Source: Sphingomonadales bacterium
Lineage (GTDB): Bacteria; Pseudomonadota; Alphaproteobacteria; SMXS01
Length of the DNA: 64,000 nt
Direction: 5' to 3'
Assembly (NCBI GenBank): GCA_022844405.1
Contig: JALHLV010000002.1
Span: 124,001 to 188,000 of the forward strand
The notes under the pieces are model-generated. The model worked only from the letters and a program-made list of their open reading frames with translations. It had not been told where the DNA came from and ran no database searches. The first letter of the stretch is position 1, and every line of letters starts with the position of its first letter. Both the position numbers and the translations under genes were made by a program. Shown one piece after another: positions 1 to 64,000 of this stretch.

Positions 1-595
1 CGGCCGCCTCGCCGAACTCGATCAGCCGCTCGGTGTCGAGCAGGCTGTACGTGTTGCCCTCGAGCCGTGAGGAAGCCCACGACAGGTCGATCAGCAGGCG
101 GGTCAGGATGTCCCGTGCGAAGGTGCCCGCCGGGGCCTGCACGGCCGGGGAGCGCCCCATCGTGCGCAGCTGGGCTCGCAAGGCATCAGGCAGATAATGG
201 GTCCGGTTGGGGCGGTATTGCTCGAGGAACTCGATCCGGTAGCTGACCGGCCGACGCTGCTGGATCGGTTGTGACACGTAGGCCCTGACCTCTTCGCCCT
301 CGGGCGAGGTTGGCACATAGACAGAGGCAGTCGCCGAGAGGGTGGCGTCTTCAAGGGTGACGTTCGCACCCGCTGTTATCGGCTTGATATGGTACTTGAG
401 CGCTCTGCCCCCGCCTTTAGTTGCAATCCGATGCTGTGTGAGAAGCTGGGCAAGGCGGCGCTGGAGAGTGCGCCGCGAGTAGCCGGCGCCAAGCTCATTG
501 AGAAGCTGTTCCACGCCCACACCCTGCGGATGCCGGGCGATGAGGCCAGCCATCTCATCGAGCTCCTCGGATGGAATAACCTTCGGCACTGGCAC
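1..595 (-). CDS. Fic-family protein with N-terminal winged helix, 5' part only
   Basis: The frame is open from GTG at 595 (in-frame GTG also at 589) to the window edge, about 198 residues, so the gene is cut by the window. Residues ~10-70 look like a winged-helix DNA-binding domain (GYSRRTLQRRLAQLL, then RIATKGGGRALKYHI). Near residues 175-181 is SSRLEGN, matching the [S/T]xxxE[G/N] inhibitory motif that precedes the catalytic core of many Fic AMP-transferases. The HPFx(D/E)GN catalytic loop would lie outside the window. An inverted-repeat operator sits just upstream, suggesting that the N-terminal domain autoregulates. No good Shine-Dalgarno supports the GTG starts, so the exact start is uncertain. 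Confidence 0.72.
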   Translation of the reverse strand, partial: MPVPKVIPSEELDEMAGLIARHPQGVGVEQLLNELGAGYSRRTLQRRLAQLLTQHRIATKGGGRALKYHIKPITAGANVTLEDATLSATASVYVPTSPEGEEVRAYVSQPIQQRRPVSYRIEFLEQYRPNRTHYLPDALRAQLRTMGRSPAVQAPAGTFARDILTRLLIDLSWASSRLEGNTYSLLDTERLIEFGEAA

Positions 596-619
596 CTATC
601 TGTCGCGATTATCTCTTTT

Positions 620-658
620 GTGCCGTATAATATGGCACGATTAACTGTTAACGTGCCA
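620..658. promoter_or_regulatory. Two overlapping inverted repeats, probable operator of the Fic gene
   Basis: TGGCACG at 633-639 is mirrored by CGTGCCA at 652-658, with TTAAC/GTTAA continuing the dyad inward. GTGCCG at 620-625 and TGGCAC at 633-638 form a second dyad across TATAATA. Three GTGCCR half-sites therefore surround a TATTAT-like -10 on the minus strand, about 30 nt before the Fic start. The arrangement is typical of an autorepressor site. Confidence 0.6.
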
Positions 659-794
659 CAAAAAATGCATCACTCACCAAGACCGCGACATAACGCGCCG
701 CCACACAACAGGCGAATGGCCACGCGGTTGCGACCAACCAACCACGGCACCCCGTGGAGACAGCAGGTGATTATGATATCCAGCCTGGTCCGGG

Positions 795-2069
795 TCAGAG
801 CGTCACAAGGCCGAGAGACACAGCCACGTCGGAGGCCAGAAGCAGCACGCTCGACGCCAGGCCGGCGACCGGCACCCAGCCCGGACAGACGAAAACCCCG
901 GGCGGCGGCGGCCCTCCCCGTCGCTTGATGGCGATCAGCGCGAGATTGACGATCGCGAAGATGACGAGCGTGAAGCGGGCGGTGAAGTCGGCGAGGCCGG
1001 CGATCGGCGCCAGCAGCGCGAGCGCCAGGATGGCGCCGATCCCGATCAGCGTCGCGCGCACCGGCGTGCCGGTCGCGGGATGCAGGCGCACCAGCCCGCC
1101 CGGCAGATTGCCCTGCGTGGCGAGGCCGTAGAGCACGCGGGCGATCATGATCATGTGGACGATGATGCCGTTGAGCGTCGCGACGATGGCAATCAGGCTC
1201 ATCAGCAGCGGCGGCATCCCCGTCAGGCGCTCGAACACCATGGCAAGCGGGGCCTGCGAGCGCGCCAGCTCGGCGGGCGGCACAGTCACGACCGCGATCC
1301 ACATGACGGCCGCGTAGATGGTGGTGGAGACGCCCACCGTGATGAAGAGCGCCCGCGGGAGCGTCTTGCTCGGCTCCTTCAACTCCTCGGCCACGTTCAC
1401 GAGATGCTCGAAGCCCGTATAGGCGAAGACGGCGATCAGCATGGTGCCCGACAGCCCGGCCCAGACCGCCAGGTCGCCTACGGCGGGAACCATCTCCGGG
1501 AGCCGATTGACCGCCTCGGGACCCGCGAAGAATCCCGCCGCGACGATCAGCAGCAGACCGCCGACCTCGATCACCGTCATGACGGCGGCGAACGTCACCG
1601 ACTGAACCGTCGCCAGGCACGCCAAAGCGCCCATCGAGACGACGACGCCGGCGATGATCGCCTTGTCCGGGACATCAAGGAACACGCCGATGTACCCGGC
1701 GCTGCCGACGCTGATGGTCGCGGCCGAGATCATCGCCGTGGCAACGACCAGCAGCCCGACGGCGAGGCTGAGGCGCCTGCGATGGAATGCCGCCTGGACA
1801 TAGGCGGCTTCGCTCGCGCTCACCGGCATGCGCGTGCCGAGTTCCGCGAAGGACGCCGCGCTGAGCGCCATGACGAGCGCCGCGCCGATGAAGGCAAGCG
1901 GCGCGTGCATGCCGCTGCGGCCGGCCGCGACACCCACGAGAACATAGATGCCGGCGCCGATGGTGACACCGAGCCCGTACAGGGTCGCGTGCGTCAGACT
2001 CAGGGCGCGGATCAGGCCCGGCTGCGGCCGGCTGTCTATGCCCGGTGCGATCGCGTCGCTCCGGCGCAC
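795..2069 (-). CDS. APC-superfamily amino-acid permease
   Basis: Integral membrane transporter with about 12 hydrophobic segments. The first carries the APC signature GVTIGAGIYVLVG, and YTGFEHLVNVAEELKEPSKTLPR follows segment 6 as in amino-acid/polyamine/cation permeases. Predicted role is secondary transport of an amino acid or amine across the inner membrane; the substrate is not readable. The start is uncertain: a GTG at 2069 is given, an ATG at 2141 is in frame but would overlap the upstream zinc-finger gene by about 100 nt. The core begins only at LSLTHATLYG. It overlaps the 3' end of that gene and is probably co-transcribed with it. Confidence 0.8.
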   Translation of the reverse strand: MRRSDAIAPGIDSRPQPGLIRALSLTHATLYGLGVTIGAGIYVLVGVAAGRSGMHAPLAFIGAALVMALSAASFAELGTRMPVSASEAAYVQAAFHRRRLSLAVGLLVVATAMISAATISVGSAGYIGVFLDVPDKAIIAGVVVSMGALACLATVQSVTFAAVMTVIEVGGLLLIVAAGFFAGPEAVNRLPEMVPAVGDLAVWAGLSGTMLIAVFAYTGFEHLVNVAEELKEPSKTLPRALFITVGVSTTIYAAVMWIAVVTVPPAELARSQAPLAMVFERLTGMPPLLMSLIAIVATLNGIIVHMIMIARVLYGLATQGNLPGGLVRLHPATGTPVRATLIGIGAILALALLAPIAGLADFTARFTLVIFAIVNLALIAIKRRGGPPPPGVFVCPGWVPVAGLASSVLLLASDVAVSLGLVTL

Positions 2070-2404
2070 CCGGCGCACTGGACCGCGGTGGGTACCGCGA
2101 CCAGCCTCGCCGGCACGATGTCCTCGCCGCATGTCGCGCAAGTGCCGTAGGAACCGTCGTCGATTCGCGCCAACGCGGCGCGTATCCGGTCGATCTCGTC
2201 GCGCCCCGCACTCTCGAGCGCCGCGATCGGCTCATCGTCCTGAAGCGCGGCGGCCTGCTCTGCGAAGTCGGCGTCGAGCGGCTCGCGCAGTTCAGCCTCG
2301 AGTTCGCCGACCCGTCGGGTCAACTCGTCGAGACGGGCGCGAAGCGCGAGAGCGATCGATTGGTGCGATGTCAAAGCCATCTCCCTGGCTGCAGATCCGA
2401 TCAT
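2036..2404 (-). CDS. DksA/TraR-type C4 zinc-finger protein
   Basis: A 122-residue protein with an acidic coiled-coil N-terminal half and a C-terminal CxxC-x17-CxxC zinc finger (CATC...CAGC). This is the architecture of DksA/TraR proteins, which enter the RNA polymerase secondary channel and modulate stringent-response promoters. It is shorter than full DksA (~150 residues) and lies with a permease, so it is a DksA-like paralogue rather than the main DksA. Met9 (2380) is an alternative start. Confidence 0.82.
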   Translation of the reverse strand: MIGSAAREMALTSHQSIALALRARLDELTRRVGELEAELREPLDADFAEQAAALQDDEPIAALESAGRDEIDRIRAALARIDDGSYGTCATCGEDIVPARLVAVPTAVQCAGCAGATRSHRA

Positions 2405-2457
2405 TGTATCCGAAGGCGCCCATCTGTCGTCGCGTTAGCGCAAGCGCCGCCGGGCCG

Positions 2458-2862
2458 CTATGCCGTCCGAACAGCCTCGAGAACGTCCTTCCCGCTTCGG
2501 CCGGCGAGGTCCTTCGCGATCTCCGTCAACAGCGCGCCTTCCAGGCGGCTGCCGTAGTGGCGGCGCAGTTCGCCCAGCGCGCGCGGCGCGGCAATGACCA
2601 CGAGATGCTCGATCTTGCCGCCCTGGACCTGTCCGTTGAGCCATCCGGCGACGGCCGCCACATGCGCGTCCTCGTCCAGCAGATGCCCGGTGGGGTTCGC
2701 CGAACTCGAATGGTGGTGGGCGCCGGCACCCTTGTTGTGCTCGTCGAGTTTGGGTGACGCCATCCCCGACAGCACCGGCTCGGCCTCGTTGCCGCTGTTC
2801 CGGTGCAGTTCGAAGTGGCGTCCGTCGATGACCGCGACGATGGTTCCATGGGGCAACAACAT
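2458..2862 (-). CDS. Host-attachment (AtsE-like) family protein
   Basis: A 134-residue soluble protein resembling the 'protein required for attachment to host cells' family: N-terminal VAVIDGRHFELHRN, a central His/Ser-rich linker (GAHHHSSSANP), then a conserved IEHLVVIAAPRALGELR segment. The family name comes from plant-associated Agrobacterium; its biochemical role is unsettled. A clear AAGGAG Shine-Dalgarno lies 6 nt before the ATG. No operon partner is evident. Confidence 0.72.
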   Translation of the reverse strand: MLLPHGTIVAVIDGRHFELHRNSGNEAEPVLSGMASPKLDEHNKGAGAHHHSSSANPTGHLLDEDAHVAAVAGWLNGQVQGGKIEHLVVIAAPRALGELRRHYGSRLEGALLTEIAKDLAGRSGKDVLEAVRTA

Positions 2863-3209
2863 GCTGATCTCCTTGACATTTGCTGGGTGATGTTCGCCGT
2901 TGATCCCAGATCGTGAAGAACGAATCTTTCCGGTGGCGGGTTCCCGGCGGCTGCACTCTCCAACTCCTGATCACACGGTATGGGACGGCGTTCCCTGGCT
3001 CATTGATTTGCCGCAAGATTGACGCGATCATGCCTCCGAAGGGTTCTGCCGCGATGCCGGGAAAGGTCCCGACTGCGATCGACAGCGTGGTTTCCGCGGC
3101 TGTCTTTGCATCCGTCGCCGCCTGCTGTACCGTGTGGTAACGGGGAACGGCCGCCGGCTGGGGAGCCATCGGCCACAAGATCGGAACAGAAACCGCGAGG
3201 GTCAGGCGC
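2863..3209. other. Gene-poor intergenic stretch
   Basis: About 350 nt between divergent genes. I see the Shine-Dalgarno of the minus-strand gene near 2870 but no convincing gene, repeat or RNA. Short open frames exist on both strands without recognisable domains or ribosome sites. Confidence 0.5.
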
Positions 3210-3953
3210 ATGTATGATCCCTATGAGGTGCTGGCGTCGCTCGACCGCAACATGTGGCCGGTGATCGGCCTGTGCGGCTTTGCCATGCTGTGCAACTACA
3301 CCTGGTTCTTCGCCGCCGTGCGGCAGGGCTTCCGCGACCAGGTGGTGCCGGTGCCGCTGTTCTGCACCTTCTTCTGGCTGGCGGGCGACGCCTCCATGGT
3401 GATGCGCTTCGACCTGTGGTTCAACGTCATCGGCCACTGGTACGTGAAGCTGTTCTGGCTGGCGCTGGTGTTCACCGTCATCTGCGAACTGGTGTTCGTG
3501 TGGATGACGCTGCGCTTCGGCCGCAAGGAGTTCGCACCGGGCCTGAACCAGAGCCAGTTCACCCTCTTGGTGCTGCTGGGCATCGCCACCATGTGGATCG
3601 CCTGGGAGCTGATCAAGGGCATGATCGGCGACGACCTCTACATCAACTATTTCCACCTTGCCAACCTGGTCGGCCCCGCCATGGCCGCCGCCCAGCTGTT
3701 CCGGCGCGGCAACCGGGCGGGCACGTCGCCGCTGATCTGGGGCGCCTACACGCTGATGGTGGCGAGCTGGTTCACCGCCTGCGCGCTGTGGTATGGCGGC
3801 CCGTTCGCCTCGCCCGCCTATATCGGCCTCTATGTGTTTTGCACCGGCTGCGCCGCCGCCATGACCGTGGCGGTGGCCCGCATGCCGGCCTATGTTCCGC
3901 CGGCCTCGACACAGGCGGCGCGCGCCAACGGCGCGGCGGCGATGCCGGCCTGA
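3210..3953 (+). CDS. Polytopic membrane protein of unknown function
   Basis: A 247-residue protein with about seven hydrophobic segments, e.g. VIGLCGFAMLCNYTWFFA, LFWLALVFTVICELVFVW, FTLLVLLGIATMWIAWEL and YIGLYVFCTGCAAAMTVAV. Charged and aromatic residues are embedded between helices (NYTWFF, GDASMVMRFDLWF, CELVFVW). The seven-helix layout recalls the PaxB-like membrane family, but I cannot make that assignment with confidence. No signal peptide; the C-terminal 25 residues are Ala-rich and hydrophilic. It stands alone, about 150 nt before modA-like. Confidence 0.6.
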   Translation: MYDPYEVLASLDRNMWPVIGLCGFAMLCNYTWFFAAVRQGFRDQVVPVPLFCTFFWLAGDASMVMRFDLWFNVIGHWYVKLFWLALVFTVICELVFVWMTLRFGRKEFAPGLNQSQFTLLVLLGIATMWIAWELIKGMIGDDLYINYFHLANLVGPAMAAAQLFRRGNRAGTSPLIWGAYTLMVASWFTACALWYGGPFASPAYIGLYVFCTGCAAAMTVAVARMPAYVPPASTQAARANGAAAMPA

Positions 3954-4102
3954 GAAACCCGCCGGCGAGACGATATTCCTGACGCCGCGCCGCCTGCGTC
4001 GAGGTCGATGGCCTCGGCTGATTCTGCGCGCGCTGCGGTTTCTCCTTGCCAGCCCTCGCCATAGTCAGACAGATACGGCGCGACCGGATTGGAAGAGGAT
4101 CA

Positions 4103-4900
4103 ATGCCGTTGATCGACGTCACGCGGCGCGGCGCGCTGGCCGGACTGGCCGCGGCCCTATGGGCCGTGGCGGCGTTTCCGCCGGTCGCCGCGGCAAAAGC
4201 CGAACAGCGGGTGACCGTGTTTGCCGCCGCCTCGCTGACCAACGCGCTACAGGATGTTGGCAAGGCCTATACGGAAAAGACCGGCGTGGCGGTGGTGTTC
4301 TCGTTCGCCTCCAGCTCGGCGGCCGCGCGCCAGATCGAGGCCGGCGCGCCCGCCGACCTGTTCATCTCGGCCGATACGGCCTGGATGGACTACCTTCAGC
4401 AGCGCGGCCTGATCGACGCCCGGACGCGCCAGGACATCCTGTCCAACCGGCTGGTGCTGATCGCGCCGGCGGACAGCACGGTGGCGCTGAGGATCGCGCC
4501 GGGCTTCGCGCTCGCCGCCGCCCTCGGCAAGGGCGGACGCCTGTCGACCGGCGACCCCGATTTCGTCCCCGCCGGCCGCTATGCCCGCTTGGCGCTGTCG
4601 AACCTGGGCGTCTGGAACGACGTGGCCGACCGGCTGCTGCGCGCCGAGAACGTGCGTTCGGCGATGGCCTTCGTCGCCCGCGGCGAGGCGCCGCTCGGCA
4701 TCGTCTACCAGACCGACGTGGGCGTCGAGAACAAGGTCCGCGTCGTCGACATCTTTCCAACCGGCAGCCACCCGGCGATCGTCTATCCCGCCGCCATCGT
4801 CACGGGTGCCAGGCCGGGCGCCGCGGCGTTCCATGCCTTCCTGCTGACACCGGAATCGCGGGCCAGGTTCGGGAAGTACGGGTTCATCGGCCTGAAGTAA
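4103..4900 (+). CDS. modA: Molybdate ABC transporter substrate-binding protein (ModA-like)
   Basis: Periplasmic type II binding protein. An N-terminal export signal (RRGALAGLAAALWAVAAF...) contains a twin arginine and is followed by VTVFAAASLTNALQDV, the typical ModA start of the mature domain with oxyanion-binding Ser residues. SSAAARQIEAGAPADLFISAD and a C-terminal FGKYGF also match ModA. The start at 4103 has an AGAGGA ribosome site; the frame also opens upstream at 4046. No modB or modC follows; instead a glutamine amidotransferase lies 12 nt downstream. The protein could serve a transporter encoded elsewhere, perhaps relevant to the molybdenum hydroxylase at 58-61 kb. Confidence 0.85.
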   Translation: MPLIDVTRRGALAGLAAALWAVAAFPPVAAAKAEQRVTVFAAASLTNALQDVGKAYTEKTGVAVVFSFASSSAAARQIEAGAPADLFISADTAWMDYLQQRGLIDARTRQDILSNRLVLIAPADSTVALRIAPGFALAAALGKGGRLSTGDPDFVPAGRYARLALSNLGVWNDVADRLLRAENVRSAMAFVARGEAPLGIVYQTDVGVENKVRVVDIFPTGSHPAIVYPAAIVTGARPGAAAFHAFLLTPESRARFGKYGFIGLK

Positions 4901-4912
4901 GAGGAGAATGCG

Positions 4913-5605
4913 ATGCGTCAGGCCAGGGTCATCCGTCACGTCGCCTTCGAGGACCTGGGGCTGTTCGCCGCGCCGCTCGCCGCACGCGGCTGGACGGTAA
5001 CCTACGCCGATGCCGGAATCGACGACATCGCCGCCGCCATTGCCGCCGCCGACCTGGCGGTGATCTGCGGCGGACCCATCGGCGTCTACGAAACCGACCG
5101 CTACCCGTTCCTGCTCGACGAGCTGGCCGCCATCGAGGCTCGCGTCGCTGCCGGCCGGCCCACGCTGGGGCTGTGCCTGGGCGCCCAGCTCATCGCCGCC
5201 GCGCGGGGCGCGCCGGTCTATCCGGGCCCGCGCAAGGAGATCGGCTGGGGCCGCATCCAGCTCAGCCTGGACGGCCGGCACTCGGCCCTGGCCGTCCTCG
5301 CCGACGTACCGGTACTGCACTGGCACGGCGATACCTTCGACCTGCCGCCCAATGGCATGCTGCTGGCCAGCTCGGACCTCTATGCCCACCAGGCGTTCAG
5401 CATCGGCTCCACCGTGCTCGCGCTGCAGTTCCATGCCGAGGCCGATCCGCGCCGCATCGAGCAATGGCTGATCGGCCACGCCGCGGAGCTGTCCGCCGCC
5501 GGCATCGACGTCCCGGCGTTGCGCGCCCGGACAAAGAACTTGCGTGACCGGGTGGAAAGCGCAGCCGCCAGCATGCTGAACCGCTGGATGGACGGCTGGG
5601 GCTGA
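4913..5605 (+). CDS. Class I glutamine amidotransferase domain protein
   Basis: A 230-residue stand-alone class I GATase domain. The nucleophile elbow GLCLGAQ (Cys near residue 90) and the C-terminal catalytic His/Glu in FHAE (near residue 170) are present, so ammonia release from glutamine should be possible. The oxyanion-side motif CGGPIG lies near residue 58. No synthetase domain is attached, so the acceptor is unknown; it is close to GuaA-like orphan amidotransferases. It follows the modA-like gene by 12 nt and probably shares its mRNA. Confidence 0.8.
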   Translation: MRQARVIRHVAFEDLGLFAAPLAARGWTVTYADAGIDDIAAAIAAADLAVICGGPIGVYETDRYPFLLDELAAIEARVAAGRPTLGLCLGAQLIAAARGAPVYPGPRKEIGWGRIQLSLDGRHSALAVLADVPVLHWHGDTFDLPPNGMLLASSDLYAHQAFSIGSTVLALQFHAEADPRRIEQWLIGHAAELSAAGIDVPALRARTKNLRDRVESAAASMLNRWMDGWG

Positions 5606-5622
5606 ATACAGGGGCCACGCTG

Positions 5623-7152
5623 CTATTGCCTGGTGGCCGTCACGAAGCAATCGACCTTGCGGGCCTTGAGCCGTTCGCAAAGGCCGATGGCCGCGGGCCG
5701 CGTGGCGAAGCCGCCGATCTGCACCCGGTAGAAGATGCCCCTGGCGCCCAGATCGGCCTTGAAGATGTAGAGTTCGGCGGCGTCGAGCAGGTCGGCGTTG
5801 CTGCCCATAAGCCGTGACCAGCGGAACCGGGCCTCTTCCTCGGTGCGCCCGGCCCCCACCTGAACACGCCAGGTGTCGCCAGGGTGCGCCGCGCGCGGCC
5901 CCGGCTCTTCGCCGGAGTCGTCCGGTGGAACCGGCGCGGCGACGGGCGGCTCCGCCGGCGGCGCCACGACCGCCTGCTTCGGCGGCGCGGGCACGGGCAG
6001 TGGTTTGGGAGCCTGCACCGGCGCCGCCTCCGGCGCGGACTTGACGCTCACCGGAATCTTCACCGCCCTGGCCGGCTGGCACGGGATGCCGCCGGGCTCG
6101 AGCCTGGCGCAGATCGACTTCGCCGCGGCCTCGCCCTTCAGCGGCGCGGTACGCACCCGGTAGGCCACCGCCTGCGCCCCGGCGGACAGCATCTGCTCGA
6201 CCTCGATCGCCGCCCCGCCCAGCGACTTGGCGTGATCGTCGAGGAGCACCCGGCGCAGTTCCCGCGCCTCGGCCTCGGTGCCGAAGGTGGAGAACTGGGC
6301 GCGGTATTCCACGTCCCGGCCGTCGGCGGCCATGTCCGCGGACGGCGGCCTGGCCGGAGCGGTCACAGGGCCCTCAGGCGACGCGGCCTGCACCGGCGGC
6401 CTGACATCGTCGTCCATGGCTGGCAGCGGAATCGGGATCGCGCCTGAAACCGAGTCCGGGCTGACCGGCGACAGGCCCTTCGTCAGGTCCTCGACCGGGT
6501 GCCTCAGCACGGCACCATCGAGCTGCGCCGCCAGATCCTCGGGCAGCCTGGCCTGCATCGTCGGCGGCGCGGCAACCGGCGCCGGCCGCGAAACCACGAG
6601 CGTGGCGGCAAGCCTCGTCGCCTCGTCGATGGCCGTTGGCTCCATCCGAGTCTTGACGGTCGCAAGCGCGTCGGCGGCTTCGCTGACGCCGGCCTTGGCG
6701 GCCAGGCTCAGCCAGGCATAGCCCTGCACATGGTCTCGCGTGATGAAGTCGCCGTTGAAATACTGCATGCCGACCAGGAACTGGGCCTTGGCATCGCCGC
6801 CGCGCGCGGCCTGCCGCCAGAAGATTACGGCTTCCTTGCCCTGCGGCGGCTTGCGGTCGTAGAGCATGGAGCCCAGATTGGCCTGCGCGCCTACATGCCC
6901 CAATTCGGCGGCCCGGCGGTAATACTGCTCGGCCTTGACCATGTCCTTGTCGGCGCCGATCCCGAGCCGGTACATCTGCCCCAGATTGAACAGGGCGCGC
7001 GGATCGCCGTTGGCGGCATAGGGGAGCCATTCGTCGATCGCGGTCTTGTAGTCGCCCCGCGCATAGGCTTCGGCGCCCGCCTGGAAATCGGCACTGGCCG
7101 GCGATACCGACGCGGCAAGCGCCAGCACGACGGCACCCAGAAACCGCGCCAT
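5623..7152 (-). CDS. Sel1-repeat protein with two C-terminal SPOR-like domains
   Basis: After a signal peptide (MARFLGAVVLALAASVSPASA) come Sel1/TPR-type repeats (ALFNLGQMYRLGIGADKDM, AEQYYRRAAELGHVGAQANL, FWRQAARGGDAKAQFLVG). A Pro/Ala-rich linker leads to two SPOR-like segments (VEYRAQFSTFGTEAEARELR and WRVQVGAGRTEEEARFRWSR). SPOR domains bind denuded peptidoglycan at the septum, so a periplasmic cell-envelope or division role is likely. The frame opens upstream to 7251, but the Met at 7152 places the signal peptide at the N-terminus. It converges on the amidotransferase gene. Confidence 0.75.
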   Translation of the reverse strand: MARFLGAVVLALAASVSPASADFQAGAEAYARGDYKTAIDEWLPYAANGDPRALFNLGQMYRLGIGADKDMVKAEQYYRRAAELGHVGAQANLGSMLYDRKPPQGKEAVIFWRQAARGGDAKAQFLVGMQYFNGDFITRDHVQGYAWLSLAAKAGVSEAADALATVKTRMEPTAIDEATRLAATLVVSRPAPVAAPPTMQARLPEDLAAQLDGAVLRHPVEDLTKGLSPVSPDSVSGAIPIPLPAMDDDVRPPVQAASPEGPVTAPARPPSADMAADGRDVEYRAQFSTFGTEAEARELRRVLLDDHAKSLGGAAIEVEQMLSAGAQAVAYRVRTAPLKGEAAAKSICARLEPGGIPCQPARAVKIPVSVKSAPEAAPVQAPKPLPVPAPPKQAVVAPPAEPPVAAPVPPDDSGEEPGPRAAHPGDTWRVQVGAGRTEEEARFRWSRLMGSNADLLDAAELYIFKADLGARGIFYRVQIGGFATRPAAIGLCERLKARKVDCFVTATRQ

Positions 7153-7342
7153 CACGCGGCGTGCGCCGGGCGCGATGCCGGCGCCACACACTGGCATAGC
7201 GTGATCCGTGGCCATTCGGGGCAAAATCCGTTGCTCGTCGTTCAGCACCATTTATAGCGGCAACGCAACATCCAGGCCACAACATAAGCCGTGCGCCAAG
7301 CATTTACGCAACGGCTTCCTGCGCCCGGCGGGGTCCGCGAAA

Positions 7343-7372
7343 CCCTTGAACCGGGGCGCGCCGTAACCACAT
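7343..7372 (+). promoter_or_regulatory. Sigma-32 (RpoH)-like promoter of hsp20
   Basis: CCCTTGAA at 7343-7350 and CCACAT at 7367-7372 are separated by 16 nt, close to the alphaproteobacterial heat-shock promoter pattern (CTTGAA ... CCATAT-like). Transcription would begin near 7380, giving an ~80-nt leader before hsp20. Confidence 0.6.
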
Positions 7373-7435
7373 AGCAAGCAAGCGGCGCCGGTTTCCGGGC
7401 CGCGACCCAGAGGGTGCCTTCGGGACCCGATCACT

Positions 7436-7456
7436 GCCCGCTTCGAAGAAGGAGGC
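7436..7456 (+). promoter_or_regulatory. ROSE-like RNA thermometer hairpin masking the hsp20 ribosome site
   Basis: GCC (7436-7438) pairs with GGC (7454-7456) and CTTC (7441-7444) with GAAG (7448-7451). C7439·A7453 and G7440·G7452 stay mismatched in between. The whole Shine-Dalgarno AAGGAGG (7449-7455) is locked in the 3' arm. ROSE elements use a UYGCU strand placing a G opposite a Shine-Dalgarno G; here it reads CCGCU. Confidence 0.6.
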
Positions 7457-7460
7457 CAGA

Positions 7461-7874
7461 GTGACACGCGTATCCTTGTTGTCGAGCCCGTTCCTGCTCG
7501 GCTTCGAGCGGCTGGAAGGCATGCTCGAACGTGCCGCCCGCTCGGCGGACGACGGCTATCCGCCCTACAACATCGAGCAGACCAGCGAGACGGGCTGGCG
7601 CATCGTGCTGGCGGTCGCCGGGTTCCTGCCCGAGCAGCTGAGCGTCACGGTCGAGGACAACCAGTTGGTCATCGCCGGCGCGCAGCCCGACGACAAGACG
7701 CGGACGTTCATTCACCGCGGTATCGCAACCAGACAGTTCCAGCGGCGTTACGTATTGGCCGACGGCATCGAAGTCGTCCATGCGGGCGTCGAAAACGGTC
7801 TGCTTACCGTGGACCTGACGAGACCGAAGAGCCAACCGGTCATCCGCAAGATCGATATCGCCGCCAAGTCCTGA
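7461..7874 (+). CDS. Small heat-shock protein, Hsp20 family
   Basis: A 137-residue ATP-independent holdase chaperone. The alpha-crystallin domain spans roughly residues 35-130, with YNIEQTSETGWRIVLAVAGF, the strand VTVEDNQLVIAG and the conserved VENGLLTVDL near the end. The start is GTG, fixed by AAGGAGG 5 nt upstream. The gene sits behind a heat-shock promoter and an RNA thermometer, and is followed by DUF1150, a frequent alphaproteobacterial pairing. Confidence 0.93.
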   Translation: MTRVSLLSSPFLLGFERLEGMLERAARSADDGYPPYNIEQTSETGWRIVLAVAGFLPEQLSVTVEDNQLVIAGAQPDDKTRTFIHRGIATRQFQRRYVLADGIEVVHAGVENGLLTVDLTRPKSQPVIRKIDIAAKS

Positions 7875-7904
7875 ACCTTCGGACCGGCTCACAGGAGAGG
7901 TCTA

Positions 7905-8120
7905 ATGACGACTACAGAGGTATTGAAGCAATTGACCCCGGAGGCCTTCGCGGCCCTGGGCGCCGAAAACACCGTCTATCTGCGCCCAATCGTGCAGGAT
8001 GGCGTGGTGGCGTTCGCCGTGCACACGGCAGCCGGCCAGCCGATCGGGCTGATGGAAAGCCCCGAGCTTGCCCGCGCTGCCGCGCTCCAGCACGACATGA
8101 CCCTGGTCAGCGTCCACTAA
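7905..8120 (+). CDS. DUF1150 family protein
   Basis: A 71-residue protein with the DUF1150 pattern (LTPEAFAALGAENTVYLRPI and a C-terminal AALQHDMTLVSVH). The family is known mainly from alphaproteobacteria next to small heat-shock genes; its function is not established. It starts 30 nt after hsp20 with an AGGAG site and is likely co-transcribed and heat-induced. Confidence 0.85.
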   Translation: MTTTEVLKQLTPEAFAALGAENTVYLRPIVQDGVVAFAVHTAAGQPIGLMESPELARAAALQHDMTLVSVH

Positions 8121-8127
8121 AACCGGT

Positions 8128-8595
8128 TCAGGCCGCGTTGGTCTGGGCCGGATTCTGCGTCAGCAGCGCATAGAGCGCCCCGGATCCGTCGGCGCCGCGG
8201 AGCTTGTCGCACATGGCGCGGTCGCGCAGCAGACGCGACACCTTGGCGAGCGCCTTCAGGTGATCGGCCCCGGCGCTTTCCGGCGCCAGCAGCATGAAGA
8301 TCAGGTCGACCGGCTGGTCGTCGATGGACTCGAAATCGATCGGGTCGTCGAGGCGGGCGAACAGCCCGTAGAGCCGGTTGATCTTCTCGAGCCGCCCGTG
8401 CGGAATGGCGACTCCCTGGCCGACGCCCGTGGTTCCCAGCCGCTCGCGGCCCAGGATGGTCTCGAGGATTTCGCGCGCCGGGATGCCGGTCACGGTCGAG
8501 GCGCGCTCCGCCAGCTCCTGCAGCGCCTGTCGCTTGCTGCCGGCCTTCAGTCCTGAATAGACGGAATCAGGCGATAGAAGCTGTTGAATTTCCAT
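8128..8595 (-). CDS. ptsN: PTS IIA-like nitrogen-regulatory protein PtsN
   Basis: A 155-residue EIIA-Ntr protein: start MEIQQLLSPDSV, and the phosphorylatable His in GVAIPHGRL near residue 70. It accepts phosphate from EI-Ntr/NPr and regulates potassium transport and nitrogen/carbon balance rather than sugar uptake. The Met at 8595 is chosen because the family starts there; an in-frame Met at 8664 would overlap hpf. Its position after rpoN and hpf is classic. Confidence 0.95.
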   Translation of the reverse strand: MEIQQLLSPDSVYSGLKAGSKRQALQELAERASTVTGIPAREILETILGRERLGTTGVGQGVAIPHGRLEKINRLYGLFARLDDPIDFESIDDQPVDLIFMLLAPESAGADHLKALAKVSRLLRDRAMCDKLRGADGSGALYALLTQNPAQTNAA

Positions 8596-8636
8596 GGCGC
8601 ATCCGTTCGTCAGCGGGACAGTGCCCACCGCATGGC

Positions 8637-9212
8637 CTAGCTCTGGCCCTGCGGATCGATCCAACCGATATTGCCGTCGGGACGGCGGTAGACAACGTTC
8701 AGGCGGCCGTGCGCCGAGTTACGGAACATCATGACCGGCGCGTCGGACAGATCAAGCCGCATCACCGCGCCGCCGACCGTGGTCGTGGGAATTTCCATCT
8801 TCATCTCGGCGACGATGAGCGGCTGCAGTTCGTCCGGTTCCTCGCTGCCTTCTTCCTCGGCTTCCAGCACGTAGCTCGACGCCGCCACCAGATCGGCGGC
8901 AGCGGCCTTCGAGGCATTGTGGTGATTGCGCAGGCGGCGCTTGTAGCGGCGCAGGCGGGTCTCGATCCGATCGAGTGCCTGATCGAACGCCGCATAGGGC
9001 TCGCCGGCCGAGGCGTGGCTCTGCATCGCGATGGCGTGGCCCGCGTGGACCGAGCAGTCGACTCGGATCAGATGGGCATCGCGCGAAAAGGTGACGTGGG
9101 CATCGACCGCACGGTCGAAATACTTGCTGACCCGGTCCTCGATACGGTCCGTCACATGCGCGCGCAGCGCGTCGCCGATATCGATCTGCTTGCCGTTGAC
9201 CTGAATTTCCAT
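8637..9212 (-). CDS. hpf: Ribosome hibernation promoting factor, long form
   Basis: 191 residues, so the long HPF form: an N-terminal S30AE/YfiA fold (MEIQVNGKQIDIGDALRAHV) that occupies the decoding site of idle 30S subunits. A C-terminal dimerisation domain (VMRLDLSDAPVMMFRNSAHG, ending GNIGWIDP) links two ribosomes into a 100S dimer. It lies between rpoN and ptsN in the usual order. Confidence 0.94.
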   Translation of the reverse strand: MEIQVNGKQIDIGDALRAHVTDRIEDRVSKYFDRAVDAHVTFSRDAHLIRVDCSVHAGHAIAMQSHASAGEPYAAFDQALDRIETRLRRYKRRLRNHHNASKAAAADLVAASSYVLEAEEEGSEEPDELQPLIVAEMKMEIPTTTVGGAVMRLDLSDAPVMMFRNSAHGRLNVVYRRPDGNIGWIDPQGQS

Positions 9213-9331
9213 GCTGCTCGCTACACCCTGTAAGTTCCAGGACGTGTTACCGCCGACTCCCGGGGCAATGATGCGCCCGTCGGGAGGCGCGGACCATAGT
9301 GGTGTCGACCGCCGCTGTCAAACTCCCCACC

Positions 9332-10810
9332 CTAGCGTCCGGATTTGAGGCGGCGCCGGTGGACGGACGAGGGTATGTGCATGGCCTCCCGGTACTTCGC
9401 GACCGTCCGCCGGGCGATTTCGATGTCGGCGTCCAGCAGCAGTTCGACGATCTTGTCATCGGACAGGATCGCCTTCGAATCTTCCCTGTCGATCAACGCG
9501 CGGATGCGGTGGCGCACCGCCTCGGCCGAATGGGACTCGCCGCCATCGGCCGCCGCGATCGCCGCGGTGAAGAAGTATTTCAGCTCGAAGGTGCCACGCG
9601 GACACACCAGATATTTGCCGGCGGTGACGCGGCTGACCGTGCTTTCGTGCATGCCGATGGCGTCGGCCACCTGCTTCAGGTTGAGCGGCCGCAGCTGCGA
9701 CACGCCGTGAGCGAAGAAGCCCTCCTGGCGGCGCACCAGCTCGCTCGCCACCTTGAGGATCGTCTTGGCCCGCTGGTCGAGCGCCTTCACCAGCCAGCTG
9801 GCGTTGCTGAAGCAGTCGGACAGGTAGGCGCGGTCCTGCTTGGAGCGGCTGACATGGCGCACCTCGGCATAGTAGTGGGCGTTGACCAGCACCCTGGGCA
9901 GGACATCGGCGTTCAGTTCCACCGCCCAGGCGCCGTCGGGCCGGCGCGAGATCAGCACGTCGGGCACGACCACCTCGGTGTGAGGGCTGTCGAACGCCAG
10001 GCCGGGCTTGGGATCGAGCGCCCGCAACTCCTGCATCATGTCGGCGAAGTCCTCGTCGCTGACGCCGCACTGGCGCTTGAGCCAGCCGGTGCGGCCGTCG
10101 GCGAGCGCCTCCAGGTTGGCGACGAGGGTCGCCATGGCGGGATCGAACCGGTTGCGGTCCTTGAGCTGGAGCGCGAGGCATTCGGACAGGTTGCGGGCGC
10201 ACACGCCGGGCGGATCGAACTGCTGCAACAGCGCCAGCGTCTCCTCGACGTCGGCGATCTTGCAGCCCAGCCGCTCGGCCACGTCGCCCATCGCCTCGCG
10301 CAGATAGCCGGCGTCGTCGACCATGTCGATCATGTAGCGGCCGATCATCCTCTGCCGGCTGTCGGTCACGGTCATGCCGAGCTGGTCGGACAGGTGGCTG
10401 CGCAGCGTCACCGGCACGGCAAGGCGCGCCGAGGCATCGACCGGCATGCCCGCCTCGCCGCCGCCCCACGGGCTGGTCCACGGGCTGGCGGGCAGCGACT
10501 GGATGCCGTCGTCGTCGCGGGGCGCCGGCGCCATGTCGCGGTCGTCGTTGGTGAACACGTTGTCGTAGCGGCTGTCGATCGGCGCATCGCCGTCGTCCGC
10601 CGGCGCGACGGCCGATGTCTCGGCAGGCTGCTGCGCGGTTTCGGCGGGCGCATAGTCGAATTCCAGCAACGGATTGGATTCGACCTGCTGTTCGACGAAG
10701 GAGACAAGGTCGAGGCTGGAGAGCTGGAGCAGCTTGATGGCCTGCTGCAATTGCTGCGTCATGACCAGCTGCTGGCCTTGCCGTAGCACTTGCCGCAATC
10801 CGGTTGACAT
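9332..10810 (-). CDS. rpoN: RNA polymerase sigma-54 factor
   Basis: 492 residues with all three sigma-54 regions: the Gln/Leu-rich activator-binding N-terminus (QQLQQAIKLLQL), a core-binding middle part, and the C-terminal RpoN box ARRTVAKYRE preceded by an HTH. It directs transcription from -24/-12 promoters with enhancer-binding ATPases. It follows lptB by about 55 nt in the same direction. Confidence 0.97.
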   Translation of the reverse strand: MSTGLRQVLRQGQQLVMTQQLQQAIKLLQLSSLDLVSFVEQQVESNPLLEFDYAPAETAQQPAETSAVAPADDGDAPIDSRYDNVFTNDDRDMAPAPRDDDGIQSLPASPWTSPWGGGEAGMPVDASARLAVPVTLRSHLSDQLGMTVTDSRQRMIGRYMIDMVDDAGYLREAMGDVAERLGCKIADVEETLALLQQFDPPGVCARNLSECLALQLKDRNRFDPAMATLVANLEALADGRTGWLKRQCGVSDEDFADMMQELRALDPKPGLAFDSPHTEVVVPDVLISRRPDGAWAVELNADVLPRVLVNAHYYAEVRHVSRSKQDRAYLSDCFSNASWLVKALDQRAKTILKVASELVRRQEGFFAHGVSQLRPLNLKQVADAIGMHESTVSRVTAGKYLVCPRGTFELKYFFTAAIAAADGGESHSAEAVRHRIRALIDREDSKAILSDDKIVELLLDADIEIARRTVAKYREAMHIPSSVHRRRLKSGR

Positions 10811-10866
10811 TCAACTCCACCTGCCGGGTTGCCTGGCGCCGCCGCCAGGTGGCAGGACGCATGAGG

Positions 10867-11718
10867 TCACCGGATAAATTTCTCTCCCAGATACACCCGT
10901 CGAACGTCCTCGTTGGCGACGATCTCGTCGGGCGTACCGCTCATCAGCACAGTGCCATCGTAGATAATATACGCCCGGTCGGTGATGTCGAAGGTTTCCC
11001 GCACGTTGTGATCGGTGATCAGAACCCCGATTCCGCGGTCCTTCAGATGGGCGACCAGATCGCGGATGTCGCCGATGGCGATGGGATCGATGCCGGCGAA
11101 CGGCTCGTCGAGCAGGATGATGTTGGGCTTGCCGGCCAGCGAGCGGGCGATCTCGACCCGGCGGCGCTCGCCGCCCGACAGCGACAGCGACGGCGCGTGC
11201 CGCAGCCGCTGGATGCCGAACTCGTTGAGCAAGTTGTCGAGCATCTCCTCGCGTGTCCGGCGGTCGGGCTCGACCAACTCCAGCACCGCCATGATGTTGT
11301 TCTCGACCGACATGCCCCGGAAGATCGACGCTTCCTGCGGCAGGTAGCCGATGCCCAGCCGCGAGCGCCGGTACATCGGCAGCGACGTGACGTCGAGGCC
11401 GTCGAGCACGATCTCGCCCGAATCGGGCCGGATCAGGCCGACGATGGAATAGAAACAGGTGGTCTTGCCGGCGCCATTGGGTCCGAGCAGACCGACCACC
11501 TCGCCGCGGTGCACGTCGAGGGTCACGCCCTTCAGCACCGGGCGTCCCTTGAAGCTCTTGCTGATGCCGGCGACGAACAGGCCTTCGCGGCGGCGCTCCG
11601 GATCGACGGGCGGCGGCCCGACGCCGTCGTCGCGCACGGTGGCGGCGATGGTATCGAACACCCGGGACGGATTCTGTTCGAACAGATCGCCGGGCTTGAG
11701 CTTGCCTTCGCTGGTCAC
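10867..11718 (-). CDS. lptB: LPS export ABC transporter ATPase LptB
   Basis: Cytoplasmic ATPase of the LptB2FGC complex that drives LPS transport to the outer membrane. Walker A GPNGAGKTT, signature LSGGERRR and Walker B IILLDEPF are all present. 283 residues is longer than E. coli LptB (241) because of a ~45-residue N-terminal extension (SEGKLKPGDLFEQNPSRVFD) before the ABC domain. Directly downstream of lptA. Confidence 0.95.
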   Translation of the reverse strand: MTSEGKLKPGDLFEQNPSRVFDTIAATVRDDGVGPPPVDPERRREGLFVAGISKSFKGRPVLKGVTLDVHRGEVVGLLGPNGAGKTTCFYSIVGLIRPDSGEIVLDGLDVTSLPMYRRSRLGIGYLPQEASIFRGMSVENNIMAVLELVEPDRRTREEMLDNLLNEFGIQRLRHAPSLSLSGGERRRVEIARSLAGKPNIILLDEPFAGIDPIAIGDIRDLVAHLKDRGIGVLITDHNVRETFDITDRAYIIYDGTVLMSGTPDEIVANEDVRRVYLGEKFIR

Positions 11719-11727
11719 GGAACCGCC

Positions 11728-12333
11728 TTAGTTCTTGTTCGGGGCGGCCGGCTTGGTGTCGGTCGTCCCCTCCTTGGTCTTGGTCGCGGGCGTGAATTCG
11801 CCCCGCACCCGCTGGTCGCCCTGCGTGCTGGCCATGCCCTGCACGCGGGTCTGGCCCGTGTCGAGGTTCAGCTCCAGCCGGCTGCCGCGCACCACGCTGC
11901 CGCCCTGGTGCAGCACCACCCTGCCGCCCATGGTGACGAGCTGGCGGCCGACGTCATACACCGCCCAGTCGCCCTCGGCCTTGTCGCCGCGCGAGGTGAT
12001 GCGGACGTTGCCGCGGGAATCGATGCGGGTCACCGAGCCGGTCAGGCTCGATTCCTCCTGGCCGGACTTGTCCTTGCCGGTCTGGTAGTAGACGCGCACC
12101 TCGTCGCTCAGCAGGGTCATGTCGCCCTGGATGGCCTCGACCTTGCCGAGGAACATGGCGACGCTGCCTTCCTTCTGGACTTCGAGCCGGTCGGCCGAGA
12201 ACTCGATCGGGTCCTTGGCATTGTGATTGCTGAAGCCGGTCTTGGCGGCCAGGGCCGCCGGCACGGCCAGCGCCGTCGCGAACAGCAGCGCCAGCGCCAG
12301 CCTGGAGTGAATCCGCATCTTGCCGTCGAGCAT
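11728..12333 (-). CDS. lptA: LPS transport periplasmic protein LptA
   Basis: 201 residues: a signal peptide (LALALLFATALAVPAALA) and an OstA/LptA beta-jellyroll domain (IEFSADRLEVQKEGSVAMFL, VRVYYQTGK). It forms the periplasmic bridge carrying LPS between LptC and LptD. The C-terminus is a hydrophilic Lys/Thr/Pro tail. It sits 9 nt after lptC and 9 nt before lptB, so the three form one operon. Confidence 0.92.
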   Translation of the reverse strand: MLDGKMRIHSRLALALLFATALAVPAALAAKTGFSNHNAKDPIEFSADRLEVQKEGSVAMFLGKVEAIQGDMTLLSDEVRVYYQTGKDKSGQEESSLTGSVTRIDSRGNVRITSRGDKAEGDWAVYDVGRQLVTMGGRVVLHQGGSVVRGSRLELNLDTGQTRVQGMASTQGDQRVRGEFTPATKTKEGTTDTKPAAPNKN

Positions 12334-12342
12334 CGCGCCGCC

Positions 12343-13023
12343 TCAGTCGACCGCGCGGGGATAGACAGTCATCTTCACCCCATTGCGCAATGTTATGTTT
12401 TCCGTTTTCGTGTCGACGTCGAGCCCGCCGGCGGTGAACTTGCCGAACGGACCCTGGCCATGCACCGCCTCGTTGCTCGTTCCCTTGCCCTCGGACAGGC
12501 GCATCGTCAGCTTCGGCGTGTGGACTTCCATGCCCGAGTCCGAGAATACATTTACTTGTCCCGACAAATCCAGAACCTCGGTCTTGGTGTGGAACGTGCC
12601 GAGCGGCGCGTCCACGGTCACCCACGACCCGTCCTTCGACTTCAGGTCGGCGGCGATGGTATCGAGCATCACCAGCTCGTCGTTCGAGGCGTCATGATAG
12701 GCCGAATTGGCGGTGACCGAAAACGTGCGGTCCTCGGTATCGGTTCCGACGAATCGCGGCGACACCATGCGCGCCTTGTCGTCGGACTCCTCGAGCTCGG
12801 AAAAGGCCAGGGTGAAGCCGCTGCTGGAGCCGCGGATCGCCGGCACGATCAGGATGCCCGCCAGCAGCAGCGCCGCGCCCGCCGGCAGCACGCGCTTCAT
12901 CAGCCGCACGTAGCGGCTATAGTGATCCTCCCGATCGACGAGGAGGTCGTAGCGGTGCTCCACGGGCGTTCTCCGGACGGTCGTCGCCATTCCTAGACAT
13001 AGAGCGACTTTCGTGAGAGGCAC
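12343..13023 (-). CDS. lptC: LPS export system protein LptC
   Basis: Bitopic inner-membrane protein: one N-terminal membrane segment (AGAALLLAGILIVPAIRG) followed by a periplasmic LptC/DUF1239 jellyroll (VSPRFVGTDTEDRTFSVTAN, VLDLSGQVNVFSDSG). It hands LPS from LptBFG to LptA. The GTG at 13023 gives the longest form; ATG at 12990 (MATTVRRT) is an equally plausible start because neither has a strong ribosome site. Confidence 0.9.
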   Translation of the reverse strand: MPLTKVALCLGMATTVRRTPVEHRYDLLVDREDHYSRYVRLMKRVLPAGAALLLAGILIVPAIRGSSSGFTLAFSELEESDDKARMVSPRFVGTDTEDRTFSVTANSAYHDASNDELVMLDTIAADLKSKDGSWVTVDAPLGTFHTKTEVLDLSGQVNVFSDSGMEVHTPKLTMRLSEGKGTSNEAVHGQGPFGKFTAGGLDVDTKTENITLRNGVKMTVYPRAVD

Positions 13024-13065
13024 TATCTATGGGCGACGGGCGCCCCGATCAAGCCGTGCGCGCCG

Positions 13066-13680
13066 TCACACGTGCGAGAAGATGTCTTCCTCGGCCCAGC
13101 CGGCCAGGTCCAGCCGTGCCCGCGTGGGCAGGAAATCGAAGCAGGCCTGCGCCATGGCCGTGCGGCCCTCGCGCTCCAGCATGGTGTCGAGCCGGGCCTT
13201 GATCTCGTGCAGGTAGAGGACGTCCGACGCCGCATAGGCGCGCTGCGCGTCGCTCAGGTCGGCGGCGCCCCAGTCCGAGCTCTGCTGCTGCTTCGACATG
13301 TCGATGTTGAGCAGTTCGCGGCACAGCTCCTTCAGGCCGTGACGGTCGGTATAGGTGCGCACCAGCCGCGAGGCGATCTTGGTGCAATAGACCGGCTGCG
13401 GCATAACGCCCAGCCGGGCGAACAGCGCGGCCAGGTCGAAGCGCGCGAAATGGAACAGCTTGAGCACCGCCGGATCGGCCAGCAGCGCGATCAGGTTCGG
13501 CGCGTTCACCGGTCCCTGCGGGATCTGCACCAGATGGGCCGAGCCGTCGCCCGACGACAACTGCACGAGGCACAGCCGGTCGCGGCCAGGCTTGAGCCCC
13601 ATGGTTTCGGTGTCGATCGCGACCGACGGCCCGAAGCTCAGGCCGGACGGGAGATCGCCGCGATGCAGGGTAACCGTCAT
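13066..13680 (-). CDS. Ribonuclease D-type 3'-5' exonuclease
   Basis: 204 residues, a single DEDDy exonuclease domain: ExoI AIDTETMGL, ExoII FHFARFDLAAL, ExoIII YAASDVLYL with the catalytic Tyr. It lacks the HRDC domains of E. coli RNase D, as usual for the short alphaproteobacterial version. Predicted role is 3' trimming of tRNA or other structured RNA. It is upstream of lptC on the same strand. Confidence 0.9.
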   Translation of the reverse strand: MTVTLHRGDLPSGLSFGPSVAIDTETMGLKPGRDRLCLVQLSSGDGSAHLVQIPQGPVNAPNLIALLADPAVLKLFHFARFDLAALFARLGVMPQPVYCTKIASRLVRTYTDRHGLKELCRELLNIDMSKQQQSSDWGAADLSDAQRAYAASDVLYLHEIKARLDTMLEREGRTAMAQACFDFLPTRARLDLAGWAEEDIFSHV

Positions 13681-13718
13681 AGGGGGAGATTTCCGCGGGC
13701 CGAAACAACTTCGGCGAT

Positions 13719-13805
13719 TGGTGCCCAGGAGAGGACTCGAACCTCCACGACCTTGCGATCACTAGCACCTGAAGCTAGCGCGTCTACCAATTCCGCCACC
13801 TGGGC
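13719..13805 (-). tRNA. tRNA-Leu (anticodon CAG)
   Basis: Read on the minus strand: acceptor GCCCAGG/CCTGGGC, anticodon stem CTAGC/GCTAG with loop TTCAGGT, a variable arm of class II type, T loop GGTTCGAGTCC and encoded CCA. The complete cloverleaf supports leucine with anticodon CAG. Confidence 0.95.
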
Positions 13806-13987
13806 AACTCCGTGTCTGTCACGGTGGACGCAGTTCCTATTGCCCGGCACGATGCTTGTCAACAATCCAATCGCAACATCCATGCAACAGGTCCGTCATG
13901 CGGCCCGCGCCGGGAAGTTTCGGGTAGCAATCCTGCGACCCGGCGGTATTTTAGCGTCCATTCCACGCCCGCGCGAACAGGGACTTC

Positions 13988-14959
13988 ATGACTCGTGACC
14001 TCGTTACGGTGATCGGCGGCTCCGGCTTCATCGGCCGGTATGTCGTGCGGCTGCTGGCCAAACAGAACCATCGTGTCCGGGTGGCCGTGCGCCACCCCAA
14101 TGAGGCCCTGTTCCTGAAGCCCATGGGCGACGTGGGGCAGATCCAGCTGCTCGAGACCAACATCCGCAATGCCGCCTCGGTGGCCCGGGCGGTCGACGGC
14201 GCCGACGCGGTCGTCAACCTCGTGGGCATCCTGCAGCCGTCCGGCCGTCAGGATTTCCAGTCGGTCCACGTGGCCGGCCCCGAGGCCGTGGCGAAAGCCG
14301 CGGTCGCCGCGGGCGTCCGCCGGCTGGTCCAGCTCTCGGCCATCGGCGCCGACCGACGCGCCGATTCGGCCTATGCAAGGAGCAAGGGCGAGGGCGAGAT
14401 CTCGGTGCGCGCCGCCTTCCCCGCCGCGACCGTCATGCGCCCTTCCATCGTGTTCGGCGCCGAGGACGGCTTCTTCAACCGCTTCGCCGGCCTGGCCTGC
14501 GTGCCGCTGCTGCCACTGCCGCTGATCGGCGGCGGCAAGACCCGGTTCCAGCCGGTCTATGTCTGCGACGTGGCCGAGGCGGTCACCCGCGCCGCGACGC
14601 AGGATGGCCTGGCCGGCCAGACCTTCGAGCTGGGCGGCCCCAAGGTCTACAGCTTCCGGGAAATCCTCGAGCTGGTGCTGGCGCAGACCCAGCGCGAGAA
14701 GATGATGCTGCCGGTGCCGTTCTTCGCGGCCAGGCTGGTGGCGGCAATGGCGCAGGCGGTCTTCGCGGTGTCGCCCTTCGACGCGCCGCTGACCATGGAC
14801 CAGGTCGAGCTGCTGAAGCATGACAACGTGGTGGCCGAAGGCGCTCGCACCCTGCGCGACCTGGGCATCGAGCCGACCCCCGCCGAGGCCATTGTCGGCA
14901 GCTACCTGGAGCGCTACCGCAAGCAGGGTGAGTTTGCCAAGCCGGCCGAGGCCGCCTGA
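13988..14959 (+). CDS. NAD-dependent epimerase-like protein, complex I NDUFA9 type
   Basis: 323 residues, an atypical short-chain dehydrogenase: N-terminal Rossmann motif GGSGFIGRYVVR, LVQLSAIGAD and the short active-site stretch SAYARSKGEGE. The sequence fits the NDUFA9/39-kDa subunit group, which in mitochondria and some alphaproteobacteria binds NADPH at respiratory complex I. A direct complex I role here is inferred from the family only. Confidence 0.85.
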   Translation: MTRDLVTVIGGSGFIGRYVVRLLAKQNHRVRVAVRHPNEALFLKPMGDVGQIQLLETNIRNAASVARAVDGADAVVNLVGILQPSGRQDFQSVHVAGPEAVAKAAVAAGVRRLVQLSAIGADRRADSAYARSKGEGEISVRAAFPAATVMRPSIVFGAEDGFFNRFAGLACVPLLPLPLIGGGKTRFQPVYVCDVAEAVTRAATQDGLAGQTFELGGPKVYSFREILELVLAQTQREKMMLPVPFFAARLVAAMAQAVFAVSPFDAPLTMDQVELLKHDNVVAEGARTLRDLGIEPTPAEAIVGSYLERYRKQGEFAKPAEAA

Positions 14960-15118
14960 GCCGGTGCGAGCGCTTTGTGACCGGCGCGGCAATTGTGCTA
15001 GGGTCTGCACCGTCTCGGGAGGGTCTCATGTGCGTTCTGCCCGGTTCGGCGCGGACCATTACGCTTCGCGCGCTATCGTCGTATCCGTCGGCAGGCATGT
15101 GACAGGACCGTTCCCATC

Positions 15119-15790
15119 GTGACTCCCCGTCTCTTCCACCTCTGGCTGTCGCCGTTTTCCCGCAAGGTCCGCATCGCCCTGGCCGAGCTGGGCATGGACG
15201 TGAAGCTGGTGATCGAGCCGGTCTGGGAACGCCGCCCCGAGTTCCTGGCGCTCAACCCGGCGGGCACCGTGCCCGTGCTGGTCGAGGACGACGGCACCGC
15301 CATCGCCGACAGCGCGGTGATCTGCGAGTATTTGAACGAAACCGTCGCCGGCAAGACGCTGTTCGGCAAGGACGCGCTGACCCGCGCCGAGGTGCGCCGG
15401 CTGGTCTGCTGGTTCGACCAGAAGTTCCACCGCGAGGTCACCGACAATCTGGTGACCGAGAAGGTAATGAAGCGCTTCATGAAGATGGGCACGCCCGACA
15501 GCAGCGCCATCCGCGCCGGGCTGCACAATATCGGCTATCACCTGGACTACATCGCCTATTTGACCGAGCGCCGCCGCTGGCTGGGCGGCGACGAGTTCTC
15601 GCTGGCCGACATCGCCGCCGCGGCCCATCTGTCGTGCGTGGACTATCTGGACAATGTGCCATGGGACAGCCATCCCGAAGCCAAGGACTGGTATGTGCGG
15701 GTCAAGTCGCGGCCCAGCTTCCGCCCGGTGCTGATGGACCGGATCCCCGGCCTGTCGCCTCCGGCCCACTATGACAATCTCGATTTCTGA
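15119..15790 (+). CDS. Glutathione S-transferase-fold protein, FzlA-like
   Basis: 223 residues with an N-terminal thioredoxin-like GST domain (LFHLWLSPFSRKVRIALAEL, NPAGTVPVLVEDDG) and an all-alpha C-terminal domain. The tail PPAHYDNLDF resembles that of FzlA, the FtsZ-binding protein of Caulobacter whose C-terminus acts through FtsW/FtsI. A division role is therefore likely rather than detoxification. The start is GTG. Its end overlaps queG by 20 nt. Confidence 0.8.
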   Translation: MTPRLFHLWLSPFSRKVRIALAELGMDVKLVIEPVWERRPEFLALNPAGTVPVLVEDDGTAIADSAVICEYLNETVAGKTLFGKDALTRAEVRRLVCWFDQKFHREVTDNLVTEKVMKRFMKMGTPDSSAIRAGLHNIGYHLDYIAYLTERRRWLGGDEFSLADIAAAAHLSCVDYLDNVPWDSHPEAKDWYVRVKSRPSFRPVLMDRIPGLSPPAHYDNLDF

Positions 15791-16952
15791 GGCGCCGGCG
15801 AACCTCGGCCTCAAGCGGGACATTATCGACCGCCTACTGGCGGAAGGCTTCGACGTGGCCGCTGTCACCACGCCCGACAGCATCCCGATGCTGCCCGATC
15901 GCCTCGCACGATTCATCGGCGAGGGCCGCCACGGTGTCATGGGGTGGATGGCGGAAAAGGCCGACCGGCGCGGCGACCCGCGCATCCTGTGGCCCGAAGT
16001 CCGAAGCATCATCGTCGCCGGCATGAACTATGGCCCCGACGACGACCCGTTGGCGCGGCTGGCGCACGGTGACCGGGGCGTGATCTCGGTCTACGCCCGC
16101 AACCGCGACTATCACGACTTCGTCAAGAAGCGGCTGAAGCGCGTCGGCCGCTGGCTCGGCGAAACCCACGGCGCCGGTCTGAAGGTGTTCGTCGACACCG
16201 CGCCAGTGCCGGAAAAGCCGCTGGCGGAAGCCGCCGGGCTGGGCTGGCAGGGCAAGCACACCAATCTGGTGTCGCGCGGCTTCGGCTCATGGCTGTTCCT
16301 CGGCGCGATCTACACCGATATGGACCTGCCGGCCGACCGGCCCGAGGCCGACCACTGCGGCCAGTGCCGCAACTGCCTGGACGCCTGCCCCACCAATGCG
16401 TTCCCGGCGCCCTACCAGCTCGACGCGCGGCGCTGCATCTCCTACCTGACGATCGAATATGATGGCCACATTCCCGTGGAGTTCCGCAAGCCGATGGCCA
16501 ACCGGATCTATGGCTGCGACGACTGCCTGGCGGTCTGCCCGTGGAACAAGTTCGCCAGCGAGGCCCGCGAGGCCGCCTTCCATGCCCGCGACGAGCTGGC
16601 CGCGCCGCTGCTGACCGAACTGGCCATGCTGGATGATCCGGGTTTCCGGGCGCTGTTCTCCGGCTCGCCGATCAAGCGCATCGGCCGCGACCGGTTCGTG
16701 CGCAACGTGCTGATCGCGCTGGGCAACAGCGGCGACGCAGCGGCGATCCCGGTGGTCGAAGCCCTGCTGGACGACCCGTCGCCGCTGGTGCGGGCGATGG
16801 CGGCGTGGGCACTCAGGGAGCTGGCGCCGGCGCGGGCGGCGGCGCTGCGGCAGGCGCGGCTGGCTTCGGAACCTGAGCCTGACGTGCGCCGGGAGTGGAC
16901 GGCCTGGCCGCTTCCCGTTCATCCTCGGCCTGATGGGCGCGCACCTTGTTGA
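15771..16952 (+). CDS. queG: Epoxyqueuosine reductase QueG
   Basis: 393 residues; performs the last step of queuosine biosynthesis, reducing epoxyqueuosine in tRNA with cobalamin and two [4Fe-4S] clusters. Cluster ligands are in CGQCRNCLDACPTNAF and YGCDDCLAVCPWN; LGWQGKHTNLVSR is a family hallmark. The C-terminal ~90 residues form a HEAT-like repeat (VVEALLDDPSPLVRAMAAWA). Its 3' end runs 140 nt into the opposite-strand TPR gene. Confidence 0.95.
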   Translation: MTISISEAPANLGLKRDIIDRLLAEGFDVAAVTTPDSIPMLPDRLARFIGEGRHGVMGWMAEKADRRGDPRILWPEVRSIIVAGMNYGPDDDPLARLAHGDRGVISVYARNRDYHDFVKKRLKRVGRWLGETHGAGLKVFVDTAPVPEKPLAEAAGLGWQGKHTNLVSRGFGSWLFLGAIYTDMDLPADRPEADHCGQCRNCLDACPTNAFPAPYQLDARRCISYLTIEYDGHIPVEFRKPMANRIYGCDDCLAVCPWNKFASEAREAAFHARDELAAPLLTELAMLDDPGFRALFSGSPIKRIGRDRFVRNVLIALGNSGDAAAIPVVEALLDDPSPLVRAMAAWALRELAPARAAALRQARLASEPEPDVRREWTAWPLPVHPRPDGRAPC

Positions 16953-17760
16953 CGCTGTCAACCGCCGCCTTGGCCGAGGGCGTATCGGGCGCCAGTTTGA
17001 TCACCTGAATCCAGTCGACGATGGCCGCGTCGCTGTTGCCGATGGCCTGGTTGAGGTTGGCGCGCTCGAGCAGCGCGTCGACGTTTTCGGCGTCGAGCAT
17101 CAGCGCCTTGTCGATGTCCGCGCGGGCCGACTCGAAGTGGCCCAGCGCCCGGTGCGCCGCGGCCCGGTAGGAATAAGCCTCGGAACGCGGCCCGCCGCGC
17201 TGGAGCGACATGTCGAGGTCCTTCAGCCCGCCTTCCAGATTGCCCATCTCGACCTGCGCGCGCGCCCGGTCGATCAGGATCTCGGCCGCCTGGTCGTCGC
17301 TGATCCCGTTCATGCCCAGCGCCTCGGACAGCACCCTGAACGATTTCTCGTTGTTCTCGGCCATCAGCCAGGAATTGCCGGCCTGCGACAGCAGATCGAT
17401 GGCGAGGCCCGGCGGCAGCACCTCTGGCTCGGCGGACATTTCGCGCTTGCCGTCCTTGTCCAGCTTCACCTCGGGTGCGGCCTGCGGCACTGACGCCTTC
17501 GCCTGCTGCCGCGCGCGCCTGGAGAGATCCTCCAGCATGACGGCCGCTTTCTCGTACTGGCCCTGCGCGAACAGCGACAGCGCCATGCAGTGCTCGGCCG
17601 GAATGCCGCCGCTGTAGTCGCGCCACTGGGCGGCCAGCTCGTAGGCGCGCTTGGGCGCCATGTCGACCAGCTTCATGCATTCGGCGTAGTTGTTGGCGGC
17701 GGCGGGAAGCGAGACGAGGCCGGCCGCGCCGGCGCCCAGCAGGGCAAGTATCTTTCTCAA
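16813..17760 (-). CDS. Periplasmic tetratricopeptide-repeat protein
   Basis: About 315 residues starting at TTG (17760) with a signal peptide (RKILALLGAGAAGLVSLPAAA). TPR-like helices follow (AQWRDYSGGIPAEHCMALSL, SYRAAAHRALGHFESARADI, ALLERANLNQAIGNSDAAIV) and then a Pro/Ala-rich tail. The TTG is chosen because no ATG or GTG lies in frame near the signal peptide. The tail is encoded antisense to the queG 3' end. Function unknown; probably an envelope scaffold. Confidence 0.72.
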   Translation of the reverse strand: MRKILALLGAGAAGLVSLPAAANNYAECMKLVDMAPKRAYELAAQWRDYSGGIPAEHCMALSLFAQGQYEKAAVMLEDLSRRARQQAKASVPQAAPEVKLDKDGKREMSAEPEVLPPGLAIDLLSQAGNSWLMAENNEKSFRVLSEALGMNGISDDQAAEILIDRARAQVEMGNLEGGLKDLDMSLQRGGPRSEAYSYRAAAHRALGHFESARADIDKALMLDAENVDALLERANLNQAIGNSDAAIVDWIQVIKLAPDTPSAKAAVDSVNKVRAHQAEDEREAARPSTPGARQAQVPKPAAPAAAPPPAPAPAP

Positions 17761-17826
17761 GCGGTAGCCTTGTGAGGTTCCGGGAATGGCTTCATAAGCT
17801 GGTGAACATATAGGAGATCGGACCTC

Positions 17827-18696
17827 ATGAAGCGACTCTTCGTCTTCGGGCTGGGCTACACCGCGCAGGTCGCCGGCCGGCAGCTTCGCGCCGATGGCTG
17901 GAAGGTCGCCGGCACCTGCCGCACGCCGGCGACAAAGGCTGCGCTGGAGGCGCAGGGCTTCGAGGTCTTCCTGTTCGACGGCGACCGGCCGATCGACAAC
18001 CCGGCGCGGGCGCTGGAGGGCACGACGCACATCCTCGCCTCGGTTCCGCCCGGCGAGTCCGGCGATCCGGTGCTGCGTTATCACGCCGCCGACATCGCCT
18101 CGCTGGGGCGCCTCGCCTGGGTCGGCTATCTCTCGACCACCGGCGTCTATGGCGACAAGGACGGCGGCTGGGTGGATGAGGCCACGCCGCGCGCGCCCTC
18201 CACCGCGCGCGGCCGCAAGCGCGCCGAGGCCGAGATGGGCTGGATGGGCCTGTACGAGGTCGGCCGGGTGCCGGTGCATCTGTTCCGCCTGCCCGGCATC
18301 TACGGCCCCGGCCGCAGCGCCATCGACGCCGTGAAGGCCGGCCGCACGCGGCGGGTGTTCAAGGAGGGGCAGTTTTTCTCGCGCATTCATGTGGACGATC
18401 TCGCCGCCGCGCTGATCGCCTCGATGGTCCAGCCCCGCCCCGGCGCCATCTACAATCTCTGCGACGACGAGCCCGCGCCGCCGCAGGACGTCACCGCCTA
18501 TGCCTGCGAGCTGCTGGGCGTGCCGGTGGAGCCGCTGACGCCCGTCGAGCAGGCCGACCTGACGCCCATGGCCCGCAGCTTCTATGAGGAGAGCAAGCGG
18601 GTGCGGAACGACAAGATGAAGCGGGAACTGGGGGTGACGCTGACCTATCCGAACTACCGGGATGGGCTGGAGGCAATACTGAAGCAAACAACATGA
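17827..18696 (+). CDS. SDR/epimerase family NAD(P)-binding protein (YeeZ-like)
   Basis: 289 residues with an N-terminal Rossmann fold (FVFGLGYTAQVAGRQL), YLSTTGVYGD in place of the usual YxxxK region, LPGIYGPGRSAID and VDDLAAAL. These features match the YeeZ-like extended SDRs; the substrate is unknown. It starts 66 nt from the divergent TPR gene. The stop codon lies 2 nt before the left arm of the GIY-YIG element. Confidence 0.82.
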   Translation: MKRLFVFGLGYTAQVAGRQLRADGWKVAGTCRTPATKAALEAQGFEVFLFDGDRPIDNPARALEGTTHILASVPPGESGDPVLRYHAADIASLGRLAWVGYLSTTGVYGDKDGGWVDEATPRAPSTARGRKRAEAEMGWMGLYEVGRVPVHLFRLPGIYGPGRSAIDAVKAGRTRRVFKEGQFFSRIHVDDLAAALIASMVQPRPGAIYNLCDDEPAPPQDVTAYACELLGVPVEPLTPVEQADLTPMARSFYEESKRVRNDKMKRELGVTLTYPNYRDGLEAILKQTT

Positions 18697-18698
18697 AT

Positions 18699-18730
18699 CG
18701 TCATTGCGAGCGAAGCGAAGCAACCCAGAA
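18699..18730 (+). repeat. Left inverted repeat arm
   Basis: 32-nt arm beginning CGTCATTGCGAGCGAAGC, inverse of 19093-19124 with one mismatch. It begins 2 nt after the stop of the upstream epimerase gene. Confidence 0.85.
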
Positions 18731-18794
18731 TGTTGCCGCGTGATTTTACCTTTGATACCATACGCTATATTGCAACAGTGCATTTGGCGATTGG

Positions 18795-19082
18795 ATGAAA
18801 CAACCCGCTGTTTACATCATGGCCAGTAAGCGGAATGGTACTCTCTATACTGGCGTCACATCGAACCTGCCTCAGCGAGCATGGCAGCATCGTGAAGGCT
18901 TTCTCCCGGGCTTTACCCAGAAATATGGCTGCAAGCTACTTGTCTGGTACGAAGTACATACTGAAATGATCTACGCCATTGCGCGCGAAAAACAGATCAA
19001 GAGTGGTTCCCGTAAAAAGAAACTGAAGCTCATTGAAACCCTCAATCCGAACTGGCGCGATCTGTACGAAGAATTAATCTGA
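18795..19082 (+). CDS. GIY-YIG nuclease superfamily protein
   Basis: A 95-residue single-domain protein. The GIY-YIG motif appears as VYIMASKRNGTLYTGVT (VYI...YTG), followed by HREGFLPGFTQKYGCKLLVWYE and REKQIKSGSRKKKLKLIE. This is the small UPF0213-type family of predicted endonucleases. Composition and codon use are more AT-rich than neighbouring genes. Flanking inverted repeats suggest that the nuclease moves with, or acts on, them. Confidence 0.88.
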   Translation: MKQPAVYIMASKRNGTLYTGVTSNLPQRAWQHREGFLPGFTQKYGCKLLVWYEVHTEMIYAIAREKQIKSGSRKKKLKLIETLNPNWRDLYEELI

Positions 19083-19092
19083 AACGGATAGA

Positions 19093-19124
19093 TTCTGGGT
19101 TGCTTCGCTGCGCTCGCAATGACG
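19093..19124 (-). repeat. Right inverted repeat arm
   Basis: 32-nt inverse copy of 18699-18730 (31/32), starting 10 nt after the GIY-YIG stop codon and ending 16 nt before the stop of the convergent hydrolase gene. Confidence 0.85.
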
Positions 19125-19140
19125 GACATTAGAGTATATC

Positions 19141-19884
19141 TCAGAATAAAAGCCCCTCCAGCATCCTCCCTAGCCGCGCGATGTCCGCCGGCTCCGACAA
19201 GCGGTGATCACCGTCCTTCACGAGAACAACCTCGACGTCTTCGCCATCGATGTGCTCAGCCAGTCGCAGCGCTGTGCGCCACGGCACGTCGGGGTCCTTC
19301 ATGCCCTGGATCAGCCGTACCGGAAACGGCAGCGTCAGCGGCGACCGAAGCACCAGATGCTCCCTGCCCTCCTCGATCAGCCGCATGGTGATCGTGTAGG
19401 GCTCGCCGTAGTCGGACGGCTCGTGATAGACGCCGTCGCAGTGCAAAATCTGCCTCACCTCATCCGGATACCCCGCCCACATCAGGTCCTCGGTGAAGTC
19501 GGGCGCGGCGGCGATGCCGACCAGCGCGGCGATCCGCTCGGGCCTTGCGCGCGCCGTCAGCAGCGCCATCCAGCCGCCCATGCTCGAGCCGATGAGAATC
19601 TGCGGGCCTGTCGTCACCTGGTCGAGGATAGCGACGGCCTCCGCCGCCCAGCGGCCGATGGTGCCGTCCTCGAATTTTCCGGTCGATTGACCATGCCCGG
19701 AGTAGTCGAATCGGGTGAACGCCTGGCCGCGACCGGTGCACCAGTCGCGCACCGCCATGGCCTTGGTGCCGGTCATGTCGGACTTGAAGCCGGGCAAGAA
19801 GATCACGCCCGGCGCACGACCCGGAAGGACCTCGTATGCAAGCTCGTGACCGTCCACGGAAATGGTGCTAAGGGACGCTTCCAT
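19141..19884 (-). CDS. Alpha/beta hydrolase, ABHD10-like
   Basis: 247 residues with the serine-hydrolase fold: GVIFLPGFKSDMTGTKA, RFDYSGHGQSTG, nucleophile elbow GSSMGGW, acid in GMKDPDVPW and catalytic His in DGDHRLSE. The pattern is that of the ABHD10 (acyl-protein thioesterase-like) group common in alphaproteobacteria; the substrate is unproven. The ATG at 19884 has a GGTGGG site upstream. Confidence 0.85.
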   Translation of the reverse strand: MEASLSTISVDGHELAYEVLPGRAPGVIFLPGFKSDMTGTKAMAVRDWCTGRGQAFTRFDYSGHGQSTGKFEDGTIGRWAAEAVAILDQVTTGPQILIGSSMGGWMALLTARARPERIAALVGIAAAPDFTEDLMWAGYPDEVRQILHCDGVYHEPSDYGEPYTITMRLIEEGREHLVLRSPLTLPFPVRLIQGMKDPDVPWRTALRLAEHIDGEDVEVVLVKDGDHRLSEPADIARLGRMLEGLLF

Positions 19885-20049
19885 CCCACCATCTAGCCAG
19901 CGCCGGGGGCCGCCTTCAACCTTCACGATCGCCCCAACGCCGGGCTCGCGCCGCGGATCCTGCAGATCCTGCCTCGCCTCGACGCGGATGGCCCGTCGCG
20001 CAACGCCGTCGACATCGCCCGCGCGGCCATCGCCGCCGGCGGTGGCGCC

Positions 20050-21075
20050 GTGGCGGCGTCGCGAAACGGCGCGCTGGTCGGCGAGTTCCGCCAGTCGGGC
20101 GGCATCCATCTGGCGCTGCCGTTCGACGCGGTCTCGCCGCTGACCCGCTGGCGGATCGCCCGGCGGCTGAAAGCCGCGGTCATCGCCCACCGCATTACCG
20201 TGATCCATGCTTATGGCCGGCGCGGCGCCCGGCTGGCCCGGGCTGTGTCGAGGGCGACCGGCGTGCCGTTCGTCGCCTCGCCCATCGCCAACGAGGCGCA
20301 TGAGCCGGAACGATGGGTGGTGCCCGAGATGGCCGCTGCCCAAGCCATCGTCGCTGCCTCGGACTTCGTCGCCTCGCTGGTGCCGAGAGCACTGCCGGCG
20401 GCGCCCCGGGTCGAGGTCATCCCGCGCGGCGTCGACCTGACGCGGTTCGATCCGGCCGCGGTGCGCACCGAGAAGCTGGTCCGTCAGATGCAGGACTGGC
20501 GCGCCGACGACCTGTCCTCCGTGATCCTGATGCCGGGCCGGCTATCGCCCGGCAAGGGCCACGACATCCTGCTGAAGGCCATGGCGCGGATGACCAACAG
20601 GCAGGCCACCTGCCTGATCGTCGCCCGCGACGAGGACAATCCGAAATACCGCGAGACCCTGCTGACGCTGATCGCCGAGCTGAAGCTGGAAGGCCGGGTT
20701 CGCTTCGTCGGCTACGCGCCCGACATGCCGGTGGCATACATGCTGGCCGACGTGGTCGTGGTGCCGTCGCGCACCCCCGAGGCGTTCAACAGCATCTGCG
20801 CCGAGGCGCTGGCCATGGGCCGGCCAGTGGTGGCGACGCGCGCCGGGGGCACGCCCGACATCGTCGTCGACGGCGAGACCGGCTGGCTGGTACCGCCCGC
20901 CGATCCCGACGCGCTGGCCGTGGCGCTGGACGCCGCCCTCGCGCTCGACGAGTCCGCGCGGGTCCGGCTGGGCGAGGCCGGCCGCGCCCGGATCGAGAGC
21001 CGGTTCGCGCTGGCGGCGGTGCGCCAGCGCATGCTGGCACTCTATGAGGACGTCAGCGGCCGGGGAAGCACTTGA
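20050..21075 (+). CDS. GT4-type glycosyltransferase, N-terminus uncertain
   Basis: GT-B fold glycosyltransferase: VEVIPRGVDLTRFD, VILMPGRLSPGKGHDILLKA and the donor-binding EAFNSICAEALAMGRPVVAT. The GTG at 20050 is the first standard start, but homologous sequence clearly begins earlier: ILQILPRLDADGPSRNAVDI is encoded from 19957, the usual first Rossmann strand. From the stop at 19894 to 20050 no ATG, GTG or TTG is in frame. Either a non-standard start (e.g. CTG 19960) or a frameshift is involved. Probable role is LPS or exopolysaccharide sugar transfer. Confidence 0.82.
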   Translation: MAASRNGALVGEFRQSGGIHLALPFDAVSPLTRWRIARRLKAAVIAHRITVIHAYGRRGARLARAVSRATGVPFVASPIANEAHEPERWVVPEMAAAQAIVAASDFVASLVPRALPAAPRVEVIPRGVDLTRFDPAAVRTEKLVRQMQDWRADDLSSVILMPGRLSPGKGHDILLKAMARMTNRQATCLIVARDEDNPKYRETLLTLIAELKLEGRVRFVGYAPDMPVAYMLADVVVVPSRTPEAFNSICAEALAMGRPVVATRAGGTPDIVVDGETGWLVPPADPDALAVALDAALALDESARVRLGEAGRARIESRFALAAVRQRMLALYEDVSGRGST

Positions 21076-22142
21076 AGGGAGGGCTTTCTGGCTCCGGCGC
21101 AAACCTCGCGGAGCGCCTGCCATTCATTGTTGGTCAGCGCCGGCGCGACCGACCCGTTGCCGCTGTGCGCCCGGATCGCCGCCGACCGTTCAGCCAGCGG
21201 CGGGTGGGTTTCAAGGAACGGGATGAACGTGCCGCGGTTCCTGGTGTTTTCCTCCATGCGGTCGAAGAAATCGGCCAGCCCGCCGACGTCGATGCCCGCG
21301 CCGCCCATCAGGTCGAGTGCCGTGCGATCGGCCTGCGCCTCATGCCTGCGGCCATAGTTCAGCATCAGCAGGGTGGTGCCGACGGCGCCCACGTCGCCGC
21401 TGATGGCCGACACGAACACCTGGATGCCCGCCACGTCGATCAGCCGCTTCAGCGGATGCCGGTGTTTTACGTGGCCGATCTCGTGCGCCAGCACGCCGGC
21501 CACCTCGTCCGATGTCTTCGCCTGCCGGATAAGGCCGTTAAGCAACACCACATGGCCGCCGGTGGCGGCGAATGCGTTGACCTGATCCGATGAGCGGACA
21601 TGGACCCGGACCGGCTCCGGCAGACCGGCGTTCGCGCTGAGCCGGCGTGTCAGGTCATCGAGCGCGGCCAGGCCGGCCGCGCCGGTGCAGGGCTCGCCGA
21701 ACAACGCCTGATCGGCCGTCATCTCCCGGCCGATCCTGTCCGACCATGACGGCGGGAACACCGCGACCAGGCCGTCCTTGATCACCGGGTAGCCGAACCA
21801 GAAGGCCGCCAGCACCGCGACGATCGCGGCGGCCACCATGGCCGAGCGTCCGAATCCACGGGTGGTGCGGTGGCCGCTCAGCCGGGGCACGGCCGAGGTG
21901 AGCGCCTCCAGCGCGCCGTCACCGACGACCCGCAGCCGCTCGTCGGACGCCGCATCGGGGGCGACGACGACACGTCCGGCGGCACGATCGTCGGAGACCA
22001 GCGTCAGCGTGCCGTAGGGCCACCACAGGGCGGCGCCGCTGTCGAGCTGCAGGCTCAGCGCGTCTGCCAGCAGGGTAACCGCGCAGCCGTGCGCGACAGC
22101 GGTCCGCCCGTCATTGTAGGTGCCGCGGAACGATGCCTGCAT
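21042..22142 (-). CDS. M48-family membrane metalloprotease
   Basis: 366 residues: an N-terminal beta-rich domain, a membrane segment near residue 110 (MVAAAIVAVLAAFWFGYPVI), and a peptidase M48 domain with zinc motif HEIGH in VLAHEIGHVKHRHPLKRL and third ligand in RRHEAQADRTAL. Homologues degrade damaged envelope proteins. It begins 2 nt after the DUF898 gene, so the two form an operon, and its 3' end overlaps the convergent glycosyltransferase by 34 nt. Confidence 0.9.
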   Translation of the reverse strand: MQASFRGTYNDGRTAVAHGCAVTLLADALSLQLDSGAALWWPYGTLTLVSDDRAAGRVVVAPDAASDERLRVVGDGALEALTSAVPRLSGHRTTRGFGRSAMVAAAIVAVLAAFWFGYPVIKDGLVAVFPPSWSDRIGREMTADQALFGEPCTGAAGLAALDDLTRRLSANAGLPEPVRVHVRSSDQVNAFAATGGHVVLLNGLIRQAKTSDEVAGVLAHEIGHVKHRHPLKRLIDVAGIQVFVSAISGDVGAVGTTLLMLNYGRRHEAQADRTALDLMGGAGIDVGGLADFFDRMEENTRNRGTFIPFLETHPPLAERSAAIRAHSGNGSVAPALTNNEWQALREVCAGARKPSLQVLPRPLTSS

Positions 22143-22144
22143 GC

Positions 22145-23242
22145 TCAGAGGAACACCTCTCCGAGGCCTTCGCCGAATTTCGGCGTATCGGCCGTGCTCT
22201 GCAAGACCTTCTCGAAATCGGGCTCGCCGTGGATGTCCAGCGCATCGGCCACGAACCGCAGGATGCGGAGCTGGACCCAGGGAAAGGCGATGCCTAGCGT
22301 GAAGACGATCATCAGCCAGTTGACGATGACGAACAGCGCGTATTGTCCGCCTCGAACCCGCGCCGTGAAGCGGACGCCCTCGAATTCGCTGGCGGCAGCC
22401 AGAACCCGGTAGAGCGCGGCCGTGTACCAGAACATGGCGATTACCGAGATACCGAGTATCAGGAAGCCGACGGAATAGACCGCGCTGCCCATCATTATTT
22501 CCATCGGTATTGAACCGCCGATGTCTCCGCGCGCCGGCATGTTCGTGAACATGACGATCGCGCCGATGGCAATGAGCACAATTCCGATGACCCGGATGAT
22601 ACCCGGGATCAGGTAGTACTTGAACAACGGCTTCCAGTCGGGATCGCACCGGAAGCGCCCGCTGCCGAACCGGATATTGCCGATGACATAGCCGTAGAGC
22701 CGCGTGCTGACATAGGGCGTGGCGAAACCCAGGGTGACGATCTGCAGCAGCGACAGCCCGAAGAATTTGAACGCGTAGCTCCAGGCCGAGCCGCCGAGCG
22801 CGCCGCGGATGCCGCGCCACCGGGTGCGGGATATCCGATAGAACATCACACGGTAGATGGCTGCGCCGTAGAGCACGAAGAAGCCGACATAGATACCGCC
22901 CGCGATAGCGGCGCCCAGCAGGAACTGGCCGGACTGGACAAGCATGATGCCAAGGAAATAGACGCCGCCCAGGGGCAACAGGATGAAGAAGAACGCGATG
23001 AGGAACCCGATGAACAGCTCGAGCCCCCGGCCGGTATATTCGAACGGCTCGTCCTTGTAGGAAACGCACGACCACAGATAGCGCCGCACGTTGGTCCGCC
23101 ACCAGAAGCGGTAGATGCCCAACGTGATCATCGACAGCAGCAGGCCGATCAGGTGGATGCCGAGAAGGCTTCCCCCACTTCCGCTGATGGACAGACGATC
23201 CGGCTGCGGCGCGGCTGGCGCCACCTCGATTATGTCCGACAT
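22145..23242 (-). CDS. YjgN/DUF898 family membrane protein
   Basis: 365 residues with about eight membrane segments; hallmarks are ITLGIYRFWWRTNVRRYLW, TYxxx-type loops and a repeated ITLGI/VTLGF half (IVTLGFATPYVSTRLYGYVI). DUF898 proteins often pair with M48 peptidases, as here. A shared job in envelope quality control is inferred from the pairing only. Confidence 0.88.
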   Translation of the reverse strand: MSDIIEVAPAAPQPDRLSISGSGGSLLGIHLIGLLLSMITLGIYRFWWRTNVRRYLWSCVSYKDEPFEYTGRGLELFIGFLIAFFFILLPLGGVYFLGIMLVQSGQFLLGAAIAGGIYVGFFVLYGAAIYRVMFYRISRTRWRGIRGALGGSAWSYAFKFFGLSLLQIVTLGFATPYVSTRLYGYVIGNIRFGSGRFRCDPDWKPLFKYYLIPGIIRVIGIVLIAIGAIVMFTNMPARGDIGGSIPMEIMMGSAVYSVGFLILGISVIAMFWYTAALYRVLAAASEFEGVRFTARVRGGQYALFVIVNWLMIVFTLGIAFPWVQLRILRFVADALDIHGEPDFEKVLQSTADTPKFGEGLGEVFL

Positions 23243-23330
23243 CTGATTCCCCCCAAAAAACTATGTGCCGAAACCAGCGCGAGGATAGCAGCCGGCCCCG
23301 GATTGACATAGCCGCGAATCGGCCCGCCGC

Positions 23331-23358
23331 TTGACACCCCCACAAATCAGGCTACGGT
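23331..23358 (+). promoter_or_regulatory. Probable sigma-70 promoter of thrS
   Basis: TTGACA at 23331-23336, a 16-nt spacer and TACGGT at 23353-23358. Initiation near 23365 would leave a leader of about 20 nt before the thrS ATG, with no evident Shine-Dalgarno. Confidence 0.45.
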
Positions 23359-23387
23359 CCGGCCTTCACCGAAGCAGCCTCGCGACC

Positions 23388-25370
23388 ATGGACCAGACAG
23401 TAGACAGCCCCGTCAAGATCACCCTGCCCGACGGCAGCGCCCGCCAGTTCGACGGCCCGGTCACCGGCGCCGCGCTGGCCGCCGATATCGGCCCCGGCCT
23501 GGCCAAGGCCGCGCTCGCCGTCCTCGTCGACGGCCAGGAATGGGACCTGACGCGGACGATCGCTAGGGATGCCCGGGTGTCGATCATCACCCGCAAGGAC
23601 GAGGCGGCGCTGGAGCTGCTGCGCCACGATGCCGCCCATGTGATGGCCGAGGCGGTGAAGGAGCTGTACCCGGATACCCAGGTCACCATCGGCCCGGCCA
23701 TCGAGGACGGCTTCTACTACGACTTCGCCCGCAAGGAGCCGTTCACGCCCGAGGACCTAGAGAAGATCGAGCAGCGCATGCGCGAGATCGTCGACCGGGA
23801 CGAGGCCATCGTGCGCGAGGAATGGGACCGCGACGACGCGGTCGCCTTCTTCAGGAAGATCGGCGAGGACTACAAGGCCGAGATCATCGCCTCGATCCCC
23901 GCGCATGAGCCTATCGGCCTGTACCGCCAGGGCGCGTTCATCGATTTGTGCCGCGGCCCGCACCTGCCGTCCACCGGCAAGCTCGGCAAGGCGTTCAAGC
24001 TGATGAAGCTGGCCGGCGCCTACTGGCGCGGCAACTCGGACAACGAGATGCTCCAGCGCATCTACGGCACCGCGTGGCGCGACGACAAGGAGTTGAAGGA
24101 CTATCTGTTTCGCCTCGAGGAAGCCGAGAAGCGCGACCACCGCCGCATCGGCCGTGAGATGGACCTCTACCACCTGCAGGAAGAAGCCCAGGGTTCCGTT
24201 TTCTGGCACCCGAAGGGCTACATCATCTGGCAGGCGCTGGAGCAGTATCTGCGCCGCCGGCTGACCGCCCATGGCTACGTGGAGGTGAAGACCCCGCAGT
24301 TGCTGGATTCGCGGTTCTGGGAGCAGTCGGGCCACTGGTCCAAGTTCCGCGAGAACATGTTCGTGGTGCCGGACGAGATTCCCAGCGTCGACGACGACAA
24401 GCCGATCGTCTCCGGCGAGGCCAGGCTGATGGCGCTCAAGCCGATGAACTGCCCGGCGCACATCCAGATCTTCAAGAACGACATCCGCAGCTACCGCGAC
24501 CTGCCGATCCGCATGGCCGAATTCGGCTGCTGCCACCGCAACGAGCCGCACGGGGCGTTGCACGGCCTGATGCGCGTGCGGCAGATGACCCAGGACGACG
24601 CGCACATCTTCTGCCGCGTCGACCAGATCGTCGGCGAGACCAGGGCGTTCTGCGAGCTGCTGGCCAGCGTCTACGAGCACCTGGGCTTCACCGACGTGGC
24701 CGTGAAGCTGGCCACCCGCCCCGACAATCCGGCGCTGCGCGGCGGCACTGAGGAAACCTGGGACCAGGCCGAGCGCCTGCTGGCCGAAGCCGTCACGGCG
24801 GCGGGCCTGGAGTTCACCTATTCGCCCGGCGAAGGCGCGTTCTACGGCCCCAAGCTGGAGTTCCACCTGCGCGACGCCATCGGCCGGTCGTGGCAGTGCG
24901 GCACCCTGCAGCTCGATTTCGTGCTGCCGGAGCGGCTCGACGCCAACTATATCGGCGAGGACGGCGCCAAGCACCGCCCTGTGATGCTCCACCGCGCCAT
25001 CCTGGGCTCGTTCGAGCGCTTCATCGGCATGCTGGTCGAGCATTACGCCGGCAAATTCCCCCTGTGGCTGGCGCCGGTACAGGCGGTGGTCGCGACCATC
25101 ACCCAGGACGGCGACGCCTATGCCAATGAGGTGTTGGCCGGGCTGAAGCAGGCGGGCATCCGCGCCGAGGCGGACCTGCGCAACGAGAAGATCAACTACA
25201 AGGTGCGCGAGCACAGCGTCGCCAAGGTGCCGGTCATCCTGGTGATCGGCCGCAAGGAAGCCGAGGAGCGGACGGTGTCGGTGCGCCGGCTGGGCTCCAG
25301 CGACCAGAAGGTCGAGGGCGTCGACGCGGTCATCGCTGCCCTGCGCGAAGAAGCCGCGCCGCCTGCCTGA
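23388..25370 (+). CDS. thrS: Threonyl-tRNA synthetase
   Basis: 660 residues: TGS domain ([20 protein letters not shown]), editing domain with [10 protein letters not shown] and the class II catalytic core (motif 2 [20 protein letters not shown] with zinc ligand Cys, motif 3 [19 protein letters not shown]). The anticodon-binding domain closes the protein. ATG 23388 is used because the TGS domain starts there. Confidence 0.97.
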
Positions 25371-25470
25371 ACGGCTGGACTTGCCGGGAGGTTGAGCCTA
25401 TCTTCAACGCTTGCATCGTGGCGCCCGCGCGCCGCGACATAGCGATTTGGACACGACGGGAGAGACTTTC

Positions 25471-26007
25471 ATAGCCAGACCACCAATGCAGGCGCCGCCG
25501 AACCGGGAGGGTCCGCGCGCCAATGAAGAGATCAGGGTTCCCAAGGTTCGCCTGATCGACGCAGCCGGAGAGAATGTCGGGGTTGTCACCATCGAGAAGG
25601 CGCTCGCCACCGCGGTCGCCGCCGGTCTCGATCTTGTCGAGATTTCGCCCAACGCCGATCCGCCCGTCTGCAAGGTTCTCGATTACGGCAAGTTCAAGTA
25701 CGAGGCCCAGAAGAAGGCCAACATTGCCCGCAAGAACCAGAAGGTCATCGAGGTCAAGGAAATCAAGATGCGGCCCGGCATCGACGAGCATGACTACCAG
25801 GTCAAGCTCCGCGCCATGCACCGCTTCTTCGAAGAAGGCGACAAGGTGAAGGTCACCCTGCGCTTCCGCGGCCGCGAGATGGCCCATCAAGACATCGGCG
25901 TCGATCTGCTCAAGCGCGTCCAGGAAGACCTGACCGAACAGGCCAAGGTGGAAAGCTTCCCGCGGCTGGAAGGCAAGCAGATGACCATGGTGATGGCGCC
26001 GAAATAA
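25471..26007 (+). CDS. infC: Translation initiation factor IF-3, apparent AUA start
   Basis: IF-3 N-domain ([20 protein letters not shown]) and C-domain ([18 protein letters not shown]) are intact. The likely start is ATA at 25471 ([14 protein letters not shown]): GGGAGAG at 25458-25464 lies 6 nt upstream, and the encoded ARPP fits family N-termini. The next ATG (25486) has no ribosome site. Non-standard AUU/AUA starts are known for infC, where IF-3 rejects such codons and so represses its own synthesis. Follows thrS by 100 nt. Confidence 0.93.
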
Positions 26008-26033
26008 GCGCCGGATTCATCGCCACGTATTCC

Positions 26034-26065
26034 GAACCCCCGCCTCGCGCGGGGGTTCGTGTTTT
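26034..26065 (+). terminator. Rho-independent terminator after infC
   Basis: GAACCCCCGC and GCGGGGGTTC form a 10-bp stem around CTCGC, followed by GTGTTTT. It separates thrS-infC from the inserted opposite-strand gene. Confidence 0.85.
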
Positions 26066-26075
26066 CACCCAGCCG

Positions 26076-26969
26076 TCAATACCGCTCCACCTCGTAGCCC
26101 TTGGCCCGCAACATGGCGATGACGCTCTTGTCGCCCACCAGGTGAGCAGCGCCGACGACGACGAAATAGCTGCCGCCATTCTTGATCAGGGCGTCGATCT
26201 TCAGTACCCAAGCGGCGTTCCGGCGGGTGAGGAAGCGGTCGTAGACGCCCTCGTGCTTGTCCAGGTCCTCGCGGATCAGCCGGTCCATGGCATCCGCGTC
26301 GCCGGTCCGCCACGCCGTCAGTACCTGCTGCAGCAGGCCGGTGGAGTCGTCGAGAAACCGGATCATGTCGGTGATCATCAGGTCCGGGTCCTCTTTCGAC
26401 AGGGTGGCGAGCACGTCGAGCTGCCCGTCGACGGTTTCGAGGCCGCCGACCCGCTTGCCGGCCGCCTTGGCGTCGCGGGTCAGCGTGCTGTCGACGCCGC
26501 TGCCCGGATCGGCGCCCTTGCTGGCCATGTAGCCGACCAGCAGGCCGCTCGCCGCCAGCCAGGGCTGCATCGGCTCCAGCCGGGCCATGTCCATGCCGAA
26601 CCTGCCGGCGGCCAACTGCAGTTCGCCGTAGGTTTCAGGCGTCAGCACGTCATGCAACTTCTTGCCGTCGGGCAGCGACGCCCGGCTGACGATCTTCGCC
26701 GCCATCTCGGGCTTGTCCATCTCGCCGAGGTCCACCTCGAACAGCACCGTCTGGGCCTCGCCGAGCGCCGTGCCGATGCGCTTGTCGTCGCGCCATGTGA
26801 TGCTGGGCGGCAGAATGTGGAACGAGCCGAGGAAGTAGACCGTCGCGTTGCCGGTCCGCAGCGTCCACATCGCCGGGCCTTTCGCCTCGGACGTGGCCTG
26901 TGCGGCGGTGGGCCCGCCCCATGTCGCGGCGACCAGCAGCCCGAACAGAATGAACCAGCGGTGCGGCAT
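26076..26969 (-). CDS. TraB/GumN family protein, exported
   Basis: 297 residues: signal peptide (FILFGLLVAATWGGPTAAQA), then the TraB/GumN domain with the N-terminal VYFLGSFHIL and the C-terminal GGSYFVVVGAAHLVGDKSVI, the two regions holding the conserved GxxH residues. The family has a predicted metallopeptidase-like fold (related to Tiki proteases); activity here is inferred. It lies antisense between infC and rpmI, genes that are usually adjacent. Confidence 0.85.
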   Translation of the reverse strand: MPHRWFILFGLLVAATWGGPTAAQATSEAKGPAMWTLRTGNATVYFLGSFHILPPSITWRDDKRIGTALGEAQTVLFEVDLGEMDKPEMAAKIVSRASLPDGKKLHDVLTPETYGELQLAAGRFGMDMARLEPMQPWLAASGLLVGYMASKGADPGSGVDSTLTRDAKAAGKRVGGLETVDGQLDVLATLSKEDPDLMITDMIRFLDDSTGLLQQVLTAWRTGDADAMDRLIREDLDKHEGVYDRFLTRRNAAWVLKIDALIKNGGSYFVVVGAAHLVGDKSVIAMLRAKGYEVERY

Positions 26970-27031
26970 TCGGTGTCTCCCGTCATCGATGGAGCATCAT
27001 AGACAGCGGCAGGCACCCGTCGCTACGGCGC

Positions 27032-27060
27032 TTGCAACCTCGGAACGCCGACGCTATAAA
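27032..27060 (+). promoter_or_regulatory. Promoter of rpmI-rplT
   Basis: TTGCAA at 27032-27037, a 17-nt spacer and TATAAA at 27055-27060, about 80 nt before rpmI. A separate promoter is needed because the traB-like gene and a terminator cut the mRNA from infC. Confidence 0.65.
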
Positions 27061-27141
27061 GCGCGCCTTGATCGCCCGGCCGGCAGGGCATGCCGTGGCG
27101 ATCTGTATCGCTGAACAACATTCGACCAAAAGGAAAGCGAA

Positions 27142-27339
27142 ATGCCCAAGCTGAAAACCAAATCGGGCGCTAAGAAGCGCTTTAGCCTGACGGCGTCGGG
27201 AAAGGTTCGCTCCAACCAGGCGAACAAGCGGCACGGCATGATCAAGCGGACCAACAAGCAGATCCGCAATCAGCGCGGCACCACCATTCTGTGTGATGCC
27301 GATGCGCGTATCGTCAAAAAATTCCTCCCTTACGGCTAA
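27142..27339 (+). CDS. rpmI: 50S ribosomal protein L35
   Basis: 65 residues, typical size and sequence ([37 protein letters not shown]). A GGAAAG site precedes it. It is followed after 12 nt by rplT. Confidence 0.97.
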
Positions 27340-27351
27340 GGAGCTCGCAGC

Positions 27352-27717
27352 ATGGCACGCGTAAAGCGCGGTGTGACGACGCACGCCCGTCACAAGAAGA
27401 TCATCGATGCGGCGAAGGGCTACTATGGCCGCCGCAAGAATACCATCCGCATCGCCACCCAGGCGGTGGAGAAAGCCGGTCAGTACGCCTATCGCGACCG
27501 CCGGGCGAAGAAGCGCACGTTCCGCGCCCTGTGGATCCAGCGCATCAACGCCGCCGCGCGCGAGCACGGCCTGACCTATTCGCGATTTATCAACGGGCTC
27601 GTCCTCAGCGGCATCGAGCTCGATCGCAAGGTCCTCTCGGATATCGCCGTCCACGAGCCCGCCACCTTCGCTTCGCTGGCCAAGCAGGCGCAGGACGCGC
27701 TGGCGAAGGCCGCCTGA
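27352..27717 (+). CDS. rplT: 50S ribosomal protein L20
   Basis: 121 residues; [18 protein letters not shown] and [20 protein letters not shown] are diagnostic. It binds 23S rRNA early in large-subunit assembly. A strong terminator lies 30 nt downstream. Confidence 0.97.
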
Positions 27718-27745
27718 TCCGGGCCTCCTTGCCTTAGTGTTTCGG

Positions 27746-27772
27746 AAAAGGGGGCTGTGTGCCCCCTTTTTC
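27746..27772 (+). terminator. Terminator between rplT and pheS
   Basis: AAAAGGGGGC pairs with GCCCCCTTTT around TGTGT, followed by TTC. It sits only 15 nt before the pheS ATG, so pheS needs readthrough or the hairpin acts as an attenuator; no phenylalanine-rich leader peptide is apparent. Confidence 0.8.
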
Positions 27773-27786
27773 ATGGGAATTTTCCG

Positions 27787-28863
27787 ATGCAGGACACCGA
27801 CTCTCTCCGGAACGACCTTCTCTCCCAGATCGCCGCCGCGACCGACGCGGGCGCGCTGGAACAGATCAGGGTTTCCGCCCTGGGCAAAAAGGGCGCCATC
27901 TCCGAACTGATGCGCGGCCTGGGCCAGATGAGCCCGGACGAGCGCAAGGCCGCCGGCCCCGCGCTCAACCGCCTGAAGGATGACGTCGACGCCGCCATCC
28001 GGGCAGCCAGGGAGAAACTCGACGAAGCCGCGCTCGACGCCCGCCTCGCCGGCGAGCGGATCGACGTCACCCTGCCGGTGCTGCCCGAGGCGCGCGGCAC
28101 CATCCATCCGGTGAGCCAGGTGATCGACGAGGTCACCGAGATCTTCGCCCAGATGGGCTTCTCGGTGGCCGAAGGCCCGGACATCGAGGAGGATTTCTAC
28201 AACTTCACCGCCCTCAACATCCCGCCGGAACACCCTGCCCGGCAGATGCACGACACTTTCTACCTGCCCGAGCGGCCGGACGGGACGCGGCGCGTGCTGC
28301 GCACCCATACCAGCCCGGTGCAGATCCGCACCATGCTGAGTTCCAAGCCGCCACTGCGCATCATCGCGCCGGGCCGCACCTTCCGCTGCGACAGCGACCA
28401 GACGCACACGCCCATGTTCCACCAGGTCGAGGCGCTGGTGATCGACGAATCGACCCATATGGGCCACCTGAAGGGCTGCATCGAGGCGTTCTGCCGCGCG
28501 TTCTTCGAGGTCGACGAGGTGAAGATGCGCTTCCGCCCCAGCTATTTCCCGTTCACCGAACCGTCGGCCGAGGTCGACATCGGCTGCCGCCGCGACGGCG
28601 GCGAACTGCGCATCGGCGAGGGCGACGACTGGCTGGAGATCATGGGCTGCGGCATGGTGCACCCGAAGGTGCTGGAGCACGGCGGCATCGATCCCTCCAA
28701 GTACCAGGGCTTCGCCTTCGGCATGGGCATCGACCGCATCGCCATGCTGAAATACGGCGCGCCCGACCTGCGCGCGTTCTTCGACAGCGATCTGCGCTGG
28801 CTGCGCCATTATGGCTTCTCCTCACTGAACGTACCGACCCTTGGACAGGGGATCAGCCGATGA
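27787..28863 (+). CDS. pheS: Phenylalanyl-tRNA synthetase alpha subunit
   Basis: 358 residues from ATG 27787: N-terminal coiled coil, class II motif 2 [20 protein letters not shown] and motif 3 region [36 protein letters not shown] is the substrate-binding stretch. The stop overlaps the pheT start (ATGA). Confidence 0.97.
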
Positions 28864-31262
28864 AGTTCACGCTGTCCTGGCTGAAGGACCATCTGGACAC
28901 CACGGCCGACCTGAAGACCATCACCGACACGCTGACCGCCATCGGGCTGGAGGTCGAGAGCGTCACCGACAACGGCGCGGCGCTGGCGCCGTTCACCGTC
29001 GCCTATGTCCAGAAGGCCGAGCCGCACCCCAACGCCGACAAGCTGCGGGTCTGCGTCGTCGAGACCGGCACCGAGACGGTCCAGGTGGTCTGCGGCGCGC
29101 CCAACGCGCGCACCGGCATGAAGGCGGTGTTCGCCCGCAGCGGCCTCACCGTCCCCGGCACCGGCCTGACGCTGAAGCCCAGCGAGATCCGCGGCGTCGC
29201 CTCGAACGGCATGCTGGTATCGGAGCGCGAGATGGGCCTGTCGGAAGCCCATGACGGCATCATCGAGATGCCCGGGGACGCGCCGCTCGGCGTGCCGTTC
29301 GCGCAGGTGCTCGGCCTCGACGATCCGGTCATCGAGATCAATATCACGCCCAACCGGCAGGACTGTCTGGGCGTGCGCGGCATCGCCCGCGACCTGGCCG
29401 CCGCCGGCATCGGCGCGCTGAAGCCGGCAGGTTCCGTTTCCGTGCCGGGCACGTTCCGCAGCCTGGTCGGTATCTCGCTGAAGCTCGAAGGTGTCGACGG
29501 CGCTGCCTGTCCGGTCTTCGTCGGCCGCACCATCCGCGGCGTCCGCAACGGGCCGAGCCCGGCCTGGATGCAGCGCCGGCTGAAGTCCATCGGCCTGCGG
29601 CCGATCTCGGCGCTGGTCGACGTCACCAACTACCTGTCCTACGACCGGGCACGGCCGCTGCATGTCTATGACGCCGCCAAGCTGACCGGCGGCATCCATG
29701 TGCGCGTGTCGAACCCCGGCGAGGAACTGGCCGCGCTTGACGGCAGGACCTACGCCCTGCCCGAGGGCGTCTGCGTGATCGCCGACGACGCCGGCGCGCT
29801 GGGCCTGGGCGGCGTGATGGGCGGCGAAAGCTCGGGCTGCACGCCCGAGACCACCGAGGTGGTGCTGGAATCGGCGCTGTTCGACCCGGTGCGGACCGCC
29901 TACACCGGCCGCATGCTGGGCATCAACAGCGACGCCCGCTACCGCTTCGAGCGCGGCGTCGACAGCCAGTACGTGATCGGCGGCGCCGAGGACGCGACGC
30001 GGCTGATCCTGGAGATCTGCGGCGGCGAGGCCAGCGAGCTGGTGATCGCCGGCGCCGTGCCCGAATGGAGCAGGACCGCGGAAATGCGCCCCGACCGGGT
30101 GCGCACCCTGACCGGCATCGACATCCCGGCGGCCGACTCCGTGCGCCGGCTGGAATCGTTGGGTTTCGAGGCCGAAGAAATCGGCGGCGTCATCCAGGCG
30201 CGCGTGCCGAGCTGGCGCACCGACATCGAGGGCGAGGCCGACCTGGTCGAGGAAGTGGCCCGCATCCACGGGTTCCACGCCATTCCGTCGACCATGCTGC
30301 CGCCGGTCAGCGAGACCATCAAGCCGGCGGTCAACACCCGCCAGCGGCTGGTCCGCGCCGCCCGCCGCGTGCTGGCCGCGCGCGGCATGAACGAGGCGGT
30401 GACCTGGTCGTTCACCTCGTCGGCCAGCGCCGCCCTGTTCGGCGGCGGGTCGCCAGCGCTGGCGCTCGCCAACCCGATCAGCGCCGACCTGGACGCCATG
30501 CGCCCCAGCGTGCTGCCCAACCTGGTCGAGGCCGCCGGCCGCAACGCCGACCGGGGCTTCACCTCGGTCGCCCTGTTCGAGGTCGGCCCGCAATATGCAG
30601 GCGACGCGCCGGAGGACCAGTCGACGGTGGCGGGCGGCGTGCGCTCCGGCGTGGGCCACCAGCGCCACTGGTCCGACGCGACCGGCCCGGTGACGGTGTT
30701 CGACGCCAAGGCCGATGCCCTCGCCGTGCTCGACGCGCTGGGCGCCGCGACCGCCAATCTGCGCATCGCCACCGACGCGCCCGGCTGGTTTCACCCGGGC
30801 CGCAGCGGCCGGCTGATGCTGGGTCCCAAGAACTGCCTCGCCCAGTTCGGCGAGCTGCACCCGAAAGTGCTGAAGGCGCTCGACGTCAAGGGGCCGGTGG
30901 TCGCGTTCGAGGTGTTCGTCGACAACATCCCGGTGAAGGAGCGCAAGCGCACGTCGAAGCCCGCGCTGACCGCGTCGCCGTTCCAGGCGGTGGAGCGCGA
31001 CTTCGCCTTCATCGTCGGCCAGGCCGTCACCGCGCACGACGTGATGAATGCCGCGTCCGGCGCGGACAAGCTGCTGATCGAGAGTGTGTCTCTGTTCGAC
31101 GTCTATGACGGCCCCGGCGTCGGCGACGGCAACAAGTCGCTCGCCATCGCGGTGCGCCTGCAGCCCACCGACCGGACGCTGACCGACGCCGACATCGACG
31201 CGGTGTCGAAGAAGATCGTCGCCGCCGTCGAGAAGGCCACGGGCGGGAAGCTACGCGGCTGA
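28860..31262 (+). CDS. pheT: Phenylalanyl-tRNA synthetase beta subunit
   Basis: 800 residues with the EMAP/OB tRNA-binding domain ([20 protein letters not shown]), B3/B4 editing domain, B5 domain and a C-terminal anticodon-binding ferredoxin-like domain ([14 protein letters not shown]). It forms the alpha2-beta2 enzyme with PheS and is translationally coupled through ATGA. Confidence 0.97.
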
Positions 31263-31341
31263 GTTGCCCATGATGATTCTTTTTCCCAACTTGCTGGTAG
31301 AAGGTTGTCGACCTATGTCGCGAGGTTAAAGGGAGTTTCTT

Positions 31342-31590
31342 GTGGCCGAGCCGAAATTGTCCGTACGAAGCGCGAAAGCGCGCGATCTTGCCCACCGACT
31401 TGCGCTGCGGGAAAATCGATCGATCGCCGAAATCGTCGAGCGTGCGCTGGAAGCGTATGAAGTGCGCGAAGCCGAATACGAGCCAGCGGCCGCGTTCTAT
31501 GCAAGGCTGTCGGCGCGGTACGGCACCGACATCGACCTCGAGGCTATCATCCGCGAAAACCGGAAGCCCCACGCTGGGTTGGACCTTTGA
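31342..31590 (+). CDS. VapB-type antitoxin (Rv0623-like), orphaned
   Basis: 82 residues starting at GTG, with AAAGGGAG upstream. The N-terminus (LSVRSAKARDLAHRLALREN, then SIAEIVERAL) fits the ribbon-helix-helix/PSK-type VapB antitoxins; the C-terminal half would wrap the toxin. The toxin gene overlapping its stop codon is reduced to 13 codons, so the antitoxin no longer has a local partner. It may still regulate its promoter or block other VapC toxins. Confidence 0.78.
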   Translation: MAEPKLSVRSAKARDLAHRLALRENRSIAEIVERALEAYEVREAEYEPAAAFYARLSARYGTDIDLEAIIRENRKPHAGLDL

Positions 31591-31628
31591 TCTTCCTCGA
31601 CACCAATTTCAGGGCCAGAGGCCTCTAA
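31587..31628 (+). pseudogene. VapC toxin stub, 5' end only
   Basis: TTG at 31587 overlaps the vapB stop (TTGA) and reads IFLDTNFRARGL before TAA. IFLDTN is the first strand and first catalytic Asp of PIN-domain VapC toxins. Everything after DTN is lost and replaced by lepA leader sequence, so this is a deletion remnant. Confidence 0.75.
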
Positions 31629-31669
31629 TTGATTTCTCCTGGGCCTTCCGAGCCCCGCGAATCCGCCGC

Positions 31670-31698
31670 TTGTGACGCGCACTTCCCCCGTGTACAAA
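31670..31698 (+). promoter_or_regulatory. Probable promoter of lepA
   Basis: TTGTGA (31670-31675), 17-nt spacer, TACAAA (31693-31698). Predicted initiation near 31705 is essentially at the ATG (31707), so lepA may be leaderless; no Shine-Dalgarno is visible. Confidence 0.5.
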
Positions 31699-31706
31699 CC
31701 CCGCCC

Positions 31707-33506
31707 ATGACCGATCCCTCGCTTATCCGTAACTTCGCGATCATCGCCCATATCGACCACGGCAAGTCGACGCTATCGGATCGCCTGATCCAGACGTGTG
31801 GCGGCCTGACCGCGCGCGAGATGACCGAGCAGGTGCTCGACAGCATGGACATCGAGCGCGAGCGCGGCATCACCATCAAGGCGCAGACCGTGCGCCTGAA
31901 CTACACGGCGAAGGACGGCAAGACCTACGTCTACAATCTGATGGACACGCCCGGCCACGTCGATTTCGCCTACGAGGTCAGCCGGTCGCTGGCGGCGTGC
32001 GAAGGCTCGGTGCTGGTGGTCGACGCGTCGCAGGGCGTGGAGGCGCAGACGCTGGCCAACGTCTACAAGGCGATCGAGAACGACCACGAGATCATCCCGG
32101 TGCTCAACAAGATCGACCTGCCGGCCGCCGAGCCGGAGCGGGTGCGCGAGCAGATCGAGGACGTCATCGGCCTCGATGCGTCCGACGCCATCGCCACCTC
32201 GGCCAAGACCGGCGTCGGCATCGACGAGCTGCTGGAGGCCATCCACAGCCGCCTGCCGCCGCCCAAGGGCGACCGCGACGCGCCGCTCAAGGTGATGCTG
32301 GTCGACAGCTGGTACGACCCCTATCTGGGCGTCATGATCCTGGTCCGCGTCGTCGACGGCGTGCTCAAGCGCGGCCAGCAGATCCGCATGATGGCCGCGA
32401 AAACCACCCACACCATCGAGCGCGTCGGCGTGTTCACGCCCAAGCCGGAATCCATCGACGAACTCGGTCCCGGCGAGATGGGCTTCATCAACGCCGCCAT
32501 CAAGGAAGTGGCCGAGACCAATGTCGGCGACACCATCACCGAGGAAAAACGCCAGGCCGCCGAGGCGCTGCCCGGCTTCAAGCCGAGCCAGCCGGTGGTG
32601 TTCTGCGGCCTGTTCCCGACCGACGCCGGCGAGTTCGAGGAGCTGCGCACCAGCCTGGCCAAGCTGCGCCTCAACGACGCCAGCTTCGAATACGAGATGG
32701 AGACCTCGGCCGCGCTGGGCTTCGGCTTCCGCTGCGGCTTCCTGGGCCTGCTCCACCTGGAGATCATCCAGGAGCGGCTGGAGCGCGAATTCAACCTGGA
32801 CCTGATCACCACCGCGCCCAGCGTGGTCTACCGCATGCACATGACCGACGGCACCATGGTCGAGCTGCACAATCCGGCCGACATGCCCGATCCGGTGAAG
32901 ATCGACCGCATCGAGGAGCCGTGGATCAAGGCCTCGATCATCGTCCCCGACGAGTATCTCGGCTCGATCCTGAAGCTGTGCGAGGACCGCCGCGGCAGCC
33001 AGATCGAGCTGACCTATGCCGGCGCCCGCGCCATGGCGGTCTACCGCCTGCCGCTGAACGAGGTGGTGTTCGACTTCTACGACCGGCTGAAGTCGGTCTC
33101 GCGCGGCTATGCCAGCTTCGACTACAGCCTGGACGGCTACGAGGAAGGCGACCTGGTGAAGATGTCGGTGCTGGTCAATGGCGAACCGGTCGACGCGCTG
33201 TCGATGATCGTCCACCGCGGCAAGGCGGAAAACCGCGGCCGCGGCATGTGCGAGAAGCTGAAGGACCTGATCCCGAGGCAGCTGTTTAAGATCCCGATCC
33301 AGGCGGCGATCGGCGGCCGGGTCGTCGCCCGCGAAACCATCAGCGCCATGCGCAAGGACGTGACCGCCAAGTGCTATGGCGGCGACGTGACCCGCAAGAA
33401 GAAGCTGCTGGAGAAGCAGAAAGAGGGCAAGAAGCGGATGCGCACCTTCGGCAAGGTGGAGATTCCGCAGGAAGCCTTCATCGCCGCCCTGAAGATGGAC
33501 GACTGA
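31707..33506 (+). CDS. lepA: Elongation factor 4 (LepA)
   Basis: 599 residues: G1 [10 protein letters not shown]2/G3 [10 protein letters not shown] and DTPGHVDF, G4 NKID, followed by LepA-specific domains and the C-terminal [20 protein letters not shown]. This ribosomal GTPase back-translocates or helps assemble ribosomes. Start chosen at [12 protein letters not shown]; the frame is open upstream without family homology. Confidence 0.97.
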
Positions 33507-33517
33507 TCAGCCGTGCC

Positions 33518-33988
33518 TTAGACGGGCGGAACCGCCAGAACGGGCTCGTCCGCCCGCACCCGGTGCCGGTAGGTGACGTTGACCCGCCGCGAGCGCAGCA
33601 GGTAGAGCGTGAACATTACGCCCCAGGCGATCCAGAACAGCGCACGGGCGATGACCTCGAGGTCCATCAACAGCCCGGGCACGACGAACACGCCCAGGCT
33701 GAACAGGACGCTCGCCCAGTAGCAGGCGATCGACACCGGCGGCATGGCGCGGGCCGTCATCGGCGCCATCAGCAGGAACGGCAGGTGGAGCGCGACCTGC
33801 AGCCACATGATGCCGAAGGACGGGTTGGCCAGTTGCTCGATGCCGTAGTGCCGCGCCACCCTCACGACGCCTTCGAGAGTGAACGCCAGGGTGAGAACCT
33901 CGACCGCGTAGACGCCGTAGAGCCAGCCGCCGAACCCATGGAGCGGGTGCAGCCGCGCGTCGTCCTCGGTGATGGCCGTCCACTTCAC
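33518..33988 (-). CDS. Four-helix membrane protein, DUF2569-like
   Basis: 156 residues from GTG 33988, which has an AGGGGGA site. After an acidic N-terminus comes LHGFGGWLYGVYAVEVLTLA, resembling the DUF2569 opening GxGGWL, and then three more hydrophobic segments (WLQVALHLPFLLMAPM, ACYWASVLFSLGVFVVP, ALFWIAWGVMFTLYLL). The basic tail (RSRRVNVTYRHRVR) is likely cytoplasmic. Function unknown; the family assignment is tentative. Confidence 0.65.
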   Translation of the reverse strand: MKWTAITEDDARLHPLHGFGGWLYGVYAVEVLTLAFTLEGVVRVARHYGIEQLANPSFGIMWLQVALHLPFLLMAPMTARAMPPVSIACYWASVLFSLGVFVVPGLLMDLEVIARALFWIAWGVMFTLYLLRSRRVNVTYRHRVRADEPVLAVPPV

Positions 33989-34111
33989 CGGCGTTCCCCC
34001 TGCCGCGATGCCGCCCCAGACTACGCCAATCCGGAACCCGAACAAAATGCCGCGAAACGGGCCGGAAACATTGCCAGCGGCGCGTGATCGGCTATAGTGC
34101 GCCGCGTTCGC

Positions 34112-34201
34112 GGAGGGGTGGCCGAGCGGTTGAAGGCGCACGCCTGGAAAGTGTGTAAGGGTGCAAGCCCTTCGTGGGTTCGAATCCCATCCCCTCCGCC
34201 A
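34112..34201 (+). tRNA. tRNA-Ser (anticodon GGA)
   Basis: Acceptor GGAGGGG/CCCCTCC, anticodon loop with GGA (GCCTGGAAAGT), long variable arm (GTAAGGGTGCAAGCCCTTC), T loop GGTTCGAATCCC and encoded CCA. Sequence downstream turns more AT-rich, so this is the natural left border of the island, though no attachment repeat is seen. Confidence 0.95.
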
Positions 34202-34446
34202 GTTCTATCCTATTGTTTTCACGATTTGTTTTTGACTTCAAAGTGGGAAGGCCGTCTTGATCGTTCAGGGATTTCTTCCAGTTTGGGGGATATCCGATGC
34301 GAGAGCGGATTGGTGACCCACATTTGATTGGTCCCCAATCAAATCCCAGACGCCCTCTGATGGCCAGCTCAAGGAAGCGCTCCAGTTCATCCATGGATCA
34401 GGCCCAGCCAGTCGCATCCCGCCGCTCGCCGACTTGCCGGCCGCAG

Positions 34447-34863
34447 TCAGCCCATGGGTGGATTTTTCGGGAAACGGGGCAGCCCATCATTCGATGGCAT
34501 CCACGGCTGGGCGCTTTCGCACCAGATGTGCATGGACGGCTTCATGATCTCTGGATCATCCAGGCTTCCCGCCTTGACGATCCATATGCCAGGTGCCGCC
34601 TTCAGCTCGCTGAACAGGGGGGTGCCGCAATTCGGGCAGAACTTGCGACTGACAACATTGCCTGATTCCGCGGCCACGTCGAAGGCCCTGGGCTCGCCCG
34701 CCGTGAGCCGGAACGAAGCAGCCGGCACGGCGAGGACCGAGCTGAACCCGGTACCCGAGGCGTACTGGCAATCGCGGCAATGGCAATGCGCGGCAAAAAT
34801 GGGTTCGGCACTCGCCTCGTAGCGGATCTGGCCGCAACGGCATCCTCCGGTGAACGACATCAT
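34447..34863 (-). CDS. GFA/CENP-V family zinc protein
   Basis: 138 residues with the glutathione-dependent formaldehyde-activating fold: zinc ligands in GGCRCGQIRYEA, HCHCRDCQYASG and FCPNCGTPLF. Members form or bind S-hydroxymethylglutathione or similar thiol adducts; most are uncharacterised. It stands alone near the left edge of the selenium island. Confidence 0.88.
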   Translation of the reverse strand: MMSFTGGCRCGQIRYEASAEPIFAAHCHCRDCQYASGTGFSSVLAVPAASFRLTAGEPRAFDVAAESGNVVSRKFCPNCGTPLFSELKAAPGIWIVKAGSLDDPEIMKPSMHIWCESAQPWMPSNDGLPRFPKNPPMG

Positions 34864-35001
34864 CTAACCTCCCTGCTGGATCACGCCACAGTACCGCCTG
34901 CTTCGAGCAATGCTTGCCGCCAGGCATGCGGCAGTGTACGTGGCCTTACTTGTGCCGCCAGCGATAAGAGAACGGCTCGCCGAGAAGGCTTCAGAGCTGC
35001 C

Positions 35002-36180
35002 TCATTCGCCGTCGATACCAGGTGTTCTGGCCGCCATGCCGAACGAATTAAGGCCAAGATTTTCGCGGAGATCGGTCGTCGCATCAGTCGCCATTGCGTC
35101 AAGCGGAATGCCTGTTGCATCGGCGACCCGCACCATGCGCTCGAAGTTCCCTACGACGGCGGCGGCATCGACGAATCCATCGCCCCCCACGGCCGCAATT
35201 ACTGCCGCACGGGCATCGGCCAGTTCCCCGTCGCTCCCCGAAATGACGGCCTCGGCGAAACGCGCGAGGGTTTTGCCATGCGGCACCCGGTCATCTACCG
35301 CATCGGCACCAATGACAACGCCAGACAAATCGACCTCCTCGCCCTTTGTTCCCATGCTCAAACTGAGCATCATCGCGTGCGAGGCGGTTCAATAGAAACA
35401 GTCGTTAATCGCAGACACGCGTGCCGCGAGGAGTTCCAACTGTTCGCGGCCGAGCGTCCGTCCGTGCGAGAAGTCAGTCGCTCGGTCAAGGGGAATGTAT
35501 TGGGCGGCGCTGAGAATGCGCAGGTCGCGTACAGCATCGGGCACCAGGCTCATGGCCCGCAGTCCATAGTAGATGCTGCTGTCATCCCATAAATCGTCAT
35601 TTGGTGGCGCCGGCTGGCGGGCCGGCATCATGGCCACGAAGGCATCGCCGGCAGGTTCGACCTCAGGGCGAATGCGGCTGGGTTCGCCGGCAAGGGGTGC
35701 TGGTAATCGATGGAGCGGTACGCCCAGACCTCGACACGCCTGGTCAATGCTGCGCAGTGCAACACCGATGCCGAGAGCCTCCACATAATGCGCGTCGCTC
35801 AGTCCTGCGCTTGCAAGGCGTTCAATCGCCGTGGCCGTCATCCGCGTGGGGTTGGTCATCGCGAGATGAAGAATATCGATAATCTCTACCGGCAGCACGC
35901 CGTCATGGACTGGATCGGTTACGTGAGTGCCCACAATAGAATAGGGACTCAGCGCGGCCTTGCGTTCTTCACAGAAACTACATTTGTGGACCGTCCGCGA
36001 ATTCGCCGCGATGGCGACCCGTTCCGCGCCGGTCCACCACGCACCTGGCATGGCAAGGCGAGTCAGGAACAGCGCGTGAGCGCCAATGATGTCGTCGCGA
36101 ACCGGCACCTGACAATGGCCCATATCCTCAATGACGGATTGAAGAATTGCGTCATCGGCTACCTGATCGGTTCTCGGCAT
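35002..36180 (-). CDS. AhpD-like selenoprotein with CxxU motif (Sec264)
   Basis: Reading TGA at 35389-35391 as selenocysteine joins two open frames into one 392-residue protein. Around the TGA the protein reads SAINDCFY-U-TASHAMML, the CxxC-x3-H active site of AhpD/carboxymuconolactone decarboxylase proteins with Sec in place of the second Cys. An N-terminal half holds HKCSFC and may be a second, related domain. A hairpin with AGTTT loop (35354-35370) follows the TGA. The ATG at 36180 has an AGGGAG site; the frame opens to 36249. It is the last gene of selD-selA-selB. Predicted thiol/selenol peroxidase or reductase. Confidence 0.8.
35337..35384 (-). ncRNA. SECIS-like hairpin in the AhpD-like selenoprotein mRNA
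   Basis: Apical stem ATGCTC/GAGCAT with loop AGTTT at 35354-35370, beginning 18 nt after the TGA. An outer stem CCTCGC/GCGAGG may close it. A bacterial SECIS needs a G/U-bearing loop at this distance for SelB binding. Confidence 0.6.
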
Positions 36181-36296
36181 GGAATTTGCCCGCTCCCTTT
36201 GAACCCCAAGGGTTAATCTTACGCCACCATCGGCGTCAGCACCAATCATTGGAGTGCCACGGGAAGAGATTGCGCGATGGTGGTTCTGTATAGCTG

Positions 36297-38189
36297 CTAA
36301 CCCTGGAAAATACGGACGTCTTCGCGGCGCCGCGTTATCTTTTTCTTGTCGAGATACTCAAGCAGCGGTTGAAGATATTTGCGCGTCACGCCGAGATGTT
36401 CCCGTGCTTCGCCCAATCGGAACTGGGCAGGAGGCGGCCAGGCCCTACGCAGGGACGTTACCGCCTGCTCGATATCCACTACATGAAACAGAAACAGGTT
36501 TTTGCGCTTGAAGTCGTACAACGGCACCAGGCGGCCGGTCTCGATCAGGAGTTCGATCCGGGAGGCGTTGCGCTTGTCGTTTGCAAGGACCTCCTCCATG
36601 GTTGGGGGCATCAGCGGGATTTCCCGGATCTTGGCTTCCAGCTGCTGAATTCGGCCACGCTCGGTGCCGTCAAGCCCCGCCAAGGGGTCGAAACCCCTGA
36701 CGCCAATCCGGTCACCATTCGAATCCAGGTCGCCCCGGGCACAAAGCGCAGCGATTACAAGATCACCTGATGGCTTGGAGATGCCAAGTTTCTCGACCAA
36801 CTGGAGGCGTGTAATTCCGATGCGCGTCGGGAAAGCCAGGTGATGGGCCTGGACGAGTTTGATCGCCATTTGTGAGAGCATCTCGGCCTGGCGGGGCGCC
36901 AGAACGTGCCCTTCCATGCTGATAAGCGCCTGGCCATTGGTCAGAGCGAATCGCACGTCCTCGACAGGGGTCCCAAAGCGCTCCGCCATCATCGTCAGCG
37001 TAGTGCCGCCTGGTCCAGCCTGTTCCGCGACGGCCAGAACAGCGCTTTGCCGGTCACTACCGCTGGCGGCCAAAAGCTGCGCAATGGCGGTCTGATCATG
37101 CCGTTTCACGCAGGTGGCGCGTGTATTCAGAAAACGCCCGCCGCCGACGGTTTCGAGCGGCGAAATGGTTCTGACAATGAAGTGGTCCTGATCCCACGCA
37201 GCCTCGGGCGGTTTCATCCTGAACTGGACGATTGCGCTCTCCCCCGGATTGAGATCGTCGCGGTCAAGTATGCGCAGGTTGACGATGGTCTCCCTGGTGC
37301 CGTAAAGCAGCCGAACGGGCTTACCATTGTGAAGGCTTGTCTCTATGTCGCGCGCCATCTGCAGCGTCGCCGTCCACCATTCGGATCGGGCGAGCCAACC
37401 TGGAGACGCCAACGATTGACCTCGCTTTAGCCTGACCCCGCTTTCGACCCGGAGATTAACCGCTACTCTTTGTCCCGGCGCCGCCCGTACTGCTTCCGCT
37501 CCGTGGACCTCGAGGCGGCGCACCTTTGCAGCAATGCCCAGATCGGGCACTTCGGCTTCGTCGCCCACTTCCAGACTTCCGGCGCGCAATGTTCCAGTAA
37601 CCACGGTGCCGAACCCTGGCATCGTGAACACCCGGTCAAACGGCAGATAGAATTTTCCTGTGTCAGGCCGTTTTGTCCTTTCGGCGAACAGGTCATCGAG
37701 CGCGGCGACCAGACTGGCAAGCCCCTCGCCGGTGCGCGCGCAAACCGGAACGATCGCCGCACTTTCAAATCCCATGCGCGCAAGGTCTTCACCTATGGCC
37801 GTTTGCCGTACCGTCAGGTCGCTGGCTGTGACCAGATCAGTTTTAGTGAGGGCGATGACCGACCTTGTGATGCCCAGAAGAGAGATGATCCGAAGGTGTT
37901 CGCGGGTCTGAGGCATGATCCCCTCGTTCGCAGCAATGCAGACGAGCGCAGCGTCAATTCCCGTCGCGCCTGAGATCATGGTGCGGACAAAATCAGCGTG
38001 TCCCGGAGAGTCGATGAAGTCGATCAGACCTGTAGACGTCTTGAGATAGGCAAACCCCAGTACGATGGTCAGTCCGCGTTCGCGTTCTTCGGGAAGGCGG
38101 TCCGTTTCGATGCCGGTCAAGGCTTTGACCAGCGTAGTCTTGCCATGATCAACATGGCCGATAACGCCGATCGACAGATGCTCATCCAC
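36297..38189 (-). CDS. selB: Selenocysteine-specific elongation factor SelB
   Basis: 630 residues: GTPase domain (GVIGHVDHGKTTLVKALTGI, DSPGHADFV, TKTD), EF-Tu-like domains II-III and a C-terminal winged-helix region for SECIS RNA (LGVTRKYLQPLLEYLDKKKI). It brings Sec-tRNA to UGA codons. GTG start, 5 nt after selA, so translation is probably coupled. Confidence 0.96.
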   Translation of the reverse strand: MDEHLSIGVIGHVDHGKTTLVKALTGIETDRLPEERERGLTIVLGFAYLKTSTGLIDFIDSPGHADFVRTMISGATGIDAALVCIAANEGIMPQTREHLRIISLLGITRSVIALTKTDLVTASDLTVRQTAIGEDLARMGFESAAIVPVCARTGEGLASLVAALDDLFAERTKRPDTGKFYLPFDRVFTMPGFGTVVTGTLRAGSLEVGDEAEVPDLGIAAKVRRLEVHGAEAVRAAPGQRVAVNLRVESGVRLKRGQSLASPGWLARSEWWTATLQMARDIETSLHNGKPVRLLYGTRETIVNLRILDRDDLNPGESAIVQFRMKPPEAAWDQDHFIVRTISPLETVGGGRFLNTRATCVKRHDQTAIAQLLAASGSDRQSAVLAVAEQAGPGGTTLTMMAERFGTPVEDVRFALTNGQALISMEGHVLAPRQAEMLSQMAIKLVQAHHLAFPTRIGITRLQLVEKLGISKPSGDLVIAALCARGDLDSNGDRIGVRGFDPLAGLDGTERGRIQQLEAKIREIPLMPPTMEEVLANDKRNASRIELLIETGRLVPLYDFKRKNLFLFHVVDIEQAVTSLRRAWPPPAQFRLGEAREHLGVTRKYLQPLLEYLDKKKITRRREDVRIFQG

Positions 38190-38194
38190 CGGAA

Positions 38195-39586
38195 TCAGCC
38201 ACTGTCGGCTATGGCGGCGATCGCGCCTGCGATGTCAGCGATGTCGTCGTCCATCAGCGTGCGGACATCCAGGGTAAAACACTCGCCGATAATCCTGCCG
38301 ATGATCGCTGGCTCGTGGGCCCTTAACGCGGCAGTCAAATGCTCCGCGGAAATGCCCTCCAGCGTAATCCTCACGCCGACGGACTCAAGGTCAACCCCGG
38401 GAAGCGACCCGCCCCCCGCCTTCGATTGTACATGCGCTACCTCGGCCTTGGCTCCGGCGACAGAAGTGATCGCCTTTGCAAGCTTTCGGGCCTGTTTTGC
38501 AAGATCCGATGGGTCGGCTGTGAGCATCCTCAGCACAGGGATATCTTTGAGTGGATTGTGTGGTGCGCGGTAGAGCCGCAGCGTCGCCTCGAGAGCCGCA
38601 AGCGAAAGCTTGTCGACCCGCATCGCCCGCAACAGCGGGTTCTTGCGAATTTTCGCGAGCAATGAGGATCTTCCGACCATGATCCCGCATTGCGGCCCGC
38701 CGAGCAGTTTGTCGCCGGAGAATGTCACCAGATCGACCCCGGACCGGATGCTCTGGGAAACCGTTGGCTCGTCACCAAGACCATGGGCGGCCAGGTCGAC
38801 GATAGTGCCGCTGCCCAGATCCTCGACAAGAAGAAGTCCATTTTTGTGGGCCAGGTCGGCAAGGGTGGCCAGCGAAGGCTTTGTGGTGAACCCGACGAGC
38901 CTGTAGTTGCTGGTATGGGTGCGCAGAATGACGGCAGTTTCTTCGCCTATGGCTCCTTCGTAGTCGGCAAGGTGCGTCCTGTTGGTCGTTCCGACTTCGT
39001 GCAATCGAGCGCCGTTCTGAGAAATGACGTCAGGCACCCGAAATGAACCGCCTATTTCGACCAGTTCACCGCGTGAGACGATTACCTCCCGGTTCCGCGC
39101 GAATGTAGCCATGGCGATGGTCACCGCCGCCGCACAATTGTTAACGACAACCGCGTCCTCGGCGCCGGTCAACTCGCACAGAATATCCCGGACATGATCG
39201 TAGCGGGAGCCGCGCGCGCCCTTCTCGAGGTCGTATTCGATGTTGGCATAGCCCCGGGCCACGTCCTCCATGGCGGCAATCGCCTCTGGGGCCAACGGTG
39301 CCCGTCCCAGGTTTGTATGGATGATAATCCCGGTGCCATTTATGACGCGGCGGAGATTTGAGCGCCTTCTCGCTTCGAGCACTTGTTCCAGTCGGTTGAC
39401 AAAGGTGTCTGACTCAAAATCGGGCAGACTACCTCCATCCGTCAGATCGCGCCTGACCCTGTCGAACAGTTCCCGAAGCGCCGCGACAAGCTCAGCACGG
39501 GACCAATGCTCACGGAGGCCGGTAACCGCAGGCGATTCCAACACTTCGTTGACTTGGGGAATCCGCCTGAAGAGCTTCTTATCCAT
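38195..39586 (-). CDS. selA: Selenocysteine synthase SelA
   Basis: 463 residues; PLP enzyme converting Ser-tRNA-Sec to Sec-tRNA-Sec with selenophosphate. RRVINGTGIIIHTNLGRAPL and the PLP-lysine region DLVTFSGDKLLGGPQCGIMV are diagnostic. The start MDKKLFRRIPQV at 39586 is the family start; the frame continues upstream to 39628. Confidence 0.96.
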   Translation of the reverse strand: MDKKLFRRIPQVNEVLESPAVTGLREHWSRAELVAALRELFDRVRRDLTDGGSLPDFESDTFVNRLEQVLEARRRSNLRRVINGTGIIIHTNLGRAPLAPEAIAAMEDVARGYANIEYDLEKGARGSRYDHVRDILCELTGAEDAVVVNNCAAAVTIAMATFARNREVIVSRGELVEIGGSFRVPDVISQNGARLHEVGTTNRTHLADYEGAIGEETAVILRTHTSNYRLVGFTTKPSLATLADLAHKNGLLLVEDLGSGTIVDLAAHGLGDEPTVSQSIRSGVDLVTFSGDKLLGGPQCGIMVGRSSLLAKIRKNPLLRAMRVDKLSLAALEATLRLYRAPHNPLKDIPVLRMLTADPSDLAKQARKLAKAITSVAGAKAEVAHVQSKAGGGSLPGVDLESVGVRITLEGISAEHLTAALRAHEPAIIGRIIGECFTLDVRTLMDDDIADIAGAIAAIADSG

Positions 39587-39651
39587 TGAACTGATTGTAT
39601 CCCGCTTTCTCCCGACGATCCTAGACAAAGCAGGCGCAATTCCAACGGCAA

Positions 39652-40716
39652 TTAGTCCGCAACAATTGTGCCGGTTGGCCCCTCGGTTACCTCACCGATA
39701 TGCCACACCTGTTCGCCTGCCTCATGGAAGGCCGTCAATACGCGGCTCAGCGCTTCCGGCGCGACAGCGACCAGAAGTCCGCCAGACGTTTGCGGATCAT
39801 ATATCAGGCCGTGCCGCGCGGTCTGTCCGTTGGCTGTCTGGCTCACCCATTGACCGTAATAGTCTCGGTTCCGGTCCAACCCGCCTGAGCCAATGCCCTG
39901 CCCCAGCAAGCCTTCAGCGCCTGCCAGCACAGGTAATTCAGCCAGCCGGAATCGCATTGATACACCGGACAGATCGGCCATTTCGTGCGCATGTCCGGCT
40001 AGGGAAAAACCGGTTACGTCGGTGACTGCGTGGACGTCCAGACCGCCGCTGGTTCTGAGCAGCTTGACTGATTGGGCGCTTAGGCGCGTCATACTGTCGA
40101 TGGCCGCTCGTATGGACTCGCCGCTCGCCAAACCGCGCTTTAGGGCCGTCGCGATGATACCTGTTCCCAGCGGCTTGGTGAGCAGTAGCTGATCGCCCGG
40201 CCTTGCGCCCTCATTCCGATAAATTTTATCGAGTTCCACCAATCCGACGACAGCCAGGCCATACTTGGGTTCGTGATCGGTTATCGTGTGGCCGCCCGCG
40301 ACGACCGCCCCCGCTTCGAGCACCTTGTCCGCCCCGCCACGCAGTATGTCGCCAAGAATCCGAGGGTCCATGTCCTTCGGGAAAGCGGCTAGATTGATCG
40401 CGAGGACCGGCCGCCCGCCCATCGCGTAGACGTCCGACAATGCATTGGCTGCCGCAATCGCGCCAAATTCATACGGGTCATCAACGATGGGTGCAAAGAA
40501 GTCTGCTGTCAGGACAAGGGCTTGCTTATCATCCAATTTCAGCACAGCAGCATCGTCGGGTGCGCTCAACCCTCTGAGCACATCCGGGAAGTCCGCTTGC
40601 GGAAACATCAATTTCAATGGTCGCAAAACTTGCGACAGGTCCTCTGGCCCTAACTTGCCGGCTCAACCAGCCGACATAGCAAATTGGGTCAGGCGAACGT
40701 CAGCCCGATCCGTCAT
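39652..40716 (-). CDS. selD: Selenide, water dikinase SelD, itself a selenoprotein (Sec18)
   Basis: Makes selenophosphate from selenide and ATP. From ATG 40716 the protein reads LTQFAMSAG-U-AGKLGPEDLSQV: TGA at 40663-40665 stands where E. coli SelD has Cys17, with the catalytic Lys three residues later. The rest (RILGDILRGGADKVLEAGAV, YDPQTSGGLLVAV) is a complete SelD. Without Sec decoding, a caller would start at 40626 and lose the active site. Total 354 residues. First gene of the selD-selA-selB-ahpD-like unit. Confidence 0.93.
40620..40636 (-). ncRNA. SECIS-like hairpin in selD mRNA
   Basis: GTCGCA/TGCGAC stem with AGTTT apical loop, the loop starting 32 nt after the Sec TGA of selD. Same loop as in two other selenoprotein genes here. 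Confidence 0.6.
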
Positions 40717-40847
40717 GCCTTGATGACTCCTTGCAAGTTGAACACCCGGAACTTGTAGCGGTTCACCTTATTGGCGTCCACACGCCTTGACTTTGGTCCC
40801 GTAGGTAGCGAACGATCTCCCGCATAGGGCGAACGGCCATATTGCTT

Positions 40848-40941
40848 GGAGACGACTGGAGTCTGGTGGCTTCCACGGCCTTCAAAGCCGATGACACGTA
40901 GCGATACGTGTGGTGGGTTCGATTCCCATCCGTCTCCGCCA
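40848..40941 (+). tRNA. selC: tRNA-Sec (anticodon UCA)
   Basis: 94 nt with CCA: acceptor GGAGACG/CGTCTCC, anticodon stem CGGC/GCCG holding CTTCAAA (anticodon TCA), a long extra arm (GACACGTAGCGATACGTGT) and T arm GTGGGTTCGATTCCCAT. The long extra arm and UCA anticodon are specific to tRNA-Sec. It lies between divergent selD and the plus-strand selenoprotein operon. Confidence 0.95.
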
Positions 40942-40978
40942 ACTGCTTGCGGCACGCAAGCCGAGAGAGGAACAGACC

Positions 40979-42571
40979 TTGCCCGACACGCGCACGTTGC
41001 ACAGCTTCGCGCTAACGGATGCCGGCGGTGCACAACATTCCTTCCCCGGCGGACAGCAGGCGCTGGTGGCGTTTGTTAAAGAAGACTGTCCAACCTGCAA
41101 TTTGGTCATGCCGGTCCTCGAGGCGCTTTACAAGGCCTACGGACAGGAAGTTGATTTCCTCGTTGCCGGCCAGACAGCCACAGGTAATGCCAGGCTGGCG
41201 GAGGTACATCGCCTGAGTGTCCCGATCCTGGATGACTCCGCGCTGAAGACCTCTTTCGAATACGACATCGATACGGTGCCGACCTTGTTCTGGGCAAATG
41301 CCGGTGGTGAACTGATCAGCACGGTGATCGGATTTGTCCGGGAGGAGTGGCAGGCGCTGGATGCCGCAATTGGAAAGTCCACCGGGGCCGGACCGGCAAA
41401 CATTTCATGGGAAGATTTGCCGGCCTGGCGTCCCGGCTGCGGCTCTCTTTCCGTTGACCCCACGATTGCGGATCGCCTTAGGGCCGAGGCCTCCAACAGC
41501 CCGTTGCGGGCGCGGAGTATCGATATAGCGCCAGCCGATGACGAATTCGAATTCATGTTCGATCAGGGCTTTACCGACGGTCTGCCAGTGATCCCGCCAA
41601 CCCCGGAACGCGTGATCCGCATGCTTGGTGGCACCAAACGACATGCGCAGGACATCATCGCCCGGATGCCGCCGAATATGGGCGACGTAACGGTGGAGAA
41701 GATCGCCATCAACGCGGTCATGGCGGGATGCAAACCGGAGTACATGCCCGTGCTGATCGCCGGCATTGACGCGATCTGTACCGACGAATTCAACATTCAC
41801 GGGGTCATGGCGACCACCATGGGCGCCGCGCCAGTGATGGTGGTCAACGGCCCAATCCGTCACAGGCTGGGCATGAATATGAAGATGGGTGCTCTAGGCC
41901 AGGGCAACCGGGCAAATGCAACCATAGGCCGGGCGCTCAGGCTGATCATCCGCAATATTGGCGGCGCACGGCCCGGCGGAACAGAGCGCTCCACACTTGG
42001 CAATCCGATGAAGTTTACGATGTGTTTCGCCGAATGGGAGGAGCGTAGCAATTGGGCCCCCCTGCATGTGGAACGCGGTTTCAAGGCTGAGGATTCGGTC
42101 CTGACGGTGTTTGCGATGACAAGCGGTCCGACCCTGATCGTGGATCAGGATTCACGCGATGCTGAACAGGTTGCGGGTTCAATGGGCATGTCGCTTGAAA
42201 GCGTCTTTCATCCCAGGGTTCACCGGGCCGCGATCGATACGCTGTTGGTCGTCTGCCCGGAGCATGTCGATACCCTGAGCCGGGGAAATTATTCAAAGGA
42301 CGACCTGCGCAAGCGCATTCAGAGCGTTACCGAGCGGCCGCTCCGCGACCTGGTGGAAGATGAGAAGTCAGGTATCGGCCTGAAGCGGGACCGGGCCGCC
42401 GCATTGTCCGCCGAAAAACTGGATCGTATGGTGCCAAAATTCGCGAGCGAGGAGTTCCTGCACATTGTTGTCGCAGGTTCCGACGCCGGCAAGTTTTCGG
42501 GCGCCTTCCATGGCTGGGCCAGTGGCAAGATCGGCTCCATGCCTGTATCCAGGAAGATTGAAGACGTTTAA
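40979..42571 (+). CDS. Thioredoxin-fold protein with large C-terminal domain of unknown function
   Basis: 530 residues from TTG 40979, with GAGAGGAA 5 nt upstream. Residues ~1-125 form a thioredoxin-like domain with redox motif EDCPTCNLVMPV and cis-Pro strand IDTVPTLFW. The remaining ~380 residues begin MFDQGFTDGLPVIPPTPERV and contain conserved-looking MAGCKPEYMPVLIAGIDA and AGSDAGKFSGAFHGWASGK. I do not recognise an established function for it. The gene starts 37 nt after selC and 41 nt before the UGSC selenoprotein, so it may be the electron donor or partner of the selenoproteins. Confidence 0.8.
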   Translation: MPDTRTLHSFALTDAGGAQHSFPGGQQALVAFVKEDCPTCNLVMPVLEALYKAYGQEVDFLVAGQTATGNARLAEVHRLSVPILDDSALKTSFEYDIDTVPTLFWANAGGELISTVIGFVREEWQALDAAIGKSTGAGPANISWEDLPAWRPGCGSLSVDPTIADRLRAEASNSPLRARSIDIAPADDEFEFMFDQGFTDGLPVIPPTPERVIRMLGGTKRHAQDIIARMPPNMGDVTVEKIAINAVMAGCKPEYMPVLIAGIDAICTDEFNIHGVMATTMGAAPVMVVNGPIRHRLGMNMKMGALGQGNRANATIGRALRLIIRNIGGARPGGTERSTLGNPMKFTMCFAEWEERSNWAPLHVERGFKAEDSVLTVFAMTSGPTLIVDQDSRDAEQVAGSMGMSLESVFHPRVHRAAIDTLLVVCPEHVDTLSRGNYSKDDLRKRIQSVTERPLRDLVEDEKSGIGLKRDRAAALSAEKLDRMVPKFASEEFLHIVVAGSDAGKFSGAFHGWASGKIGSMPVSRKIEDV

Positions 42572-42612
42572 ACTGAACGCAAGTAACCTGTGTTAGCGTG
42601 AAGAGGCTCGGC

Positions 42613-43131
42613 ATGACCACGATCTTGGACCCGACGAACGAACGTGTTCCAGTTGAACGGCAATTGACAGCGCGTGGCGGTCAGATCACCGGCATTGTCG
42701 GTCTGCTCGACATTCGCAAGCCGCGTGGCGACGTATTTCTGGATCGGCTCGATGAACAGCTTCGGGCCAGATTGCCCGGAGTTGAGGTCAGACGCTATGC
42801 AAAGCCGACCTTTACCAAGCCATGTCCCGATGATCTGCGGCTGCAAATCAAGCAAGAGTGCAATTTCGTTGTTGAGGCGCTCGCCGATTGAGGCTCGTGT
42901 ACGACGTGCAGTTTGCACGACACGGTTTGGTTTGAAATCCAGGGAATTCCCTCCGTTTCCGTTGCCTCCGAGGAGTTCGTGGACGCGGCCGACGTGCAAG
43001 CGACCGCGCTGGGAATGAAGGATGCCAAGGTTGTCTTCGTCAGGCATCCCATCCAGGACGCCACGGACGATGAAATGCGCGGCAAGGCCGACGAGACCCT
43101 GGAGGCAATCTTGGACGCGTTGACGACATGA
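42613..43131 (+). CDS. UGSC-motif selenoprotein (Sec93)
   Basis: TGA at 42889-42891 read as Sec gives 172 residues with FVVEALAD-U-GSCTTCSLHDTVWFE, the UGSC motif that names this (seleno)protein family. A TTCS pair follows, a likely redox partner. Sequence on both sides of the TGA is protein-like (IVGLLDIRKPRGDVFLDRLD before; GIPSVSVASEEFVDAADVQA after). ATG 42613 has an AAGAGG site; a GTG lies at 42598. A strong hairpin follows the TGA. Predicted cytosolic redox enzyme; reaction unknown. Confidence 0.85.
42896..42924 (+). ncRNA. SECIS-like hairpin in the UGSC mRNA
   Basis: CGTGT/ACACG and CGTGC/GCACG stems stack around loop AGTTT (42910-42914) with an ACGA bulge on the 5' side. The hairpin starts 5 nt and its loop 19 nt after the Sec TGA, ideal for a bacterial SECIS. 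Confidence 0.75.
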
Positions 43132-43152
43132 CGATGGGTTGCGAGTCCTAGA

Positions 43153-44409
43153 GTGGCGCGCTTGGAGAACATGGACGAGACCCTTCGGGGACATCTCGAG
43201 CATTTGGAATGCCCAGATTTGGGCGACACACCACTGGTTGAAGGACCGCCGCTGCCGGAACGGCGCGTTGCGATTATTTCTACCGCGGGGTTGCAGCGGC
43301 CTAGCGACCGGCCTTTTGGCTTTGCTGCGGCGGACTACCGGGTCATTCCCAGAGAGTCGGCTGGCAACCTGCAGATCAGCCATCTATCGACCAATTTTGA
43401 CCGTTCTGGTTTTCAGCAGGATACGAACGTCATCTTTCCGCTCGACCGTCTGAACGAACTCGCTGCCAACGGAATCATCGGTTCGGTGGCTGACTACCAT
43501 TATTCGTTCATGGGCGCTTCAGACCCCATGACCATGAAGACCGCAGCACGTCAGATAGCAGGTCTTCTGAAGCAGGATCAGGTCGATGCGGTTCTGCTCA
43601 CGCCGGTCTGACCGTTTTGCACGCGCGCCGTTGGCGGGCTTGGCCACTTTCTAGAAGCGGCAGGCATCCCGACGGTCGGGATTAGCCTGGTGCGGCTTCA
43701 CACCGAGAAGATCCGCCCGCCACGAGCATTGTGGGTGCCCTTTGAGCTGGGTCGTCCATTGGGCGTGCCCAACGATGCCCCGTTTCAAACGCGCGTGCTG
43801 TGTGCGGCTCTGGACTTGCTGCAGCGAACTGCCGGTCCTGTGCTGGAAGATTACCTCGAAGATGCGCCGTCGGGTGCCGAGGAGGACGGCGAAGGCTGGG
43901 TTTGTCCGATCAGTCTGCCCGTACCTGACTCGAGGCCAGAGGGGGATGCAGCATTGCTCGACGAAATCCAGGCCATGCGGTCCTGGTATGATTTGGCGAG
44001 GCGCCGTCGCGGCCGAACGGCTGTTGGCACCAGCGGGATGGAGATAGAGGAAATCGCTAGGTACCTGGCTGCGTGGACTAAGGGCGAAATGCCCGATAAA
44101 CCGCCTGGGAACAACGAGATGGACGCGTCAACGCTGCTGCGTGTCGCATGTGATGACATCAAAGCCTATTACTCCGAAGGCGCAACTGCGCAGCCGGGCC
44201 GAAATGGTCGCAACCCGTCCGCAAAGGACATTGCTGTTTGGTTCTGGTCCACGACACAGGCCGCCAACCTGCTGTTGAAACTCAGACAGGTTCTTTCCAA
44301 TAACGAAGACCGTACGCTTGCCCTCGTGGCACAATTTCTGATCGTCCCCTATACAGAGACGGATCGACAGCCACCTTCGTCACTGCGACGAAGCCCCAAT
44401 CCGCCTTAA
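43153..44409 (+). CDS. GrdB/PrdB-like reductase selenoprotein (Sec153)
   Basis: TGA at 43609-43611 read as Sec joins two frames into 418 residues: QVDAVLLTPV-U-PFCTRAVGGLGHFLEA. This is the UxxC active site of the glycine/sarcosine/betaine/D-proline reductase selenoprotein B family. After it come VGISLVRLHTEKIRPPRALW and VPFELGRPLGVPNDAPFQTR. Start GTG 43153 is weak; ATG 43171 is an alternative. In anaerobes the family acts with a pyruvoyl subunit that is missing here, so the substrate is likely different. It follows UGSC by 21 nt. Confidence 0.88.
43626..43636 (+). ncRNA. Possible SECIS hairpin in the GrdB/PrdB-like mRNA
   Basis: CGCC/GGCG with loop GTT, 15 nt after the TGA. The stem is short and the loop differs from the AGTTT of the other three, so this call is weak. 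Confidence 0.35.
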
Positions 44410-44450
44410 ATCGCAACCTCAAAGCTGTGCCATTGGCGCTGACGGTGAAC

Positions 44451-44513
44451 ACCGAGTTTGTCGGCGTCGGCAGCCGGGCTATTTCGCACACCCGGGTTAT
44501 CCTGAGGCCATTG
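44451..44513 (+). pseudogene. Cytochrome P450 C-terminal remnant
   Basis: Encodes EFVGVGSRAISHTRVILRP, differing by one residue from the end of the intact P450 at 51652-52956. The DNA at 44466-44510 matches 52909-52953 at 44 of 45 positions. No upstream P450 sequence (haem loop, I helix) remains. Confidence 0.8.
44466..44510 (+). repeat. 45-nt direct repeat, copy 1
   Basis: Matches 52909-52953 at 44/45 positions, same orientation, 8.4 kb apart. Both copies are the 3' end of a P450 gene, one intact and one remnant, bracketing the TetR-TonB-P450 cluster. Confidence 0.85.
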
Positions 44514-44688
44514 GCTGGCCCCACGAATCCCGAGACTCCCTGTTCGACTTGCTTGCCGGTATGCACAGCATCTGCGGACAGATCGGAGCAGAGGCCCATC
44601 CAAAGTCGCCGAATTGATGGCCCGGCCGCATATTCTCAGACCGGGCGCGCCCGCATCTCCCCGCCCCTGTGGCTTGGGGGCGAAGTCG

Positions 44689-44811
44689 CCGATCTCCTGG
44701 AAGGGCATGCTGGCCCAGTACGTTGGCAGACTGCACCGTCAGCATCACGAAAAGACGATCGTGCTTGTGGTCGATTATGTCGATCAGGCGGTGTCGATGC
44801 TGCCTTATGTC
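44689..44811 (+). pseudogene. SF2 helicase C-terminal remnant (motif VI)
   Basis: The frame encodes PISWKGMLAQYVGRLHRQHH followed by KTIVLVVDYVDQAVSMLPYV. QYVGRLHR is helicase motif VI (QxxGRxxR), and the continuation resembles DEAD/DEAH helicases of phage-defence or restriction type. The ATPase part is absent and the end runs into the neighbouring gene. Confidence 0.7.
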
Positions 44812-44823
44812 TCGGGCCGCTCA

Positions 44824-45363
44824 CTATCGGCTCAGCCAGAAGGTCTCGCAGGTGTCGACATCGGAGACGGCGGGCGTAATGCGCCTGAACGTGCTGGTCT
44901 GACGTTGGAGGCCAGTCATCCCCTCGAACTCGCCGGTGGCGGCGATGACGAGTCCGTATCCGCCCGGTGCCGGGCCCGTCGTCTGAAGCACGTCGATCTC
45001 CCCACGCCATTCGCCCTTTTCGAGTGCCTCGTTGAAGAGGTCCATGATCATCGGGTTCGAATAGCTCTTCATTTCGCGCACCACGAGCGTGCCCCGTCCG
45101 GCGATGACGACCGTCAGGATGACCTCGAACTCGTCCGAGCCATCCCGCGGGAAGGTCTCTATCTCGGTGTGGAGGCCAATTTCCCTGCCCGATTCATCCC
45201 GGATCTTGGCCATCACCACCAGCTGATGCGCGATGTCGGTCCCCGCAAGACTGGCGATCCCTGGCGGGATGAGATCCATCGAGATCTGCCCGCCATGCGA
45301 GATCGCCAGAATGTCCCCCGGCGTACTCCAATAAACTTTTTCGATGACCTGACTTTCGCTCAC
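44824..45363 (-). CDS. Unknown protein, possible allene-oxide-cyclase/dirigent-like barrel
   Basis: 179 residues from GTG 45363, fixed by AGGGGAG upstream. The middle and C-terminal parts are beta-rich; YGLVIAATGEFEGMTGLQRQ resembles the GTGxFxGxTG turn of allene-oxide-cyclase-like barrels. No catalytic residues can be named. It diverges from the TetR gene with an operator-like site between them, so it probably belongs to the regulated catabolic cluster. Confidence 0.6.
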   Translation of the reverse strand: MSESQVIEKVYWSTPGDILAISHGGQISMDLIPPGIASLAGTDIAHQLVVMAKIRDESGREIGLHTEIETFPRDGSDEFEVILTVVIAGRGTLVVREMKSYSNPMIMDLFNEALEKGEWRGEIDVLQTTGPAPGGYGLVIAATGEFEGMTGLQRQTSTFRRITPAVSDVDTCETFWLSR

Positions 45364-45423
45364 CGGGCTGCTCCCCTTCGAAATTCCATCGCCGACCAAC
45401 TACTGTAAAAGCGACCATATAAT

Positions 45424-45443
45424 CAATCAACCAGATGTTTGAT
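45424..45443. promoter_or_regulatory. Operator-like site A
   Basis: Minus strand reads ATCAAACATCTGGTTGATTG, containing the inverted repeat ATCAA-N8-TTGAT. It aligns with site B (50432-50451) at 16 of 20 positions. It lies 61 nt upstream of the barrel-like gene and 150 nt upstream of the TetR gene. Confidence 0.5.
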
Positions 45444-45592
45444 AAATTCGGATCATGCGCTTATGCTTGATGTTCGCGAGAGTGAGATACGACCTTCCGC
45501 TGACGATCCGCCCGCGTTGCCGGTTCGCGGCTGGACGGCTATAACCGGCCTTGAAGCTCGATAGATTTTCGATTCGACGAGGAATCATCAAC

Positions 45593-46294
45593 ATGGCGCC
45601 ACGGCGTTCGGCAAAGCCGGCCTCCACCGTATCCGCGGACACCGCCAAACAACCGGCCGAAGCGCCCACTCACAAAGCGCGCAGACGCCGGCTTCCGGCA
45701 GATGAACGGCGGCGGGAGATCATCGAGGCTGCGCAGCGGGTATTCATCCGCGACGGTCTCGACGGCGCGCGCACCCGGGACATCGCCGCGGAGGCCAAGA
45801 TCAACCCGGCGACCATGTTTCACTATTTCGAGTCCAAGGAAGCCCTGTTCGAGGCCGCCATCATCGAGCCGTGGAAGGAGTTCATCCAGGACGAAACGGT
45901 GTCAGCCAGCCGCTTCGCGGCAGCCAACACCGAAGGCAAACGCTCGACGGCGATTTCGGCCACAAGGCATGAACTGGAGATCATGGACCGCATGTTTCCG
46001 CTCCTTGCCGCGGCGCTGTTCAACAACCGGGAGCGCGGAAAGGAGTTCTACTTCAAACACTTCCGGCCATTTGTCGATGAACAGGCACGGATGGTGCAGG
46101 TTGGCACGCCGGACTGGAAGGAGCGCGGCCTGGACCCGGAACTGATCGCACTCCAGACGATTGCCACCGGGTTCTTCTATTCGGTCGACCGCTACTACCG
46201 GGGCACCAAGCTGAACACCCTGCGGGCTGCCGAGAAGATGATGGACCTCCAGCTATTCGGCATTCTTGGAGACCGCTCTCGGGCGGGTTCCTGA
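45593..46294 (+). CDS. TetR-family transcriptional regulator
   Basis: 233 residues: a basic, disordered ~45-residue N-terminal extension, then the TetR HTH (RREIIEAAQRVFIRDGLDGA, TRDIAAEAKINPATMFHYFE) and an alpha-helical ligand domain. ATG 45593 has GAGGAA upstream; the frame opens at TTG 45551. Likely repressor of the surrounding P450/TonB genes through the motif seen at sites A-C. Confidence 0.9.
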   Translation: MAPRRSAKPASTVSADTAKQPAEAPTHKARRRRLPADERRREIIEAAQRVFIRDGLDGARTRDIAAEAKINPATMFHYFESKEALFEAAIIEPWKEFIQDETVSASRFAAANTEGKRSTAISATRHELEIMDRMFPLLAAALFNNRERGKEFYFKHFRPFVDEQARMVQVGTPDWKERGLDPELIALQTIATGFFYSVDRYYRGTKLNTLRAAEKMMDLQLFGILGDRSRAGS

Positions 46295-46314
46295 AACCTC
46301 GCGTCTCCTAGTCA

Positions 46315-46340
46315 GGCGTGGCCCGAAAGCCACGCCCGTC
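46315..46340. terminator. Terminator between the TetR gene and the TonB receptor
   Basis: GGCGTGGC (46315-46322) and GCCACGCC (46329-46336) form an 8-bp stem around CCGAAA. It lies between convergent genes and could serve both, though the T-tract is poor. Confidence 0.65.
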
Positions 46341-46348
46341 TTGGCAGT

Positions 46349-48625
46349 CTAGAACGTCTTCTTGATGGTGAAGCCGTAGGTCCTCGGGTCGCCGATATTC
46401 GCGTAGGTGAAGAACGCGGCGGTGATGTCGCCGATCTCGGTGAAGTACTTCTTGTTCGCCAGGTTCCGCCCCCAGAGGCTGACTTCCACGCCCCAGCTCT
46501 CCACGTTGAGCGTCGCGACCGCGTTCAGCAGCCAGTAGGAAGGCGTGGTCGTCATGGCCTGCGTGGCGCCGAAGGCGGTCGTCGCGAAGACGACCTTGCC
46601 GCGGTAGGCCGCATCGGCGTGCAGGTTGATATCGCCGAACGACAACGGGATCAGGTAGTCCACGCCGAGCGACGCCGTAACGTCGGGCGTGTAGGGGAAA
46701 GGCTGCGCCGTCGTCAGGCCCGTCGTCGGATCGAGCTTGGTGTACTTCGCCTCCGCCGTGCCCAATGACGCATTCAGCGTCAGGTTGCCGAGCACCGCGG
46801 TGAGTTCGGCCTCGACACCCCAGATCCGCGCATTGCCGAAGTTACCGATGATCGCCGTTGGCGCCACGCTTCCCGGGAATTGGACCACGGTGCTGATCTG
46901 GATGGACTTGTAGAGATCGTAGTAGGCGTTGACGTTGAGCCGCAGACGATCATCGAACAAATCGACTTTCTCGCCGATTTCCCAGGAATTCATCCGTTCG
47001 GGATCGAACGTGTTGAGACCGTTCCGGTCGGTCGCACGCAGATTGTAGCCGCCTGCCCGATAGCCACGGCTGAACTTGGCGTAGAGCAGCAGATTGTCCA
47101 CGGGTCTGAAGTCCACGCCCAGCGTGAAGGGCGTATAGTCGAACTTGGCCTTCGGAGCCTCGACCGCGCAGCCGTCAGCCGGCGTGACACCCGTTAGCGC
47201 GCAAGCGATGATCGGGCCGAAGACCGGCACCACCGGACCGGGTCCGGCGTTGAAGATGAAGTTCTGCGACACGATCGAACGCTCGTCGTGGGTGTACCGG
47301 ATACCGCCGGTAAGGCGCAGCGCGTCGGTGATCGAATAGGTCAGCTGGACGAACGCACCCACCGAGGAATTGCTGGCGCTGCCCAGGGTGGACTGGCCGG
47401 CAGTGCCGAAGACTGGCCACAGCGCGACGAAGGGCGTCAATTCGGTGCCGCTCTCGTCGAAATAGTAGCCCCCGACAATCCAGTCGAGCCGGTCGTCGAA
47501 GGCGTTTCCGTACAGTTGCAGCTCTTCGCTGAACTGCTTGGACTGACGCTCCGCGCCCGGGATCGTGTAGACAAAGCTGAACGGCGTGTTGTCCGTATCG
47601 GACGCGTTGCGTTCCTTCAGCTTCCTGTAACCAGTGATCGACTTCAACGTCATGTCGCCGATCTCGCCGGTGATGGTCACCGAGCCGCCGGCCGCCCAAC
47701 CCTTGAAGAACTGAAGCTGGGTCTGGGTCACGGGGTTGAACGGGTCGATGTAGTCGGCGCCCGACTGAAGGCCACCCGTCGCCAGGCCGATATAGTCGAG
47801 ACCGAAGATGATCGGAAACGTCTGCAGCAGCGCCAGCCGGCTGGCCCCGTTTTTGTCGTGGGTGTAATCGCCGGTGACGTAGACGTTCCAGTTGTCGTTG
47901 ATGTCGAGATTGAACGCGGCACGAACATAGTCCTGCTGCTTGTCCGCGATGTCCTGCCCGGTCAGGCTGCTGCGCGCGAACCCGTCGCGTTCGTCGTGCT
48001 TGGCAACGATGCGAAGGCCGGCCTTCTCGCCGATCGGCACGTTCACCATGCCCGATAGCTGCCAGGCATCGTAGTTGCCGTAACCGCCTTCGACCCACCC
48101 TTCAAACTCGTCCGTGGGCCGCTGCGTCGTGACGCTGATGGCGCCACCCAGCGTATTGCGGCCGAACAGCGTGCCTTGCGGGCCGCGAAGCACTTCGACC
48201 CGCTCGACATCCAGGAAGTTCAGGTTAGCGCCGGCGCTACGGGCGATATAGACGCCGTCGAGATAAATGCCGACGGGATTGTCCTGAGAGATGATCGAGT
48301 CATTGTTGAACGGGCCGCGCAGGCCGATGCGGCTGCTGGAGGCGCGCCCGCCGAAGTCCAGAACCAGGATATTCGGTGCAGCGCGCTGGAGCGCGGAGAC
48401 GTCGAGAACCTGCTGTTTGTCCAGCGCCGCGGCCGTGAGCGCGGTCACCGCGACTGGCACATCCTGGAGCCGCTCCTCGCGGCGCGTCGCCGTGACGTAG
48501 ACATCCTCGATCTTCGTCGGCGTCTGCAGCGCGGGAGCCGGCGCGGCGTCTTGGGCATGGGCGACGCCAGGGGCAAGCATGCTCGTTCCGACGAGGAGTG
48601 AAAGCGTTACTCTGCGCGTATCCAT
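46349..48625 (-). CDS. TonB-dependent outer-membrane receptor
   Basis: 758 residues: signal peptide (LSLLVGTSMLAPGVAHAQ), TonB-box-like segment (IEDVYVTATRREERLQDVPV), plug domain (VEVLRGPQGTLFGRNTLGGA) and a 22-strand barrel ending in aromatic Phe (GFTIKKTF). This is the large sphingomonad-type receptor subgroup often tied to uptake of hydrophobic or complex substrates. Downstream of P450 and ferredoxin on the same strand. Confidence 0.92.
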   Translation of the reverse strand: MDTRRVTLSLLVGTSMLAPGVAHAQDAAPAPALQTPTKIEDVYVTATRREERLQDVPVAVTALTAAALDKQQVLDVSALQRAAPNILVLDFGGRASSSRIGLRGPFNNDSIISQDNPVGIYLDGVYIARSAGANLNFLDVERVEVLRGPQGTLFGRNTLGGAISVTTQRPTDEFEGWVEGGYGNYDAWQLSGMVNVPIGEKAGLRIVAKHDERDGFARSSLTGQDIADKQQDYVRAAFNLDINDNWNVYVTGDYTHDKNGASRLALLQTFPIIFGLDYIGLATGGLQSGADYIDPFNPVTQTQLQFFKGWAAGGSVTITGEIGDMTLKSITGYRKLKERNASDTDNTPFSFVYTIPGAERQSKQFSEELQLYGNAFDDRLDWIVGGYYFDESGTELTPFVALWPVFGTAGQSTLGSASNSSVGAFVQLTYSITDALRLTGGIRYTHDERSIVSQNFIFNAGPGPVVPVFGPIIACALTGVTPADGCAVEAPKAKFDYTPFTLGVDFRPVDNLLLYAKFSRGYRAGGYNLRATDRNGLNTFDPERMNSWEIGEKVDLFDDRLRLNVNAYYDLYKSIQISTVVQFPGSVAPTAIIGNFGNARIWGVEAELTAVLGNLTLNASLGTAEAKYTKLDPTTGLTTAQPFPYTPDVTASLGVDYLIPLSFGDINLHADAAYRGKVVFATTAFGATQAMTTTPSYWLLNAVATLNVESWGVEVSLWGRNLANKKYFTEIGDITAAFFTYANIGDPRTYGFTIKKTF

Positions 48626-48708
48626 AATCTGCTCCCCCGTTTGGTCCGGCGGTTCGGCCGGATGTTGGTGTTATTGCGACGCGTCTCTCCTGTCAGTCCC
48701 GGAAGGCC

Positions 48709-48933
48709 CTACCGTTCGGCACCGTTTCCTCCGGTGTTTGCGTCGAGCGCGAGGCTGATCGCGAGCAGCGGACAATTGGCCACGGCCTGCTCGATCAGTC
48801 CGGGCGCGTCGCCCGCGTGGTTGATGACCGTCGCAATCCCGTCATCTCCCAATTCGAATGTGTTCGGCGCCCAGAAGACGCAGTTGCCGGTGGCGCCGCA
48901 GCGCGTGCGATCGACCGCGAGCTTCGGACTCAT
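48709..48933 (-). CDS. [3Fe-4S] ferredoxin
   Basis: 74 residues with three Cys ligands (RCGATGNCVFWAPNTFELGD and ANCPLLAISL), the pattern of small [3Fe-4S] ferredoxins that feed class I P450s. GGAGG lies 8 nt before the ATG. It follows the P450 gene and presumably reduces it and/or the second P450; no ferredoxin reductase is seen nearby. Confidence 0.9.
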   Translation of the reverse strand: MSPKLAVDRTRCGATGNCVFWAPNTFELGDDGIATVINHAGDAPGLIEQAVANCPLLAISLALDANTGGNGAER

Positions 48934-49048
48934 TGCGGCTTGCCTCCGGTTGCCGGGAGATGTTCGATCGCACCGCACGCGACGCTGGCCTGCATGCCGG
49001 TCCCGCGCCTGCTCCGCTCGAGAAGATCGGTGCCCATACCGTTTCCCT

Positions 49049-50323
49049 TCAGCGCAGCAGGACGGGCAGCGCCGTCGGATGCTGGAACATGAAGCCCCTG
49101 ATTTCGGGGCGGGGTTGAGCGGGGTCGAGGCGCAGGGACGGAAAGCGGTCCAACACCGCGTTGAGCGCGACACGCACTTCCATCCGCGCCAGATGCATGC
49201 CGATGCAGGTATGCGGCCCCTGTCCGAACGCCAGGTGCTGGCGCGGCGGCCGGCTCGGATCGAACGTATCGACGTCCTGCCAGTATTTCGGGTCGCGATT
49301 GGCCGTGGCCTCGCAGGTGAAGACCGGTGTTCCCCTCGGGATCGGCACGTCCTGGATGGCGGTGTCGCGCGTCGCGATGCGGAGCTCGAAGTTTCCGCCG
49401 GACGGCTGAAGGCGCAGCGTCTCCTCGACGACGCGCGGTACCAGCGCCCGGTCATCACGAACCCTCTCGTACCAGCGATGATCGTCGAGCAGATACCAGA
49501 GCGCGTTGGCCAGCAGGTTCGCCGTCGTGTCGACGCCGCCGGTGACCATGAGCTGAAGGGTGGCGACGGCCTCGCCTTCAGCCAGCCGGTCGTCGCCCTC
49601 GCCGCACATGGCGAGCAGGCTGATGAGATCCCTGCGCTCGCGCAGTTCCTCGATCGGCAGCGCGCGGCGCGCACGGAAATGCAGGCGGACATAGTCGGCC
49701 AGATGCACCGCATAGCGACGCGCCTCCGGCGATGCGGAAGCGGCGATCTGGAGCACGCCCAGCGCATGCACCTTGTCGGTATCGGCTTCAGGCAGGTCCA
49801 TGATGCGCCGGAACACCCGGACCGGATACGGATTGCACAGTGCATCCAGCAGGTTCGAACGTTCCATGCGGGCAAGGGGTTCAAGCAGGCCCGCCAGGAC
49901 ATCCGGCACGAACTGGGCTTCCCAATCGCGAACCGCCCGCGGCCCGAGCGTGGGGATCAGCAGGCGGCGAAGCCGCTGGTGCGCGGCGCCGTTGAGATGG
50001 ATCAGGGTATCACCGCCCATGTCCGCGTAGCCGTCCTGGAGGAAAGTGTCCTCCTCGCGCAGCACCCTGGTGACGTCGTCGAAGTCCGTCACCAACGCCG
50101 TCCTCGCCCCTCCAATTCGCTGGAATACCGGCGGAATGTGAAGATCACCGAAATCGTGGCCCGTACCCCAGATCACCGGCCCCTGCGCTTCCCGCAGCGC
50201 GCGCAACTGCGGGAGCGGAGAAATCATGTCGCCGTTGAGCGCCTCGTCGTACATGCGCGACGCCAAAGCCAAGAGGTCGCCGATCGCGATGTCTTCCACG
50301 CTGTCGGCCTCGGCATCTGGCAT
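49049..50323 (-). CDS. Cytochrome P450 (first)
   Basis: 424 residues. I-helix oxygen-binding motif GGVDTTANLL, K-helix EETLRL, and haem loop FGQGPHTCIGMHLARME with the Cys ligand. Soluble bacterial class I enzyme; predicted to hydroxylate a hydrophobic substrate. Operator-like site B lies 109 nt upstream. Ferredoxin and TonB receptor follow on the same strand. Confidence 0.95.
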   Translation of the reverse strand: MPDAEADSVEDIAIGDLLALASRMYDEALNGDMISPLPQLRALREAQGPVIWGTGHDFGDLHIPPVFQRIGGARTALVTDFDDVTRVLREEDTFLQDGYADMGGDTLIHLNGAAHQRLRRLLIPTLGPRAVRDWEAQFVPDVLAGLLEPLARMERSNLLDALCNPYPVRVFRRIMDLPEADTDKVHALGVLQIAASASPEARRYAVHLADYVRLHFRARRALPIEELRERRDLISLLAMCGEGDDRLAEGEAVATLQLMVTGGVDTTANLLANALWYLLDDHRWYERVRDDRALVPRVVEETLRLQPSGGNFELRIATRDTAIQDVPIPRGTPVFTCEATANRDPKYWQDVDTFDPSRPPRQHLAFGQGPHTCIGMHLARMEVRVALNAVLDRFPSLRLDPAQPRPEIRGFMFQHPTALPVLLR

Positions 50324-50431
50324 TTTTCACGAGTCTCCGTACTGGTTGTGCGGGGACAGGCGCCTTTCAGCCTCCGAGGCGGGTTCCGCGCCTTCCCGTG
50401 ACCTTCATGCTAGTGGCGAAACTTGCTCACT

Positions 50432-50451
50432 GTCAATCATTTGGTTGGTTG
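50432..50451. promoter_or_regulatory. Operator-like site B
   Basis: GTCAATCATTTGGTTGGTTG, aligning with site A and sharing the core YTGGTTRRTTG with site C. Located 109 nt before the first P450. The rest of the 270-nt gap before the SDR gene shows no other feature. Confidence 0.5.
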
Positions 50452-50593
50452 TTAATGGGCGGGAGAGATGGCCGTCTCGGGAGAACGCAAAGATATGGAT
50501 GCGTCCTACACGATCGGGAGGATGGTGGCCGATCCGGAGGGATCCACCGACACCTCACTCGGCGTCGATGTCTTCATCCATGCCTCCCTTGGT

Positions 50594-51388
50594 TCAATGC
50601 GCTGGTGGGCCGAGGCGGTCGTCATGCAGACCGTCGCCGACGGAAAGTGTCATGGCGCCGTCGATGAGAAGACACTGACCGTTGACGTAGCTGCCTTCTT
50701 CGGAGGCAAGGAACAACGCCACGTTGGCGATGTCGGCCGGCTTCCCGAGCCGATCGAAATAGGCCTGCACCTCGGGCCGCTCCACGTCCATGCGGCTGCG
50801 GGTCGACTCGACGACCATCGGCGTGAGGATGCCACCGGGCAGGATCGCGTTGCAGCGGATCGGGTAGTTGTGCAGGCGGCAATGGGCCGCGATGGACCGG
50901 GTCAGGGCGTGCTGGGCGCTCTTGGCCGCGGCATAGGCGAGGACGAACGAATAGCCGACCACGGCGCCGCTGGAGGAAACATTGATGATCGAGCCGTAGC
51001 CGGCCTTGCGCATCTCCGGAAACGCATACTTGCAACCGAGAAAGGCGCCGTCCGAATGCACGGCGAACTGCTGGCGCCATTGGGCGAACGTGGTGTCCTC
51101 GATGGTGCCGGCCGGCTCGATGCCGGCATTGTTCATCAGGACGTGGAGGGCGCCGAAGGAGTCGATCGTCGCTGCGATGGCCTCCCGCCAGTGGGCTTCA
51201 TCGGAAACGTCGAGCCGCTGGAAGAGAGCGCGCTCTCCCAAACGCTCCGCCAGCGCGCGTCCCCGGCCCTCGTCGATATCAGCGATGGCGACGCAGGCGC
51301 CCTCCCGGTGAAAGCGCTCCGCCGTCGCCGCGCCGATTCCGCTCGCGCCGCCGGTAATCAAGGCGATCTTTCCCGTCAGTCTTTCCAT
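50594..51388 (-). CDS. Short-chain dehydrogenase/reductase
   Basis: 264 residues, classical SDR: TGGASGIGAATAERF cofactor loop, NNAGI, catalytic Ser in INVSSSGA and YAAAK. The Asp after strand 2 (IADID) suggests NAD preference. Likely oxidises an alcohol made by the P450s. Divergent from the second P450 with site C between them. Confidence 0.93.
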   Translation of the reverse strand: MERLTGKIALITGGASGIGAATAERFHREGACVAIADIDEGRGRALAERLGERALFQRLDVSDEAHWREAIAATIDSFGALHVLMNNAGIEPAGTIEDTTFAQWRQQFAVHSDGAFLGCKYAFPEMRKAGYGSIINVSSSGAVVGYSFVLAYAAAKSAQHALTRSIAAHCRLHNYPIRCNAILPGGILTPMVVESTRSRMDVERPEVQAYFDRLGKPADIANVALFLASEEGSYVNGQCLLIDGAMTLSVGDGLHDDRLGPPAH

Positions 51389-51500
51389 GCCGATGTCTCC
51401 CCTTTCGGCGATCCCAGCCTCATATGCCTCTCGGGCCGCGCGGCCAGATGGCGAGCCATCGCTTCCCTTCAGATCGAGACACGGAGTCCCCCGATATTTA

Positions 51501-51521
51501 TCAACTAACCAGTTGAGATAT
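51501..51521. promoter_or_regulatory. Operator-like site C
   Basis: Minus strand TCAACTGGTTAGTTGA is an inverted repeat with 6-bp arms and a 4-nt spacer, carrying the core CTGGTTAGTTG shared with sites A and B. It lies 112 nt from the SDR start and 130 nt from the second P450 start. Confidence 0.5.
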
Positions 51522-51651
51522 ACAATCGCGAAGGCTACGCTCGTCCTGGCGTCGGAACGGAGACGATGAGAAGAACGTGGAGATGGAATCCGCTAGTGGG
51601 GCCGGCACAAACAGCGGGCCACAGCACGACAACGCATAGGGGAGTTCTTTC

Positions 51652-52956
51652 ATGAGCACCGCACTGCCGTCCCTGTCGACCGAGGGACTTTCCGTCACGA
51701 CGTTGGATGCGGCCGAGGAAATCATGGACGCCATGGTGCTGCGCTTCGAGCCGGACAACCTGCCGAAATACCAACGACTGCTGCAAGCCTACGGAGCGTT
51801 TGCGCCCGGCCACGGCTACCAGGTGGGCGACGACGTGACGGTTGCCCGGAATTTTCCCCTGCCGGAAGCGCCGACCCTGATGGCGCTGTCCTACGAGGCG
51901 GTGAGGAAATGCCTGTTCGACCAGAAGAACTTCAACGGCAAGCTCTATGACGGCTTCAATTCCAGCGTGGAAGGCGAGCCGGCGCACGAGGGATTGCCGC
52001 TGCTGGAGGGCGCGGAGCACCTGCGCCTCCGCCGGCTTCTTGGACAAGGTCTCAACCCCCGATCCATCAAGATATGGGAAGACCGGATGGTCAAGCCCGT
52101 GGTCACCCGCCTGCTCGATGCGCTTCCGCTCGATGAGCCTGTCGACCTGGCGAAAGGGTTCTGCCGTCCGCTCCCCGGCACTGCCGTCGGCGCCGTACTG
52201 GGCCTGCGTGATCAGGATCTCGATGCCTTCAACATGATGGCTTTCCTGATGTTCACCGGGCCGATAAACGAGGAAGGGCGAAAAGCGGAGCGCCGGATTG
52301 CGGATTATTTCGCGGCGCATGTGGAACAACGACGCGCGCTCGACGAGGCCGACCTGTCCGAGCGCGACGACATCATCAGCCTGATGGTCAAGGCGCGGGA
52401 CGGCGAGGACAGGTTGTCGACCGCCGAGATCGTCCCCAACCTGTTCTTCTTCCTGTTCGCCGGGAGCGATACGACTTACCTGACGCTGTGCAACATCATC
52501 TATTACCTGATCGAGGAACCGGGGCTGTTTGACCGCGTGAAAGCCGACCGCTCCCGGATCGCAGACCTGATCGAGGAAACCCTTCGCCTCAATCCACCAG
52601 GCCCGGTGATCGGCCGCAAGGCCAAGACCGACAGCGAGGTTTCCGGCTGCCCCATCGCTCAGGGAACGCCCATCACCATCAACCTGCTGATGGCCAATCG
52701 CGACCCCGCCGCCTGGAACGAGCCTGACAATTTCAATCTCGACCGGCCGGCCGAGGGGAAAACCCATCTGACCTTCGGATTTGGCCCCCACATCTGCCCC
52801 GGCATGCACCTCGCGCGCCTGGAGATGACCGTGGCAATCAACGAGCTGCTGGATCGTATCAGCGCGCTTGAATGGGATCCCGCCTTCGGGCGTCCCGAGT
52901 TCGTGGGAGTCGGCAGCCGGGCTATTTCGCGCACCCGGGTTATCCTGAGGCCATAG
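51652..52956 (+). CDS. Cytochrome P450 (second)
   Basis: 434 residues. I-helix FAGSDTTYLTL, EETLRL and haem loop FGFGPHICPGMHLARLE are complete. The C-terminus EFVGVGSRAISRTRVILRP is duplicated as a remnant at 44451. ATG is preceded by AGGGGAG. Only distantly similar to the first P450, so the two probably act on different positions or substrates. Confidence 0.95.
   Translation: MSTALPSLSTEGLSVTTLDAAEEIMDAMVLRFEPDNLPKYQRLLQAYGAFAPGHGYQVGDDVTVARNFPLPEAPTLMALSYEAVRKCLFDQKNFNGKLYDGFNSSVEGEPAHEGLPLLEGAEHLRLRRLLGQGLNPRSIKIWEDRMVKPVVTRLLDALPLDEPVDLAKGFCRPLPGTAVGAVLGLRDQDLDAFNMMAFLMFTGPINEEGRKAERRIADYFAAHVEQRRALDEADLSERDDIISLMVKARDGEDRLSTAEIVPNLFFFLFAGSDTTYLTLCNIIYYLIEEPGLFDRVKADRSRIADLIEETLRLNPPGPVIGRKAKTDSEVSGCPIAQGTPITINLLMANRDPAAWNEPDNFNLDRPAEGKTHLTFGFGPHICPGMHLARLEMTVAINELLDRISALEWDPAFGRPEFVGVGSRAISRTRVILRP
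52909..52953 (+). repeat. 45-nt direct repeat, copy 2
   Basis: Within the 3' end of the intact second P450; matches 44466-44510 at 44/45 positions. Confidence 0.85.
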
Positions 52957-53106
52957 GCCGGCAAACACGGCGGCGTGCCGCGAGAGCCGACCCATCCGGC
53001 ACGAGCTCCGCTCAGCACCTCAATTGCCGGCCTGTCGAACCTACGGGTTGGGGGCGTCGCATCTGGTTGCTATGGTGTCGCAAATCCCCGGCTGACGAGA
53101 CGACGC

Positions 53107-54546
53107 GTGGCTTCCAGGAAAACATTGAACGTCCCCAACCTTGAAGCTCTCGGCGCGCGCCGCCTCGCCGAACTGCTGATCGAACTCAGTACCGGCGATG
53201 CGGCGGCAAAGCGCAGGCTGAGGCTTGAACTGGCGGGCACCGAGGGACCCGGCGAAGTGGCGGGGGAGGTCCGCAAGCGACTGGCCACCATCGCCCGGTC
53301 GCATTCGTTTGTTGACTGGCAGAATAGGCGGGCACTGATTGCCGACCTCGAAACCCAGCGCCGTGCGATCACGGAGCATGTCGCCAAAGCCGACCCTGCC
53401 GAGGGGCTGGAGCTGATGTGGCGTTTCCTGGGGCTGGCCGCGTCGGTCTTCGAGCGGTGCGACGACAGCGGGGGTTCGATCATCGGCGTATTCCATGGTG
53501 CCGTTGACGATCTCGCTTCCATCGCCGGGCGTGCCGCCATCAAGCCGGAGCGGCTCGCCGACGACGTCTTCCAGGCCCTGCAGGAAATCGATTACGGCCA
53601 GTATGACGAGCTCATTCCAACGTTGGCTCCCGCACTGGGCAAGGCCGGCATGGCCCACCTGAAGCAACGCATAACCGCACTCTCCAGAACACCGGTCACC
53701 AAGCCTCCCGCGGCCAGCCGGCGGCAGATCGGCTGGGCCAGCTCTGGTCCCATCTATGAGGACGACATCGCCGAGACCTCGCGCCGGATCATGGTGCGCC
53801 ACGCCTTACGGCAGATCGCGGACGCCACGGGCGACGCGGACGGCTTCGCGGCGCAATACGATGCCAAAGCCCGCAAGGTCCCGAGTGTCGCCGCCGAGAT
53901 CGCCGAGCGGCTGTTGGCGGGCGGAAGGTCGCAGGAGGCACTGACGGTTCTCGACGAGGCGGAGCGCCCCAGCAAGGGATGGAGCGGCTTCGAATGGGAA
54001 GATGCCCGTATCGCCACTCTCGAGGCGCTGGGCCGCCCGCAAGAGGCGCAGGCAATGCGGTGGGCATGCTTCGCGACCCATCTGTCGGCGGCGCATCTCA
54101 AGGACTACCTGAAGCGACTGCCGGACTTCGATGACGTCGATGCCGAATCCAGAGCGCTGGATCATGCCGAGGCCGAGCGCAGCCTGCTGAAGGCACTGGT
54201 CTTTCTCGTCACCTGGCCGGCGCACGATCGAGCGGCCCGGCTCGTGGTCACCCGGGCAATGGAACTCGACGGCGACCAATACGAATTCCTCACGCCCGCC
54301 GCCGACGCGCTGGCCGGCAAGCACCCCCTCGCGGCCACCCTACTGCTGAGGGCGATGATAGACTTCGCCCTGCGCGAGGCCCGATCGAGCCGCTACAAGC
54401 ACGCCGCGCGACATCTCATGGACTGCGCGGGCCTGGCCCGGTCGGTCGGCGACTTCGGCCACTTCGCAACCCACGACGCCTATATCGAAGTTTTGCGTAG
54501 GGAACACTCCAGAAAGAGCGGGTTCTGGACCCTCGTTTCAGCGTGA
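53107..54546 (+). CDS. DUF6880-like helical repeat protein
   Basis: 479 residues from GTG 53107 (VASRKTLNVPNLEALGARRL). Predicted almost entirely alpha-helical, with TPR-like segments (GRSQEALTVLDEAERPSKGW, HPLAATLLLRAMIDFALREA). The opening KTLN..NLEALGA..LAELL..is characteristic of DUF6880. Function unknown. The open frame extends upstream to 52975, but homologous sequence begins at the GTG. Confidence 0.72.
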   Translation: MASRKTLNVPNLEALGARRLAELLIELSTGDAAAKRRLRLELAGTEGPGEVAGEVRKRLATIARSHSFVDWQNRRALIADLETQRRAITEHVAKADPAEGLELMWRFLGLAASVFERCDDSGGSIIGVFHGAVDDLASIAGRAAIKPERLADDVFQALQEIDYGQYDELIPTLAPALGKAGMAHLKQRITALSRTPVTKPPAASRRQIGWASSGPIYEDDIAETSRRIMVRHALRQIADATGDADGFAAQYDAKARKVPSVAAEIAERLLAGGRSQEALTVLDEAERPSKGWSGFEWEDARIATLEALGRPQEAQAMRWACFATHLSAAHLKDYLKRLPDFDDVDAESRALDHAEAERSLLKALVFLVTWPAHDRAARLVVTRAMELDGDQYEFLTPAADALAGKHPLAATLLLRAMIDFALREARSSRYKHAARHLMDCAGLARSVGDFGHFATHDAYIEVLRREHSRKSGFWTLVSA

Positions 54547-54571
54547 GTGGATTGAGCAGCGCGCGGCTCGC

Positions 54572-55360
54572 TTACGGCCTGACCGCCGGCGCTTCGACGG
54601 CCAGGCCGGCCCCGCGCACGGCGAGGTAGAGTTCAAGCGCCAGGTATTCTTCCGACGCGAGCGACATGGGCTCCGCACGGACGCCCGTATCGCAATCCCG
54701 GAAACGGCGATGCAGGGAGCCCAATGTCTGCCATTCCAGCCTGTATGTGGGAAACCCGTTGGCGTGGCCCTGGCTTATGGTGTCGCCGCGCAGGGAACGG
54801 CCCCAGTTCCGGTCGTGGCAGTGATGGCAGGCCAGGTTGAGCTGGCCGCGGCGGGTGAAGAAGTAGTCGCGGCCTTGCTCGTAGTAGGGGCGGAGGCGGT
54901 CGTCGAGCTGGACGGATACCGGCATCCCGCGCGACAGGCTGGCGACATAGGCGGACAGCGCCAGCAGGTCCTCGCCCTCATGGGCAAGCGGCTTTGCGGC
55001 CTGGTGCCGGGTGCGGCAGACATTGATCCGGCCTTCCAGGTTGGTCAGTTTGCCCGTCGCCTCGTCGATCCGGGGATAGCGCGCCGCGACTCCTTCAAGC
55101 GGCCTGCCGCCGGCGCCGTGACAGCTCGCGCAGCTCGCGCTCACCGCCTCTCCGCTCCTGAAGAGTTTCGCGCCACGGTCGACCCACAGGAAGCCCGGGT
55201 TCAGGAAATCGTCGTCCTGCTGCGCCTGGGTCTCGGGCGTCAGGAAGGCGTAGCCGGAAACCACGGCATTTGGATCGAGATCGGCGCGGTCGGGATCCGG
55301 CGCCGCGTCGCCGCAGGCCGAGAGTAGAAGAAGAGCGACAGCCAGGCAGCCGCGTTTCAT
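54572..55360 (-). CDS. soxA: SoxA, dihaem c-type cytochrome of the Sox system
   Basis: 262 residues with a lipoprotein-like signal (LAVALLLLSAC). Two haem motifs: CASCH and CHHCH. The catalytic Cys motif RFRDCDTGVRAEP near residue 220 is the SoxA persulfide site. With SoxX it joins a thiosulfate-type sulfane to the SoxY cysteine in the periplasm. Last gene of the cluster and overlapping soxZ by 4 nt. Confidence 0.93.
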   Translation of the reverse strand: MKRGCLAVALLLLSACGDAAPDPDRADLDPNAVVSGYAFLTPETQAQQDDDFLNPGFLWVDRGAKLFRSGEAVSASCASCHGAGGRPLEGVAARYPRIDEATGKLTNLEGRINVCRTRHQAAKPLAHEGEDLLALSAYVASLSRGMPVSVQLDDRLRPYYEQGRDYFFTRRGQLNLACHHCHDRNWGRSLRGDTISQGHANGFPTYRLEWQTLGSLHRRFRDCDTGVRAEPMSLASEEYLALELYLAVRGAGLAVEAPAVRP

Positions 55361-55680
55361 GTCTCGACCGTCAGGTCCGCGGCGTCCGAGAACACCGCGC
55401 CGTGCTGATCGGTCCAGCGGAACTCCAGCCTGCCGCTCTCGGTCGCCACGGTATGGAAGGTGAGAAACGGGTTGGCCGCGACGGCAGGAAAGAATTTGGC
55501 TCGAAACACCGGTTCGCCATCATAGAGGCACTCGAAGGCGACGATGATGTCGCGCGCGATGACCTCGCCGCTCGCGCCGCGCCGGAAGCCGCTCTCCATG
55601 GGGTGCCTGATCAGCGCCCTGAGCTCGATGATCTCGCCGCGTTTGGCGGTCCTCGGCGCGGCGATGCGGATCGTGTTCAT
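55357..55680 (-). CDS. soxZ: SoxZ carrier partner
   Basis: 107 residues with the immunoglobulin-like SoxZ fold (IRIAAPRTAKRGEIIELRAL, IRHPMESGFR). It has no signal peptide and is exported with SoxY. Stop overlaps soxA start. Confidence 0.93.
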   Translation of the reverse strand: MNTIRIAAPRTAKRGEIIELRALIRHPMESGFRRGASGEVIARDIIVAFECLYDGEPVFRAKFFPAVAANPFLTFHTVATESGRLEFRWTDQHGAVFSDAADLTVET

Positions 55681-55694
55681 GAGGGCTGCCCCTT

Positions 55695-56180
55695 CTATTC
55701 GATGATGCAGGCGCCGACGGTGACCATGATGCCGGCGGATGCCGATCGCAGCGTGCCATCGCTGAGTTCCGCCACAACCAGGACGTCCTGGGTCCTGGAG
55801 AGCCGGACGCGCGTCGACACGCTCGCCTTCCCCGCCCGCGGGCCGAGCTCGAACTGGACGATGTTCGGCAACGGATTGAGCGGGGAGAAGACGGCGATCC
55901 GCCGCACGTGGTCGGCTTGGGTCATCGGGCTGTCGACGTCGATCGCGAGCGGAACGGAATTCCCGTTCTCGGCCAGGGGCGGCATCGTCAGGGAAATCCC
56001 GCCCGGCCGAAGCGGGCGGTCACCGAACGCCTCGGCGATGGCCGCCCGCATGTCGGCCGGCGCCGCGAAGGAGCGGATCGGCACCAGGGACACGAACAGG
56101 CAACCAACGCCGCCCAGCAGAACGCCACGGCGCGTCGTGCCGACAGGGCCAACCCAATAGCTTTCGCCGTCGTCAGCCAT
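55695..56180 (-). CDS. soxY: SoxY-like sulfur carrier with atypical C-terminus
   Basis: 161 residues: Tat signal (TTRRGVLLGGVGCLFVSL), SoxY Ig-like domain (VRRIAVFSPLNPLPNIVQFE) and the C-terminal carrier Cys. The usual GGCGG swinging arm is replaced by VTVGACIIE. The Cys is retained three residues from the end, so substrate carriage may persist, but docking to SoxB/SoxCD through GGCGG may not. Its start overlaps the soxX stop by 8 nt. Confidence 0.85.
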   Translation of the reverse strand: MADDGESYWVGPVGTTRRGVLLGGVGCLFVSLVPIRSFAAPADMRAAIAEAFGDRPLRPGGISLTMPPLAENGNSVPLAIDVDSPMTQADHVRRIAVFSPLNPLPNIVQFELGPRAGKASVSTRVRLSRTQDVLVVAELSDGTLRSASAGIMVTVGACIIE

Positions 56181-56622
56181 CCAATGCCGCCAAATATGCC
56201 ACCAGATCCTCGACCTGCCCCGAAGATAGGACGGGTTTGCCCTCGAGACCACGGGAGACCTGATTGAGGCCGTGGACCCGGTAATAGGCGGGCATGACCG
56301 TGTCCGGGTTGAGCCGCGACGCATCGACGATCCGCAGCCGGATCTGGCCGGGCGTGAGACGCGCGCCGACATCCGACAGCGCGGGTCCGACGTTGCCCTG
56401 GAACGGCACGTCCAGACCGGCCACGACGTGGCACAGGACACAGTGGCCGCCGTCGCGCGCCACGAAGGTCGCGCGACCTGCCTCGGGATCGCCGGGCATG
56501 CCGGTGAGCGAGTGGGGAATGGCGTCGCCCGAAAACCGATCGGGTGCGACCAGCGCGCGCTCGCCGCAGCCGGTTGCCGCGGCGGCCACTCCAAGCAGCA
56601 GGCAGGTTCCGAGCGCGCGCAT
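56173..56622 (-). CDS. soxX: SoxX, monohaem cytochrome c
   Basis: 149 residues: signal with lipobox-like Cys (LLLGVAAAATGC), haem motif CVLCH and a distal Met region (NPDTVMPAYYRV). Partner of SoxA. Start overlaps the fccB stop (TGATG). Confidence 0.88.
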   Translation of the reverse strand: MRALGTCLLLGVAAAATGCGERALVAPDRFSGDAIPHSLTGMPGDPEAGRATFVARDGGHCVLCHVVAGLDVPFQGNVGPALSDVGARLTPGQIRLRIVDASRLNPDTVMPAYYRVHGLNQVSRGLEGKPVLSSGQVEDLVAYLAALDG

Positions 56623-57884
56623 CAGCCGAAGGTTTCGCGGGTGATGGCGCGGAACCAGTCGAAGGCCTCCGCCGCCTCCGACGTGCGGCTGCGCGGATTC
56701 GGCGCGGCAGGGCTGACGCCACCGGCGCCGGGAACATCCGCCAGCACGCCGCCTTCGTTGCTGTAGACCCCGGAAATCGAAATCGCTTCGTCCGGGTCCA
56801 GATAGGAGTAGCAGGTGTTGACGAGAACCGTCGGCTCGGGACTCATGCCGCGCAGCAGGCGCGCCACCTGAACGGCGCAGACCTTGGCCTGCATGTTGGC
56901 GGTGAACGCCGACTTGGGCATCGGCGCCGCGATGGTGGCGTCGCCGATCACATGGATACCGGGCTGAAGCGACGATTCGAACGCCACGGCATTGACCGGG
57001 CACCATCCGGTCGAATCGGCCACCCCTGCCCGCGCCGCGATCTCGCCGGCCTTCTGCGGCGGGATGACATTAGCGACATCGGCACGGATCCGTTCGAAGT
57101 CCGTTTCCAAAGTCATGGCGCCGGCATCGACCCGCGACACCCGACCGCCATCGGACGCCCCGCGCCATTCCAGCACGCCGCCATAGCGCGCCGCCCATTC
57201 GGCCTGGAACAAGGGCTGCTTCGAGAAGTCGTCCTTGGCATCGAGGACCAGCAGCTTGGCGCGAGGTTTGCGGTTCCTGAGATAATGGGCGATCAGGCTG
57301 GCACGCTCATACGGGCCGGGCGGGCAGCGAAACGGCGCGCGGGGCACCGATATGACGACGAGTCCGCCGTCCTCCATGGCCTCGAGCTGCCGGCGCAGCA
57401 GAAGCGTCTGTTCGCCGGCCTTCCAGGCATGGGGCATAGCCTCGGCGGCGGCGGACCCGTACCCTTCGAGGGCGCTCCAGTCGATATCGATCCCGGGTGA
57501 AAGGATGAGCCGGTCATACCGCAAGGTCGAGCCACCGGCCAGCGCGACGGTTCGGGCCGCGGCATCCACGTCCGTCGCGCGGTCGTGGACGATGTCGATG
57601 CCCTCGCGGGCCAGCGCCTGGTAGCCGAACCGCTGGGCCGCAAGATCGCGCGCAGCAACGATCACCAGATTGCTCAGCGGGCAGGACGTAAACGTCCTGT
57701 TCGGCTCGACCAGGGTAACCTTCACCTCCGGTGCCAGGCGCTTGATGAAACGGGCGGCCGTCGCGCCGCCATAGCCACCTCCCACCACGACCACACGCGC
57801 CGAGTTGCCAGCGGCAAAGCTCGGCATGGCGGCGAGGGCCGCCAACCCGGCGATCACCGCGCGTCGGTCGGGGCGCGCAGCCAT
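56622..57884 (-). CDS. fccB: Flavocytochrome c sulfide dehydrogenase flavin subunit (FccB/SoxF)
   Basis: 420 residues: Tat-like signal (DRRAVIAGLAALAAMP), FAD-binding VVVVGGGYGGATAARFIKRL, and the redox Cys motif FTSCPLSNLVI with a second Cys in FRCPPGPYERA, as in FccB/SoxF. Oxidises sulfide to sulfur/polysulfide, passing electrons to a cytochrome c. Immediately downstream of the cytochrome gene. Confidence 0.93.
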   Translation of the reverse strand: MAARPDRRAVIAGLAALAAMPSFAAGNSARVVVVGGGYGGATAARFIKRLAPEVKVTLVEPNRTFTSCPLSNLVIVAARDLAAQRFGYQALAREGIDIVHDRATDVDAAARTVALAGGSTLRYDRLILSPGIDIDWSALEGYGSAAAEAMPHAWKAGEQTLLLRRQLEAMEDGGLVVISVPRAPFRCPPGPYERASLIAHYLRNRKPRAKLLVLDAKDDFSKQPLFQAEWAARYGGVLEWRGASDGGRVSRVDAGAMTLETDFERIRADVANVIPPQKAGEIAARAGVADSTGWCPVNAVAFESSLQPGIHVIGDATIAAPMPKSAFTANMQAKVCAVQVARLLRGMSPEPTVLVNTCYSYLDPDEAISISGVYSNEGGVLADVPGAGGVSPAAPNPRSRTSEAAEAFDWFRAITRETFG

Positions 57885-57885
57885 G

Positions 57886-58221
57886 CTAGCGGCCCTCGCG
57901 CGCCGCCAGATAGGCGGCGATCATCCGGATTTGCGCCTCGGAGTAGCCGCGGGAGATACGGTGCATGACGGAGGAGCCCGCCGCGTCGGCCTTGTAGGCC
58001 ATGAGCAAAGACTGGATCTCGTCGGCGCTCCTGGTGTCGAGGCCGACGATCGCGTCGCCGCCCTTGCCGTGACAGCCGCCACATGCCGCGGCCATCGTCG
58101 CCGCCTTGCCTAACTCGGGGGACTCCAAAACACCGCTCTCTGCTTGCTTTTCCGTCCAGCCGAAGGCGATCAGGACCGCGGCGGCGGTCATGAGGCAAAC
58201 TTTGCGGGCGGCCGCGATCAC
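57886..58221 (-). CDS. Monohaem cytochrome c (FccA/SoxE-like)
   Basis: 111 residues: signal peptide, CGGCH haem motif and a downstream Met (SSVMHRISRGYSEAQIRMIA) as sixth ligand. Its place between fccB and the molybdenum hydroxylase leaves two readings: haem partner of FccB, or electron acceptor of the hydroxylase. The ATG overlaps the hydroxylase stop (ATGA), so all are coupled. Confidence 0.87.
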   Translation of the reverse strand: MIAAARKVCLMTAAAVLIAFGWTEKQAESGVLESPELGKAATMAAACGGCHGKGGDAIVGLDTRSADEIQSLLMAYKADAAGSSVMHRISRGYSEAQIRMIAAYLAAREGR

Positions 58222-60404
58222 AGCTCTCTCAGGTTCTGGTCCTTGATCGGCAGGTGGCGCACGCGCTTGCCGGTGGCGGCGAAGATGGCATTGAGCACCG
58301 CCGGCGCGGCGACGGCGATCGTCGGCTCGCCAACACCGCCCCAGAAACCGCCGGACGGCATCACGATGGTCTCCACCAGCGGCATGTGCTCGATCCGCAT
58401 CGAGTTGTAGGTGTCGAAGTTACGCTCCTGCACCTTGCCGCCCACGAAGGTGATCTCCTGGAACAGCATGGCCGAGAGACCGTAGACGAACGACCCCTCG
58501 ACCTGCGCCTCGATCTGCTGCGGGTTCACCGCCATGCCGGGGTCGGTCGCCGCGACGATCCGCTGGATCTTGAGCTTGCCGTCCTTGTCCACCGTGACCT
58601 CGGCGCAGGCCGCGGTGTAGGCGCCGAACGAATAGAAGGCGCTGAGCCCGCGGTGGACGCCGTCGTCCTTGCCCCAGCCGCTCTTTTCCGCAGCCGCCTT
58701 CAGCACCGCCTGCAATTCGGGCGAGTCCTTCATGTACGCAAGACGGAACTCGAGCTTGTCCCGGCCCGCCGCATGCGCGAACTCATCGAGCGCGCAGTCG
58801 AGATAGATCGCGTTCTGGTTCGCGTTGACCCCGCGCCAGAAGCCGGGCCGGACGGGCGGGTTGCGCATGGCATGATCGACGAGCAGGTTGGGGAAGGTGT
58901 ATTTCAGCGCCTGCGTCTCCATGCCGGGCGCCAGATCGGCGGGCGCCAGGCCCTGCATCGTGACCATGTCGAGCCCGTCCTTCAGCGCCTCGGGCCGGAG
59001 CGCGGCCAGGATCGACTGCCCGGCGATCCTGATGTGCAGGCCGGTCAGATTGCCATCCGCGTCGAGCGCGCCCCGGATCAACGCACGCGACGTCGGATGG
59101 TAGAAGCCGTGCTCCATGTCCTCTTCTCGGCTCCACAGCAGCTTGACCGGCGTGCCGGGCATCGACATGGCGATCTTCACGGCCTGACTGACATGGTCGC
59201 CGCTGCTGCTGCCCCGGCGGCCGAAGCCGCCGCCGAGATGCAGTTTGTAGACATCGCACTTCTCGACCGGCAGTTCGGCGGCCTCCGCCACGGAGGCGAG
59301 CGCCGACATGCCATCCTGGGTCGGCACCCATGCCTTGCAGGAGTCCTTGGTCCAGACCACCGTCGCGTTCATCGGCTCCATGCAGGCATGGTTCTGATGC
59401 GGCACCCGGTAGGTCGCCTCGACGATCTTCGCCGCCTTGGCGAACGCCGCCTCGACGTCGCCGCGCTTGTGGCCGACGAAGGCATCGCTCGCGCGCAGGC
59501 CCTTCTCCAGCTCCGCCTCGAAGTCGGCGCTGTTGTAGGGCGTGCCGCCTTGCCACTCGATGGGCAGCGCCTCGAGCGCCGAATTCGCCTGCCACCAGGT
59601 ATCGGCGACGACGGCGACGGCATCGTCATGGACGGCGAGCACCTTCCTGACGCCCGGCATCTTCATCACCGCGGCCTGGTCGAAGCTCTTCAGCTTGCCG
59701 CCGCGCACCGGGCACGCCTTGATCGAGGCGTTGAGCATGCCGTCGAGCTTGACGTCGGCGCCGTAGATCTGCGCGCCGGTCAGCTTGTCCGCCGTGTCGA
59801 GGCGCTTGACCGGCTTGCCGGCGATGGTCCACGTCGAGGGATCCTTGAGCGGCACCTTGGTGGGCGGCGCCAGCTTGGCCGCATCTTCGGCCACGGCGCC
59901 GAAGGTGACGGTCCGGCCCGTGGGGCCATGGGTGATCACGCTGTCCTTGGCCGTGCATTCGCCGGCGGGCACCTTCCACCGGGCGGCCGCCGCTTCGATC
60001 AGCATGATGCGGGCCGCCGCGCCGCCCTCGCGGACATATTGGTGGCTGTTGCGGATGCCCCGGCTGCCGCCCGTGAGCATTTCGCCCCAGACCTTGTCGC
60101 GCGCCAGATTCGTGCCCGGCGTGGGGTACTCAGTGACCACCTTGGACCAGTCGCAGTGCAGTTCCTCGGCGACCAGCTGGGCCAGACCCGTCAGCGTGCC
60201 CTGGCCCATTTCCGAGCGGGCGATCCGGATCGTGACCACATCGTCGCGGCCGATATGAACCCAGGCGTTCACCTCCGGCGCCGTGCCGGCGTCCTTCGCC
60301 AGCGCCGGCCCGAAGCCGCCCATGAAGCTGATGGTGAGCCCGGCGCCGGCGACACCCACGCCGATCATGAAGCCGCGGCGGGAGAGGCTTGTCATCTCGT
60401 TCAT
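58218..60404 (-). CDS. Molybdopterin-binding hydroxylase large subunit (IorB-like, Tat-exported)
   Basis: 728 residues: Tat motif SLSRRGFMIGVGVAGAG, then xanthine-dehydrogenase-family Moco domains with GRSEMGQGTLTGLAQLV-type motif (ARSEMGQG), GGGFGRRG and the distal GVGEPTIAVAAPA with the catalytic Glu. The organisation is that of isoquinoline/aldehyde oxidoreductase large subunits without FAD. Periplasmic hydroxylation of an N-heterocycle or aldehyde is likely. Overlaps IorA-like stop by ATGA. Confidence 0.9.
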   Translation of the reverse strand: MNEMTSLSRRGFMIGVGVAGAGLTISFMGGFGPALAKDAGTAPEVNAWVHIGRDDVVTIRIARSEMGQGTLTGLAQLVAEELHCDWSKVVTEYPTPGTNLARDKVWGEMLTGGSRGIRNSHQYVREGGAAARIMLIEAAAARWKVPAGECTAKDSVITHGPTGRTVTFGAVAEDAAKLAPPTKVPLKDPSTWTIAGKPVKRLDTADKLTGAQIYGADVKLDGMLNASIKACPVRGGKLKSFDQAAVMKMPGVRKVLAVHDDAVAVVADTWWQANSALEALPIEWQGGTPYNSADFEAELEKGLRASDAFVGHKRGDVEAAFAKAAKIVEATYRVPHQNHACMEPMNATVVWTKDSCKAWVPTQDGMSALASVAEAAELPVEKCDVYKLHLGGGFGRRGSSSGDHVSQAVKIAMSMPGTPVKLLWSREEDMEHGFYHPTSRALIRGALDADGNLTGLHIRIAGQSILAALRPEALKDGLDMVTMQGLAPADLAPGMETQALKYTFPNLLVDHAMRNPPVRPGFWRGVNANQNAIYLDCALDEFAHAAGRDKLEFRLAYMKDSPELQAVLKAAAEKSGWGKDDGVHRGLSAFYSFGAYTAACAEVTVDKDGKLKIQRIVAATDPGMAVNPQQIEAQVEGSFVYGLSAMLFQEITFVGGKVQERNFDTYNSMRIEHMPLVETIVMPSGGFWGGVGEPTIAVAAPAVLNAIFAATGKRVRHLPIKDQNLREL

Positions 60405-60871
60405 GCCGGTTCTCCCGCGGATGTCTTGGTCTTGGCCAGGTGAATGCCCTTGCGCACGCGCGCCAGGGTGCCGCAACGGCAGATATTGGTGATCTCCAGG
60501 TCGATGTCCTCGTCGCTGGGATCGGGGTTGTGGTTGAGCATCCCGGCGACCGCCATGATCATCCCGGGCTGGCAATAGCCGCATTGCGGAATGTCCAGTT
60601 CCGCCCAGGCCTGCTGGACCGGGTGACGGCTGTCTTTCGACAGTCCCTCGATGGTGGTGATCTCCTCGCCTTCGTTGACGGCGGCCAGCCGATGGACGCA
60701 GGAGCGGACGGATCGGCCCGCGATATGTACCGTGCAGGCGCCGCATTGCGCGACTCCGCATCCATATTTCGTGCCCGTGAGACCGAGCTGCTCACGCAGC
60801 ACCCAAAGAAGCGGCGTATTCTCGTCGGCATCGACCTCGACGGCCTGCCCGTTCACCCTGAGTTTTTTCAT
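60401..60871 (-). CDS. [2Fe-2S] small subunit of molybdenum hydroxylase (IorA-like)
   Basis: 156 residues with two [2Fe-2S] clusters: plant-type CGVAQCGACTVH and C-terminal CGYCQPGM...CRCGT. ATG 60871 has AGAGGA 5 nt upstream. It hands electrons from the Moco to a downstream cytochrome, as in IorAB-type enzymes. First gene of the operon ending in soxA. Confidence 0.93.
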   Translation of the reverse strand: MKKLRVNGQAVEVDADENTPLLWVLREQLGLTGTKYGCGVAQCGACTVHIAGRSVRSCVHRLAAVNEGEEITTIEGLSKDSRHPVQQAWAELDIPQCGYCQPGMIMAVAGMLNHNPDPSDEDIDLEITNICRCGTLARVRKGIHLAKTKTSAGEPA

Positions 60872-61054
60872 CGCTGTCCTCTCGCAAGCTGCCACATCCA
60901 AGATAGCCGATCCTACACGATCGCCAAAGCGTCGGCTGTAATGTTCTGGCAATCAGAGTGTATCGAATAAGTCACCGTGCGGAAATGAGAACAGGGGACT
61001 TCAGCATGAGAGGGGGTCGCTCCAGGCTGCGTCCGCCGCCTTCCAAGCTCGCCG

Positions 61055-61213
61055 TCAGTGGCTCATGTTGCGCATCTGCTCCTGTACGGAGTTGATCTTG
61101 CGGTCCCGTTCGGCGGCCTCGCGCGACTTGTCGCTGGTGGCGGCCGTCGGCGCGCTGTCGGACTGGCACGCGGCCAGCAGGACGGCGGCGATCGCGAACC
61201 ATAGGCGTTTCAC
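61055..61213 (-). CDS. Small lipoprotein
   Basis: 52 residues from GTG 61213 with a GGAGGAG site 4 nt upstream: KRLWFAIAAVLLAACQSDSA, a clear lipobox (LAAC), then a charged helical tail (KSREAAERDRKINSVQEQMR) ending NMSH. Predicted to be lipid-anchored in the envelope; function unknown. Too short for many gene finders. Confidence 0.75.
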   Translation of the reverse strand: MKRLWFAIAAVLLAACQSDSAPTAATSDKSREAAERDRKINSVQEQMRNMSH

Positions 61214-61340
61214 TGGCTCCTCCCCGGCATTGGACGGTTCATTATAGCGCGAACGCGCGAGCGTTGCGCGCCCGGCGGCAAGAAACTAGCATGGGTGCTG
61301 AAAACGGCCGCCGCCCGGGCGCGGCGCAAGGGAACGTCGG

Positions 61341-62552
61341 ATGACCCGCACCATCTTCATCAACGCCACCCTGCTCGACGGCGAGAACCCGGCCCGCAAG
61401 GGCGCAACCGTCGTCGTCGAAGGCGGGCGCATTGCCGCCACCACGCCGGTGCCGCCGCGCGACGGCGACTCGGTCGTCGATCTCGGGGGCCGCACGCTGA
61501 TGCCGGGCATGGTCTCAGGCCACTACCACGCGGTCTATGGCCGGCCCGGCGGCAAGCCCGGCTACACCCGCGACGCCGATCCCGTCCAGCAGGCCTACTG
61601 GGCGCTGGGCAACGCGCAAGTCGCGCTGCGCGCCGGGGTGACCAGCGTGGTCGGCGCCGCGACCTTCGACACCATCGATGCGACCTTGGCCGCCAGCATC
61701 GACGCCGGCGACGTGCTCGGCCCGCGCTTCGTGCCGGCGAGCCGGGCGCTGTCGCCGACGGTCAAGGACAACAGCGGACAGATCATCTCCCACGTCCTGC
61801 AATGCGACGGGCCGGAAGCGTTCCGGCGCGGCGCGCTGCTGGAGATCGGGCGGGGCGCGAAGGTCGTCAAGATCTTCGCCGGCGAGGGCCACGGCCAGTT
61901 CGTCGGCCGCGACATGACAGACGCCGAGCTGCGCGCCGCCGTCGATGCCGCCCACGAACACGGCGTGCGTACCCGCGCCCATGTGGCCGGCCGCGACAAC
62001 GTGCTGCGGTGCGCCCAGGTGGGCGTCGACATCCTCGACCACGCGGACGGCCTGGACGACGCCTGCATCGACGCCATCGCCGAGGCCGGCGCGTTCATGG
62101 TGCCCAGCATCTACCTGCCGTTCGTGGCGCTCCGGAACGGCGGCAAGGGCGGCTCGGGCTATTTCGACCAGGCGAGCCTGGATCACAGCTGCGCCATGCT
62201 GGGGCGCGCGATCGAGGCCGGCGTGAAGCTGGTGCCCGGCGACGATTATGGCGCGGCGGAGCTGCCGCACGGCACCTATGCGAAGGAGCTGACGTGTTAC
62301 GTGGACTATGCCGGCATCGATCCGCTCGAGGTCATCCGGTGGGCGACCCGGAACGGCGGCGTCATGACCGGCATCGCCGACCTGGGTACCATCGCGCCGG
62401 GGAAGCTCGCCGACATGCTCGTCGTCGATGGCGATCCGTCGGCCGACATCGCCCTGCTGTCGCGGTCCGAGCGCCTGGTCGCGGTAATCAAGGACGGCAA
62501 GGTGGTCAGCGGCAACCTGCAGGCGCGTCAGGGGCAGCCCGCGCTGGCCTGA
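61341..62552 (+). CDS. Amidohydrolase-superfamily metal-dependent hydrolase
   Basis: 403 residues: metal motif GHYHA, Lys in KVVKIFAGEG, His in TRAHVAG, Asp in GDDYGA and the C-terminal IAPGKLADMLVVDGDP typical of imidazolonepropionase/prolidase-like amidohydrolases. Substrate unknown. AAGGGAA precedes the ATG. It lies 116 nt before the Rieske oxygenase and may share its pathway. Confidence 0.88.
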   Translation: MTRTIFINATLLDGENPARKGATVVVEGGRIAATTPVPPRDGDSVVDLGGRTLMPGMVSGHYHAVYGRPGGKPGYTRDADPVQQAYWALGNAQVALRAGVTSVVGAATFDTIDATLAASIDAGDVLGPRFVPASRALSPTVKDNSGQIISHVLQCDGPEAFRRGALLEIGRGAKVVKIFAGEGHGQFVGRDMTDAELRAAVDAAHEHGVRTRAHVAGRDNVLRCAQVGVDILDHADGLDDACIDAIAEAGAFMVPSIYLPFVALRNGGKGGSGYFDQASLDHSCAMLGRAIEAGVKLVPGDDYGAAELPHGTYAKELTCYVDYAGIDPLEVIRWATRNGGVMTGIADLGTIAPGKLADMLVVDGDPSADIALLSRSERLVAVIKDGKVVSGNLQARQGQPALA

Positions 62553-62668
62553 TCACGAGCGAGGTGCCGATCTTTGTCAAATGACCAATTATTCGCTGTC
62601 AGGGATCGCCGCCTCCGCTAAAATGCGGCGCGGGCCTCGCGGCGCCGAAGGCATGGCAGGAGACGACG

Positions 62669-63994
62669 ATGGACGGACTTGAACCTGTGGAAACGGGCGA
62701 CGGGCAGCTCGGCAAGACCGTTGGCGTGGCGCTGCGCGGCGATCCGATCACCAGCGACGAATACATTTCGGGCGAGTTCATGCACCGCGAGATGGACATG
62801 GTCTGGGCCAAGGTCTGGAACGTCGGCGGCATCGCTGCCGAGATTCCCCAGCCCGGCGACTACGTCACCCACCAGCTCGGCCGCGAATCCATCCTGATGG
62901 TCCGGCAGGACGACGGTGCGGTGAAAGCATTCTTCAACGTCTGCCAGCACCGCGGCAACCGGCTGGTCTATGGCGACGGCGGATCGACCGAGACGTTCAG
63001 CTGCGTCTATCACGGCTGGACGTTCGCGCGCGACGGCGAGCTCATCCAGGCACAGGACCGCGAGGATTTCCGCCGCGGCGATCCCTGCGGCAAGCTGAAC
63101 CTGGTCGAGATGCCCTGCGAGGTCTGGGCCGGCTTCATCTGGTACAACATGGACCCGGACTGCAAGCCGCTCGACGTCTTCCTGGGCGGCGTGAAGGCTG
63201 AGCTGGACGGCTATCAGATCGACAAGATGACACGGGTGTTCTACCGGGTCACGGAAGCGCCGTTCAACTACAAGTGCATCCACGACAATTTCTGCGAATC
63301 CTACCACCTGCCGACTCTGCATCCGCAGATCGGCAGCTACGTGGACGACGACTACAGGAACACCCAGTTCATCATGTACCGGGAAGGCCACAACCTGATG
63401 AAGATGAAGGGCGCCCTGCCTTCCATGCGCGACGCCGGCGGCATCAGCGAGACGCTGGCCAACGAGATGCGCGAATGGGAGCTGAATCCCGCCGAGTTCC
63501 GGGACAAGCCGCGCGAGGTGCGCGCCGCGCTCCAGCGGCAGAAGCGCAAGCTGGGGCCGCAGCGGAACCTCGGCCACTTCCTCGACCTGGAGGACGGCCA
63601 GCTCACCGACGCCCATCACTTCAACATCTTCCCTGGCACCACGATGACCATGCAATCACCGATGATGCTGGGCTTCCAGCGGGCCGAGCCGCATCCGACC
63701 GACCCGAACAAGTGCATATTCGAGCATTGGCGGTTCTCGCACCCGACCCATGACGGCCGCGACATCGTGACGCCGATCGGCGTGTTTCCCTTCCGCGAGG
63801 CCGAGCGCGAGGTGATCCCGTTCGGCGAAGGCTCCATGGGCAGCGTATCGGACCAGGACCTCTATGCCTGCTCCGGCCAGCAGCTGGGCTTCCATTCGCG
63901 GGGCTTCCGCAACGCCTACCTGGCCGACCAGGAAGACCGGGTGCAACAGTTCCACGAGATGCTGCACGACTACATGGACGGGAAGCTGCCCTGA
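62669..63994 (+). CDS. Rieske non-haem iron oxygenase, alpha subunit
   Basis: 441 residues: Rieske [2Fe-2S] ligands in FNVCQHRGN and CVYHGWTF, and the mononuclear iron site in HDNFCESYHLPTLHP. Typical ring-hydroxylating or related mono-oxygenase large subunit. No small subunit or reductase is seen before the window edge. With the amidohydrolase it suggests degradation of an aromatic or amine compound. Confidence 0.92.
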   Translation: MDGLEPVETGDGQLGKTVGVALRGDPITSDEYISGEFMHREMDMVWAKVWNVGGIAAEIPQPGDYVTHQLGRESILMVRQDDGAVKAFFNVCQHRGNRLVYGDGGSTETFSCVYHGWTFARDGELIQAQDREDFRRGDPCGKLNLVEMPCEVWAGFIWYNMDPDCKPLDVFLGGVKAELDGYQIDKMTRVFYRVTEAPFNYKCIHDNFCESYHLPTLHPQIGSYVDDDYRNTQFIMYREGHNLMKMKGALPSMRDAGGISETLANEMREWELNPAEFRDKPREVRAALQRQKRKLGPQRNLGHFLDLEDGQLTDAHHFNIFPGTTMTMQSPMMLGFQRAEPHPTDPNKCIFEHWRFSHPTHDGRDIVTPIGVFPFREAEREVIPFGEGSMGSVSDQDLYACSGQQLGFHSRGFRNAYLADQEDRVQQFHEMLHDYMDGKLP

Positions 63995-64000
63995 GGCAGC

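What the first reader, a model, noticed from the sequence alone, without database searches (positions are those of the whole stretch)
34112..44410. Compact selenocysteine island with full machinery and at least four selenoproteins
selD, selA, selB and tRNA-Sec are packed with AhpD-like, UGSC and GrdB/PrdB-like selenoproteins plus a thioredoxin-domain protein, in two divergent units around selC. No formate dehydrogenase is present. The zone is visibly less GC-rich than its flanks, begins after tRNA-Ser and ends in gene remnants. A portable Sec-dependent redox module in an organism with aerobic oxygenases is unusual; what reaction it performs is unknown.
Basis: partly seen in the sequence, partly recalled or inferred. 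Interest (0 to 1): 0.9.

Follow-up and report, generated by a model that had tools for sequence, protein, structure and literature searches.

The report
Selenium gene island with GrdB-like reductases
This bacterium carries a transferable block of genes that makes selenium-containing proteins together with several of its clients, and one poorly understood client (UGSC) turns out to be a distant relative of the selenium subunit of anaerobic glycine reductase, always paired with an unnamed partner protein, which suggests that oxygen-tolerant bacteria use the same bond-breaking chemistry on substrates not yet known.

Summary
selD, selA, selB and tRNA-Sec are complete. The in-frame TGAs in selD, an AhpD-related gene, UGSC and a PrdB-like gene are Sec codons: relatives keep TGA (UGSC 119/120; AhpD 24/24; PrdB-like 48/53, with Cys only in genomes without tRNA-Sec), and each is followed by a hairpin whose loop is mostly GU-led. 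The block starts at a tRNA-Ser where synteny with five relatives ends, and it has low GC3. All three client families are already named (NF041238, UGSC PF24696, GRDB PF07355), so selenoproteins as such are not new. Sec use is also not rare: 55 of 385 class genomes have tRNA-Sec. New here: (1) UGSC is a distant member of the GrdB/PrdB superfamily. (2) UGSC almost always adjoins an unnamed domain X (no Pfam or NCBIfam match), sometimes fused, up to 8 UGSC copies per genome. (3) In the window type X carries a thioredoxin domain and a PGCGS cysteine found only with it. (4) Trx-X-UGSC recurs beside selC in 12 named genomes; PrdB-like lies beside sel genes in 12 others; AhpD is an independent client. 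Best reading: X-UGSC is a thioredoxin-fed two-component reductase working like glycine/D-proline reductase protein B. Substrate unknown.

The parts
34112..34201 (+). tRNA-Ser(GGA); left edge of the island (synteny with relatives ends at its 3' end)
   Evidence: ARAGORN; blastn with five relatives
35002..36180 (-). AhpD-related selenoprotein, CFYU-TASH motif (CxxU...H), U at TGA 35391-35389
   Evidence: NF041238 390 bits; 24/24 TGA
35354..35370 (-). predicted SECIS hairpin of the AhpD-related gene, 7-bp stem, loop GUU, 25 nt after TGA
   Evidence: (z -2.3)
36297..38189 (-). selB, Sec-specific elongation factor
38195..39583 (-). selA, L-seryl-tRNA(Sec) selenium transferase
   Evidence: PF03841 E 1.9e-147
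39652..40716 (-). selD, selenophosphate synthase; itself a selenoprotein (TGA 40665-40663)
40620..40636 (-). predicted SECIS hairpin of selD, 7-bp stem, loop GUU, 33 nt after TGA
40848..40941 (+). selC, tRNA-Sec (anticodon UCA)
   Evidence: 76.8 bits to RF01852
40979..42571 (+). Trx-X protein, 530 aa: ResA/StoA-like thioredoxin domain (CPTC 37-40), PGCGS (Cys154), then domain X
41429..42568 (+). domain X, about 380 aa, partner of UGSC; no Pfam or NCBIfam match
42613..43131 (+). UGSC selenoprotein, 172 aa, U93 at TGA 42889-42891; distant GrdB/PrdB relative
42905..42919 (+). predicted SECIS hairpin of UGSC, 6-bp stem, loop GUU, 19 nt after TGA
43153..44409 (+). PrdB/GrdB-like selenoprotein, 418 aa, U153 (UPFC) at TGA 43609-43611, with a C-terminal extension of about 190 aa
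43626..43636 (+). predicted SECIS hairpin of the PrdB-like gene, loop GUU, 18 nt after TGA
44452..44519 (.). 68-nt remnant, 91% identical to 52895-52962, just past the last gene

Best explanation
A horizontally acquired Sec island holding the Sec-insertion machinery (selD-selA-selB and selC) and its own clients. The core client, X-UGSC, is a two-component reductase that works like protein B of glycine/betaine/D-proline reductase. X (or X with UGSC) binds a small substrate; the Sec of UGSC attacks a C-heteroatom bond; the resulting selenoether or selenenyl-sulfide is resolved by the UGSC cysteine; and electrons arrive from the CPTC site of the fused thioredoxin domain through Cys154 of PGCGS. 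The PrdB-like protein is a second reductase of the same superfamily. AhpD-CFYU is an independent peroxide/disulfide adaptor. Shown: Sec codons, SECIS-like hairpins, X-UGSC pairing, the Trx fusion, the Cys154-Trx coupling, homology of UGSC to GrdB, linkage with sel genes. Inferred: the reaction type, the electron path and the role of X. Unknown: the substrate.
For: Sec: TGA kept in 119/120 UGSC, 24/24 AhpD, 48/53 PrdB-like; the 5 Cys loci come from 3 genomes without tRNA-Sec; co-occurrence with tRNA-Sec p 8e-30, 2e-25, 5e-24; hairpins with GU loop at fixed offset, 121/175 against 4.7% of shuffles; UGSC stem paired in 104-119 of 119 and loop GUN in 117. GrdB kinship: 20/45 UGSC proteins hit TIGR01917 (best 8.5e-5), 16/45 hit GrdF (best 7.7e-6), others hit TIGR01918 and PrdB; in the members examined the Sec region falls on profile positions about 332-402; profile comparison with the PrdB-like set aligns U with U and ExxGIP with ExxGIP (E 0.0045 and 0.0057). 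X adjoins UGSC in nearly all loci and is fused in some. Trx; PGCGS in 13/13 Trx-type X and 0/31 others. Up to 8 UGSC genes per genome parallels the 8 grdB of a fluoroacetate-reducing bacterium (PMC10838667).
Against: No GrdE/PrdA (PF09338) or GrdA (PF04723) match in 13 Sec genomes, though no positive control rang, so a pyruvoyl partner and the acceptor protein seem to be missing. UGSC-GrdB E-values are modest and the profile-profile probability was low (7.8%, 6.4%). The fold of X alone could not be searched. Gene neighbours give no consistent substrate.
Confidence: 0.5

Rival explanations
1. Antioxidant module: Trx-X-UGSC and AhpD-CFYU form a thioredoxin-driven peroxide or disulfide reductase system; no C-heteroatom bond is cut.
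For: The Trx domain is closest to ResA/StoA/TlpA; AhpD family match with CxxU...H; other Trx-, Prx- or AhpD-like frames with UGA lie near some related loci.
Against: UGSC matches GrdB, not a peroxidase family; many X-UGSC pairs have no Trx; several paralogues per genome are more typical of substrate-specific enzymes; AhpD does not track UGSC.
Confidence: 0.2
2. Selenium housekeeping: Trx-X-UGSC next to selC and sel genes delivers or reduces selenium for SelD.
For: selC lies directly upstream of Trx-X in 12 of 24 closest named loci, with selA and selB.
Against: Most related loci of this type (49 of 56 in the other named loci) and the multi-copy paralogues lie away from sel genes; 21 of 55 Sec genomes lack UGSC.
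Confidence: 0.1
3. True D-proline or glycine reductase of the known kind, brought in from anaerobes.
For: The PrdB-like protein matches PF07355 above its cut-off and PrdB with E 6e-27.
Against: 94.6 bits against a PrdB cut-off of 300; no PrdA/GrdE or GrdA found; different partner X; a C-terminal extension of about 190 aa.
Confidence: 0.07
4. Pure selfish linkage: unrelated Sec clients collect beside the sel genes because they are only useful together, with no shared pathway.
For: AhpD is independent of UGSC and PrdB-like within Sec decoders (p 1.0), and PrdB-like is often beside sel genes without UGSC.
Against: The Trx-X-UGSC pair itself is constant, and UGSC and PrdB-like co-occur beyond Sec (p 0.009, not corrected for phylogeny). 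This rival concerns the whole block and is compatible with the best explanation for X-UGSC.
Confidence: 0.4

Closest known systems
UGSC family (seleno)protein, PF24696/NF041046 (Zhang and Gladyshev 2008, PMC2398784)
   Same: Window protein is a full-length member with the UGSC motif. That paper also reports a UGSC fusion to an 'Unknown_1' domain, which may be X (its supplement was not readable here).
   Different: The paper suggests a Trx-like fold; the present profile hits place UGSC with GrdB/PrdB. The regular pairing with X and the Trx-PGCGS fusion were not found in the papers searched.
Glycine/sarcosine/betaine reductase protein B (GrdB) and D-proline reductase PrdB
   Same: Same superfamily for both UGSC (weak, many members) and the PrdB-like protein (strong); UxxC active site; thioredoxin as likely electron source.
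   Different: No GrdE/PrdA or GrdA found; partner is X; bacteria carry aerobic gene sets; PrdB-like has an extra C-terminal part.
Fluoroacetate reductase farACEB (PMC10838667)
   Same: GrdB-type Sec protein with a partner that makes no pyruvoyl group; several paralogous B proteins per genome.
   Different: Anaerobe; uses GrdE-type partner and feeds GrdA/GrdC.
AhpD_rel_CFYUT, NF041238
   Same: Window protein 390 bits, full length, CFYU motif.
   Different: None seen.
fdoGHI-selABCD clusters of Alphaproteobacteria (PMC8124441)
   Same: Client selenoprotein genes linked to selABCD and moved horizontally.
   Different: Here the clients are UGSC, PrdB-like and AhpD, not formate dehydrogenase, and selC is separate from selB.
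Tso and SAO selenoprotein operons (cited in PMC13188914)
   Same: Several selenoprotein genes side by side.
   Different: Named Tso families (TsoA/B/C/X/Y) are not the families seen here; original papers were not held.

Membership tests
Selenoprotein gene | In-frame UGA with conserved protein on both sides | tested here: met
Selenoprotein gene | Bacterial SECIS hairpin soon after the UGA | tested here: met
   (predicted only; single-sequence z-score significant only for AhpD)
Selenoprotein gene | Sec shown in the protein | not testable with these tools
   needs 75Se or mass spectrometry
UGSC family (PF24696/NF041046) | Score above curated cut-off | tested here: met
   164.3 bits (cut-off 25) and 166.4 bits (cut-off 125)
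AhpD_rel_CFYUT (NF041238) | Score above curated cut-off | tested here: met
   390.3 bits, cut-off 175
GRDB superfamily (PF07355), PrdB-like protein | Score above curated cut-off | tested here: met
   39.2 bits, cut-off 22
D-proline reductase PrdB (TIGR04483) | Equivalog score above cut-off | tested here: not met
   94.6 bits, cut-off 300
Glycine/D-proline reductase | Pyruvoyl-forming partner GrdE/PrdA (PF09338) | tested here: inconclusive
   no match in 13 genomes, but no control genome rang
Glycine reductase | Selenoprotein A (PF04723) | tested here: inconclusive
   no match in 13 genomes, but no control genome rang
GrdB/PrdB superfamily, UGSC protein | Homology of the Sec domain | tested here: met
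   20/45 members hit TIGR01917, best 8.5e-5, same profile region. The window's own UGSC does not hit by itself; weak profile-profile support
Thioredoxin-like (ResA/StoA/TlpA) | Fold and CxxC of residues 1-140 | tested here: met
   model pLDDT 94; Z 17.6 over 133 residues
Mobile element or genomic island | tRNA edge, atypical composition, absence in relatives | tested here: met
Mobile element or genomic island | Integrase and flanking direct repeats | tested here: not met
   no copy of the 23-nt tRNA-Ser 3' end elsewhere in the window within 3 mismatches; no integrase noticed among proteins examined

The most novel reading that the evidence does not exclude
X-UGSC is a large, unrecognised branch of the glycine-reductase superfamily: aerobic, thioredoxin-fed, two-component selenoenzymes present in up to eight paralogues per genome, each cutting a C-heteroatom bond in a different substrate, with X as a new kind of partner in place of the pyruvoyl subunit.
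Probability: 0.4. Interest if true: 0.78.

Novelty: new variant of a known kind. Interest (0 to 1): 0.58.

Why it matters
UGSC was one of the most abundant selenoprotein families in the 2008 ocean survey and has had no function since. Placing it with GrdB/PrdB, and finding its regular partner X with a thioredoxin feed, turns 'unknown redox protein' into a concrete, testable enzyme hypothesis, and would carry Sec-dependent reductive cleavage from strict anaerobes to oxygen-tolerant bacteria. The recurrent sel plus client islands also show how a genome could gain Sec coding in one transfer.

Tried and rejected
X against the PrdB-like profile: no relation found (E 0.37). X against Pfam and NCBIfam: nothing credible. 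PDB sequence profiles of UGSC, PrdB-like and X: nothing credible. Substrate from neighbours of Trx-less pairs: family III CoA-transferase in 5 of 130 near genes and at most one of 101 distant genes, p 0.07 to 0.23, not significant. Viral contigs with Trx-X: none. tRNA-Ser 3' end as a duplicated attachment site: no second copy. A first translation of UGSC in wrong frames was discarded. tRNA-Sec counts use only hits above 60 bits, because the Rfam cut-off also catches other long-arm tRNAs. Two key papers (Haft and Gwadz 2023; Haft and Tolstoy 2025) were not held, so prior mention of X or of the island there cannot be excluded.
Full report
What is there. Between tRNA-Ser (34112-34201) and about 44410 lie seven genes and tRNA-Sec in two divergent units. 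On the minus strand: selD (39652-40716), selA (38195-39583), selB (36297-38189) and an AhpD-related gene (35002-36180). On the plus strand: tRNA-Sec (40848-40941), a thioredoxin-domain protein (40979-42571), UGSC (42613-43131) and a GrdB/PrdB-like gene (43153-44409). The families are confirmed by Pfam and NCBIfam. SelD itself has an in-frame TGA at its active-site position, so there are four predicted selenoproteins.

The TGAs are Sec codons. The five PrdB-like loci with a cysteine codon come from three genomes (G145, G151, G354), all without a strong tRNA-Sec. The one UGSC with TAG is in Blastococcus, a group known to decode UAG as Sec, including in UGSC proteins (PMC5330540). In 385 genomes of the class, a strong tRNA-Sec hit (above 60 bits) occurs in 55; UGSC is in 38 genomes, 34 of them with tRNA-Sec (p 8e-30); GRDB-type genes in 44, 34 with (p 2e-25); AhpD-CFYU in 27, 26 with (p 5e-24). 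Fisher tests here ignore phylogeny.

SECIS. Each of the four genes has a hairpin after its TGA with a GUU loop: 19 nt (UGSC), 18 nt (PrdB-like), 25 nt (AhpD) and 33 nt (selD). Over 175 homologous sites the best hairpin loop begins with GU in 121, against 4.7% in shuffles. In 119 UGSC genes the six stem positions are paired in 104 to 119 and the loop is GUN in 117. Part of this is forced by the protein code, and the sites are related, so it is supporting rather than independent proof; folding energy alone is unusual only for the AhpD gene.

Island. GC is 0.594 against 0.67 in the left flank, and third-position GC is 0.64-0.70 in all seven genes against 0.94 in the two left-flank genes measured. 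Synteny with five relatives ends at the 3' end of tRNA-Ser. In relative G005 it resumes at window 61055 after about 15 kb of other sequence, so the whole 34.2-61.1 kb stretch is a variable region and the Sec island is its first 10 kb. UGSC is missing in all six other genomes of the genus held. No duplicated tRNA end was found and no integrase was noticed, so the block is not a recognisable active element.

Which genes belong together. UGSC adjoins a second protein, here called X (the C-terminal 380 residues of the thioredoxin-domain protein), in nearly every locus examined, with a few loci in which the pair is split by other genes. In some genomes the two are fused. UGSC occurs in up to eight copies per genome (G194). 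In the window's type, thioredoxin is fused to X. The closest named relatives (64-75% identity in X) come from Gammaproteobacteria, Hyphomonadaceae, Caulobacteraceae, Rhodobacterales and Chloroflexi bins. Of these 24 loci, 12 have selA and selB nearby and tRNA-Sec just upstream of Trx-X. A tree of 74 Trx-X proteins mixes alpha- and gammaproteobacterial sources around the window sequence; bins may hold foreign contigs, so this hints at transfer without proving it. The PrdB-like gene is next to sel genes in 12 other genomes, at 43-54% identity over its length. Within the 55 Sec decoders UGSC and PrdB-like co-occur (p 0.009), AhpD with neither (p 1.0).

What UGSC is. UGSC was suggested in 2008 to have a Trx-like fold (PMC2398784). 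When 45 diverse members were scanned, 20 matched glycine reductase selenoprotein B (best 8.5e-5), 16 sarcosine reductase GrdF (best 7.7e-6), 9 the general selenoprotein B model and 4 PrdB. In the members examined one by one the Sec region falls at profile positions about 332-402. Profile comparison with the PrdB-like set aligns the Sec residues and the following ExxGIP motif (E 0.0045 and 0.0057), though with low stated probability. Together these make UGSC a distant member of the GrdB/PrdB superfamily. The window's own UGSC does not reach significance alone.

What X is. X has no credible Pfam or NCBIfam match. Trx-X was modelled with confidence (pLDDT 94); residues 2-138 are a ResA/StoA-type thioredoxin domain with CPTC (Z 17.6). 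The fold of X alone was not tested. Invariant or nearly invariant residues include Cys37, Cys40, Cys154 (PGCGS), Asp200, His274, Asn290 and Glu352. The PGCGS motif is present in all 13 Trx-type X proteins and absent from all 31 others checked, which suggests that Cys154 passes electrons from the thioredoxin domain.

Likely mechanism. In glycine and D-proline reductase, a Sec in a UxxC site attacks carbon, displaces nitrogen, and a thioredoxin-type dithiol re-reduces the protein (established knowledge; summarised in PMC13188914 and PMC10838667). A GrdB-type pair that makes no pyruvoyl group is reported to reduce fluoroacetate, and several substrate-specific B proteins can coexist in one genome (PMC10838667). 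X-UGSC fits that pattern: a Sec domain of the same superfamily, a fixed partner, multiple paralogues, a thioredoxin feed in one clade. I infer reductive cleavage of a C-heteroatom bond. GrdE/PrdA and GrdA were not found in 13 Sec genomes, with the caution that no control rang. No neighbour gives the substrate.

Novelty. All three client families and their Sec content were known. The GrdB/PrdB placement of UGSC, the X pairing and the Trx-PGCGS coupling were not found in the papers I could read; the 2008 paper mentions a UGSC fusion with an 'Unknown_1' domain that may be X, and two relevant papers were not available. I rate it a new variant of a known kind.

Noticed in passing
L222 1569-2753 (G006:C98): G006, a complete-looking genome of the window's own genus, has a PrdB-like gene with TGA at the Sec site but no strong tRNA-Sec and no selA hit. 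Either a stranded former selenoprotein gene or a foreign contig of 6 kb.
   Followed up: partly
L117 11101-11613: UGSC of Candidatus Blastococcus massiliensis has TAG in place of TGA; agrees with published UAG-Sec decoding in Geodermatophilaceae.
   Followed up: yes
window 34205-61055: The stretch after tRNA-Ser is a variable region: relative G005 holds about 15 kb of other sequence there, so this tRNA looks like an insertion hotspot.
   Followed up: partly
L046 13413-14201: A further frame open through TGA with motif YRGHWUPYC, resembling peroxiredoxin selenoproteins, beside the same kind of island.
   Followed up: no
L056 12007-13158, L057 6774-7895, L116 8378-9499: A thioredoxin-like frame open through TGA (TWASWUGCRADL) near Trx-X-UGSC in three loci; possible further selenoprotein partner.
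   Followed up: no
L078 11783-13993, L090 11809-13974: An NADH-dehydrogenase-like/SelD fusion follows UGSC in Henriciella and a Rhodobacteraceae bin.
   Followed up: no
window 34447-34863 (-): Small Cys-rich protein resembling the GFA family (by eye) lies between tRNA-Ser and the AhpD-related gene.
   Followed up: no
window 43838-44406: The C-terminal extension of about 190 aa of the PrdB-like protein has no credible Pfam match but is conserved in most of its relatives.
   Followed up: partly

Follow-up and report, generated by a model that had tools for sequence, protein, structure and literature searches.

The question raised by this locus is with which partners, if any, a GrdB/PrdB-like selenoprotein operates that is encoded directly beside a UGSC selenoprotein and a thioredoxin-domain protein. 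The window analyzed here is the whole stretch of 64,000 nucleotides from a Sphingomonadales bacterium (contig JALHLV010000002.1). The following features were found relevant:

36297..38189, minus strand: selB, Sec-specific elongation factor, divergent (TIGR00475, 266.2 versus 242.25 bits)
38195..39628, minus strand: presumably selA, selenocysteine synthase; start codon uncertain; homologues lie beside selB/tRNA-Sec in other loci
39652..40716, minus strand: selD, itself read as a selenoprotein (U18, SAGUAGK); same Sec motif in loci L082, L119 and L120
40848..40941, plus strand: tRNA-Sec, by ARAGORN (Rfam RF01852, 76.8 bits, 40848-40937)
40979..42571, plus strand: Trx-TC, a thioredoxin-like domain (CPTC) fused to a domain called TC here; likely TTG start at 40979; AF2 pLDDT 94.7
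42613..43132, plus strand: UGSC selenoprotein (PF24696); likely ATG start at 42613, Sec codon 42889-42891; AF2 pLDDT 94.7
43153..44409, plus strand: GrdB/PrdB-like selenoprotein of the long form, with VUPFC at Sec codon 43609-43611; residues beyond about 230 form a C-terminal extension outside any model
43623..43639, plus strand: SECIS-like hairpin 3' of the GrdB-like UGA, positions 15-31 from its U; 31 distinct segments

The GrdB-like protein and its UGA codon

Read through the single TGA at 43609-43611, the otherwise open frame encodes a GrdB-like protein of 418 amino acids. The initial annotation had recognized in it the UPFC active site of the GrdB/PrdB reductase family, and this was confirmed by PF07355 (39.2 bits versus a cut-off of 22, the match stopping at residue 150 just 5' of the Sec codon), by the site U153-P-F-C itself and by the alignment with PrdB. 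The best-aligning named model was TIGR04483 (PrdB), which covered residues 33-224 with 94.6 bits and stayed under its cut-off of 300; the other named NCBIfam models of the GrdB/GrdF/GrdH type also remained under cut-off. Matches to the protein were found in 50 of 385 genomes of the class, with 36 rows from 33 genomes representing the long form, defined as GrdB-like proteins of about 400 amino acids with a C-terminal extension of their own. Counted over 35 long rows, with TGA taken as C, the U column and the second Cys were invariant, and further conserved polar residues were present. In the tree, all 36 long forms fell into one group (support 100/100), set apart from the short forms and from four PrdB of the clostridial type; PrdB carried a long-branch warning, and one short row, L229, joined the long forms with a branch length of 2.2. 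Sequence searches against solved structures yielded the TIM-barrel HisF group for P0002, with no single stretch passing alone, and weak asparaginase-type matches for PrdB. The gene encodes a genuine B-type reductase selenoprotein without the usual partner genes. A generic thiol-disulfide or peroxide reductase using the U-x-x-C pair on no carbon substrate was also considered, given the UxxC motif and the GST-like genes that adjoin some long-form loci. We regard it as distinctly improbable, since about 190 residues, comprising the core and the surroundings of the active site, can be aligned with PrdB and other polar residues are conserved, both of which go beyond the needs of a redox motif.

An in-frame TGA was present in 33 of the 36 long-form rows. 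The three rows without it (G137, G143, G349) come from genomes with no SelB over cut-off; a few rows carried a second TGA or a TAG within the matched stretch. The hairpin 3' of the GrdB-like UGA was paired in 29 to 31 of 31 distinct segments, with two-sided changes at two pairs, and the corresponding UGSC hairpin, 17-31 from UGA, was paired in 68 of 68 distinct segments, with G23 and T24 conserved. Both occupy the positions named for the E. coli SECIS in the pertinent passage of a review (PMC8659212). Folded alone, the GrdB-like hairpin of the window was no better than shuffles (z about +0.4 to +0.7). Codon shuffling gave a non-significant z of -0.28 for the GrdB-like set and a better value of -1.63 for the UGSC set; coding constraint alone could preserve the hairpin pairs. 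Judged by these sequence features, the TGA at 43609 is a Sec codon and not a stop. A same-genus genome without SelB over cut-off carries, on a 6-kb contig, a long-form gene with two TGAs (G264:C98; loci L026 and L042), which represents contamination or a relic.

Missing partners and the Sec gene block

The initial annotation had also stated that the usual partners are not nearby, and for the pyruvoyl subunit this held beyond the window. Profile searches found PF09338, the PrdA/GrdE pyruvoyl subunit family, in none of the 33 long-form genomes, with two of two control plasmids matched as positive control. PF04723 (GrdA) was likewise found in none of the 33, in a search run without a positive control. 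No grdA or prdA-type gene lies near the GrdB-like gene of the window, and such genes beside close homologues, named beforehand as the finding that would speak against the claim, were looked for and not found. A true D-proline or glycine-type reductase with its partner genes elsewhere in the genome, to which PrdB as the closest named model might point, is already largely refuted by the PF09338 result with its working control, by the PrdB score far under cut-off and by the separate clade with support 100/100; we give it next to no probability. As part of the overall explanation given below, the long-form clade would work without the pyruvoyl partner PrdA/GrdE.

The order of genes is selB-selA-selD on the opposite strand, tRNA-Sec, and then Trx-TC, UGSC and the GrdB-like gene on the plus strand. 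As selD, with an in-frame UGA at its active-site position (40663-40665, minus strand), is read through as well, the block encodes three selenoproteins. Adjoining selB, an ORF with a CSFC motif was observed (35389-36249, minus strand), which we take to resemble AhpD/carboxymuconolactone decarboxylase proteins. A Sec formate dehydrogenase gave no match over cut-off in the own genome. Sec genes were found in the flanks of 15 of the 36 long-form loci, often with selD next door, and none was near in the other 21. This distribution bears on the proposal that the GrdB-like protein serves selenium metabolism, delivering or reducing selenium for SelD, which would explain its place by selD and selA/selB. 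The 15 loci speak for it; the 21 loci and the TGA-free forms in G137, G143 and G349, whose genomes lack SelB over cut-off, speak against it, and we rate this role as rather unlikely.

Sec genes were also present in the flanks of 20 of 80 TC loci, often with TC directly 3' of tRNA-Sec (Henriciella, Phenylobacterium, Hyphomonas, Sulfitobacter). The locus of a sister genus aligned to window positions 36319-44249; its near flanks did not align, and lepA was found there on another contig. For the same-genus genome G167 the alignment ended at 34202, beyond tRNA-Ser (34112-34201), and resumed only at 61055, which places the block in a variable region (34203-61055). Since the GrdB-like gene and the Trx-TC/UGSC pair recur separately beside Sec machinery, the 8-kb block is read as a putative self-contained, portable Sec cassette with two cargoes that would move as a block.

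Trx-TC, UGSC and their relation to the GrdB-like gene

The UGSC protein of the window belongs to its family by PF24696 (164.1 versus 25 bits) and the UGSC motif. For TC, the C-terminal 350 residues of Trx-TC, none of 22 members was matched in Pfam and none of 22 in NCBIfam. TC was located beside UGSC in 39 of 40 UGSC loci of the class, L124 being the exception, and it adjoined UGSC in all six plasmid loci examined that carry UGSC. Among 80 TC loci from named genomes, a sample of top matches to the TC of the window that leans to the Trx-fused clade, 77 contained a Sec-UGSC and 77 a Trx domain, fused in frame to TC in the 77 Trx/TC pairs. UGSC was found within 1.5 kb of TC on the same strand in 73 of these 80 loci; the remaining seven had it further off (L175, L176, L195, L214), on the opposite strand (L191, L213) or ended with the contig (L208). 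L194, L201 and L208 showed no Sec-UGSC; several TC loci are cut by contig ends. In unfused cases, trxB adjoins the pair in plasmid-borne loci of Variovorax, Arthrobacter and Roseovarius, in Arthrobacter together with trxA, and TRAP or tripartite tricarboxylate transport genes are present in two of these three. Neighbors of TC loci include acyl-CoA dehydrogenases, CoA-transferases, SDRs, AMP-ligases, GMC oxidoreductases and amidohydrolases, a gene content that indicates a catabolic setting. Invariant residues include C37, C154, D200, R318 and E352 of Trx-TC and C/U93, G94, C96, C99, H102 and D103 of UGSC. The sets A2 and A3 comprised 70 of 73 and 70 of 75 relatives, respectively, after removal of near copies. 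The true unit is thioredoxin-TC plus UGSC, which in the overall explanation given below would be an enzyme separate from the GrdB-like protein and conserved across phyla.

Two further ideas on TC were discarded. A PrdA relationship by sequence was rejected with an hhalign probability of 0.1 against three PrdA sequences, and pyruvoyl formation from the near-invariant Cys of the MAGC motif was rejected because L147 has Ala at this position. Some genomes contain multiplied UGSC genes (G187, G195, G281, G359, G366 and others), with up to 8 copies per genome, nearly all with one in-frame TGA. Some UGSC loci contain two TC genes (L138, L146, L104); the doubling suggests heteromeric partners.

Comparing profiles, UGSC matched PrdB plus short forms with probabilities of 90.3 and 91.1 for two UGSC sets, over 92-94 columns and with an E of about 1e-6, counted for one comparison. 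PrdB alone gave 65 and 83, and the long form alone was weaker with 70 and 45. As controls, the UGSC profile gave 0.3-0.4 with Trx and 0.2-0.3 with TC; 60 column shuffles did not exceed 4.1, and the reversed profile gave 0.1. At the level of sequence profiles, UGSC is a remote homologue and miniature relative of the PrdB/GrdB Sec domain. Its AF2 model shows a flavodoxin/CheY/lumazine-synthase-like three-layer alpha/beta fold (Z up to 10.9, generic), with the Sec at the start of the helix following the third strand. No thioredoxin was named among the 50 fold matches listed, and absence from such a list excludes nothing. For the Trx-TC model the listed matches were taken up by the Trx domain, and sequence searches against solved structures gave no match for TC and none for UGSC.

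The initial annotation had taken UGSC and the thioredoxin-domain protein for partners of the GrdB-like protein. The part that stood is the arrangement: the genes are present, and in the window and in one sister genus (G341) all three are adjacent on the same strand, with a gap of 20 bp in the window, an adjacency retained after divergence to 71% (GrdB-like) and 87% (UGSC) identity. This suggests a joint function there, and a lineage-specific cooperation of the three genes may exist in these two genomes. The part that did not stand is generality. Examining the flanks of all 36 long-form rows, up to about 9 kb per side with some cut by contig ends, UGSC or TC was found adjoining in these two loci only and was absent from the flanks of the other 34. 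Neither was found beside the short form in 20 loci, hand-picked down the match list from the remaining rows, and no GrdB-like gene was found in the 80 TC loci. The phylogeny likewise contradicted a UGSC-linked proteobacterial clade: the two linked long forms are sister rows (100/99) nested among long forms without such linkage. A general UGSC-GrdB clade was rejected on these grounds. Co-occurrence of UGSC and the long form was strong across all genomes (both, long form only, UGSC only, neither: 22/11/16/336) and weak, slightly above expectation, within 55 Sec-decoding genomes (22/7/13/13, Fisher p = 0.056; 54 genomes with SelB over cut-off plus G338 with 219 bits and a match on the first 157 model positions only), so that the link mostly follows the Sec trait.

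A single three-protein reductase of GrdB-like protein, UGSC and Trx-TC, in which UGSC-TC replaces the pyruvoyl subunit, as first proposed, would fit the adjacency on one strand in the window and G341, and by their remote homology UGSC and the GrdB-like protein could both serve one substrate complex. Against this, 34 of 36 long forms have no UGSC/TC in their vicinity, a GrdB-like gene is absent from all 80 TC loci, and 11 of 33 long-form genomes lack UGSC altogether; we hold such a complex to be improbable. The GrdB-like and UGSC-TC enzymes seem to share a block as neighbors without forming a common machine.

Proposed chemistry and comparison with known systems

The explanation that we favor, with slightly better than even confidence, is that of a pyruvoyl-free GrdB-like selenoprotein, one of two cargoes beside a separate Trx-TC-UGSC enzyme in a transferable Sec cassette. 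Gene content, Sec, the absence of PF09338 and the non-linkage to UGSC elsewhere support it directly; the role of TC in substrate binding, the electron path and the carbonyl substrate are what we infer in addition. Substrate activation in glycine and D-proline reductases is a pyruvoyl step. According to a 2026 review, the B-type selenol breaks the C-N bond of a substrate that a partner has activated (PMC13188914). By analogy, UGSC would act as the selenol reductase of the Trx-TC-UGSC enzyme; TC would probably bind the substrate, and electrons would come from the fused thioredoxin domain or from trxA/trxB of the operon. The GrdB-like protein most likely follows the same chemistry: its selenolate would attack the carbon next to a carbonyl and cleave a C-X bond, and the selenenyl-sulfide formed with the neighboring Cys would then be reduced by a thioredoxin. 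With no pyruvoyl subunit available, the carbonyl should already be present on the substrate, as in a keto acid or thioester; a CoA-transferase neighbor was found in only a few long-form loci. A wider reading sees in UGSC-TC-thioredoxin a third branch of the selenol chemistry of glycine and proline reductases, free of pyruvoyl and spread over catabolic clusters, both chromosomal and plasmid-borne, in bacteria and haloarchaea, with the GrdB-like protein of the cassette as a further pyruvoyl-free branch borrowing the same thioredoxin-TC partner; this we put forward as a speculative and fairly unlikely extension.

No later than 2005 and 2008, marine "PrdB" and UGSC selenoproteins were already on record (PMC1088965, PMC2398784), and the 2026 review describes the functions of such selenoproteins, UGSC included, as still largely uncharacterized (PMC13188914). 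In the open-access literature no paper on a UGSC operon was found, nor were the TC partnership of UGSC, the UGSC-PrdB kinship and the two-cargo cassette, which we regard as new here. With a fixed partner TC, a built-in thioredoxin and a place in the PrdB/GrdB superfamily, UGSC is no longer an orphan and becomes part of a two-gene enzyme amenable to expression and assay, and the independence of the GrdB-like gene from UGSC avoids a false three-subunit model.

Compared with known systems, the window protein shares with PrdB of D-proline reductase (TIGR04483) the Sec core with UxxC over about 190 aligned residues and differs by its score under cut-off (94.6 versus 300), the lack of PrdA, 190 extra C-terminal residues and its separate clade. 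With the selenoprotein B of glycine, sarcosine and betaine reductases (GrdB/GrdF/GrdH) it has PF07355 and the active-site region in common; however, the named NCBIfam models remain under cut-off and no GrdE-type gene was found in the 33 long-form genomes. The marine "PrdB" with UxxC, abundant in aquatic bacteria with 42 Sargasso Sea and 235 GOS sequences according to passages of the two reports (PMC1088965, PMC2398784), probably belongs to the same family, as judged from its description; proline reductase is assigned in these passages, which do not discuss missing partners. The neighbor of the window protein is a clear member of the UGSC family (PF24696/NF041046), for which the GOS authors proposed a Trx-like fold and recorded a fusion to "Unknown_1" (PMC2398784). 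To this family our analysis adds the tie to the unmodelled TC and the fused Trx domain, and a remote kinship with PrdB/GrdB.
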